From: SAR202 cluster bacterium Io17-Chloro-G4 | GTDB taxonomy: Bacteria > Chloroflexota > Dehalococcoidia > Lucifugimonadales > UBA3495 | NCBI GenBank assembly: GCA_002816455.1 | Contig: MUCR01000067.1 | Coordinates: 1 to 35,422 of the forward strand | DNA length: 35,422 nt | Direction: 5' to 3' | In this document: piece after piece, positions 1 through 35,422 of the stretch | How positions within the stretch are numbered: the stretch's first letter is position 1 | Layout: every line of letters starts with the position of its first letter | Program-made: the position numbers and the translations under genes | Notes under the pieces: model-generated | Told to the model about the DNA's origin: nothing | The model's input: only the letters and a program-made list of their open reading frames with translations | Database searches by the model: none

Positions 1-313
1 CATCGGCAACCGAGGTATAAAATCAATTGACAATAGTCCAGGCATGGTGATAACATCGGTAGGCTCAATTACGTATAGAAATCCACCGCCAGGGTTGTCC
101 CCGTAAGGGGATTACAGCAACCGCAGTTGACAGGTAAAACGGACCCGATAAGTCCGCAGGTGCCGATCCAAACCGTAATGACGAAGACCCTAACACTACT
201 ACGCCCCGATACCACCGCCTCATTTTTCTTATGCCTAGCGGCTCCCTATCCAATATCGCCGTTGATCCGCAGCCATTCCGTCATTCCCGACATTTAGCCC
301 AGGAGGCCCCTAT
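1..313. other. Left-edge non-coding region upstream of korA
   Basis: No convincing gene lies in these 313 bases; the 62-codon minus-strand frame at 65-253 has no recognisable domain. A weak sigma-70-like pair TTGACA (27-32) and GATAAC (49-54), 16 bp apart, points right towards korA. Short hairpin potential is seen at CCCC-gtaa-GGGG near 100-111. The korA ribosome binding site AGGAGG lies at 301-306. Confidence 0.4.
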
Positions 314-2029
314 ATGCAAATGCGTGATTTTGTTGTTCGGTTTGCTGGTGAAGGCGGGCAAGGAGTAGTTACCTCAGCAGAGGGGCTGGCTCAGACCGCC
401 ACCAACGCCGGTTATCACGCATTAACTTTCGCCACCTTCCCCTCCCAGATACTCGGTGGCCCCACTTGGACGCAAGCCCGCATTTCTGTAAGCCCCATAT
501 TGAGCGCCGGCGACGATGTAGACGTCTTGGTTGTTTTTAACCGGGAAGCCTACGACACCCATCAAAGCGAAGTGCGGGAGGGCGGCGTAGTAATTTTCAA
601 CTCCAACGAATTTCAATTGGAGGACGATTCCCGGGGATTTGGTTTGCCCGTTGAGGAGTTGGCCAAATCCACAGGAAATAACCGGGCCGCCAACATGGTG
701 ATCATGGGCGCCTTGGCTCATTTGGTCGACATGCCGATGGATTACTTGGAAGAGTTTGTGACCAAACGGTTCAGCCGGGGCCGGTCTGGAGACGATGAGA
801 TTATCCGGTCTAACATCCAAGGCTTGAATCTGGGCCGGGCGCATCTATCTGAATCGGGCTTTTCTGTGGGCGAACTGGCGCCTCCCGAACCACCCAAGGA
901 AACTCAGATTATGCTCAAAGGCAACGAGGCCATATGCTTGGGCGCCTTGGCTGCGGGCCTGGACTTTTACGCCGGGTACCCCATCTCTCCGGCAACTACC
1001 GTGTTGTTATACATGGAGCGAAACCTGGTAGGGCCGGGAAAAATTGCGTACCAGGTTAGCTCGGAGATCGAGTCGATCACAACGCTTTTGGGTGCAGGAT
1101 TCGCTGGCAAAAAGTGCATGACCGCAACGGCAGGACCCGGAATATCCTTAATGAGTGAGGGATTGGGGCTGGCCTGGATGGCGGAAATTCCCATGGTGAT
1201 CGTGGACGTGCAGCGGGGCGGGCCGGCCACGGGGCTTCCCACCAAGACTGAGCAATCGGACCTGATGAGTTGCATGTTCCCTGCCCATGGCGATGTGAGG
1301 CTGCCAATTATCGCCGTCGGCACTGTCGATGAATGTTTCTACGGGGCGATTAAAGCCTTGAATTGGGCCGAGAAATACCAAGGGCCGGTCGTCTTGATGA
1401 GCGAAATGTCTTTGGCCGAGAGGGTGCAAAACATTCCCAAGCCCGATCTTTCGAAGATAGAGGTGGAAGACCGGCTCGTATACCAGGGCACTAACGGCTA
1501 CAAACGATATGCGGGCTTCGAACTTTCGCCTATGCCCTTGCCCGGTGGCCCCGGATCCTACGTGGCCAACGGCAGCGAGCATGACGACATGGGCGACACC
1601 ACCCACTTGGCAGAACGCCACATTCAAATGACCCAACGGCGTTTCAGCAAAATTCATTTGCTAGAAGAAGACGACTACGAGCAAGAACAGCCAGAAGCTT
1701 CGGTTGCTCTGCTCCCGTGGGGTGGAAGCAAGGGGCCAGCCCAGGAAGCCTACCGGGAATTGCAGGAAGCCGGAGTGCCCATCGCTTGGTATTACACCAT
1801 GTTCCTTAACCCGCTACCCCCCAAGATGCTGGAGGAGCTACGGAACAAGGATCTGGTGATTGTGCCAGAGCTAAATTATCAGGGCCAATTCGCTGGCATT
1901 CTTCGATCGTTAGGCGTGAAAGCCGAAGCTATCACTCAATACACGGGTCTACCGTTTAAAGTGCGAGACTTGGTGGCCCAAGTGAAGGATATGGTTGGCG
2001 CGTCTCAAAAGGAGATGATCCGGGCATGA
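314..2029 (+). CDS. korA: 2-oxoacid:ferredoxin oxidoreductase, fused gamma-alpha subunit
   Basis: This is the large subunit of a two-subunit 2-oxoacid:acceptor oxidoreductase, which decarboxylates a 2-oxoacid (often 2-oxoglutarate) to the acyl-CoA and reduces ferredoxin in the cytoplasm. The 571-residue protein starts with a gamma domain carrying GEGGQG at residues 12-17. An alpha domain follows with a GYPISPATT motif near 220 and a TATAGPGISLMSEG motif near 270. The C-terminal part matches the alpha domain II. This gamma-alpha fusion is the usual KorA architecture and no ferredoxin domain is attached. AGGAGG lies 7 bases before the ATG. The stop codon overlaps the korB start by 4 bases (ATGA), so the two are translationally coupled. 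The exact 2-oxoacid cannot be told from sequence. Confidence 0.93.
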   Translation: MQMRDFVVRFAGEGGQGVVTSAEGLAQTATNAGYHALTFATFPSQILGGPTWTQARISVSPILSAGDDVDVLVVFNREAYDTHQSEVREGGVVIFNSNEFQLEDDSRGFGLPVEELAKSTGNNRAANMVIMGALAHLVDMPMDYLEEFVTKRFSRGRSGDDEIIRSNIQGLNLGRAHLSESGFSVGELAPPEPPKETQIMLKGNEAICLGALAAGLDFYAGYPISPATTVLLYMERNLVGPGKIAYQVSSEIESITTLLGAGFAGKKCMTATAGPGISLMSEGLGLAWMAEIPMVIVDVQRGGPATGLPTKTEQSDLMSCMFPAHGDVRLPIIAVGTVDECFYGAIKALNWAEKYQGPVVLMSEMSLAERVQNIPKPDLSKIEVEDRLVYQGTNGYKRYAGFELSPMPLPGGPGSYVANGSEHDDMGDTTHLAERHIQMTQRRFSKIHLLEEDDYEQEQPEASVALLPWGGSKGPAQEAYRELQEAGVPIAWYYTMFLNPLPPKMLEELRNKDLVIVPELNYQGQFAGILRSLGVKAEAITQYTGLPFKVRDLVAQVKDMVGASQKEMIRA

Positions 2030-2892
2030 GCAAGAAGAACCCTGAATACGACTTCAAATGGTGCCCCGGCTGCGGAGATTTTGGCGTACGCCGCGCCCTG
2101 GAAATGGCGATGATCGACCGGCTGGAAGAATCGGGTCAGCCAGCGGAGAACAATGTCGTGATTGCGGGAATCGGTTGCTCGGGCAACCTGGTCCACTTGC
2201 TAGAGGGCGCCCAGCCCTACGGTTTTCACGGCATCCACGGGAGGTCCTTACCGATTTCATTTGGAGTAAAAATGGCCCGGCCTGAGCTGAATGTTGTTGT
2301 AGTGGCCGGGGACGGCGATTTCCTAAGCATCGGCGCCGAACACATTGGCCCTCAAGCAGCCCGGAACCTGAACGTCTGCGCCGTGATTATGGACAACGGA
2401 GTTTACGGTCTGACCAAAGGGCAGAGCTCACCGACGACCGAATTGGGTGTGATTACCAGTTCAACTCCTTTCGGAAAACTGGAAGCTAAACTAAATCCTT
2501 TGGAGCTATATATGACCTTGGGTGTGTCTTACGTAGCTTCCGGCTTCTCCGGCCAAGTCAAACCTTTGGCCAACCTTATTAAGCAAGGCATGGAACACCC
2601 TGGATTCTCCATCGTGCACATTCAATCACCGTGCACCACCTACAACGACACTTTCGAGGAACTCAAAGGCGACCCCAAAAAGGGGATAGAGCCCGCGCTC
2701 TGGTCGATACCGGAAGATCATGACACCTCTGACCGGGGGGCAGCCTACAATATCGTGCAGCAGGGAGGGGTCCCGGTTGGAGTAGTTTACCAAGACGAAG
2801 AGCGCCCTTCGCTGGACCAGCAAGTTCGTCAAACTTGGGATAAAGCAGGTTCCAAGACAGTTGAACAGCTCATGGACGCATATTTGGTTTAA
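2026..2892 (+). CDS. korB: 2-oxoacid:ferredoxin oxidoreductase, beta (TPP) subunit
   Basis: The 288-residue beta subunit binds thiamine diphosphate and completes the enzyme with KorA. It opens with KWCPGCGDFG near residue 11, the cysteine motif seen in KorB. The TPP/Mg signature is GDGDFLSIGAEH near 91, followed by NGVYGLTKGQSSPTT near 123. SPCTTYNDTFEE near 200 is also typical of KorB. The length is normal for the two-subunit family. The gene overlaps korA by 4 bases and is followed by a strong terminator, so korAB is a closed bicistronic operon. KorAB systems replace or supplement 2-oxoglutarate dehydrogenase in many anaerobic and microaerobic lineages and in some aerobes. Confidence 0.93.
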   Translation: MSKKNPEYDFKWCPGCGDFGVRRALEMAMIDRLEESGQPAENNVVIAGIGCSGNLVHLLEGAQPYGFHGIHGRSLPISFGVKMARPELNVVVVAGDGDFLSIGAEHIGPQAARNLNVCAVIMDNGVYGLTKGQSSPTTELGVITSSTPFGKLEAKLNPLELYMTLGVSYVASGFSGQVKPLANLIKQGMEHPGFSIVHIQSPCTTYNDTFEELKGDPKKGIEPALWSIPEDHDTSDRGAAYNIVQQGGVPVGVVYQDEERPSLDQQVRQTWDKAGSKTVEQLMDAYLV

Positions 2893-2921
2893 AAATCGAA
2901 TAAGACACCGCCGATATAAAG

Positions 2922-2959
2922 AAAAACCCCAGCCCTTTCGCGGAAGGGCTGGGGTTTTT
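2922..2959 (+). terminator. Intrinsic terminator of korAB
   Basis: A 16-bp perfect stem (2922-2937 with 2944-2959) with a 6-base loop ends in a T tract. The A-rich left arm makes it look bidirectional, but no gene reads into it from the right. It begins about 30 bases after the korB stop. Confidence 0.93.
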
Positions 2960-3160
2960 TAGTTCACTGCAAGAATTATTGTTGTGCATCTGCACTCGGG
3001 GCTAATTAGAGCTGATTTACGTCCCATTCAATTTTGCTTGGTAATTTATGAATCCATTTGGCCCGCATAGTGCATCTAAACTAATGAGATCGTCGATAAC
3101 GGAAAGAGATCACCGGTTGCTGGGCATCGGTGATGATAATAGAATGACTAGGGGTGCTCA

Positions 3161-3439
3161 ATGCGCGGATTTTTTAAGAAGATATTAGGTGGCGGCGAGG
3201 TGGATTGCGACGAAGTTCTCCGATTGTCGTCCGACTATTTGGAAGAGGAACTTCCTGCGGCCAAGCAATCGGCGATTCAGTTCCACTTGAGCAAGTGTGG
3301 TCCTTGCAAAGCTTTTGTGGAAACTTTGGCTTCAACTATTGGCCTGCTTTCTCGTCTGCCTCGAATAACAGCCCCACCGGGTTTAAAGCAGTCCTTGATT
3401 GACCAGACCCGAGGCGATAAGGGTAGCAGCCCGTCCTAA
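3161..3439 (+). CDS. Zinc-finger (zf-HC2) anti-sigma-like small protein
   Basis: This 92-residue protein has the zinc-binding layout of ZAS/zf-HC2 anti-sigma domains: CDEVLRLSSDYLEEELP near residues 16-32, then HLSKCGPC (H-x3-C-x2-C) near 44-51. In known family members this domain binds an ECF sigma factor. No transmembrane segment follows, so the protein is probably cytoplasmic, and no sigma factor gene is next to it in this window. It stands alone between the korAB terminator and the convergent ccm operon. A small hairpin (ATCACCG/CGGTGAT, about 3110-3135) lies just upstream. Domain identity is fairly secure; the partner is unknown. Confidence 0.75.
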   Translation: MRGFFKKILGGGEVDCDEVLRLSSDYLEEELPAAKQSAIQFHLSKCGPCKAFVETLASTIGLLSRLPRITAPPGLKQSLIDQTRGDKGSSPS

Positions 3440-3499
3440 GGCAATCTCTCGCTTTAAACAACCCCATCCCCGAGGCCACTCCGCACAATGCTTGATGCG

Positions 3500-3988
3500 T
3501 CAACTACTTTGTTGTTGTAACTCGTCCTCAAGCGAACGGTATTTCGAAGGGCATTTGACTAGAATTGTGTCCGCCTCGAATACTTGGCCCGGACCGTAGC
3601 TTCCCTGGAGAATTATTTCCGAATGCGGGTTGAAAAATAGGTCTGGGAGCACGCCAACGTAGCTGGCCAAGAGGTTTTCCCCGCCTAGACCGGTCCCTTC
3701 GTCAATCAACCGGAAGCTGGTGTTAATAGAATTTTCGGCACGGTTGAACGAGCCGTCAACCAACTTGCCCGACACGCGGACAATCCGGCCGTCTTGAGCT
3801 TCTTCCTTTTCCATGAACTCGTTTACGCTCATGAAATAGAGGGCGTTGTCGGGGAAAGCCGCATATACCATGTAGCCCAATGCCAGCCCCACTACTAGGA
3901 GAAGAATCACCAGCCGGGTCCGGTTGTTGCCACCCGTGGCTACGTCACCCTCTAGATTTTCTTCAGAATCGTACTCTTTTTCTTCCAA
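3500..3988 (-). CDS. ccmE: Cytochrome c maturation protein CcmE, Cys-type (CxxxY)
   Basis: CcmE is the membrane-anchored periplasmic haem chaperone of System I. The 162-residue product has a polar N-terminus, one membrane anchor at about residues 24-44, then the OB-fold with VNEFMEKEEAQDGRIVRVSGKL and a C-terminal haem-site region. Where the classical protein has HDENY, this one reads CPSKY: Cys146 and Tyr150, so the haem-binding His is replaced by Cys. This CxxxY form is known from archaea, Desulfovibrio and other bacteria that lack CcmH. The only workable start in frame is TTG at 3988, since a stop lies eight codons upstream. It is the last ccm gene and is separated from ccmD by 155 bases. 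Confidence 0.9.
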   Translation of the reverse strand: MEEKEYDSEENLEGDVATGGNNRTRLVILLLVVGLALGYMVYAAFPDNALYFMSVNEFMEKEEAQDGRIVRVSGKLVDGSFNRAENSINTSFRLIDEGTGLGGENLLASYVGVLPDLFFNPHSEIILQGSYGPGQVFEADTILVKCPSKYRSLEDELQQQSS

Positions 3989-4143
3989 TTCCTGACGCCA
4001 CGTCCTTCAGGTTTATTCGCCGTCGTCAGTCGTACGGTAATCAGGCAATATTTAGATTCACCCAATTAAAATCTGATGTTATCACTTACAGATGGGTCCA
4101 GCCAGCCAATTTTGATGATGGGATTGGCTCTAGAAAGCACCGA

Positions 4144-4338
4144 TCAATCACCTTCAGGGGTCTCCTGTTGCTCCATAGCCCGGCGTAGTTGCCGTATCTG
4201 GTTTTGCATTTCTTGTTGGCGTCGTGTCACGTAAATCACGTACAGGAAAAATACGGCCCAGCTCACCGCAAACGCAGCAAACAGCCAAGGTAGGTTGGAT
4301 GACGGTAGTTCGATTTGCAGCGCTATGAGGTCCGGCAT
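4144..4338 (-). CDS. ccmD: CcmD-like small membrane protein
   Basis: This 64-residue protein has one hydrophobic helix (about residues 17-37, LPWLFAAFAVSWAVFFLYVI) followed by a charged, coiled-coil-like tail (RRQQEMQNQIRQLRRAMEQQ). That layout and its place between ccmC and ccmE fit CcmD, which helps release holo-CcmE from the CcmABC complex. CcmD sequences are poorly conserved, so the assignment rests on size, topology and position. A GGAG lies about 11 bases before the ATG. A short direct repeat (ttaatctccg twice) sits at the ccmC-ccmD junction. Confidence 0.75.
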   Translation of the reverse strand: MPDLIALQIELPSSNLPWLFAAFAVSWAVFFLYVIYVTRRQQEMQNQIRQLRRAMEQQETPEGD

Positions 4339-4386
4339 TATTGGCTAATCTCCGCTAGGCGATCTCGATTGGTTAATCTCCGGTGG

Positions 4387-5187
4387 TTAATCTCCGGGAA
4401 TTGCGTCCTGACGAGCGGCCCTTCGCAGGGAGAACCGGATTCCACGTAGCTGGTCTACTGTGTCCTGAAGGGCCATTCGTTCCATAATCAAATAGGTTAA
4501 CAACGCCAAAAATGTGAGCATTGAGAATAGCAGCACGGACCGCATTGTTCCGTCCAACGAACCTGTGTCCGCCAGCGGTCCCACCACCGGCGTTGGGTGG
4601 ATGCCCGGCCACCACTGGACTGAGAAATATACTACCACCACATCCGCGAATCCGATTATGCCCATGGCCGCCCCATAAATCGCCGCTTTCGATGGAGAAG
4701 GCGCATAGGAGCGAATCATCAAGTAGGCCACGTAGATTAACCAGAGAATCAAGGTCGTGGTCAAGCGGGGCGTCCAAAGCCACCAGGCGTTCCATACCGG
4801 CTTGGCCCAAATCATCCCCGTGACCAAAGCCAAAGTAATAAAAACCACGCCGATTTCGGCGGAGGCGTGAGCCAGATTGTCCCACTTGGTTTCCCTTCGG
4901 AAAACGTAAGCAATGCTGGCAATGAATACAGCCAAAAAGGCCACGAACGACACAATCGCTAATGGAACGTGAAAATAAAATATCCGTTGGACGTGGCCAA
5001 GGACTGCGTCAGTCGGCGCCACCATGAAAATCATGTATAGATTGACCAGCATAAGTATGCCGGTTACTAGCAACAAGCAGCCGCGGAGGTTGATTCGCCC
5101 ATCAACGCGAATCATATCGCTCCACCGAAATTTAGACTGGAACGCAATTTCAGATGTAGGTTGCTGGATTTCCTCTGTTCCCGCCAA
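4387..5187 (-). CDS. ccmC: Haem exporter/handling protein CcmC
   Basis: CcmC presents haem to CcmE at the outer face of the membrane. The 266-residue protein has six predicted membrane segments and the two conserved external histidines of the family: His73 in YFHVP and His197 in WWPGIHPTP. Between them lies the tryptophan-rich WWD-type loop WAKPVWNAWWLWTPRLT (residues 127-143). In the usual loop an Asp follows WWxW (WWVWDARLT); here it is Thr, and Ala is Pro. A roughly 25-residue N-terminal extension precedes the first helix. The start is a TTG at 5187 with GAGGAG ten bases upstream. The gene follows ccmB by about 50 bases in the same operon. Confidence 0.9.
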   Translation of the reverse strand: MAGTEEIQQPTSEIAFQSKFRWSDMIRVDGRINLRGCLLLVTGILMLVNLYMIFMVAPTDAVLGHVQRIFYFHVPLAIVSFVAFLAVFIASIAYVFRRETKWDNLAHASAEIGVVFITLALVTGMIWAKPVWNAWWLWTPRLTTTLILWLIYVAYLMIRSYAPSPSKAAIYGAAMGIIGFADVVVVYFSVQWWPGIHPTPVVGPLADTGSLDGTMRSVLLFSMLTFLALLTYLIMERMALQDTVDQLRGIRFSLRRAARQDAIPGD

Positions 5188-5239
5188 TGGCTGGTTACTC
5201 CTCTACCACAGAGGCTACTTTTCCATTAAACACGACCGA

Positions 5240-5914
5240 TTATTCCTCTACAACTATCGAGAAAATCCAATGACATATTACCAGAAACAGAGCGTCGAAC
5301 GCCCCTAAAAGAGGTAACCAATGGCCCAGTCCAACCACCGTGTCGCCGCCTAAGGCTTGCTTGGTGGATTCCACTGCGCCAACTAAAACCGGCAGGATCA
5401 CCGGGAAGAACAAAACCGGCAGCAATATTTCCCGGGACCGTGTCTGGACCGAGATCGCCGAAAAAAGTGTGCCCACTACGGAGAAGCCCAGGGTCGCCAG
5501 CACGATGGTCAAGATAAGTGTGAAAGACGCTGGAGAAAAATTTAGAAGACCGGCGAATATGGGTAGCAGTACCGCCTCCACCAAGAGCATAAATATAAAA
5601 CTGGCGGCAGCCTTGCCAAAGAATATGGAGTCCCGGCTGATTGGGGAGAGCAGCAGACCGTCCAAGCCTCCTTCCTCTTTCTCCCGCACGAAGGCGCGGT
5701 TCATGGCCAGAACACCGGCGAAGGCAAAGGCGACCCAGAGAATGCCCGGAGTTACTTCCGTTACAAGTTCGGGCGTGGCATTGAGGGCGAAATTGAAAAC
5801 CACAACTACGACGAGACCGAAGACCAACAGCGAGACCACCAAGTCCCTTGACCGTAGTTCTATTAAAATGTCTTTCCAGAGAAGCACCCCAATTGGTCGA
5901 AGAAATTCGTTCAT
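5240..5914 (-). CDS. ccmB: Haem ABC exporter permease CcmB
   Basis: The 224-residue product is the membrane subunit paired with CcmA. It begins MNEFLRPIGVLLWKDILIELRSRD, typical of CcmB, and has six hydrophobic segments. FVREKEEGGLDGLLLSP near residue 75 is the conserved cytoplasmic loop of the family. I chose the ATG at 5914 because it overlaps the ccmA stop by 4 bases (ATGA) and gives the standard CcmB length; the frame stays open upstream to 6031, but that part is inside ccmA. CcmAB uses ATP to release haem-loaded CcmE rather than to pump free haem. Confidence 0.92.
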   Translation of the reverse strand: MNEFLRPIGVLLWKDILIELRSRDLVVSLLVFGLVVVVVFNFALNATPELVTEVTPGILWVAFAFAGVLAMNRAFVREKEEGGLDGLLLSPISRDSIFFGKAAASFIFMLLVEAVLLPIFAGLLNFSPASFTLILTIVLATLGFSVVGTLFSAISVQTRSREILLPVLFFPVILPVLVGAVESTKQALGGDTVVGLGHWLPLLGAFDALFLVICHWIFSIVVEE

Positions 5915-6690
5915 CGGCTGGGTTCCAGGGCCGACGCCACCAACTCCCGAACTTGGGCGCCATCCATGTATTCGTCGGCAGCCGGGAAACGGATTCTCCC
6001 GCCGGACAATACTGCGGCCCGGCGAGCCCACGACAGGCCCAAATCCAGATCGTGAGTGGTCATGATCACGCTCAGGCCGGCGTCAGTCCACTCCTCCAAC
6101 AGCGACCGTAGTACAGCGATGGATTCCCGGTCCAAGCCGGCCTCCGGTTCATCTAGGATGAGGATTTGAGGGCGATGCAGGATTGCCCGGGCAATTGAAA
6201 GGCGTTTCTGCATGCCGTTGGAAAGGGTCCTGACTCGGCTATCGGCGCGGTTGGATAATCCCAGCTGCAATAGCGCCTCCTCGGCTCTATTGCGCGGGTC
6301 CTCCAAGCCGTAAAGACGTCCATAATGGACCAGGTTTTCCCGGCAAGAAAGGTCCTCGTAGAGGAAAGTTTGATGCGCCACTACGCCAACCCGGCGGCGG
6401 ATGGTTTGGGCGTTTTTGCTAAGTCCGAATCCCGCCACTTGTATAGAGCCTGCGTCGGGCTTGGCCTGGGTGGAAAGAATCCGCAGAAGTGTTGTTTTGC
6501 CAACCCCGTTGGCCCCAAAAAGGGCCACCAACTCGCCCCATCCTACGGTCAAATCCAAGTTCCATAGGACGGGCCATTCGCCGAAACTCTTTTCCAGTCC
6601 GCGGACGACAATGGCCTCACCGGATGTGGGTGCTGGGGCAGAGGCGCCTAAATTGGAAGACGGGGCTACCATGTGAAACTTCGTCGGCAC
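5911..6690 (-). CDS. ccmA: Haem ABC exporter ATPase CcmA
   Basis: This is the ATP-binding subunit of the CcmABCD complex. It shows Walker A GANGVGKTT (residues 59-67), signature LSNGMQKR (156-163) and Walker B LILDEPEAGLD (177-187). The N-terminus has about 25 extra residues before the conserved IVVRGLEKSFG. The start could be GTG at 6690 (weak AAGG upstream) or ATG at 6672; I keep the longer form with low certainty. It is the first gene of the ccmABCDE operon and overlaps ccmB by 4 bases. No ccmF, ccmG or ccmH follows, so the ligation step must be encoded elsewhere or done differently. Confidence 0.92.
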   Translation of the reverse strand: MPTKFHMVAPSSNLGASAPAPTSGEAIVVRGLEKSFGEWPVLWNLDLTVGWGELVALFGANGVGKTTLLRILSTQAKPDAGSIQVAGFGLSKNAQTIRRRVGVVAHQTFLYEDLSCRENLVHYGRLYGLEDPRNRAEEALLQLGLSNRADSRVRTLSNGMQKRLSIARAILHRPQILILDEPEAGLDRESIAVLRSLLEEWTDAGLSVIMTTHDLDLGLSWARRAAVLSGGRIRFPAADEYMDGAQVRELVASALEPSR

Positions 6691-6895
6691 AGCGCCTTAT
6701 CGCAAGGTATCAGGCGACGGCGGCTAATGCAGCACAACATGGCAACATGGTACAAGGGTTAAGTAGAGCCAGCAAGCTTGGGTGGCCCAACGCCGTTGAA
6801 CTTTGAGGCAGTCAGTGGGCGCCGGCCACTTGTCGGTTAATTACTGTCCCGGATGCAGCTTAATACCCCGGGACCCATGTTCGACTTCGTATAAC
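6691..6895. other. Spacer upstream of ccmA
   Basis: These 205 bases separate ccmA from the end of the HhH-GPD gene, both on the minus strand. I see no good -35/-10 pair and no strong hairpin. The ccm promoter is probably here or further upstream. Confidence 0.3.
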
Positions 6896-7684
6896 CTATC
6901 CGGATTGTTCCGGCTCGACTATTAGTTCTCGCCACTCCTTCCATAGCCCACTGCTGGACTCCGGTGGCATGCAACCCGAATACTCACGTCTCCGGGAAAG
7001 GCATTTAGTGACCATGCACCGCTGGCAATCCGGGCTTCTTCCGCATACCAATTGGCTATGAATCCTCAGCAATTCGTGGATGTCGATCATGGCTATATTC
7101 TGGCAATCCATCCATGCCCTGTGCCGGATGAAGATGGTTTTGAGATTGTCACGAATACTCGACGAGTTCCAGCTTTTCGACATGTCTGGTAATCCCATCA
7201 GGCGCTGGTACATCCGACATCCATTCCCGTCCATAGGCAGTGCTTCCTTGCCCCATCCATAGGCCAACACACAGTCGGCGATTTTCTCGCCCACACCCAC
7301 GACTTGAAGTAGGCTTGCTTTGTCTGGCGGTAATTTGCCTCCCCACTCTTCAAGTTTTTCGGACAACGATTCGACAAAGGGCAATTGTCCCTTTCTCACT
7401 ATGGATTGGAGCAGCGTTTCCCTACCCGATCGGTGCTCCAACAGGGATGAAGCATTCGGGAAGTGGTGGAAAAACCGCCTGCAGGTCTCCACAAGGAAGT
7501 TGTCCTTCGTGCGGGCGCTTAGCCCGAAGAGGACCATCACACGGTAGGGACTCCGTCGGTGGCCTACCTGCGCCCAGAGCTGGGATTCCCAGACGAAATC
7601 CCGATAGTGGGTCTTAAGTTCCGTCAGCGTCTGCAAGACCGCCAACTCAGTTGCGGCGTCATAAGGGAGGGTACTATTTGGCAT
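6896..7684 (-). CDS. Endonuclease III-like HhH-GPD DNA glycosylase with Fe-S loop
   Basis: The 262-residue protein aligns with the endonuclease III fold, a base-excision repair glycosylase/AP lyase. A helix-hairpin-helix reads VVGVGEKIADCVL (128-140), with Lys134 at the place of the catalytic Lys of Nth and Asp152 at the place of the catalytic Asp (PMDGNG instead of AVDTHI). The C-terminal cluster loop has four cysteines, C214, C220, C223 and C228. Their spacing is C-x5-C-x2-C-x4-C, one residue shorter at two gaps than in E. coli Nth (x6, x2, x5). An N-terminal extension of about 40 residues and a C-terminal tail of about 30 are unlike Nth. The start is ATG at 7684 with AGGG upstream. Its substrate is unknown. 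Confidence 0.75.
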   Translation of the reverse strand: MPNSTLPYDAATELAVLQTLTELKTHYRDFVWESQLWAQVGHRRSPYRVMVLFGLSARTKDNFLVETCRRFFHHFPNASSLLEHRSGRETLLQSIVRKGQLPFVESLSEKLEEWGGKLPPDKASLLQVVGVGEKIADCVLAYGWGKEALPMDGNGCRMYQRLMGLPDMSKSWNSSSIRDNLKTIFIRHRAWMDCQNIAMIDIHELLRIHSQLVCGRSPDCQRCMVTKCLSRRREYSGCMPPESSSGLWKEWRELIVEPEQSG

Positions 7685-7820
7685 CTCGCATCCCTACGGG
7701 CGCCAACAATTGCGTGGCCCAGCGCCTGGCGAAGTGTACTGGACGTGGAAATCGCCGTCAACGGAGCTTAGTGCTCAGCTTTCCAGTCTCAGCAAGCTCT
7801 CCGTTACCACAAAGCATTTT

Positions 7821-7855
7821 AATCCCCCCTTTTGTAAAGGGGGGTTGGGGGATTT
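7821..7855. repeat. Dispersed C/G-tract palindromic repeat, copy 1
   Basis: A hairpin with arms CCCCCCTTT and AAAGGGGGG (7824-7832 and 7836-7844) is followed by TTGGGGGATTT. Similar units occur at 11127-11164 and 11249-11282, so this is a dispersed intergenic element. It lies in the 292-base spacer between the HhH-GPD and dehydrogenase genes, which holds no gene. Confidence 0.8.
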
Positions 7856-7976
7856 CCGTCACACCTTCTCAGCTTTTTGACTGGGCTTCACAGTGAATGT
7901 AAGATTCGCTTGCCGGTTTGTCGAACCCAGTAATTCCATATTCTAAACCGGCTTCATATCTCTAGGAGAAAAATCA

Positions 7977-9008
7977 ATGAAAGCGGTGTATATCGAGCAA
8001 CACGGCGGCCCGCAAGCGTTGACCTACGGTGACAGGCCGGACCCGGAAGTCACTCCAGGAGAAGTGCTGCTGCGGGTGCGGGCCAGCGCCTTGAACCACC
8101 TGGACCTTAACCTCAGGGAAGGCCGGAGCTACCGGGGCACGCTGCCCCGGATCATGGGTTGCGACATCGCTGGCGAAATCGCCGCCATTAGCCCTGACGC
8201 AAAAACGGACCTTCAAGTGGGAGACCGGGTGATTTTGAACAACCGGGTCACTTGCGGAGTGTGCTATGCCTGTCGGATGGGCTGGGACCAAAATTGCGCC
8301 AGCACCAAGCGCTTGGGCGTGGACTTGGACGGCGGCCATGCCGAATTCCTAACCGCACCGGCCGTCAACGCCCACAAGATTCCCGACGCCATGCCCATGA
8401 CTGAGGCGGCGGCATTGCCCATTGCCCTTCATACCGCATGGCACTGCCTGGTCACACAAGCCCAAATTCGCCCTTGGGACGATGTGCTAATCCAGGCAGC
8501 GGGCAGCGGGGTGGGTAGCATGGGAATCCAAATCGCCAAGATGATGGCAGCGCGGGTAATCACTACGGCGGGCAGCCAATGGAAGCTGGACAAGGCCCAG
8601 GAGTTGGGCGCTGACGAATTAATTAACTACCGGGAGACCCCTGAATTCTCCCAGCGGGTCAAGGAACTGACCGACGGCAAGGGCGTGGATTTGATCTTCG
8701 ACTGCGTAGGCGCCGATGTCTGGGAGCAAAACCTAAATAGCTTGAAAGCGGGTGGCAGATTGGTCATCACCGGTGTAACCTCCGGCGCCCGGGCCGAGGT
8801 GGACCTGTCCCTGCTGCAATCCAAACCCCTGCATCTAATGGGCAGCGGTGGCCGCTCCAATCGGACCTTCGCCGATATGATGAAAGTGGTGAACCACGGC
8901 TCACTGCACGGAATCGTCGGGAAGGTTTTCCCGCTTGACGGCGTTGCCGAGGCCCACCAAGCCATGGACGACCGGGATTTCTTCGGCAAGCTGGTTATAG
9001 AGAGCTAA
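7977..9008 (+). CDS. Zinc-type medium-chain alcohol/quinone dehydrogenase (MDR family)
   Basis: This 343-residue NAD(P)H-dependent oxidoreductase has the GroES-like N-terminal domain and a Rossmann domain with AAGSGVGSMG near residue 174. The structural-zinc lobe is intact: C93, C96, C99 and C107 (C-x2-C-x2-C-x7-C). The usual catalytic-zinc cysteine near residue 39 is absent (SALNHLDLNLREG), a pattern common in quinone-reductase-like members, so the catalytic zinc may be missing. AGGAG precedes the ATG. It is followed 49 bases later by a fumarylacetoacetate-hydrolase-family gene, so the two probably form a catabolic operon. The substrate is unknown. Confidence 0.85.
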   Translation: MKAVYIEQHGGPQALTYGDRPDPEVTPGEVLLRVRASALNHLDLNLREGRSYRGTLPRIMGCDIAGEIAAISPDAKTDLQVGDRVILNNRVTCGVCYACRMGWDQNCASTKRLGVDLDGGHAEFLTAPAVNAHKIPDAMPMTEAAALPIALHTAWHCLVTQAQIRPWDDVLIQAAGSGVGSMGIQIAKMMAARVITTAGSQWKLDKAQELGADELINYRETPEFSQRVKELTDGKGVDLIFDCVGADVWEQNLNSLKAGGRLVITGVTSGARAEVDLSLLQSKPLHLMGSGGRSNRTFADMMKVVNHGSLHGIVGKVFPLDGVAEAHQAMDDRDFFGKLVIES

Positions 9009-9057
9009 TTCACTGAATGCGGATAACGATTTAGACTATTGCATCAAGGAGAGGAAA

Positions 9058-9813
9058 ATGAAAATCGCACGGTACTTGGCCCACGGGCAAATCAGCTACG
9101 GAATGGTGGACGGCGACGGGGTAAAAGAGTTGAGCGCCAGTCCCTACGAGGACTATCAAGTCACCGACCACGCCCATCCTTTGGACCATGTAAAATTGTT
9201 GCCGCCCAGCGAGCCGACCAAGATTCTGGCCATCGGCCTCAATTACTCCAGCCACCTTCACGACCGGCAACCACCGGCGGAGCCCATGGTTTTCTACAAG
9301 ACACCTACTTCCCTCATAGCCTCCGGCGAAACTATCATACGGCCAAAGGGCACCGCCAAGCTGGACGCCGAGGGCGAGCTGGTGATTATCATCAAAGACC
9401 GGTGCCGCAACGTTTCCAAAGCCGATGCCATGAACCATGTTTTGGGCTATACCTGCGGCAACGACGTTAGCGCCCGGGATTGGCAGCAAGACGATCGTAA
9501 CTGGTGGCGAGCCAAGTCTGCGGACACCTTCTCGCCAGCCGGTCCTTATATGGAAACGGATCTTGATCCCCACAACGTGCGGTTAATTTGCAGGATTAAT
9601 GGCAAAGACGTGCAGAACGAAAGCACGACCTACCTGATCTTTGATATACCCACCATCATTGAGTTTGCGTCCAAGTACGTGACTTTGGAGCCGGGGGACA
9701 TGATTTACACGGGCACTCCCGGTGAACCGGGTGAGATGAAAGACGGGGACGTTTGCGAGGTGGAGATTGAAGGTATTGGCACGCTGAGCAACCCCATCAA
9801 GCTGGAGGGTTAG
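9058..9813 (+). CDS. Fumarylacetoacetate hydrolase family protein
   Basis: The 251-residue protein belongs to the FAH superfamily, metal-dependent enzymes that hydrolyse, decarboxylate or isomerise 1,3-diketone-like acids, often in aromatic-compound breakdown. The substrate loop ILAIGLNYSSH is near residues 57-67. The metal ligands are Glu105 and Glu107 (DAEGELVII) and Asp136 (GNDVSARDWQ). The C-terminal GDMIYTGTPGEPGEMKDGD is the standard closing motif. AAGGAGAGG lies just before the ATG. The dehydrogenase upstream suggests a shared pathway. The exact reaction (for instance 2-hydroxyhepta-2,4-diene-1,7-dioate isomerase type) cannot be fixed from sequence. Confidence 0.9.
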   Translation: MKIARYLAHGQISYGMVDGDGVKELSASPYEDYQVTDHAHPLDHVKLLPPSEPTKILAIGLNYSSHLHDRQPPAEPMVFYKTPTSLIASGETIIRPKGTAKLDAEGELVIIIKDRCRNVSKADAMNHVLGYTCGNDVSARDWQQDDRNWWRAKSADTFSPAGPYMETDLDPHNVRLICRINGKDVQNESTTYLIFDIPTIIEFASKYVTLEPGDMIYTGTPGEPGEMKDGDVCEVEIEGIGTLSNPIKLEG

Positions 9814-9838
9814 CACCCGTCTCCTTAACCACCAGCTA

Positions 9839-10219
9839 TCACCCCGAGAGAAGCGAGGGGTCTCAGAGCTGTGTTGAGTCTACTCCTGAGATTCCTCGTC
9901 GCTTCGCTCTTCGGAATGACATTGCGGGGTGAGTGACTCGCCAATACACCCAATCCTCTTGTCTGTTACTCCGAGCAAAGCAAGGAGTCTCAGGGGCTAT
10001 GATGGGCTTACTCCTGAGATTTCCCGACCCTATCGAGGACTCGCCCCGATGTGATCGGGGGAGCCTCGTCGCTTCGCTCCTTGGAATGACATTGAGGGGT
10101 GAGTGATTGGTTAAGGCACCCCAATTTCTTCAATGTCACTCCGAGTGGAGCGAGGAGTCTCAGGGCTACGCTGAACCCACGCCCTCAGTGCCTCACCGCT
10201 CGTTGGAATGGCATTCTGG
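9839..10219. repeat. Cluster of three imperfect palindromic repeats
   Basis: Three diverged copies lie in the same orientation: 9839-9937, 9966-10104 and 10135-10219. Each begins with a CCGAG...GCGAGGRGTCTCAG arm and ends with a CCTCGTCGCTTCGCTC...GGAATGACATT-type arm, so each is an imperfect inverted repeat. Copy 2 carries an insertion of about 45 bases with its own palindrome, CCCCGAT-gtg-ATCGGGG (10043-10059). No gene is present in the 420-base spacer between the FAH gene and the convergent SDR gene. These look like non-autonomous, MITE- or REP-like elements. Confidence 0.85.
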
Positions 10220-10233
10220 GTAACACTGCTGCC

Positions 10234-11067
10234 CTAAGCCAGTTCCTTCCGCCGCAGCAGATAAGCGTCCGAATCCATGATATCGGGAATTTGGGGCGGC
10301 AGGTTGGCGAAATCGTCCAAAAACGAGGAGAATACACGACCGCTCAAATTCCCAGACTCGTCGCTGGCCAGGAAAACGGCCAATTCGGCCGCCTTTTCAA
10401 TGGAAGCTCCGCCGCCGCTGGTCACTCTTTGGCCCAGCTCATAGATTTCGGTGGCCCCGGCCTCCTTCGCCGAATCCCGCATCTCTTCCCACATTCTCGT
10501 GTTTATCGAGCCTGGTCCGAAGGCATTCACTTGTATGTTAGTGCCTGCCAGCTCCAAAGCAAGGGCTTCGGTCAGGCGCACCACGGCGGCTTTGCTGGAG
10601 CAGTAAGCGGACATTTGCGCCCAAGCGGACATACCGCCCGCTCCCGATAGGTTGATGATCTTGCCACTGTCCTGACCCAACATCGCTGGAAGGACCTCCC
10701 GGCAGCAAAGGTATGTGCCGATCAGGTTAACCTGTACCGTTTGTATCCAAGAAGCAACGTCGCTGTCCTGGAGAGCTCCCACGGGACTGTTGGCGCCAGC
10801 GTTGTTCACCAGGACGTCTATGCGGGAAAACCGGTCCAGGGCAACCCTGGCCATATCCTTAACCTGGACATGGTCGGTAACATCAGTAGGGATGAGACAT
10901 ACGGTTGCTCCCAAAGCCTGGGCCTGGGTGGCGGTTTCCTCTAATTCCTCACGGCTGCGCGCTGCCAGAGCAAGCCTAGCGCCCTCTTGAGCATAGGCCA
11001 AAGCGATCGCTCTGCCGATACCCCGTCCTGCTCCGGTTATGATGGCGACGCGATTCTCCAGGCGCAT
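10234..11067 (-). CDS. Short-chain dehydrogenase/reductase (SDR)
   Basis: This 277-residue classical SDR has the cofactor motif TGAGRGIG (11-18), NNAG (88-91), and the catalytic Tyr155-x3-Lys159 (YCSSK). After the core it continues with GPGSINTRMWEEM, then a substrate lid and a C-terminus of about 30 residues beyond the usual SDR end. The start is ATG at 11067 with AAAGGAGA upstream. It stands alone, between two repeat-rich spacers, and ends against the repeat cluster. The substrate is unknown; SDRs of this type oxidise or reduce hydroxyl or keto groups. Confidence 0.9.
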   Translation of the reverse strand: MRLENRVAIITGAGRGIGRAIALAYAQEGARLALAARSREELEETATQAQALGATVCLIPTDVTDHVQVKDMARVALDRFSRIDVLVNNAGANSPVGALQDSDVASWIQTVQVNLIGTYLCCREVLPAMLGQDSGKIINLSGAGGMSAWAQMSAYCSSKAAVVRLTEALALELAGTNIQVNAFGPGSINTRMWEEMRDSAKEAGATEIYELGQRVTSGGGASIEKAAELAVFLASDESGNLSGRVFSSFLDDFANLPPQIPDIMDSDAYLLRRKELA

Positions 11068-11126
11068 GAATTGTCTCCTTTAAAAATAATGTTTAGCAGG
11101 ATCTAACGTGACCTAGAGTGCCGAGG

Positions 11127-11164
11127 AAATCCCCCACAACCCCCCTTTACGAAAGGGGGGCTTA
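11127..11164. repeat. Dispersed C/G-tract palindromic repeat, copy 2
   Basis: Arms CCCCCCTTT (11140-11148) and AAAGGGGGG (11152-11160) flank a 3-base loop; the left flank AAATCCCCCACAA mirrors the flank of copy 1. It is the same element family as at 7821-7855, in the inverted sense. Confidence 0.8.
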
Positions 11165-11248
11165 TCGCGCTCTTGCCCATTTTGAGGGAGTTCGTCCATC
11201 GTCTAAATGGCGTTTTATCGCTTATTGATTGTAAACTGACAAGACAAG

Positions 11249-11282
11249 TCCCCCTTTGTAAAGGGGGATTTAGGGGGATTTC
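11249..11282. repeat. Dispersed C/G-tract palindromic repeat, copy 3
   Basis: A TCCCCCTTTgtAAAGGGGGA palindrome (11249-11268) is followed by TTTAGGGGGATTT. Together with copy 2 it brackets the roughly 80-base spacer between the SDR and binding-protein genes, in opposite sense. Confidence 0.8.
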
Positions 11283-11331
11283 GCTGCGCCTCCTCACTTG
11301 TTTTAACTATGACGAGATGTTCCTCGCCATT

Positions 11332-12477
11332 CTATCCTCGGGGCCAGGGATATACCAAATTACCTTGGGCTTGCTCGGGAGGCCACAGCGCCACTTTCTT
11401 GCCATCTTGCCATTGCACTAGAAGAGTGGAGCGACCGACCTGCTTTCCCGTATCCGGATCAATCTTAAAACGGCCGTAGAACGTGGAAATATCCAGATCC
11501 GACGCTGCCTTCCGCAACTCTGCATCTTCCAAGCTGCCAGCCTGCTCGAGGCACGCCTGAGCCACCAATCCGGCGGCATAGGCTTGCACCATAGGGTAAT
11601 CCACTATTCCAGTACTTTGGCGGCGCAACGAAGCCATCACAGAGTCAGCCGTCTGCCCGTAGTCATTTGGGTAGTTCGCTTCCGGTTCCCATTGGCTGGG
11701 GCCGGTGAATCCCTGAACGTGTTCGCCAAGAGCATCACGGAACTGCTGAATAGGCGCTGCCACCACTGCCACCGCCTTAATTTCAATGGGATGGGACACA
11801 AGCTGCTTGGCCAACTGTATATCGTTGGCGATCCGCCCTACAGCTACCAAAACGTCCAGCCGCTCGTCGCGCACTTCTTCCAATATTTCGTTGAAATCCT
11901 TCAGCTCTGCTGGAAACTCTCGCAAGTATTGCACTCGAAAGCCCAGCCCTTTGGCCTGCTCGCTCACCGTCTCGCTCACTGACTTGGGGAAGCCGCCTGG
12001 AAATGCGCGGATGATGCCGATCTTGGAAGCTGAAGAGTCAGCTTGGCGGACCAATGGGAGCAGTCCAGCTAGGTAGCCGCTGGCGGGGGTCAAGACTCCG
12101 ACGATCCACCTGAAGCCTTGCTGGTAAATGTTGTCGGCCGCCCCTCCCTGGTTCCAAAACACCCGTTGATATTCCTCTGCCACACCGGCCGCCGCCAAAG
12201 AAAGCACGCTGGAATAAGGTCCAAAGAGGAGGTCGACGCAATCCTGCTCGATCAAACGGGAAGTTGCTTGGCGGGTACAGTCGGGTTTGCTCTGGTCATC
12301 GTAGTGGATAACGGCGACCGGCCAACGTTTTCCAGGCCCATCGACGATTAACCCGCCGGAGCGGTTGGCGTCCTCGGCCCAGGCTTGCAGCCCAACTAAA
12401 GCCTGCTTCCCCTGAACGCTGAACTGTCCTGTCAGGGATGCAGGAATGCCCGCTTTAATTGTCCGGGCTGTGGGCAT
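11332..12477 (-). CDS. Leu/Ile/Val-binding-protein-like protein without signal peptide
   Basis: The 381-residue protein has the type I periplasmic-binding fold of branched-chain amino acid or amide ABC substrate-binding proteins. Recognisable parts are IKAGIPASLTGQFSVQGKQA at the start, WAEDANRSGG near 35, and FGPYSSVLSLAAAGVAEEYQ near 86. Late segments such as STFYGRFKIDPDTGKQVG are also typical. Unlike exported members it starts directly with the first beta strand: there is no hydrophobic signal or lipobox before residue 8, and no permease or ATPase gene is nearby. A cytoplasmic sensor of the AmiC kind is therefore possible. It lies 44 bases after the FIST gene on the same strand. The ATG at 12477 lacks a strong ribosome binding site. 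Confidence 0.8.
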   Translation of the reverse strand: MPTARTIKAGIPASLTGQFSVQGKQALVGLQAWAEDANRSGGLIVDGPGKRWPVAVIHYDDQSKPDCTRQATSRLIEQDCVDLLFGPYSSVLSLAAAGVAEEYQRVFWNQGGAADNIYQQGFRWIVGVLTPASGYLAGLLPLVRQADSSASKIGIIRAFPGGFPKSVSETVSEQAKGLGFRVQYLREFPAELKDFNEILEEVRDERLDVLVAVGRIANDIQLAKQLVSHPIEIKAVAVVAAPIQQFRDALGEHVQGFTGPSQWEPEANYPNDYGQTADSVMASLRRQSTGIVDYPMVQAYAAGLVAQACLEQAGSLEDAELRKAASDLDISTFYGRFKIDPDTGKQVGRSTLLVQWQDGKKVALWPPEQAQGNLVYPWPRG

Positions 12478-12521
12478 AAAACTGACTTACGTTGACTTCA
12501 AGTTGGGAAATTTGGTGAAGG

Positions 12522-13706
12522 CTAATACCGGGGCCGAAAAATCCCGAAGGAACTTGTGTAGCCGTGGAGGAAAGTGGTCCCGCTGACCGGCCCGATTTCC
12601 CCATTACAGAAAAAGCCGCCCAAAGGTACTTGGCCTAACTTCTCATGGAAGATATCAGTGTCGTGATTGGGCCGGCCGTAGAGGTATTGTCCCCGGCCCA
12701 GGCAGGAAAACAAGAGGGCGCCCTGGACCTGATTCTCCCGGTTGTCCGTGGCGAAGCGCTCCAAAACCGCAGTCAGGTCCTCGGCAGACGTGTCTGCGTC
12801 CCGCAGGTGGAACTGGACCATCTGGCCCTCTTTTAAGGTTTCTCCGATGGCTAATGTCCCGGTTCTGGCATCCATGCCAACGACGTTTCGGATCAAGAAA
12901 TCACCTTGCTTGGGTGATTCCAGAAACTCATCCATTACCACGCCCAAGAAAAGGGAATTTTGCATCAACGCCTGGTCTCGTTCGTTCATTGTTTGGAATA
13001 ACTCTTTCAGAACTACCAAAGGAGCCTGTCCGTCAAGCCCCAATAGCAGGTTTTGCCGGCTCTCCGTAATATGCATAGTTTGGCCAATGGGACGGCACCC
13101 TTGCGCCACCACGGTGTCCACGGTGATGTTTCCATGCAGGGCTAGACCGATTGCCCCTGAATTGTGCGTCTGATCTCCCAAGAACAGGGCATTGCCTCCC
13201 TGAGAACTGGCCCCGCTGGCTAAGCCGCCAATTTTGGCCGACTGGGAATAGGCAAAGTCCAGACCCATCAACAGGTTCTGAACCGGAAAGGAAAATGGGT
13301 CGGCCAGTACCACGAACTGGGGCTCTTGGCTGCTGGGTACTCCCAGCAACTCCTCCCAAGAATTCGGCCCGGCGTCCAGATCAGGAAGGCTGTCACCGCT
13401 CAGGTGAAATGGGACGATTTCAACCCCTGGAAGACTAGCGCCAGTGATGGATATTCCGGGGCGTTGCTCCACTTCCACGCCGTCTCCGATTATCCCGCCG
13501 CCGGAGCAACCAAATATCTTGACAGGTCCCAGTCCCTGGCCAATTAGCTCGACTACTTGGTCATACTCCGATTCAAAATGCGGAGAAACGAATACGACGG
13601 CCAGATCCGGCTGGGTATCTCCCAAGCTGGATTTCAGACCGGTGATGCACTCGTCAATGGCTGGTGCCAGGTTCGGAAGCTCGGAAACCGAGGACGCCCA
13701 TTTCAT
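12522..13706 (-). CDS. FIST-domain sensory protein
   Basis: The 394-residue product matches the FIST N plus FIST C architecture, a predicted small-ligand sensing module. The N-terminal part contains LAVVFVSPHFESEYDQVVEL and IFGCSGGGIIGDGVE, the typical glycine-rich segment. The C-terminal part has FLGVVMDE, NVVGMDARTGTLAIGE and ALLFSCLGRG, then GFFCNGEIGPVSGTTFLHGYT at the end. There is no signal peptide, kinase, GGDEF or methyl-accepting output domain, so it would act through a partner. I prefer ATG at 13706, which has GAGAGG nine bases upstream; the frame is open 15 codons further. It is followed by the binding-protein-like gene, probably in one transcript. Confidence 0.85.
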   Translation of the reverse strand: MKWASSVSELPNLAPAIDECITGLKSSLGDTQPDLAVVFVSPHFESEYDQVVELIGQGLGPVKIFGCSGGGIIGDGVEVEQRPGISITGASLPGVEIVPFHLSGDSLPDLDAGPNSWEELLGVPSSQEPQFVVLADPFSFPVQNLLMGLDFAYSQSAKIGGLASGASSQGGNALFLGDQTHNSGAIGLALHGNITVDTVVAQGCRPIGQTMHITESRQNLLLGLDGQAPLVVLKELFQTMNERDQALMQNSLFLGVVMDEFLESPKQGDFLIRNVVGMDARTGTLAIGETLKEGQMVQFHLRDADTSAEDLTAVLERFATDNRENQVQGALLFSCLGRGQYLYGRPNHDTDIFHEKLGQVPLGGFFCNGEIGPVSGTTFLHGYTSSFGIFRPRY

Positions 13707-13795
13707 GTCGCCTACCTCTCGTCTGGTATCGCTCGCAACGTGACGCCACATACGCGGGTTGGGAAACTGCTACCCAGTATACCAAACCTGAAACA

Positions 13796-15223
13796 CTAAT
13801 CGAGGGCTATTAGCAAATCTGGAGACTTAATTAGCGCCAAAGCCAGTTCGGCGGCGTCGCCCAAGAGTCCGGGTCTAACGAATTCCAACCTGTCGGAGGA
13901 TGTGTGTATCCGCGAGAAATCCGGAGCGTAAAACATCAAAACAGGTATGCCTACTCGAGAGAAGTTAATGTGGTCGCTGCCGCCGCCCTGAAGCCCGCCG
14001 CCAGCCCGCACACTTATTCCCACCTTATCCGCCTGCTCTAGGGCCAAGTTGATCAGTTCAACGTCTCCAAGGACGCCTGCTTGACGTCCCGACCCCAAGG
14101 CGTCGAAGTTAAACATGGCGATGATGCCTTGTTGTTCCTCATCACTCAATGACTCGACGTAATGCTGACTACCCAAGAGGCCCAGTTCCTCCGAACCGAA
14201 TGCAATGAACCGCACCGTAAACGGCAGTGTATCTTGGGCTAATTCTTGGGCCAGGGCGAGAACAACTGCCGTGCCGGAGGAATTGTCGTTGGCGCCCGCG
14301 ACGTTGGGCACGGTATCGTAATGCCCTCCCAAAACCACAGACTTGTTTCCTGTAGCGCTACCTGAGCCCGGCTTCGTCGCTACAACGTTGTGGGACGTTT
14401 CGACAGTCGCTTTGACCGAGACGCTGGCCGTTACCGCGCCAGATTCCAACAACGCCTCGATTCTTTCACCGTCTCCTTGAGATATGGCCAGGGCAGGGAT
14501 GGCTGCCGAACGGGGCATCACGCCCTGGAAATTGTCCGGGATATTGTTGTATATCACTGCGGCAATGGCGCCAGCTGCGGCTGCCCGGTCCACCTTTTCC
14601 TGAAACGGAATGAGACCTCGCTGGATCAAGGCAACCTTTCCGGTTAGACCTTCCAGAGGAAAATCCCCCTCTCTGGCCAAACCGATGGCGACCAAACCGC
14701 CCGAGGCCTCTCCTTCCGGTGAAGATATCAACGGAATCACGGCCAGGCTCTGTGGTTCAAGGCCATCAATAGTGAGGGATGATAGCTCGGGGGACAGGTT
14801 GGTTATCGTGAAAGGCTGCAGCTCCACCGAGTACCCAAGGCCTTCTAGTTGGGATGCCAGGTATTCAGCGGCAGCCAATTCTTGCTCGGTCGCGCTCTCT
14901 CTGGGCCCCAACTCCTCCACCAAGAACTTGAGGTAGCCAAATGCCGTCTCCGCTAATGGGCTGAGAGGCGCCGGGGTAGCAGTGGGTCCGGGTTCGGTTG
15001 TCCGTGGTGGAAGCGTCGCTTCGGCGGTAGCCGTAGGCAGGATCGGCGTAGGGGACGGAGGCGGTGCTGTGGGACTCACTGTCGGGATTGGTATCGCCGT
15101 GGCGGGGACCGGGGTAGGGGTTGAGCCGGAGCAAGCTGCCACAAATAATACGATGGTCGATATTAAGAGCGCCGAAGCCCGCCGGCGGCTAATAAACGTT
15201 GAACACAATCTAAAGATGCTCAC
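13796..15223 (-). CDS. M28-family aminopeptidase, lipoprotein with PA domain
   Basis: This 475-residue protein is an exported zinc peptidase anchored by lipid. The signal peptide runs to the lipobox VAAC at about residue 31, followed by a Thr/Pro-rich linker of about 60 residues. A PA domain lies near 150-280. The M28 domain follows with metal ligands GGHYDTV (His, Asp), AGANDNSSG (bridging Asp), GSEELGLLG (catalytic Glu and metal Glu), FNFDALGSG and GSDHINF (final His). All key residues are present. The start is GTG at 15223, just after an AAAAAAGAG stretch. It probably trims peptides outside the membrane to supply amino acids. An extended -10 promoter sits at 15301-15309. Confidence 0.9.
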   Translation of the reverse strand: MSIFRLCSTFISRRRASALLISTIVLFVAACSGSTPTPVPATAIPIPTVSPTAPPPSPTPILPTATAEATLPPRTTEPGPTATPAPLSPLAETAFGYLKFLVEELGPRESATEQELAAAEYLASQLEGLGYSVELQPFTITNLSPELSSLTIDGLEPQSLAVIPLISSPEGEASGGLVAIGLAREGDFPLEGLTGKVALIQRGLIPFQEKVDRAAAAGAIAAVIYNNIPDNFQGVMPRSAAIPALAISQGDGERIEALLESGAVTASVSVKATVETSHNVVATKPGSGSATGNKSVVLGGHYDTVPNVAGANDNSSGTAVVLALAQELAQDTLPFTVRFIAFGSEELGLLGSQHYVESLSDEEQQGIIAMFNFDALGSGRQAGVLGDVELINLALEQADKVGISVRAGGGLQGGGSDHINFSRVGIPVLMFYAPDFSRIHTSSDRLEFVRPGLLGDAAELALALIKSPDLLIALD

Positions 15224-15300
15224 CTCTTTTTTACGTGCGACACTCTGCGGGTGGATGTAGCAGTCTCGATCGGCTGCCTGACCCTAGGCGGCTCGAGCCG

Positions 15301-15309
15301 AGTATATCA
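15301..15309 (-). promoter_or_regulatory. Possible extended -10 promoter of the M28 peptidase gene
   Basis: On the minus strand the sequence reads TGATATACT, an extended -10 (TGnTATACT), about 80 bases before the GTG start. No good -35 is visible, as is common with extended -10 sites. Confidence 0.4.
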
Positions 15310-15390
15310 CCGGTCACAGCCAGCTGATATCACAAACGCGCTGACATGACAGCGCGGCGCATCGTTAGCGGCCCATCGTTAGTTGAATGC

Positions 15391-15419
15391 TGGACAGGCC
15401 AGGGAACCCTAGTTATATT
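15391..15419 (+). promoter_or_regulatory. Sigma-70-type promoter of the amidase cluster
   Basis: TGGACA (15391-15396) and TATATT (15414-15419) are separated by exactly 17 bases, each matching 5 of 6 consensus positions. The expected start point is about 35 bases before the first gene. A short direct repeat, catcgttag, occurs twice just upstream (15360-15382). Confidence 0.6.
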
Positions 15420-15460
15420 GATGCGCAATCGAATGAGTTGGATGCAAATAGGTGCGGGAA

Positions 15461-15640
15461 ATGAATATTGACGAAGAACGGGTCCGGCAACTGGCCGAAT
15501 TGGCCGGGATTAGCGTGGCTGATGAGGACCTATCGGAAGTGGCGAACCGGTTTGCCAGCCTAATGGGCGAGTTGGAACGGCTCAAGGAGTTGGACCTTTC
15601 CGATGTGCAACCCGTGGTGATTTTCCCCGAAGAACCGTAG
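15461..15640 (+). CDS. Small GatC/AtzG-like protein
   Basis: This 59-residue protein resembles the N-terminal helical part of GatC, the small subunit of the tRNA amidotransferase: INIDEERV-like opening, LAELAGISVADEDLSEVANRF and a helix LMGELERLKELDLSDVQP. It ends where full GatC (about 95 residues) would go on. There is no gatB in the window and an amidase gene follows at once. This pairing matches AtzG-AtzE type systems, where a vestigial GatC-like peptide stabilises a catabolic amidase. I prefer ATG at 15461, with AGGTG six bases upstream, over the GTG at 15452. Role in tRNA charging is unlikely but not excluded. Confidence 0.75.
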   Translation: MNIDEERVRQLAELAGISVADEDLSEVANRFASLMGELERLKELDLSDVQPVVIFPEEP

Positions 15641-15708
15641 GCGTCCCGGAGCACTTAATCCACCATGTGATTCCCACGCGCCAGAAACCCTATCAGAGAG
15701 GTAATGAT

Positions 15709-17136
15709 TTGGCCGCCGAAAATATAGTCATGATGTCAGCGATGGATACCGCTTCAGCCATCAAGGCCAAGGAATTTTCGCCTCTGGAAGCAGTGCGGGC
15801 TTACTTGGACCGAATCGAACGGCTTGACTCGCAGCTGTCCGCCTACATTACCGTCTGCCACGAAGAGGCGCTGGTCGCCGCCGAGCAAGCGTTACAAGCC
15901 TTGGCCAGAGGCGACCAACTTGGGCCGTTATTCGGCGTCCCGATAGCAATAAAAGACCAGTTTTGGACCGCCGGAATCCTCACCACCAACGGGTCTAGGG
16001 TGTACCAGGATTTTGTGCCCGATGAAGATTCCACCGTTGTCTCCAGGCTCAAGCAGGCTGGAGGCATACTCTTGGGGAAGCTGAATCTGAGCGAGTTGGC
16101 CATGGGAGGAACCCAAGACCCGCCATGGGGCATTCCGGGGAACCCTTGGGACCTGGAACGGACCCCCGGGGAGTCCAGCAGCGGGTCGGGCGTGGCCTTG
16201 GCCGCCCATCTGTGCGCCGCCTCGATTGGGGAAGACACCGGCGGTTCGGGGCGCGGCCCAGCGGCATACTGCGGCGTGGTGGGGATGCGGCCAACGTTCA
16301 CCAGGGTCAGCCGCTACGGTATGACTCCCATGTGCTGGTTCATGGACGCAGCCGCACCCATGACCAAGACAGTGCAAGATTGCGCCCTGATGCTGGGGGC
16401 AATTGCTGGCTACGACCCGAAGGACCCATTTACCAGCAGGAAACCCGTGCCCGATTACACTTCTGGCCTGGACCGGGGCGTAAATGGCTTGCGGGTGGGC
16501 TTGATTAAAGAGCTGCACGAAAGCGGAGATATGCACCCCGAGGTAAAACAAGCGATGGAACAGTCGCTGGAGATTTTCCAGGAGCAAGGCGCCGTAATCC
16601 AGGAAGTGTCGATACCTTTGATCCCATTTGCCGGGGCGATTTTCGTGGGAATCGCCGACACCGAGGGGGCTGGCGCTCGTGATGAGATACTGCGCGAGCA
16701 ACCGGAGAACCTGGACCGGGCCAGCAGGACTCGGCTGCAGTCGGCGGCCTTGGTCCCCGCCAAAGTCTATAATCGGGCGGCCAAAGCCAGGGTTCTACTC
16801 AGGCGGCAATTTATGGAGGCGCTGAACCAAGTGGATATCATGGTTTCTCCCACCTCGCCCTATCCGGCGCCCAAACATGTAGACTTGACGGCGGTGTTTC
16901 AGACCGCTGAAGACGTGCGCTCCCGGTTTTTCTTCCGCCGCTCCTACACCGGCTGCTACGCCCTAACGGCTTTACCGGCGATTTCCATACCCGGTGGGTT
17001 TACCTCGGATAACCTGCCCATCGGCCTACAATTGGGTGCCAGGCCATTCGCGGAGGACACACTCTTCCGGGCTGCCTACGCCTTCGAGCAAGCAACAGCC
17101 TGGCATTCCAGGGTCGCTCCCTTTGATGTCCAGTAG
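15709..17136 (+). CDS. Amidase signature family hydrolase
   Basis: The 475-residue enzyme is an amidase-signature hydrolase with an intact Ser-cisSer-Lys triad: Lys82 (AIKDQF), Ser156 (PGESSSGSG) and Ser180 (EDTGGSGRGPA). It hydrolyses C-N amide bonds in the cytoplasm. I chose TTG at 15709 because GAGAGG lies seven bases before it and the N-terminus then aligns residue for residue with the second amidase at 28299; the frame is open back to a GTG at 15667. The C-terminal FTSDNLPIGLQLGARPFAED is standard. The preceding GatC/AtzG-like gene is a likely partner. Substrate is unknown; AtzE, GatA-like and indoleacetamide-type activities are all possible. Confidence 0.9.
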   Translation: MAAENIVMMSAMDTASAIKAKEFSPLEAVRAYLDRIERLDSQLSAYITVCHEEALVAAEQALQALARGDQLGPLFGVPIAIKDQFWTAGILTTNGSRVYQDFVPDEDSTVVSRLKQAGGILLGKLNLSELAMGGTQDPPWGIPGNPWDLERTPGESSSGSGVALAAHLCAASIGEDTGGSGRGPAAYCGVVGMRPTFTRVSRYGMTPMCWFMDAAAPMTKTVQDCALMLGAIAGYDPKDPFTSRKPVPDYTSGLDRGVNGLRVGLIKELHESGDMHPEVKQAMEQSLEIFQEQGAVIQEVSIPLIPFAGAIFVGIADTEGAGARDEILREQPENLDRASRTRLQSAALVPAKVYNRAAKARVLLRRQFMEALNQVDIMVSPTSPYPAPKHVDLTAVFQTAEDVRSRFFFRRSYTGCYALTALPAISIPGGFTSDNLPIGLQLGARPFAEDTLFRAAYAFEQATAWHSRVAPFDVQ

Positions 17137-17150
17137 CCCTGTGCTATTCT
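17123..17150 (+). promoter_or_regulatory. Possible internal promoter giving a leaderless CMD mRNA
   Basis: TTGATG (17123-17128) and TATTCT (17145-17150) are 16 bases apart, with a TGC extended -10 just before. The predicted start point falls at about the GTG start codon at 17157, which has no ribosome binding site. Confidence 0.35.
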
Positions 17151-17156
17151 GACGCC

Positions 17157-17645
17157 GTGGAAGATATTTTTGACACTGTGCTGGTACGTGCGGCAGGCAT
17201 CTCGGCGGGCCATCCCCTTGCCGGTGTTCTTTCTGGGCGAAGCAACATCATCGAGCTTACAGAGAAGTCCCACGCCGCCGCCCTCAAACCGGAGCCGTCG
17301 GGTGGGCTCACCCATTCTCAACGGGCCGCTTTAGCCTGCCGCATGGCACGGTTGAACCAAGAAGTTGAGCTGGCTTACCACTACGAAAGCATGGTTGAAA
17401 CGGTGGATGTATCCATCGCCGACCCCAGATTTGACGGCGCTGATAATCCCCGGCTCAAGACTATTATTCGGCACACCGACCTGGTCACCCGCAGTCCGAA
17501 AGACGCCGGCGAAGACGATATTAGGGCGCTAGAATCGGCCGGAATCCCTGTTGAGGATATCGTCCGGCTCTCTGAGCTTATCGCCTTTGTAAACTACCAA
17601 GTCAGGGTAGCCGCCGGTCTTCGGCTGATGGCTGCCGTCTCATGA
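17157..17645 (+). CDS. CMD-like protein (Avi_7170 type)
   Basis: This 162-residue protein resembles the first of a conserved pair of carboxymuconolactone decarboxylase/AhpD-like proteins (the Avi_7170 family) that usually precede an alkylhydroperoxidase-domain partner. The middle part SQRAALACRMARLNQEVELAYHYE has the AhpD-like helix, but the redox CxxC is missing, only one Cys being present. The C-terminus DIVRLSELIAFVNYQVRVAAGLRLM matches the AhpD fold. The start is taken as GTG at 17157, with no ribosome binding site. The stop overlaps the next start by 4 bases, so the pair is coupled. It may be a structural or regulatory partner of the CxxC protein. Confidence 0.75.
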   Translation: MEDIFDTVLVRAAGISAGHPLAGVLSGRSNIIELTEKSHAAALKPEPSGGLTHSQRAALACRMARLNQEVELAYHYESMVETVDVSIADPRFDGADNPRLKTIIRHTDLVTRSPKDAGEDDIRALESAGIPVEDIVRLSELIAFVNYQVRVAAGLRLMAAVS

Positions 17646-18223
17646 GCGAGCCGATAAAAGAATTTACAACGGCTATACCCTTCTGGAGTCCCCGGGTTAC
17701 CCCAGTGGAATTGGACCAAGCGTCCGAAGAACAACTGGACGCCATGAAGGTCACGCCTTCCGACACCGGTGTTTCCGAGTACGTTTTGGTGCTGGCCCAC
17801 GACCCAAAAACCCTGAAAGAGAGGACTCCCCTTTTTAATGGCATCATGTACAGCAGAGGCGGATTATCCCGGCCGGAGACGGAACTGGGCGCCGTGGCCG
17901 CCTCAGTGGTCAACCGGTGCATCTACTGTGCAGCGGTCCACGCCAGCCGGTACAACGAACTCACCGACGACGAATCCGTTATGGAGGCCGTCTTCAGCAG
18001 AGGCGCAGACGCCGAGCTGGACCCTCGTCAATCGGCCATCCTAAATTTCGCCACCAAGCTTTCCAAATGCCCGTCAGAGGCGGACAAGGCCGACATGAAC
18101 CTGCTCAAGGAAAACGGGCTGGAGATGGACGAAATTTTGGACTTGGTCCTATCAACGTCCCTGTTCGGCTGGGCCAACCGGCTTATGCACGTCTTGGGCG
18201 ACCCGCTACCGCGGGAGGCATGA
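17642..18223 (+). CDS. Alkylhydroperoxidase-domain protein (Avi_7169 type)
   Basis: The 193-residue product carries the AhpD/CMD active-site pattern in NRCIYCAAVH: Cys93, Cys96 and His100 (CxxC-x3-H). In the family these cysteines reduce peroxides or take part in thiol chemistry. The flanks ETELGAVAASVVNR and LFGWANRLMHVLGDP match the second member of the Avi_7169/Avi_7170 pair. The ATG overlaps the upstream stop by 4 bases. These pairs are often next to hydrolases, oxygenases or transport genes of unknown pathways; here an amidase is upstream. Function beyond a thiol-redox role is not known. Confidence 0.82.
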   Translation: MSEPIKEFTTAIPFWSPRVTPVELDQASEEQLDAMKVTPSDTGVSEYVLVLAHDPKTLKERTPLFNGIMYSRGGLSRPETELGAVAASVVNRCIYCAAVHASRYNELTDDESVMEAVFSRGADAELDPRQSAILNFATKLSKCPSEADKADMNLLKENGLEMDEILDLVLSTSLFGWANRLMHVLGDPLPREA

Positions 18224-18304
18224 CCTGGGTCCTAGGCCGAAGCGAAGTTGGTGTGAACCTGAATCTAGCTCTCCATTCGGTTTTTGTTTTGGAGGTTGAC
18301 CAAT

Positions 18305-19135
18305 ATGCCGACAGTTTCGGCGGGTTCAAATCTGGATTTGTACTACTATGAGGACGATTTCAGCGACCCCTGGCGGTCTGAGCCGACCATACTGCTACAG
18401 CACGGTTTCTCCCGCAACGGCCACTTCTGGTACAACTGGGTTCCCTTACTATCCAGGGAGTTCCGGGTCATCAGGCCGGACATGAGGGGCATGGGTCGCT
18501 CGGAAATGGCCGAAGACGCCTATGAAGCCTCGCTGGATGTGTTCGTGGAAGACATTTTGCGGGTAATGGATGACGCAGGAGTGGAGCAGGTGGTCTACGT
18601 GGGTGAGTCTTTCGGCGGAATAATCGGGTTGAAATTCGCCCACAGCCATCCAGAACGCGTTAAGGCCTTGGTCTTGTGCAACACCCCTTGCCGCCTACCA
18701 AAACGGGACCTGCAGGACCAGTTCAGTGCTGGCGACGACTGGGACGCTACCATGCAACAAGGAATAGGGGCTTGGTCCACCTCAACCATCGGCATGCGGC
18801 TAGACACCAGGGTTGCGCCCCAAGGTCTGGTGGACTGGTACATCTCAGAAATGGACCGGATACCATCGTCCGTCGGACGGAAACTGCAAAATTACCTGGA
18901 CACCCTGGATTTCAGTCCACAATTGAAACAGGTCAAGACGCCAACCCTGTTGCTGGTGGGCGAAGAATCACCGACATCGACCTTGGAGCAACAGCAGTTC
19001 ATGGCCGGAGAGTTGCCGGATTGCCGTCTGGAGGTGTATCCCGGCTTGGGCCACGGCGTCAACGTGCTTCACCCCGAGTGGTGCGTCCAGCATGTTCGGG
19101 AGTTTCTGGGATTGCAGGCTCATTCATGTTCCTAG
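18305..19135 (+). CDS. Alpha/beta hydrolase
   Basis: This 276-residue protein is an alpha/beta-hydrolase-fold enzyme. The oxyanion motif is LLQHGFSRN (30-38), the nucleophile elbow GESFGG holds Ser102, and His250 sits in GLGHGVN. The usual acid strand ends GxxD; here it reads GEES (219-222), so the Asp position is Ser and one of the neighbouring Glu residues may serve. I chose ATG at 18305 because GGAGG lies about ten bases upstream; the frame is open seven codons further. It follows the CMD pair by about 80 bases and precedes the Gal80-like gene. Esterase, lactonase or C-C hydrolase activity are all possible. Confidence 0.85.
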   Translation: MPTVSAGSNLDLYYYEDDFSDPWRSEPTILLQHGFSRNGHFWYNWVPLLSREFRVIRPDMRGMGRSEMAEDAYEASLDVFVEDILRVMDDAGVEQVVYVGESFGGIIGLKFAHSHPERVKALVLCNTPCRLPKRDLQDQFSAGDDWDATMQQGIGAWSTSTIGMRLDTRVAPQGLVDWYISEMDRIPSSVGRKLQNYLDTLDFSPQLKQVKTPTLLLVGEESPTSTLEQQQFMAGELPDCRLEVYPGLGHGVNVLHPEWCVQHVREFLGLQAHSCS

Positions 19136-19182
19136 CAGATGATTTTAAAACCGCCATTTCGACAACCCGTGAGGAGAGAGAC

Positions 19183-20283
19183 ATGACAAGCGACAAGATA
19201 CGGCTTGGAATAGTAGGGGCCAACCCCAAATACGGCTGGAGCATGAGGGCTCACTTGCCAGCGCTGTTGGCACTGCCCGAGTACGAGTTGAGCGCCGTGT
19301 GCACTTCCAGCCCAGAAACGGCGGCCGAGTCGGCCAAGGCCTACGGCGCCAAATCGGCTTTCCACGATTATCACGAGATGGTGGCTTCACCGGAGGTCGA
19401 CTTGGTATCGATTTCGGTCCGCGTGCCGTTACACCACGATATGGTCATGGCTGCACTGGCGGCGGGAAAGCATGTTTTCTGCGAGTGGCCATTGGGGGCC
19501 AACTTGGCGGAAGCCCAGGAAATGGACGCTTTGGCCCGCTCAAAAGGCGTGACCAACATGGTCGGCTTACAAGCGCGAGGCGCCCCGGCCATCCTGCACC
19601 TGAAAGACCTGATAAGCCAAGGCTACGTGGGTGAGGTTTTGGCTTGCAACATGAGCATGTTCCTGCCAGGTGTTTTGCAGAGAGGTAAAACCATGCCCTG
19701 GATGGCCGACCGGGAAAAGGGCGGCAACACCCTGACCATCGGCACCGGCCATGCGATAGACGCTTTTTGTTTCTGCGCGGGAGAGTTCCGAGAGATTTCG
19801 GCCAAGGTAGCAACCCAGGTGCCCGAGTGGGAAACGTCGGAGCCCGGCGAGACGGTGCCGGTGAACGCCGCGGACAACGTTTTGATTAATGGGACCCTGG
19901 TTGGAGGGGCGGTGGCTTCGGTCCATGTGGCCACAATCCCCTGGCATGGCACCGGCTGGAGGATGGAGGTCTATGGCCGGGAAGGCACGCTGACGGCCTC
20001 TTCCCAGGAGATGATCCAGTATGGAAACATTTCGATAAGCGGCGCCCACGGAGGCGAGACTCAACTGGCGGAACTGTCAATACCTGAGGCCCTGACTCAT
20101 GTGCCGGGCGAAGTTCCTATGGGCGCGCCGTTTAATGTGGGTCAAATCTACCGGAGCCTAGGCCAGGCTATCAATTCCGGTGGAAAAGCAACGCCTGATT
20201 TCGGCTTGGCCGTAGAGCGGCATAGGCTGCTGGCGGCCATGGAACAGTCTTCAAATGCGGGCGGGAAGAGCGTAACGGTGTAA
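19183..20283 (+). CDS. Gfo/Idh/MocA-family oxidoreductase, Gal80-like
   Basis: The 366-residue protein has a Rossmann domain starting IRLGIVGANPKYGWSMRAHL and a C-terminal Gfo/Idh-type domain. It looks like fungal Gal80 rather than typical sugar dehydrogenases: the GW after the nucleotide loop, EWP (101-103) where enzymes have EKP, and LQARGAPAIL near 129 with KDLISQGYVGEV near 141, which I recall as very close to Gal80. GHAIDAFCF near 187 is also matched. The catalytic Lys of EKP is Trp, so it may be a non-catalytic or altered NAD(P) protein. GAGGAGAG precedes ATG 19183. The frame is open far upstream inside the hydrolase gene, which I reject as coding. Confidence 0.85.
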   Translation: MTSDKIRLGIVGANPKYGWSMRAHLPALLALPEYELSAVCTSSPETAAESAKAYGAKSAFHDYHEMVASPEVDLVSISVRVPLHHDMVMAALAAGKHVFCEWPLGANLAEAQEMDALARSKGVTNMVGLQARGAPAILHLKDLISQGYVGEVLACNMSMFLPGVLQRGKTMPWMADREKGGNTLTIGTGHAIDAFCFCAGEFREISAKVATQVPEWETSEPGETVPVNAADNVLINGTLVGGAVASVHVATIPWHGTGWRMEVYGREGTLTASSQEMIQYGNISISGAHGGETQLAELSIPEALTHVPGEVPMGAPFNVGQIYRSLGQAINSGGKATPDFGLAVERHRLLAAMEQSSNAGGKSVTV

Positions 20284-20302
20284 GCGCTACCGCAATAGAG
20301 TG

Positions 20303-21592
20303 TTAGTTTTCTTTGTTCAAGTTGGCCAGGAATTCTTGATTGTTGGCCGACTTGGCCAGGCGTTCCAGCACGCGCTCCGTGGCATTGGCCGAACCGTCGT
20401 TGGAGATTAGCGTAATCATCCGGCGCAGTAACCAGATTTGCTTTAGGGTTTCTTCATCGAATAGAAGTTCCTCACGGCGAGTCCCGCTACGAACTATGTC
20501 TATAGCCGGGAAGTAGCGCCTTTCCGCCAGCTTCCGGTCCAAATGCAACTCCATGTTACCGGTGCCTTTGAACTCCTCATAGATGACTTCGTCCATCCGG
20601 CTGCCGGTGTCTACTAAGCAAGTTGCGATGATGGTCAGGCTGCCGCCGCCTTCGATGTTGCGGGCGGCGCCGAAGAACTTCTTGGGCGGGTAAAGGGCCA
20701 CTGGGTCGATTCCGCCGGATAGAGTTCGGCCGCTGCTGGGGACTGCCAAGTTATAAGCTCGGGTCAGGCGGGTTATGCTATCCAACAGGATAATCACGTC
20801 ACTGCCGGTCTCCACCAGTCGCTTGGCCCGCTCCATGCACAACTCGGCCATGCGGCATTGTTCTTCCACGGATTCGTCGAAGGTCGAGGCGAAAACTTCC
20901 CCGTCCACAGACCGGCGCATGTCAGTGACCTCTTCCGGTCGCTCCCCGATTAGCGCAACCATGAGCTGGGCGCCGGAACAGTTCGTAACCACGCCGTTGG
21001 CTATCTGCTTCAGCATTGTGGTCTTTCCCGCTTTGGGCGGTGAGACAATTAAGCCTCGCTGACCCAAGCCAATGGGGGCAAACAGATCCACCATTCGAGT
21101 TGCAAGTTCGTTGCCGTCGGTTTCAAGCACAATCTGCTGTTCGGGGAAAATGGGTACCATGTGCTCAAACAAAGTTCGATACCGGCTGTTGTTTTGTTCG
21201 GGTTCAAGCTCGTTGATCTTTTCGACCCGCACCAACCCGAAGTAACGTTCCCCTTCCTTTGGAGGCCGGACCTGACCGGACACCGTGTCACCGGTGCGCA
21301 GGCCAAAACGCCGGATTTGCGACTGGGAAATGTATACGTCGCCGGTGGTTATTTCCGGAGATATCTGGCGGAGAAAGCCGTAGCCCTCATCCATAGTCTC
21401 CAGAACGCCGGAGGCTATCAGCGCCTGAGCGGCTGAGGCCATTTGGAATATCTTGCTTAGTATCTCTTCCCGGCGCATGTTGGTCAGGGTCGGCCCATCG
21501 CTGAGGCCGGCGTCCTGCGCCAAGACAAGGAGCTCCTCCTTGGACTTGGCCCCCATCACCGCAACGTCAATATATTCCTGTGTAGTCGCCAT
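20303..21592 (-). CDS. rho: Transcription termination factor Rho
   Basis: Rho is the hexameric RNA helicase that ends transcription at Rho-dependent sites. The 429-residue protein has a short N-terminal Rho-N-like helical domain, the RNA-binding cold-shock-like domain (EGYGFLR and [16 protein letters not shown]), and the ATPase core. Walker A is PPKAGKTT, and the core continues with [14 protein letters not shown] and [16 protein letters not shown]. The conserved [20 protein letters not shown] follows. I prefer ATG 21592 with AGAGG five bases upstream; GTG 21598 is also possible. It has no large N-terminal insertion. It sits about 110 bases after the transaldolase gene and is probably co-transcribed with it. 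The rpmE gene that often follows rho is not here. Confidence 0.97.
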
Positions 21593-21704
21593 GTTCACCT
21601 CTAGTATTCAGTCCTAAGCAAGCCCGGTTACGTACTTTAATTTGAGGCTCGCATCCTATATCCGCAGCCTTCCGGGCTGAGACCCCACCAAAACGCATTT
21701 GGGG

Positions 21705-22364
21705 TCAATTGTTCCCTGCTTTGTTCCAATCTTCCATAAATTTGGCCATCCCGGCATCGGTCAGCGGATGCTGGACCATTTGCAGCAATACCTTATAGGG
21801 CACCGTAGCGATATGAGCTCCGGCCTTGGCTGCCATCAAGCAGTGAAGGCTGTGTCGAATCGACGCCGCCAGCACCTGAGTCTTAATGTCGTGTATCTTG
21901 TAGATATCCACTATCTCGGACACCAAGTCCATGCCTTCTTGGCCAATGTCGTCCAAGCGGCCAATGAAAGGGCTAACCGCCGTGGAGCCCGCTTGAGCAC
22001 CCAATAATGCCTGGCTAGCGGAGAAGCATAATGTCTGGTTTATTTTTATGCCCTCTGAAGCCAGGGTGGAAATGGCCTCGAATCCTTCCAATGTGCTGGG
22101 TATTTTCACCCAGGGGTTGGGTATCCAAGTGGCGATGTCTCTGCCCTCGGCTACCATGCCCGCAGCGTCCAGGCTGGTCACCTCCACCGATATTGGGCCA
22201 TCAACTATGTCGGAGATCTCCCGCACGGCAGTTTTGTAGCCCTCCGCGTCACCGATGCCCTGGGAAGCCGCCAACGAGGGATTGGTCGTAACACCGCTGA
22301 TAACGCCCATCCTGGCGCCGTCACGAATCTCCTGTATATTCGCCGTGTCCAAAAATAGCTTCAC
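21705..22364 (-). CDS. tal: Transaldolase / fructose-6-phosphate aldolase-like protein
   Basis: This 219-residue protein belongs to the short transaldolase/FSA subfamily. It begins [15 protein letters not shown] and has SGVTTNPSL near 23. The Schiff-base Lys87 is in [25 protein letters not shown] and VLAASIRH are the other standard blocks. Short members are either transaldolases of the pentose phosphate pathway or fructose-6-phosphate aldolases, and these cannot be separated with certainty here. The start is GTG at 22364 behind AAAGGTGAGG. Its place between pyrG and rho follows a gene order long known in Firmicutes and related groups. Confidence 0.92.
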
Positions 22365-22620
22365 GTCCTCACCTTTATCTACTTGAATACGAATTGCCGC
22401 TTTGGCTTATGTGTGAGCAGGCGGGCCCTTGAAGCCCGGTGTTTAATTCCAAACCGGGTGTTTGCTTCTTGCTGTTGATGTAGCTTCATGCTTTGAGTAG
22501 TACTGATTGCTGAAAATCGAGATATGGGAATTAGAGCGTGTCATGGAAAATGGAGACCGAAGCATTAATCAATTCGAGGATATTGGTCGAGCTTAATCCT
22601 TTACATGGTTTAAACACTGA
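22365..22620. other. Spacer between pyrG and tal
   Basis: No gene is seen in these 256 bases. On the minus strand a hairpin CCCGGT-(12)-ACCGGG occurs about 75 bases before the transaldolase start. I see no convincing promoter. Confidence 0.3.
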
Positions 22621-24261
22621 CTAAACACTCTCCAAGGGAAGTGGTCGTTGAGCGCCTTCCCGGAGAGTGTCCTTTGCGGTGCAGATAAATTTATCGAACA
22701 GTGGGTGAGGGCGGTCCGGTCTGGATTGAAACTCAGGGTGGAACTGAACACCCACCATAAAGGGATGGTCCCTTACTTCTCCCGTTTCCACCAAGTTGCC
22801 ATCGGGAGAAACACCGCCGATAACCAGTCCCGAATTGATCAAAGCTTCCCGATACGCATTGTTGATTTCGAAGCGATGCCGGTGCCGTTCGTGGACCTTG
22901 GCGCTCTGATAGGCTGCCATAGTTGATGTGTTCTCTTGGGGGATGCAAGGGTATGAACCCAGGCGCATGGTTCCTCCTTTAGAGGTCACCGAGCGCTGGT
23001 CTTCCATAATGTGGATCACCGGATGTTCGGCATCGGGGTCAAGCTCCGAGGAGTTGGCGCCCTTTAAGCCCATAATGCTGCGGGCCCAGTCGATGATCAT
23101 TACTTGCAGGCCGAGGCATAGTCCCAAGTAAGGCACATTGTGCTCTCTGGCGTAGCGGACAGTATCCACCATTCCCTCAACGCCCCGGGCCCCAAATCCG
23201 CCGGGCACCACAATACCGCAAGCCGAGGAGAGCAACACCTCTGGTCCTTCCCGTTCTATATCCTGGGAGTGAATCCATTGAATTTCAATATCTCGGTCGT
23301 GGGCTAAGCCAGCGTGGCGCAAAGCCTCTTTTACGGACAGGTATGAGTCGGGGTACTCGACATATTTGCCCACCAATGCAATAGTTACCGATTCTGTCGT
23401 CGAGCTCATCCGTTGCACCATGGCCGACCAATCGGCCATGTCCTTGGAATGCCCGTGTATACCCAAGGACTCAAGCATGATCTCGCCAAATCCCCATTCT
23501 TCGAGGATAAGGGGAATTTCGTAAACGTTATCCACCGTTTCCAAGGGTATTACAGCTTTTCCTGGCACGTCGCAAAACAATGAAATCTTTTCGCGGATTG
23601 ATTCGGGCACCGGCAGGTCGCTCCGGCACAGGATGGCATCCGGCTGGATGCCGATGGCCCTGAGTTCTCTGACGCTGTGTTGTGTGGGTTTGGTCTTCAA
23701 TTCTGTGGCCGCCGATATGTAGGGAAGCAGAGTCAGGTGCACGTAGAAAACGTTATCCCGCCCCACGTCGTTGCGCATTTGGCGGATCGCTTCAAGAAAG
23801 GGCAGGCCCTCAATATCGCCAACAGTCCCGCCCACTTCCACTACCACCACGTCCGCTTGGGACTCTTCGGATAAGGCAATTATTTGACTTTTAATTTCGT
23901 TGGTTACGTGGGGGACAGTTTGTATTGTGCCGCCCAGGAAATCGCCTTGTCGCTCCTTGGCAATCAGGTTGAGGTAGACTTGGCCGGCGGTAAGGTTAGA
24001 GGAACGGGTAAGTTCGATGTCGATGAATCTTTCGTAGTGGCCCAAATCCAGGTCGGTCTCCCCTCCGTCAATGGTGACGAACACTTCACCGTGCTGGTAG
24101 GGGGACATGGTTCCGGGGTCAACGTTGAGGTAGGGGTCCAACTTGAGAACAGTGACGGATAACCCTCGGCTTTTTAGGATGCGTCCGATCGAGGCGACGC
24201 TGATCCCTTTGCCGATTGAACTGACTACGCCCCCGGTAACAAAAATAAACTTTGTGGGCAT
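22621..24261 (-). CDS. pyrG: CTP synthase
   Basis: CTP synthase makes CTP from UTP, ATP and glutamine. The 546-residue protein has the full synthase domain (TGGVVSSIGKGISVASIG at residues 9-26, and LDPYLNVDPGTMSPYQHGEV) and the glutaminase domain. The nucleophile Cys is in YLGLCLGLQV and the His-Glu pair in VQFHPEFQSRP. Nothing essential is missing. Upstream lie a near-consensus promoter and a short possible leader frame ending 4 bases before the ATG. The gene's own ribosome binding site is weak (AGG four bases before ATG). Order pyrG-tal-rho suggests a housekeeping operon. Confidence 0.97.
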   Translation of the reverse strand: MPTKFIFVTGGVVSSIGKGISVASIGRILKSRGLSVTVLKLDPYLNVDPGTMSPYQHGEVFVTIDGGETDLDLGHYERFIDIELTRSSNLTAGQVYLNLIAKERQGDFLGGTIQTVPHVTNEIKSQIIALSEESQADVVVVEVGGTVGDIEGLPFLEAIRQMRNDVGRDNVFYVHLTLLPYISAATELKTKPTQHSVRELRAIGIQPDAILCRSDLPVPESIREKISLFCDVPGKAVIPLETVDNVYEIPLILEEWGFGEIMLESLGIHGHSKDMADWSAMVQRMSSTTESVTIALVGKYVEYPDSYLSVKEALRHAGLAHDRDIEIQWIHSQDIEREGPEVLLSSACGIVVPGGFGARGVEGMVDTVRYAREHNVPYLGLCLGLQVMIIDWARSIMGLKGANSSELDPDAEHPVIHIMEDQRSVTSKGGTMRLGSYPCIPQENTSTMAAYQSAKVHERHRHRFEINNAYREALINSGLVIGGVSPDGNLVETGEVRDHPFMVGVQFHPEFQSRPDRPHPLFDKFICTAKDTLREGAQRPLPLESV

Positions 24262-24265
24262 GCGC

Positions 24266-24388
24266 CTACGCTAAAAAGTTTGGTCGAGGAGGCGTTTTGT
24301 AATAGCCAACGTTTAGGACTATCAACAAAACGGTTGGTGTGAACAGAAAAAGTGGAACAAAAACCTGAGGGGTTATAAACCGACGCAT
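24266..24388 (-). CDS. Possible 40-residue pyrG leader peptide
   Basis: A short frame starts MRRFITPQVFVPLFLF and continues with a hydrophobic run to NVGYY, ending with TAG 4 bases before the pyrG ATG. Its ATG (24388) lies only a few bases after the -10 box, so it would be at or just before the transcription start and translated, if at all, from a leaderless mRNA. The frame stays open upstream to 24574 but that part lies before the promoter. No family is recognised. A single small frame may be chance; I include it because of its exact fit between promoter and pyrG. Confidence 0.3.
   Translation of the reverse strand: MRRFITPQVFVPLFLFTPTVLLIVLNVGYYKTPPRPNFLA
24293..24332 (-). promoter_or_regulatory. 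Hairpin in the pyrG 5' leader
   Basis: An 8-bp stem (24293-24300 with 24325-24332) encloses a second 4-bp stem (24302-24305 with 24319-24322). No T tract follows on the minus strand, so it is not an intrinsic terminator. It overlaps the possible leader peptide frame. Confidence 0.4.
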
Positions 24389-24391
24389 ACA

Positions 24392-24421
24392 ATTATAATA
24401 GCCTAAAATTAGAGGTGTCAA
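24392..24421 (-). promoter_or_regulatory. Near-consensus sigma-70 promoter of pyrG
   Basis: On the minus strand TTGACA (24421-24416) and TATAAT (24397-24392) are both perfect hexamers, 18 bases apart. The expected start near 24385 leaves a leader of about 124 bases before pyrG. Confidence 0.8.
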
Positions 24422-24505
24422 GTGCTTGTGTCCGCCTGTGGCAACTGACTCCTCATGTATCGCACAGAAGGGCGGAAAGTCAGCGAAGGCAAGAATAACG
24501 CTGGA

Positions 24506-24534
24506 TTGAGGGGTCGGCGGGGTTAGGCTATACT
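24506..24534 (+). promoter_or_regulatory. Possible promoter of the Rieske gene
   Basis: TTGAGG (24506-24511) and TATACT (24529-24534) are 17 bases apart, diverging from the pyrG promoter in the 361-base spacer 24262-24622. The start would be about 80 bases before the Rieske gene. Confidence 0.5.
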
Positions 24535-24622
24535 GGCGGTAACCCCATAGAATACCAACAAAGAATATCAACAAAGATTATTAAAAATTAATAACTGCCT
24601 TGGGGGAGTGTTAACTGTAACA

Positions 24623-24931
24623 ATGTCGATACAACAAGACACCGAGTTCGATCTCGGACCAGAATCGTCTTTCACGAAATTCCCCAAGCTCATCTCTTTG
24701 GGCGAAGAGCATTTTTATTTGGTCACCGGAAAAAAGGGCTACCTTCTTCTCGCAACGATATGCCCTCATCAGGGCGGCACGGTTTCCAATGAAGGCAAAG
24801 CGTTTATGTGCCGCGACCATGGTTGGCGGTTCGAGCACACCCAGGGAGAATGCGTCAATGGCCCCCGCGCCCGCATGTTCTCCTTCCCGGTTACCGTCCG
24901 GGACGGGCACTTGATAGCCGACTTCGCCTAA
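24623..24931 (+). CDS. Rieske [2Fe-2S] ferredoxin-like protein
   Basis: The 102-residue protein is a single Rieske domain. The two iron ligand pairs are CPHQG (Cys-x-His) and CRDHGWRF (Cys-x2-His), with the expected gap between. This size fits a stand-alone Rieske ferredoxin or a subunit of an oxygenase, electron carriers in the cytoplasm. The start is unclear: ATG at 24623 has GGGGGAG about 15 bases upstream, and GTG at 24608 touches the same purine run. The downstream CoA-transferases converge on it, so no operon partner is evident; no oxygenase alpha subunit is in the window. Confidence 0.85.
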   Translation: MSIQQDTEFDLGPESSFTKFPKLISLGEEHFYLVTGKKGYLLLATICPHQGGTVSNEGKAFMCRDHGWRFEHTQGECVNGPRARMFSFPVTVRDGHLIADFA

Positions 24932-24932
24932 G

Positions 24933-26180
24933 CTATTCAAATACTCCGGCAATAGCGCAGTCGGCCAGCTCGTCGTCGAACATGCCCAAAATTTCTCGCA
25001 GCACGTAGGTCTGGTCAGCCCCAAACTCGGGCGCTCCCCGGATGACGCTACCGGGGGTCCTCGACAGCTTGTAAGGCGCCCCTTCAATTTTGCGGACTTC
25101 ACCCTTTGCGTCGGGCACCTTGCGGAAAAACCCCCGCTCCTCCAAATGTTTGTCTTGGGCCAAGTCAGCCCCGGTCTGGACCACCCCAGCTGATATCCCG
25201 GCGGCTTGAAGCTTTGCCATGACTTCTTCCGGCGAGTTCTTTAATGCCCAAGACTCCACCAAAACATCCAACTCATCGACGTGACTTCGTCTGCCTGTGA
25301 TGGAAGCGAACCTTGCGTCTGTGGCCCACTGCGGGTTGTCTATAACACCCACAAATTTTCTCCAATCTTCTTGGGTGAAAACCGTGATGGCAACCCACCG
25401 GTCATCCCCTTGGCAGCGGTAAACCCCGTGAGGAGCTCCACCGCCGTGTGGCAGCCGGTTGCCGTTTCTTCTTTGGAGATTAGGCGGTTGATTTTTGGCC
25501 GACTGGTCGGCTCTTATTTCCAGTACCAAGGTCTCAAGAAGAGTGGACAAAGCTTCCAACTGGGAAAGGTCGATCCACTGCCCCTGGCCTGTCCGGGAGC
25601 GGTGGATCAATGCCAGCAGGACCGCTTGGGCGCCAGCCATCCCGGCCACGGCGTCGCTGTAAGCGCTGGCTGGGCCGCTGGGGTCTGTGCCGGGGAAACC
25701 GGTCAAATAGGTGAAGCCGGAAAGGGCTTGTAGGGTCTGACCGTAGCTGACCCGGTCCTTCCACGGCCCGCTGCGTCCAAATCCAGACATGCTGAGCATG
25801 ATTGCGTCGGGCTTGATTTGGCGGATGCTCGGGTAATCCATGCCCCAACTGGACATGACCCGTCCGCTGAAGTTCTCGGCCACCACATCGGACACAGACA
25901 CCAATCGTTTGGCTATGTTTAAGGCCTCCGGCGATTTCATGTTTAGGGAGATGGAAAGCTTGCCAGCGTTCCAGTTTTGCCTTTGCCCGAACCCCCTGGC
26001 GGTTCTGGAGCCAGGTCCTCCCACCACGGCCAGGGCCTGGTTTGACTCGACTTTGATGACCTCGGCGCCTTGGTCGGCTAGGATGCGAGTTGCCGAGGGG
26101 CCGGCATGAATCCAGGTAAAGTCCAATACCCGGATGCCCTTCAACGCTAAACCGTCGAGATTTTGTTTAACTGCGCTCAC
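24933..26180 (-). CDS. Class III (CaiB/BaiF) CoA-transferase, copy A
   Basis: This 415-residue enzyme belongs to the family III CoA-transferases, which move CoA between carboxylic acids through an aspartyl-CoA intermediate. It opens with LKGIRVLDFTWIHAGPSATRIL and ADQGAEVIKVE, and has SMSGFGRSGPWKDR near 130. Asp176 in SAYSDAVAG lines up with the catalytic Asp169 of formyl-CoA transferase. The C-terminal KIEGAPYKLSRTPG is standard. The start is GTG at 26180 with AGGTGG seven bases upstream. The related copy B ends 43 bases upstream on the same strand, so the two are co-transcribed and may form a heteromer. The acid substrate is unknown. Confidence 0.92.
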   Translation of the reverse strand: MSAVKQNLDGLALKGIRVLDFTWIHAGPSATRILADQGAEVIKVESNQALAVVGGPGSRTARGFGQRQNWNAGKLSISLNMKSPEALNIAKRLVSVSDVVAENFSGRVMSSWGMDYPSIRQIKPDAIMLSMSGFGRSGPWKDRVSYGQTLQALSGFTYLTGFPGTDPSGPASAYSDAVAGMAGAQAVLLALIHRSRTGQGQWIDLSQLEALSTLLETLVLEIRADQSAKNQPPNLQRRNGNRLPHGGGAPHGVYRCQGDDRWVAITVFTQEDWRKFVGVIDNPQWATDARFASITGRRSHVDELDVLVESWALKNSPEEVMAKLQAAGISAGVVQTGADLAQDKHLEERGFFRKVPDAKGEVRKIEGAPYKLSRTPGSVIRGAPEFGADQTYVLREILGMFDDELADCAIAGVFE

Positions 26181-26223
26181 AGGAGAACCACCTTTAGCCC
26201 GGCCTTATCAGTGAACGCATTTC

Positions 26224-27474
26224 TTAGATCGTCCCCGTCCCAGCCAAAGCCTCCAGGTCGCTGACAGTAAATCCCAGTTCCTCGCAGTAGACCTCCCGGT
26301 TGTGCTGGCCCGGGTCAGGGGCAGTGTGCCTTAGCTGCCAAGATGACTCGGAAAATTTATAGGGCGCTCCCGGATAAACCAGGGAGATTCCAGAGCCCTC
26401 TTCCTCTCGCTCTACAAAGAAACCCCGGTCCCACAGCTGGGGATTCTCCAGAATTTCACCTTCGGTGACCACGGGACCCCAAGGGTGATGGCGCGCCTGC
26501 CCCCAATCGGTTATTTCCTGGCGGGTGTGGGTCAGGGCCCATTCTTGGATCAACTCTTCGATGTGCCGGGAGTGTTCTCCCCGCAGGATGAACCGGTCAT
26601 CGTACTGAGCGTTCATCAAGTCGCCAGCCATGCCGTCCTGGCGCATCCAGTCCCTCAGGTCATCCCAAGCTTGCTGGGTATTGGTGGTGATGCTCGCGTA
26701 GCCGTCTTTGCAGGCCCAGGTGGCGATGAACTGACCACCATGGCGGAAGCCGCAACGCACGGCCGGGACGCCGTCATAGTTGTAGGCGGTGTTGACGTGC
26801 TCGGTGGTGGCGGCCACCGCCTCCTGCATCGAGACGTCTATGTGCTGGCCCAGACCGGTGGCAAGGCGGTGGTAGAGAGCCAGCAATATGGCTATGTAGG
26901 CGCGGTTGGACGATGTGTGGTAGGCCTGTGAACCCCACAACCGGGTGGGTGGAGTATGCGGCCAACCGGTTACGTACAAGTAGCCGCCCATGGCTAAGCC
27001 CACTAAATCGGAAGCCTTAAAATCCTTGTGAGGACCAGTCAGTCCAAAGGGGGTTATCGCAGCGTAAATCAACCCGGGGTTTTCGGCTTCAAGGCTCTCA
27101 TGTCCCAAGTCAAGGGACGCCATGAATCCCGGAGGGTAAGATTCCAGAAGCACGTCGGAAGCGCGGGCCAGGCGTTTGAGAATCGCCCCACCGTCGGAGG
27201 TGCGGATGTCCAACGTGATGCTGCGTTTGTTGGTGTTGAAATGAAGCCAGTGGAGGCTGGATTCAGTGCGCACTGGTTCTTGATCGAGAAAGGGCCCAAC
27301 CCGCCGCAAAGGGTCCCCACCGGGAGGCTCGACCTTGATCACATCGGCGCCCATGTCGGCCATTAGCTTGCCGCAGTACACACCCATGGGACCGGAAAGG
27401 TCGAGGACTCGAAAGCCGCTTAGCGGTTGCTGTTCTTGTTTAGACAATGGCTTAAGGAGGGGAGAGATTGGCAT
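26224..27474 (-). CDS. Class III (CaiB/BaiF) CoA-transferase, copy B
   Basis: The 416-residue protein has the same fold: LSGFRVLDLSGPMGVYCGKL, ADMGADVIKVEPPGGDPLR, HFNTNKRSITLD and YPGAPYKFSESSWQLR. By hand alignment, the catalytic Asp of the family is Tyr185 here (GSQAYHTSSN), so acyl transfer by the usual mechanism is doubtful, though a nearby His might matter. I chose ATG 27474 because the conserved domain starts 18 residues later. The frame stays open to an ATG at 27555, but that lies inside a dispersed repeat. Copy A follows at once. It could be an inactive partner that shapes the active site of copy A. Confidence 0.85.
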   Translation of the reverse strand: MPISPLLKPLSKQEQQPLSGFRVLDLSGPMGVYCGKLMADMGADVIKVEPPGGDPLRRVGPFLDQEPVRTESSLHWLHFNTNKRSITLDIRTSDGGAILKRLARASDVLLESYPPGFMASLDLGHESLEAENPGLIYAAITPFGLTGPHKDFKASDLVGLAMGGYLYVTGWPHTPPTRLWGSQAYHTSSNRAYIAILLALYHRLATGLGQHIDVSMQEAVAATTEHVNTAYNYDGVPAVRCGFRHGGQFIATWACKDGYASITTNTQQAWDDLRDWMRQDGMAGDLMNAQYDDRFILRGEHSRHIEELIQEWALTHTRQEITDWGQARHHPWGPVVTEGEILENPQLWDRGFFVEREEEGSGISLVYPGAPYKFSESSWQLRHTAPDPGQHNREVYCEELGFTVSDLEALAGTGTI

Positions 27475-27547
27475 CGGCGAGAATCGTGACTCGTCGATTA
27501 CCAGTTTTTTGGCTAATGCCAATAGGCATGATCCCGCGCCGCCGACT

Positions 27548-27618
27548 CCGCTCATGGTGAGCTTGTCGAACCACTGACTCGCGGGAAAGGCCCTTCGACA
27601 GGCTCAGGATGAGCGGTT
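27548..27618. repeat. Dispersed TTCGACAAGCTCA-type repeat pair
   Basis: Two inversely related arms, ctcatggtgagcttgtcgaa (from 27552) and ttcgacaggctcaggatgag (27594-27613), form an imperfect palindrome. Related sequences occur at 33781-33897. This is a common type of dispersed intergenic repeat. It overlaps the longest possible N-terminus of CoA-transferase B. Confidence 0.75.
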
Positions 27619-27648
27619 AATTATGACTGTTATTCGCTAATCTGATAA

Positions 27649-28026
27649 CTAATAAGTCTTGATTTCCAGAAGGTGACCGTTGGGGTCCTTGAAGTAGACG
27701 GCTTTGCCCATGCCCTTAGCGCCCATGGTCATGCCTGGGCCTTGCATATTCTCTTGGCCGGCTGGACTGTCGCCGTAGGTTATTCCCGATTCCTGGATTT
27801 TGGCGAAAGCCTGCTCGAACTCGTCAGGCTCCATGGCGAAGGCATAGTGAATGCTCCGAAAATCATCGGAGTCGCGAAAGTCCAGAGTGAATCCCTCGTT
27901 GACCCGCACCGCCAGGAACGGACCAACTTCTCCCAAATCCTCAAACCCGAAAATACGACTGTAAAACTCCACCGATTCTTCCCTGCTCCGTACCGGCACT
28001 ATAGTGTGATCAAGCACTGTGGCCAT
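27649..28026 (-). CDS. Glyoxalase/VOC-family protein
   Basis: This 125-residue single-domain protein has the vicinal oxygen chelate fold: VLDHTIVPVRSREESVEFY at the start, FTLDFRDSDD in the middle and AVYFKDPNGHLLEIKTY at the end. His7 and the Glu of HLLEI are typical metal-ligand positions. Family members include glyoxalases, extradiol dioxygenases, epimerases and resistance proteins, so the activity is open. GGAG lies before the ATG at 28026. It lies upstream of the CoA-transferase pair on the same strand, separated by the repeat at 27548-27618. Confidence 0.88.
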   Translation of the reverse strand: MATVLDHTIVPVRSREESVEFYSRIFGFEDLGEVGPFLAVRVNEGFTLDFRDSDDFRSIHYAFAMEPDEFEQAFAKIQESGITYGDSPAGQENMQGPGMTMGAKGMGKAVYFKDPNGHLLEIKTY

Positions 28027-28106
28027 AATTTTTCTCCGTCGTTCTTCCAGCTACCATGATCCCAGGAGCATTGCGAAATTCCTACGTCGGCGCATGTGTC
28101 ATTCGC

Positions 28107-28134
28107 GTAGGGGCGGTTCGCGAACCGCCCTTAC
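28107..28134. repeat. GGGCGGTTCGCGAACCGCCC palindrome
   Basis: A 20-base perfect palindrome (28111-28130) extends to a 14-bp stem with one wobble. It lies in the 272-base spacer between the divergent VOC and amidase genes. Such GGTTCGCGAACC palindromes are often dispersed repeats; an operator is also possible. I see no clear promoter beside it. Confidence 0.75.
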
Positions 28135-28298
28135 TCTGTCGAATATTCCTGACCATGGTAATGGTACTCCATTTGCCTTTGGGAATGTCAATCGTGTACG
28201 CTGGCGCTCACTAGCAGTATACAGACTCGGAAAAACTAATATCGCGCTCTATAATTGCCTGGGACCAACTCGTCCGGGTTCCAGATCAAGGAGTGAAT

Positions 28299-29714
28299 AT
28301 GGACAAGCAAGAGATTCCCTTCCTCTCCGCCTCCCAACTCTCCCAATTAATCGCCTCCAAAGAGATTTCGCCGGTTGAGGCCACGGAAGCGTATCTGGAC
28401 CGAATTGATCAGTTGGACGGTAAGCTAAACTCCTACATCACCGTTACCAGGGATCAGGCTTTGGCGTCCGCCATAGAGGCCGAGAGTGCAATAGCGTCGG
28501 GCGGATACCTCGGGCCGATGCACGGTCTCCCTGTTGCGATAAAGGACCAGTTCAACACCGCCGGAATCCTCACCACCGGTGGCTCTCAAATTCTGGCCGA
28601 GAACGTACCCGATGATGACGCAACGGTGGTCGCCAACTTAAAAAAGTCCGGGGCGGTGCTGTTGGGCAAGTTGAACATGAGCGAATTCGCCATGGCCGAG
28701 ATATACGACCACCCCTTCGGCACTCCTCGGAACCCATGGAACTTGGAGCGAAACCCGGGCACCTCCAGCAGCGGCTCTGGCGCAGCCACAGCCGCATTTT
28801 TGTGCGCCACATCCTTGGGGGAAGATACCGGCGGCTCTATACGGGGCCCCGCCAACAACAGCGGACTTGTGGGACTGCGGCCTACCTGGGGCAGGGTCAG
28901 CCGCCATGGCGTGCTGGGCGGTTCCTGGTCCATGGACACGGTGGGCCCTATTTCCAGGTCCGTGGAGGATGCGGCGATCACCATCCAAGCCATAGCGGGA
29001 TATGACCCCAAAGACCCTTACACCTGGGACGTGCCGGTACCGGACTATAGCAAAGCTTTGGACGGGAACATTTCGGGCATGAAAATTGGAGTGATCAAGG
29101 AGAAAGCGAATTCTCCAATTTTGGACGCAGAAGTTCGCAAGGCCTTCACCACCGCTGTAGATGTACTGGGCGAGTTGGGAGCCCAGTCCCAAGAAGTTTC
29201 CTTGCCGTTGACCGAGCAAGCTGGGTTCATCTCCATGGTGCTGATTTTTGTGGAGTGGGCCTCAGTGCACCGCAGCACTTTCGAGCCCAATCTGCAGCAA
29301 ATGGACCACAACAACCGGTACCGGTTCCTCACCGGCGCCGTTATTCCTGGCCAGGCCTACTTCAAGGCTCAAAAGCTGCGGGCATTATTGAGGCAGCAGA
29401 TATTGGACGCCCTCGAACAGGTTGACGTGCTTGTTTTGCCTGGAAGCCATGTGACCGCCAGGCCTGTAGAGAGCGAGCCCGGATTGCAGAGCAAAGAGCA
29501 GATAGCCGCCGGAATGGCCGGCCGCATCAGCTTCACGGGTCCTTTCAACCTGGCCGGGACGCCAGCGCTGACGCTGCCCTGCGGATTCAGCTCGGACAAC
29601 ATGCCCATCGGACTTCAAATAGTGGGCAAGCCCTTCGCCGAAGAAACGGTTTTGAAGGTAGCCCACGCCTACGAGCAAAACACCGAGTGGCACACCAAAA
29701 GGCCGCCAATTTAA
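28299..29714 (+). CDS. Amidase signature family hydrolase, second copy
   Basis: The 471-residue enzyme is a paralogue of the amidase at 15709. Its triad is at identical positions, Lys82 (AIKDQF), Ser156 (PGTSSSGSG) and Ser180 (EDTGGSIRGPA), and many blocks match word for word (AGILTT, EAYLDRI, CGFSSDNMPIGLQ). AAGGAG lies five bases before ATG 28299. Unlike the first copy, it has no GatC/AtzG-like gene next to it. Its neighbours are a nitroreductase 46 bases downstream and a VOC protein diverging upstream. Substrate is unknown. Confidence 0.92.
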   Translation: MDKQEIPFLSASQLSQLIASKEISPVEATEAYLDRIDQLDGKLNSYITVTRDQALASAIEAESAIASGGYLGPMHGLPVAIKDQFNTAGILTTGGSQILAENVPDDDATVVANLKKSGAVLLGKLNMSEFAMAEIYDHPFGTPRNPWNLERNPGTSSSGSGAATAAFLCATSLGEDTGGSIRGPANNSGLVGLRPTWGRVSRHGVLGGSWSMDTVGPISRSVEDAAITIQAIAGYDPKDPYTWDVPVPDYSKALDGNISGMKIGVIKEKANSPILDAEVRKAFTTAVDVLGELGAQSQEVSLPLTEQAGFISMVLIFVEWASVHRSTFEPNLQQMDHNNRYRFLTGAVIPGQAYFKAQKLRALLRQQILDALEQVDVLVLPGSHVTARPVESEPGLQSKEQIAAGMAGRISFTGPFNLAGTPALTLPCGFSSDNMPIGLQIVGKPFAEETVLKVAHAYEQNTEWHTKRPPI

Positions 29715-29741
29715 GGGAGCTATTAGCTGATAGCTGAACGC

Positions 29742-29760
29742 TAAAAACCGGAGGTTTTTA
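29742..29760 (+). promoter_or_regulatory. Hairpin masking the nitroreductase ribosome binding site
   Basis: TAAAAACC (29742-29749) pairs with GGTTTTTA (29753-29760) around a 3-base loop. The ribosome binding site GGAGG (29750-29754) is half in the loop and half in the stem, directly before the ATG at 29761. The same fold, ending in a T run, resembles a weak terminator for the amidase. Confidence 0.45.
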
Positions 29761-30384
29761 ATGGACGATATGAACTTATTTGAAGCGATGTATAGCCAAC
29801 GGTCATTCACCCGGTTTCGGCCGGACCCAGTACCCAAAGAGGCCATAGACAAAATCATCGACGCTGCAATCAGGGCGCCCAACGGCGGCAATCGGCAGCC
29901 TTGGGAGTTCATCGCCATTACCGATCCGGAGGTAATAGCCCAGGTGGGCGGAGTGTACAAGGACGTTTGGCTGAACGCCTTGGGACACGAAGCGCCGCCG
30001 GGCGAGACTCCGGCTTACAAGGCGGCGCGATACCTGGCCCACCACATGCCCGAAGTGCCGGCAATGATTCTCATCTGCGCCGACCACGCAGGGACATCGC
30101 CTACGACCGAAGGCGAGCCTTTCGTTCGAGGTAGCCAGGCTTCGTCAGTTTGGCCCGCGGCGCAGAACCTATTCTTGGCGGCTCGTGCGTTGGGATTGGG
30201 TACTCGCCTAACCACGGCACACTTGAGGGGAGAGCAGAGGGTAAAAGACATCCTGGGCATACCCGACCACGTGGAAACGGTGATGCTGACGCCGCTGGGT
30301 TATCCCCGGGGCAACTTTGGCGCGACTCAACGGAAACCGGCGGCAGAAGTAACCTCGCACAATCGCTACGGAAACCGCGGGTAA
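29761..30384 (+). CDS. Nitroreductase-family FMN oxidoreductase
   Basis: This 207-residue protein has the nitroreductase fold. The FMN-phosphate region reads SQRSFTRFRPDPVP (12-25), then APNGGNRQPWEFIAITD (39-55), and the late AQNLFLAARALGLGTRLTT helix with LGIPDHVETVMLTPLGYP. Members reduce nitro groups, quinones or enones, or act as dehalogenases and BluB-like enzymes. GGAGG lies before the ATG but inside a hairpin. The gene follows the amidase by 46 bases and converges on the SDR gene at 30462. Confidence 0.9.
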   Translation: MDDMNLFEAMYSQRSFTRFRPDPVPKEAIDKIIDAAIRAPNGGNRQPWEFIAITDPEVIAQVGGVYKDVWLNALGHEAPPGETPAYKAARYLAHHMPEVPAMILICADHAGTSPTTEGEPFVRGSQASSVWPAAQNLFLAARALGLGTRLTTAHLRGEQRVKDILGIPDHVETVMLTPLGYPRGNFGATQRKPAAEVTSHNRYGNRG

Positions 30385-30461
30385 GAGCAGTCAAATTCTG
30401 GGAATCGGTCGTTAGCTTTTTGTCGTTATCTTTTTATAGAATCGTTGGATGGGGCTAGGTC

Positions 30462-31235
30462 CTAAGGAGGGCCGACCGCTAGGTCCCCCCACGTCTTGCC
30501 GAATTCGGCTCGCAGCACCAACTGACCGGTCATGGAGTTGGCGTCCTGCAGCGCCAGGAAAACGGCGGAAGGACCGACAACGTCGGGCTCCACTCTCAGA
30601 TGCCAGTCGCCTTGCGCCCAGGGAATGGCCGCTGAGCCTTCGCTCCTTAGGCTGCCGGGGCTGAGGATGTTGACCGCCACGTTGTGCTCCCGCAATTCTT
30701 GAGCCAAACAATAGCTGAACATGTGCACGGCGGCTTTGGTGGAACTGTACAGGACGCCGCCACCCAGCTTGGGGTCGTCGGCCATTCGGGAACCCACATT
30801 GATGATGCTGCCCCGCTTTTGCTGAATCATGTGCGGCACCACCGCCCGGCTTACCATGTAGGTGCCGGTGACGTTGACATCCAGCACTTGCTTCCAGCGC
30901 ACCGGGTCAATATCCAGCAAGGTCTCTCCCAAGATCATCGCCCCGGCATTATTAAACAGTACGTCGATTTGGCCGTATTGGGCCATTGCCTGGCGTACCA
31001 ACTCCCCTACTTGGGCATCGTCGGTCACATCACAAGCCAAGGGGAACACTTCTCCGCCATCGGCCCGGATCGCGGCGACGGTTTCATTAATGGTGCCGGA
31101 CAGCCCGGTGGGAGATTGCGAGCGAGCGCAGACCACAACCTTGGCCCCTTCCCTGGCATACTCTTTAGCTATGGCCCGGCCCAATCCCCGGCTTGCGCCG
31201 GTAACAATGGCCACTAGCCCGTCCATCTTGGCCAT
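30462..31235 (-). CDS. Short-chain dehydrogenase/reductase (SDR)
   Basis: The 257-residue SDR has TGASRGLG (12-19), NNAG (95-98) and the catalytic Tyr163-x3-Lys167 (YSSTK). The cofactor loop VVVCARSQS, with Arg after the second strand, suggests NADP preference. After SPGSLRSEGSAAIPW the protein continues with AVFLALQDANSMTGQLVLRAEFGKTW, where most SDRs have a D-G-G ending. It is the first of a run of SDR and NTF2-like genes on the minus strand. Substrate is unknown. Confidence 0.9.
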   Translation of the reverse strand: MAKMDGLVAIVTGASRGLGRAIAKEYAREGAKVVVCARSQSPTGLSGTINETVAAIRADGGEVFPLACDVTDDAQVGELVRQAMAQYGQIDVLFNNAGAMILGETLLDIDPVRWKQVLDVNVTGTYMVSRAVVPHMIQQKRGSIINVGSRMADDPKLGGGVLYSSTKAAVHMFSYCLAQELREHNVAVNILSPGSLRSEGSAAIPWAQGDWHLRVEPDVVGPSAVFLALQDANSMTGQLVLRAEFGKTWGDLAVGPP

Positions 31236-31320
31236 ACGATTCCTCTAAGTCGGGAATGTCTTCGGAACTGAGTTCTACGATTGCAAACGACTTGGTGGCG
31301 GACCAGTTCCCCCATCCTAG

Positions 31321-31342
31321 CTTTCCCCCGCAAGGGGGGAAG
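31321..31342. repeat. CTTTCCCCC-gcaa-GGGGGGAAG hairpin
   Basis: A 9-bp stem with a GCAA tetraloop lies in the 222-base spacer 31236-31457, followed by a looser CTCTCC...GGAGAG pair. It looks like part of a dispersed palindromic repeat; no T tract on either side marks it as a terminator. No gene is seen in this spacer. Confidence 0.6.
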
Positions 31343-31457
31343 GGACTGGTTCTCTCCAACTTCACAGGGGAGAGTTAGAGTGGGGCTGAACCGGTTCTAA
31401 TCAACTTGGTTCCGTGTGGACGCTTGCGTGGAATCCTTACCCGCCGTGCGCAGCACT

Positions 31458-31922
31458 CTAGGCGAACTGGGTCTGGACCCAACCTTCGTCAAAGGGCGTC
31501 CAGAAATGGGAAGTCAGCTTCAGGTTCTGGAACTTCCACTGGCCGTTGACGCGAACGTACTCTTCATCGTAGCGGGCGGAGCCCCAAACTGCCCGGTCAC
31601 CATCAGCGAAGGTGCACGGCTGGAACAGGTACCAAATGCCCTTGCCGGTATCACCGTCGACCTCAATGATGGAGTTCATAACCATGTGGATAGCGAAGGG
31701 TAGCCGCTGAGGAGCATTTTGGAAGAACGTCCGGATGGCTTCCCTCCCCTCGTTTTTGCCCCGCATGCCGCCGTCCCAGACAGCGTCCTCGGTGAACAAG
31801 TCGGCCAAGGCCTCGGCGTCATAGTTATCGTCGCAGTAGCCGCAATACCGGTGCTTTAGCCGCTTGATGTCTTCAATGTCCTCCAGGACTTTAATCCTTT
31901 TTTCCAGATCCTCAAGACTCAT
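31458..31922 (-). CDS. SnoaL/NTF2-like protein
   Basis: This 154-residue protein has the SnoaL-like NTF2 fold of small hydratases, isomerases and cyclases. It opens with a helical LEDIEDIKRLKHRYCGYCD, then ALADLFTEDAVWDGG, GREAIRTFF, IHMVMNSIIEVDGD and a C-terminal WKFQNLKLTSHFWTPFDEGW. The Tyr and Asp near 26 and 40 and His near 78 are at positions used for catalysis in relatives such as scytalone dehydratase and BaiE, but I cannot assign a reaction. AGGAGG lies six bases before ATG 31922. It lies between SDR genes on the same strand. Confidence 0.82.
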   Translation of the reverse strand: MSLEDLEKRIKVLEDIEDIKRLKHRYCGYCDDNYDAEALADLFTEDAVWDGGMRGKNEGREAIRTFFQNAPQRLPFAIHMVMNSIIEVDGDTGKGIWYLFQPCTFADGDRAVWGSARYDEEYVRVNGQWKFQNLKLTSHFWTPFDEGWVQTQFA

Positions 31923-31963
31923 GATTGCCTCCTAACCGTGTCGTAGCATGATTGATGGGTAAT

Positions 31964-32046
31964 TTCACTGCAGAAAGCGCGGAGACCACGGAGTTTAAAG
32001 AAACCTATTGTATTCTCTCTGCGTGCTTTGCGATCTCTGCGGTGAA
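31964..32046. repeat. MITE-like 83-bp element with terminal inverted repeats
   Basis: TTCACTGCAGA (31964-31974) and TCTGCGGTGAA (32036-32046) are inverted repeats with one mismatch; inside, GCGGAGA- and CTCTGCG-type words repeat. The element fills the gap between the SnoaL-like gene and the SDR gene at 32055. It resembles a non-autonomous mobile remnant. Confidence 0.6.
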
Positions 32047-32054
32047 TCGGCCAG

Positions 32055-32870
32055 CTATGCCGCTTGGCCACCGTCCATGTCGATGCACTGGCCGACGATA
32101 AACTCAGCGTCTTTGGTGCACAACCAAGCGATGAAATTACCGATCTCTTCCGGCTGCCCGGCGCGGCCCAGTGGGATGGACTCCAGCCGGTCGTGCCAAA
32201 CCTGCGTCCGGGGGTACCCATACAAAGCGTCGTTGCGAGAAGTATCGCTGGTGCCTGGGCTGACGCCGTTGACCCGGATGCCGAGGGGCGCCAAGGCTTT
32301 GCCCGCTTTATGGGTGAAAGTTGCCAAGGCACCGCTGGCTGTGGCGTAGGCTAGGTCGTTGGCCCGGCTAATCTTGGCTTCCACGGAAACTACGTTGACG
32401 ATTCTGCCGCCTCCTCCTTGTCGCAGAAAAGCCTGAACTACCGCCTTGGTAAACAGGAAAGCCCCGGTGACTTTGATATCCATCGCGGTGTGCCAGGCTT
32501 CCTCGGTCAGCTCCTCCAAGGGCGCCCAGGCGGCCATGCGGGGTGCGCTGGCGTTGTTGACCAAGAAATCTACGCGGCCAAACTGGGCGACAGTTCGCTC
32601 GACGGCTTCTTGCACCTGAGCTTCTTTGGTAACGTCGACAACCAGCGCTAGAGCGCCTAGACCCAAGCCACTAATCTCTTCGGCCACGCTGTCAATATCT
32701 CGCCATCCAGCGGCCTTCTCATCCTCGGGAAAGGTCTCCGGATCACGGCCGGTGCCGGTGACCGTTACGGCAGCGCCCTCCTTTGCGAACGCCATTGCCG
32801 CAGCCCGGCCAATACCCCGCATGCGCCCCGCTCCGGTAATCATTGCTACCTTCCGGTCAAACTTACCCAT
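32055..32870 (-). CDS. SDR-family protein lacking the catalytic Lys
   Basis: The 271-residue protein has the SDR fold with an unusual cofactor loop TGAGRMRGIG (12-21) and VNNAS (104-108) where NNAG is normal. The catalytic Tyr175 is followed by ATAS, so the Lys of YxxxK is Ser179. The reading is clear on the DNA and no frameshift is needed to explain it. The C-terminus FIVGQCIDMDGGQAA is standard. Without the Lys, normal hydride transfer chemistry would be weak; the protein may have another acid-base group, bind cofactor without catalysis, or act as a partner subunit. GGAG lies before ATG 32870. Confidence 0.85.
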   Translation of the reverse strand: MGKFDRKVAMITGAGRMRGIGRAAAMAFAKEGAAVTVTGTGRDPETFPEDEKAAGWRDIDSVAEEISGLGLGALALVVDVTKEAQVQEAVERTVAQFGRVDFLVNNASAPRMAAWAPLEELTEEAWHTAMDIKVTGAFLFTKAVVQAFLRQGGGGRIVNVVSVEAKISRANDLAYATASGALATFTHKAGKALAPLGIRVNGVSPGTSDTSRNDALYGYPRTQVWHDRLESIPLGRAGQPEEIGNFIAWLCTKDAEFIVGQCIDMDGGQAA

Positions 32871-32950
32871 TCCATACTCCAGGCGACTAATCGCGCATTG
32901 CGCGGGGTATACGCATCAACCAAACTCACTGCTGAGTGCTGATAGCTAAC

Positions 32951-33727
32951 TTACTTCGCCGTCCAACCGCCGTCCACAATCATCAAATGCCCATTGGTTG
33001 CGGCTGCGGACGGACTGGCTAGATAAATGGCTGCCCCCACAAGTTCCTCAGGCTCCATGTGGCGGCCCAATGGCATGTGCTCGGCCAATTCCCTTTCCAA
33101 TTCCTCCTCCGATCGGGGAACGGCAGCCAACATCCCCGGCGTCACGGTAGGTCCGGGGCCTATGGCATTCACCGTGATGCCGTGCTTGATCCACTCAAGA
33201 GCCAATACTCGAGTCAGGTTGGCCACGCCGGCTTTGGCGGAACAGTAAGCCGCCCGGTTTTCCCTGGCCACCACGCTGAACTGGGAGGCGATGTTGATGA
33301 TCCGGCCACCGCCTTGGGCAATCATGTGTCTGGCGGAGGCTTGGGCGCAGAAAAATACACCTTTCAGGTTGGTGTCCACCACCAAGTCCCAGTCGGCCTC
33401 GGTCACCTCCAATGACGGCTTTGGTCGGCGAATCCCGGCGTTACTTATCAGAATATCTAAGCTGCCGAAGTCTTTTGCGACCTGGTCTGTGGCGCTCGCG
33501 ATATTGCCCAAGTCCAGAACGTCCAAGGCGTAAACGTTGCATTTCTTGCCCAACGCCACTACTCCGGCTCTGGTGGTGGCTGCTTCTTCCAGCCGCTCTG
33601 GGACGTCGGAGACGGCCACATCGGCCCCGGCTTCGGCCAAGCCGATGGCCAAGGCTGCGCCGATACCCCGGGCCGAACCGGTGACCAAAGCAACCTTCCC
33701 CTCTAAACTCAAGCCAGCGTAGGCCAT
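32951..33727 (-). CDS. Short-chain dehydrogenase/reductase (SDR)
   Basis: The 258-residue classical SDR has TGSARGIG (16-23), ISNAG (94-98) and Tyr161-x3-Lys165 (YCSAK). The acidic residue at the end of the second strand, in AVSDVPE, favours NAD. It ends GHLMIVDGGWTAK, the usual SDR closure. GGAGG lies about ten bases before the ATG at 33727. It resembles 3-oxoacyl-ACP or gluconate-type reductases in overall form, but the substrate is not readable. It is the first gene of the minus-strand SDR/SnoaL run. Confidence 0.92.
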   Translation of the reverse strand: MAYAGLSLEGKVALVTGSARGIGAALAIGLAEAGADVAVSDVPERLEEAATTRAGVVALGKKCNVYALDVLDLGNIASATDQVAKDFGSLDILISNAGIRRPKPSLEVTEADWDLVVDTNLKGVFFCAQASARHMIAQGGGRIINIASQFSVVARENRAAYCSAKAGVANLTRVLALEWIKHGITVNAIGPGPTVTPGMLAAVPRSEEELERELAEHMPLGRHMEPEELVGAAIYLASPSAAATNGHLMIVDGGWTAK

Positions 33728-33780
33728 ATCGCAGGACCTCCAAGATACCTAATTTGTTATTGGGAGCTTAATAACGGCCA

Positions 33781-33960
33781 TGGTTCGACAAGCCTGTCGT
33801 GAGCTAAGTCGAACGGCTCTCCATGAGCGGGTCATAGACTCGGCGGGTGGTTCGACAAATCTGCCCTGAGCCAAGTCGCACGGCTTGCCATGGGCGGAAT
33901 CATTGTTTCCAGCGAGCAAGGTTAGAATTTCCGATCATCCTGAGATGGTCGAAAGACCCA
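33781..33960. repeat. Dispersed TTCGACAAG-type repeats
   Basis: Two diverged copies lie in tandem (33781-33830 and 33848-33897), each with TGGTTCGACAA, a GAGC(C/T)AAGTCG middle and a CCATGRGCGG end. A related fragment, CATCCTGAGATGGTCGAAAG, lies at 33936-33955. They are kin to 27548-27618. No gene is seen in 33728-34200. Confidence 0.75.
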
Positions 33961-34106
33961 GCAACTCATACGTGTGCCAGCCTCGGCGGCGCTAGCATAA
34001 CATAACCTTTGATTCACCGGCGCAATCCACTAAAACGCTGCTATTTCGAGTCCCACGCAAGCGGCGCCAATGGTAGACTCCCGGTGTAGACTGCACATAG
34101 CGGGGC

Positions 34107-34160
34107 CGACCGGACTTTAGGGTTGGGCCGGACTTTAGAGTTAGGCCGGACTTTAGAGTT
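34107..34160 (+). repeat. Three tandem 18-bp units upstream of the MFS gene
   Basis: Units 34107-34124, 34125-34142 and 34143-34160 share the core CCGGACTTTAGRGTT; units 2 and 3 differ at one base. The array ends 40 bases before the transporter start, so it may be a regulator-binding array or a simple repeat that can vary in number. Confidence 0.85.
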
Positions 34161-34200
34161 GGGCACGAAGGCCCGCACCCTTTATCCAGAGGAGACACAT

Positions 34201-35422
34201 TTGGACCAAGCCCTCTCTCCCCCCGTAGACCGAAAACAAAACAGAGGCTTCATCCTAGGCAGCTTGTCCTTCGGTCACGGGATCGCCCACCTCTACGACC
34301 AAGGTATACCGGTATTCATGCCAGCCATCGCAACCGCCCTGGGTTTGAGCAACCTGCAAGTAGCCAGTCTCTTAGGCATACGCCAAGCAGGATTCGGCGT
34401 CGTCAATTTGGGTGTCGGCGTGTTCGTGGACATGCTGAAAAACCAGTGGGGCATCATTCTGACCGCCTGCATGTTTTGGGCGGCTATAGCCTATCTGGCG
34501 GTGGGCGCCGCCCCAAATTTTCCAGTGTTGGTTTTGGCCATTGCGGTCGTGTCCATTCCAGGCGCCTTGTGGCATCTGCCCGCCACCGCGGCTCTATCTC
34601 GTCGCTTCCCAGACCGTAGAGGATTCGCTATTTCAATTCACGGCTTCGGGTCCAACATCGGAAACGTCCTGGGCCCTATTTTGGCCGGCGCTCTATTGAC
34701 CATACTGTTCTACCGCAGCGTTCTATTCATCTATGCCGCCCCAGCCGCCCTCACCGGATTTTTCGTATGGTGGTCGTTGAAGGACTTGGGCAAGGATGAA
34801 CCACAATCCGGGCGGATGACAATGCGGAACCAGTTTCTGGCCACAAGGGAGGTGCTGAGGAACCCGGTTGTGGTCGCCCTGGTGATTTCGGCGGCCTTGC
34901 GAGGAGTGGGGCTAAACGCCTTGTTTCATTGGACGCCGTTTTATCTAGAAGAAGAACTGGGCAAAAGCCACTTTAGTACCGGCGTTCATTTTGCGCTGCT
35001 CACAGGCATGGGCATCGTTTCGGCGCCCTTTTTAGGCCAGCTTTCTGACAGATTTGGACGCAAACAGGTGATCGTTCCCGGGATGGCCGCAGCCACGGTC
35101 CTGTTGATGCTGGTGGTAACCGTCAGCGATACATTTATGCTGGCGATTCTGTTTGCTGGCTTGGGATTGTTCAGCTTCTCGTTGCAGCAAATTATCCTTG
35201 CCGCCGTATTGGATATAGCCGGAAGGGGCACCGAAGCGGCCACCACCGGCTTCATCTTTGGGCTGAACGGCATTATCGGCGGCGCTTCGCCCTTCGTCGC
35301 CACGGTAATCATTGAACACTTGGGAGGGTTCGGCTCGGTGTATTACTACGCCGGATTTTTAACTATGGCGTCGGGACTGTTAGTTTTGATGGTGCCTTTG
35401 GCCAAACCGAACCAGGAGCCGC
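34201..35422 (+). CDS. MFS transporter (3' end outside window)
   Basis: An open frame runs from TTG at 34201 to the right edge without a stop, giving 407 codons so far. It starts MDQALSPPVDRKQNRGFILG and has about 11-12 hydrophobic helices. The MFS cytoplasmic motif GQLSDRFGRKQV lies between helices 7 and 8, with a degenerate N-half counterpart (GVFVDMLKNQWG). SIHGFGSNIGNVLGPILAG is the helix 5-type motif. GAGGAGA lies five bases before the TTG, and no in-frame ATG comes sooner than about residue 40. It probably exports or imports a small organic compound in the inner membrane. Only a few residues are likely missing at the C-terminus. Confidence 0.88.
   Translation, partial: MDQALSPPVDRKQNRGFILGSLSFGHGIAHLYDQGIPVFMPAIATALGLSNLQVASLLGIRQAGFGVVNLGVGVFVDMLKNQWGIILTACMFWAAIAYLAVGAAPNFPVLVLAIAVVSIPGALWHLPATAALSRRFPDRRGFAISIHGFGSNIGNVLGPILAGALLTILFYRSVLFIYAAPAALTGFFVWWSLKDLGKDEPQSGRMTMRNQFLATREVLRNPVVVALVISAALRGVGLNALFHWTPFYLEEELGKSHFSTGVHFALLTGMGIVSAPFLGQLSDRFGRKQVIVPGMAAATVLLMLVVTVSDTFMLAILFAGLGLFSFSLQQIILAAVLDIAGRGTEAATTGFIFGLNGIIGGASPFVATVIIEHLGGFGSVYYYAGFLTMASGLLVLMVPLAKPNQEP

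What the first reader, a model, noticed from the sequence alone, without database searches (positions are those of the whole stretch)
15461..17136. AtzG-like mini-GatC beside an amidase
A 59-residue protein matching only the N-terminal part of GatC precedes an amidase, with no gatB nearby. This mirrors AtzG-AtzE, where a vestigial GatC-like peptide stabilises a catabolic amidase. The second amidase in the window (28299) has the same triad spacing but no small partner, so the two offer a natural comparison of partner-dependent and free forms.
Basis: partly seen in the sequence, partly recalled or inferred. Interest (0 to 1): 0.5.

Follow-up and report, generated by a model that had tools for sequence, protein, structure and literature searches.

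The report
Truncated GatC partner of an amidase
A Chloroflexota-type bacterial genome carries a 59-residue gene, a copy of only the front half of a protein-synthesis subunit, directly before an amidase gene; it most likely makes a small helper subunit for that enzyme, and similar gene pairs turn up in related and in some unrelated bacteria.

Summary
ORF 15461-15640 (59 aa) matches only GatC positions 1-50 of 93; an intact amidase starts 68 bases later. The pair is conserved: 23 of 26 amidases in the window's clade have the mini-GatC; of the rest, one is at a contig end, one has an assembly gap, one has a transposase-like ORF upstream. In 56 of 56 collected minis the protein ends 8-20 residues after the conserved EP position (own GatC: 46), and minis and amidases are inherited together. 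Five of 11 non-GatA amidase loci of this genome have such a partner; the window's second amidase (28299) does not. By sequence it is neither AtzG (PF13318) nor AtzE, but has that architecture: most likely a GatC-derived small subunit that binds and stabilises the amidase (inferred; no complex shown). New here: a lineage without a Pfam-level annotation, multi-copy in this genome, and a small ORF with a good profile match beside 7 of 16 inspected plasmid amidases, a weak one beside 4 more. Substrate unknown.

The parts
15461..15640 (+). mini-GatC, 59 aa: two predicted helices, then DLxxVxPVxIFP and stop; lacks the tail of GatC
   Evidence: helices from the model of the L049 relative
15450..15454 (+). 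AGGTG, possible ribosome-binding site of the mini gene (alternative start GTG 15452)
   Evidence: read from sequence; inference
15709..17136 (+). amidase (amidase-signature family), 475 aa from TTG 15709; the ORF is open from GTG 15667
   Evidence: PF01425 E 2.2e-108; start by comparison with L047
15696..15701 (+). GAGAGG, likely ribosome-binding site of the amidase
   Evidence: read from sequence; inference
15952..15954 (+). amidase Lys82, predicted catalytic lysine
   Evidence: alignment with own GatA; family triad recalled
16174..16176 (+). amidase Ser156, predicted cis-serine
   Evidence: alignment with own GatA; family triad recalled
16246..16248 (+). amidase Ser180, predicted nucleophile
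   Evidence: alignment with own GatA; family triad recalled
28299..29714 (+). second amidase, 46.9% identical to the first, no adjacent mini-GatC (comparison case)

Best explanation
The two genes encode a small-subunit/amidase pair. The 59-residue protein keeps the two helices and the short segment after them by which GatC holds GatA, and lacks the tail that reaches over to GatB. It most likely binds the amidase as GatC binds GatA and AtzG binds AtzE, making it soluble or correctly folded, perhaps in a heterotetramer, while the amidase hydrolyses a small amide, probably to release nitrogen. Shown here: both genes, their conservation as a unit, consistent truncation, joint inheritance, intact catalytic positions, a separate full-length gatC with gatA and gatB. 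Inferred: binding, stabilisation, stoichiometry, catabolic role. Substrate: not determined.
For: GatC N-terminal match only; the mini profile hits solved GatC chains 3h0l_C, 4wj3_C and 2df4_C within residues 1-60. Full-length gatC with gatA, and gatB, elsewhere. In the window clade 23 of 26 rows have the mini. Toxin-antitoxin-like genes separate the pair in several relatives, yet both members are there. Mini and amidase distances correlate: r 0.91 over 55 pairs (maximum of 2000 permutations 0.22) and 0.68 over 12 divergent representatives, 0 of 5000 permutations as high. In 56 of 56 minis the end lies 8-20 residues after the column of the conserved Pro (53 of 56 have Pro there), against 46 in own GatC. 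Passages of PMC4027206: conserved Leu/Phe of the two GatC-type helices pack on GatA, the following loop and tail cross to GatB, and GatA is unstable without its small subunit. Passages of PMC6219798: AtzE is not soluble without AtzG, with which it forms an obligate heterotetramer.
Against: No complex was shown: the predicted fused pair gave pLDDT 86-90 for residues 1-50 of the mini, but coordinates and inter-chain error were not available and parts of the amidase core scored below 50. In 30 of 80 related loci the matched amidase has no adjacent mini (L055 set aside), so amidases of this group can exist without one beside them. The passage also says that the helices of the yeast homologue touch GatB as well as GatA, so loss of the tail does not by itself prove freedom from GatB. 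AtzG itself, as a single sequence, matches the mini profile only weakly (hhalign probability 7.8). Substrate and catabolic role rest on context.
Confidence: 0.76

Rival explanations
1. The mini is a second or alternative GatC that serves the tRNA-dependent amidotransferase.
For: It matches gatC; the helices of a GatC homologue contact GatB as well as GatA (passage of PMC4027206).
Against: A full-length gatC sits beside gatA on another contig; own gatC has the tail with LRDDV, the Arg-Asp motif that contacts GatB (passages of PMC4027206), and the mini does not. In the loci examined the mini lies beside a non-GatA amidase.
Confidence: 0.04
2. The mini is a decaying gatC fragment or leader ORF with no protein function.
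For: Short, below the gatC cut-offs of both libraries.
Against: dN/dS about 0.03 against the nearest relative (dS saturated), conserved motif and similar end point in the collected minis, joint inheritance across divergent pairs.
Confidence: 0.05
3. The mini does not stabilise the amidase but regulates it or tethers it to another partner (for example a peptidase).
For: An S9 prolyl oligopeptidase-family gene (Pfam on the L067 copy, the others by clustering) lies upstream on the same strand in 13 of the 26 loci compared (L059-L071); an M28 peptidase, a FIST protein and a Peripla_BP_6 protein lie on the other strand in the window.
Against: Neighbours vary between lineages while the pair is constant.
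Confidence: 0.12

Closest known systems
AtzG-AtzE (1-carboxybiuret hydrolase, Pseudomonas sp. ADP; PDB 6c62, 6c6g)
   Same: A 60-70 aa protein directly upstream of an amidase-signature enzyme, no gatB beside it; AtzG is 68 aa; 6c62_A is among the structure matches of the amidase part.
   Different: AtzG matches PF13318, the mini does not; amidases 30.9% identical; one clade with AtzE rejected, p-AU 0.015; no AtzD, AtzH or AtzF among the neighbours that were identified.
GatC-GatA of GatCAB (PDB 3h0l, 2df4, 4wj3)
   Same: The mini profile aligns to GatC within residues 1-60; GatA is the best PDB match of the amidase profile (4wj3_A).
   Different: No tail; amidase under the gatA cut-off (316.7 against 481.1 bits); GatA is its own clade and one clade of the window lineage with GatA is rejected, p-AU 0.003.
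HpxX (NCBIfam NF033624), AtzG-like
   Same: AtzG matches it at E 2.3e-4, below its cut-off; that HpxX lies beside an amidase is recalled.
   Different: The window mini, three own-genome paralogues, three plasmid small proteins and the L057 mini gave no match to it at E <= 1.
'AtzG-like protein' of Roseomonas marmotae plasmid p1318-3 (L154)
   Same: So annotated, directly before an amidase; matches the SAR202-set mini profile with hhalign probability 89.
   Different: Its amidase groups with other plasmid amidases, not with the window lineage.

Membership tests
AtzG-like (PF13318) | Pfam profile match over 24 bits | tested here: not met
   No match at E <= 1 for the window mini; AtzG control 36.2 bits
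AtzE (TIGR02715) | score over 425.75 bits | tested here: not met
   285.1 bits
AtzG-AtzE | small GatC-like ORF directly upstream of an amidase, no gatB beside it | tested here: met
AtzG-AtzE | small protein forms an obligate complex with the amidase | not testable with these tools
   fused model without coordinates
AtzG-AtzE | atzD, atzH, atzF neighbours and 1-carboxybiuret as substrate | tested here: inconclusive
   Adjacent genes identified: two CMD/AhpD-like, an alpha/beta hydrolase, Gfo/Idh, M28 peptidase, FIST, Peripla_BP_6; the other window genes were not searched; substrate not testable
GatC (TIGR00135) | match over 47.1 bits | tested here: not met
   29.7 bits, positions 1-50 of 93
GatA (TIGR00132) | score over 481.1 bits | tested here: not met
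   316.7 bits
Amidase signature (PF01425) | profile match and Lys-Ser-Ser positions | tested here: met
   363.6 bits; K82, S156, S180 by alignment with own GatA, triad recalled

The most novel reading that the evidence does not exclude
A two-helix GatC-like subunit is not a relic of the transamidosome but an old, widespread and largely unannotated partner of GatA-type amidases; transamidosome GatC would be the elaborated form that later gained its GatB-binding tail, and AtzG one diverged case. In this reading partner-bearing amidases lie on several sides of GatA in the tree because the partner is ancestral and has been lost many times.
Probability: 0.25. Interest if true: 0.7.

Novelty: new variant of a known kind. 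Interest (0 to 1): 0.48.

Why it matters
Amidases of this family are usually treated as single-chain enzymes (general knowledge). If a fraction of them need a 60-residue partner that is annotated 'hypothetical' or not listed at all (L149 and L159 list no small gene there, in a gene table that is itself incomplete), then failed expressions and missing activities may have a simple cause, and the origin of GatC in tRNA-dependent amidation becomes testable by comparing partner-bearing and partner-free paralogues in one genome, such as 15709 and 28299 here.

Tried and rejected
Full GatC split by a frameshift: rejected, since the collected minis from many genomes end at about the same place. 'Only gatC and gatA of the genome': rejected. 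Hidden minis before the partner-free amidases: a second profile from 56 minis found none in the loci scanned; L055 proved to be an assembly gap that starts inside a likely mini, and L050 has a transposase-like ORF upstream, split over two frames (IS5-like is a reading from recall, not a search). Phylum survey with the mini profile at E <= 1e-6: matches in 7 of 251 genomes; one of them (L142) is a full-length GatC, not a mini. gatC survey of 88 order genomes: 84 with a match, 79 with one over the cut-off; short sub-cut-off matches like the window's are few with that model, so it is a poor detector of minis. A gatA search at E <= 1e-200 returned nothing in 25 genomes because the threshold was too strict; GatAs were taken beside gatC instead. 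A first alignment for folding misplaced the minis and was replaced. Folding of the pair gave no coordinates, so no interface could be measured. In the structure comparison the mini part was barely covered; only Arabidopsis FAAH rows start inside it (first aligned model residue 10-20), while GatA rows begin at 79-86; ranges only, so no conclusion. A substrate could not be read from the neighbours, which vary. Plasmid searches with single small proteins found few relatives, so profile comparison was used. Paper searches: AtzG/AtzE/GatC, SAR202 with amidase (57), GatC-like with amidase (58), AtzG (61), DUF4089 (62), GatC with amidase, small subunit and operon (108), HpxX/HpxY (109); their listings showed no report of GatC-like amidase partners in SAR202. 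Only passages of three papers were seen. The library lacks most subscription journals and the original AtzEG paper is not held. Rows dropped before counts: two amidase fragments (one in L082, one at G000:C6:586-1677) from the tree, two amidases 1.46-1.49 kb behind a mini that precedes another amidase (in L114, L124) relabelled as partner-free, and the partial L099 pair.

Full report
WHAT IS THERE. The ORF at 15461-15640 encodes 59 residues and is followed on the same strand by an amidase ORF open from 15667 to 17136. The likely amidase start is TTG 15709: the nearest relative (L047, 91% identical) has ATG at this place, and GAGAGG ends 7 bases upstream (read). The small protein matches the first 50 of 93 positions of gatC (E 5.8e-7, under the family's cut-off). 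Pfam's GatC gives only E 0.032 and AtzG-like (PF13318) is not listed at E <= 1. The amidase matches PF01425 at E 2.2e-108, with Lys82, Ser156 and Ser180 aligned to the corresponding positions of the genome's own GatA (the family's triad is recalled). The second amidase at 28299 aligns to the first without relative gaps from Lys to Ser to Ser and has no mini upstream.

THE GENOME. The window is a contig of a 1.92 Mb draft, 71% complete. It holds a full-length gatC next to gatA on another contig (G000:C62) and a gatB (G000:C13). So the mini is not the cell's only GatC. Besides gatA there are 11 amidase loci (the two pieces at C6:586-1677 counted as one); five of the 11 have a mini-like ORF upstream on the same strand, at most 205 bases from the amidase domain: C67 (the window), C1, C65, C6:29838 and C61, with profile E-values from 6e-32 to 8e-6. 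Six do not. The four paralogous minis give no GatC or AtzG-like match in Pfam at E <= 10.

CONSERVATION. A search with the 59 residues found 24 further matches at E <= 1.7e-14 in relatives (147 genomes). For the 30 loci kept from that call, an amidase follows the mini on the same strand in 28. A scan of named genome contigs with an amidase alignment gave the best 80 of 170 loci: 79 Dehalococcoidia, Chloroflexi/Chloroflexota or SAR202 draft genomes by title and one Tectomicrobia. For the matched amidase, 46 of 80 have a mini upstream (within 1.8 kb, E <= 1e-3), 3 have too little upstream sequence, 1 (L055) has an assembly gap beginning inside a likely mini, and 30 have none. In an amidase tree of 117 rows, the window's clade of 26 has 23 with the mini; the others are L058 (contig edge), L055 (gap) and L050, where a transposase-like ORF split over two frames lies upstream. 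Across the whole tree the label needs 15 changes, against a mean of 39 in shuffles, so it is clustered but has been gained or lost repeatedly.

ONE UNIT. In 56 of 56 collected minis the protein ends 8-20 residues after the column of the conserved Pro (Pro in 53 of 56, Glu before it in 42); own GatC runs on for 46, with its LRDDV motif starting about 12 residues after that column. Five of the minis (14-20 residues) thus reach as far as that motif's place, but none runs to the end of GatC. Distances among minis follow those among their amidases: r 0.91 over 55 pairs (maximum of 2000 permutations 0.22), and 0.68 over 12 representatives whose amidases differ at more than 40% of positions, with 0 of 5000 permutations as high (the partial L099 pair was dropped before this count). 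Against L047 the mini has dN 0.072 and dS 2.28, the amidase 0.053 and 1.53 (dS is saturated, so only the direction counts). In several relatives a nucleotidyltransferase and its substrate-binding protein (PF01909, PF08780; L036 copies searched) or a HicB-like antitoxin gene (PF15919; L032 copy searched) lie between mini and amidase, and both members of the pair are there.

MECHANISM. In yeast GatFAB and bacterial GatCAB the two GatC-type helices contact GatA and GatB; their conserved Leu/Phe pack on GatA, while the following loop and tail cross to GatB, with an Arg and an Asp of bacterial GatC contacting it; GatA is unstable without its small subunit (passages of PMC4027206). The mini keeps the helices and lacks the tail; own gatC has both. 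The mini profile matches solved GatC chains within residues 1-60. [quoted passage not shown] length). By analogy the mini binds and stabilises the amidase. A predicted fusion of the L049 pair gave two confident helices for the mini (6-15 and 22-44; pLDDT 86-90 over residues 1-50) and an amidase part that matches GatA and AtzE structures; the mini's docking could not be measured, and parts of the amidase core were below pLDDT 50. Binding and stabilisation are therefore inferred.

FUNCTION. Neighbours vary: next to the window pair are two carboxymuconolactone-decarboxylase-type genes, an alpha/beta hydrolase and a Gfo/Idh oxidoreductase, and on the other strand an M28 peptidase, a FIST protein and a Peripla_BP_6 protein. 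In 13 of 26 compared loci (L059-L071) an S9 prolyl oligopeptidase-family gene lies upstream on the same strand (Pfam on the L067 copy, the others by clustering). By clustering, the FIST gene recurs in 6 of the 26 and a relative of the Peripla_BP_6 gene in 4. This fits use of amides or peptides as nitrogen source, as one SAR202 paper says of amidase and related genes (passage of PMC11994032), but shows no substrate.

RELATION TO KNOWN SYSTEMS. The architecture is that of AtzG-AtzE. By sequence the mini is not in PF13318, while AtzG is; the amidase is under the AtzE and GatA cut-offs. In a tree of 58 amidases, GatA forms one clade (100), and the window lineage lies in a clade of 23 rows from the set and this genome (97) apart from GatA and AtzE; joining the window lineage with AtzE or with GatA is rejected (p-AU 0.015 and 0.003; AtzE is a long branch, the tree is a quick one, and the tested groups were chosen after seeing it). 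So it works like AtzG-AtzE, as far as architecture tells, but is not filed as a member.

BREADTH. Sixteen plasmid amidases, four from the best rows and twelve from the 24 spread rows (94 records), were inspected; they were not drawn at random. Eleven have a small ORF adjoining the amidase, ten upstream and one (L153) downstream; L155, L158, L160, L161 and L164 have none. Compared with the profile of the 56 minis, L149, L150, L152 and L159 scored jointly as one alignment get probability 94, L157 91, L154 89, L153 89; the four others are weak (L162 with L163 15, L156 3, L151 1.5). Ten shuffles of one of these proteins reached at most 0.5. Among all 668 ORFs of 35 codons or more in the 16 loci, the eleven adjoining ORFs hold eleven of the fourteen best places for that profile, though only three of them have E below 0.01. 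In the tree L153 was labelled as having no partner, since its downstream ORF was found later. Partner-bearing amidases thus lie on several sides of GatA. The tree is unrooted, so it cannot tell repeated gain from an old partner often lost; the second is the novel reading.

VERDICT. The finding is real, and the gene pair is under selection as a unit. Its kind is known; I found no report of this lineage, of its copy number in such genomes or of its relatives among unannotated plasmid ORFs in the paper searches listed under Tried and rejected, which cover open-licence papers only.

Noticed in passing
L027, L029, L031, L032, L033, L036, L037, L038, L040, between mini and amidase: Toxin-antitoxin-like genes (nucleotidyltransferase plus substrate-binding protein, or HicB-like) lie between mini and amidase; L036 and L032 copies confirmed by Pfam, the others read by eye.
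   Followed up: partly
L083, L086, L090, L096, L099: Relatives of the window's second amidase (28299) stand head-to-head with a mini gene on the other strand, in four of the five followed by its own amidase; the partner might be shared.
   Followed up: no
L151:290-580 (Rhodococcus pyridinivorans plasmid pPE111): A 97-aa hypothetical protein with a weak GatC match (E 0.013) precedes an amidase next to a nitrile hydratase beta gene.
   Followed up: no
L153:1931-2125 (Aminobacter aminovorans plasmid pAA02): A mini-GatC-like protein is encoded directly downstream of its amidase instead of upstream, with overlapping ends.
   Followed up: partly
window 11332-15223: Peripla_BP_6 and FIST-type genes and an M28 peptidase run divergently from the pair; by clustering the FIST gene recurs beside 6 of 26 compared loci.
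   Followed up: partly
window 17157-18223: Two adjoining CMD/AhpD-type proteins related to TIGR04029 and TIGR04030 (both below those cut-offs) start 20 bases after the amidase; of the 27 loci compared only L047 shows them.
   Followed up: no
window 28110-28131: Palindromic element GGGGCGGTTCGCGAACCGCCC upstream of the second amidase, at one place in the window.
   Followed up: no
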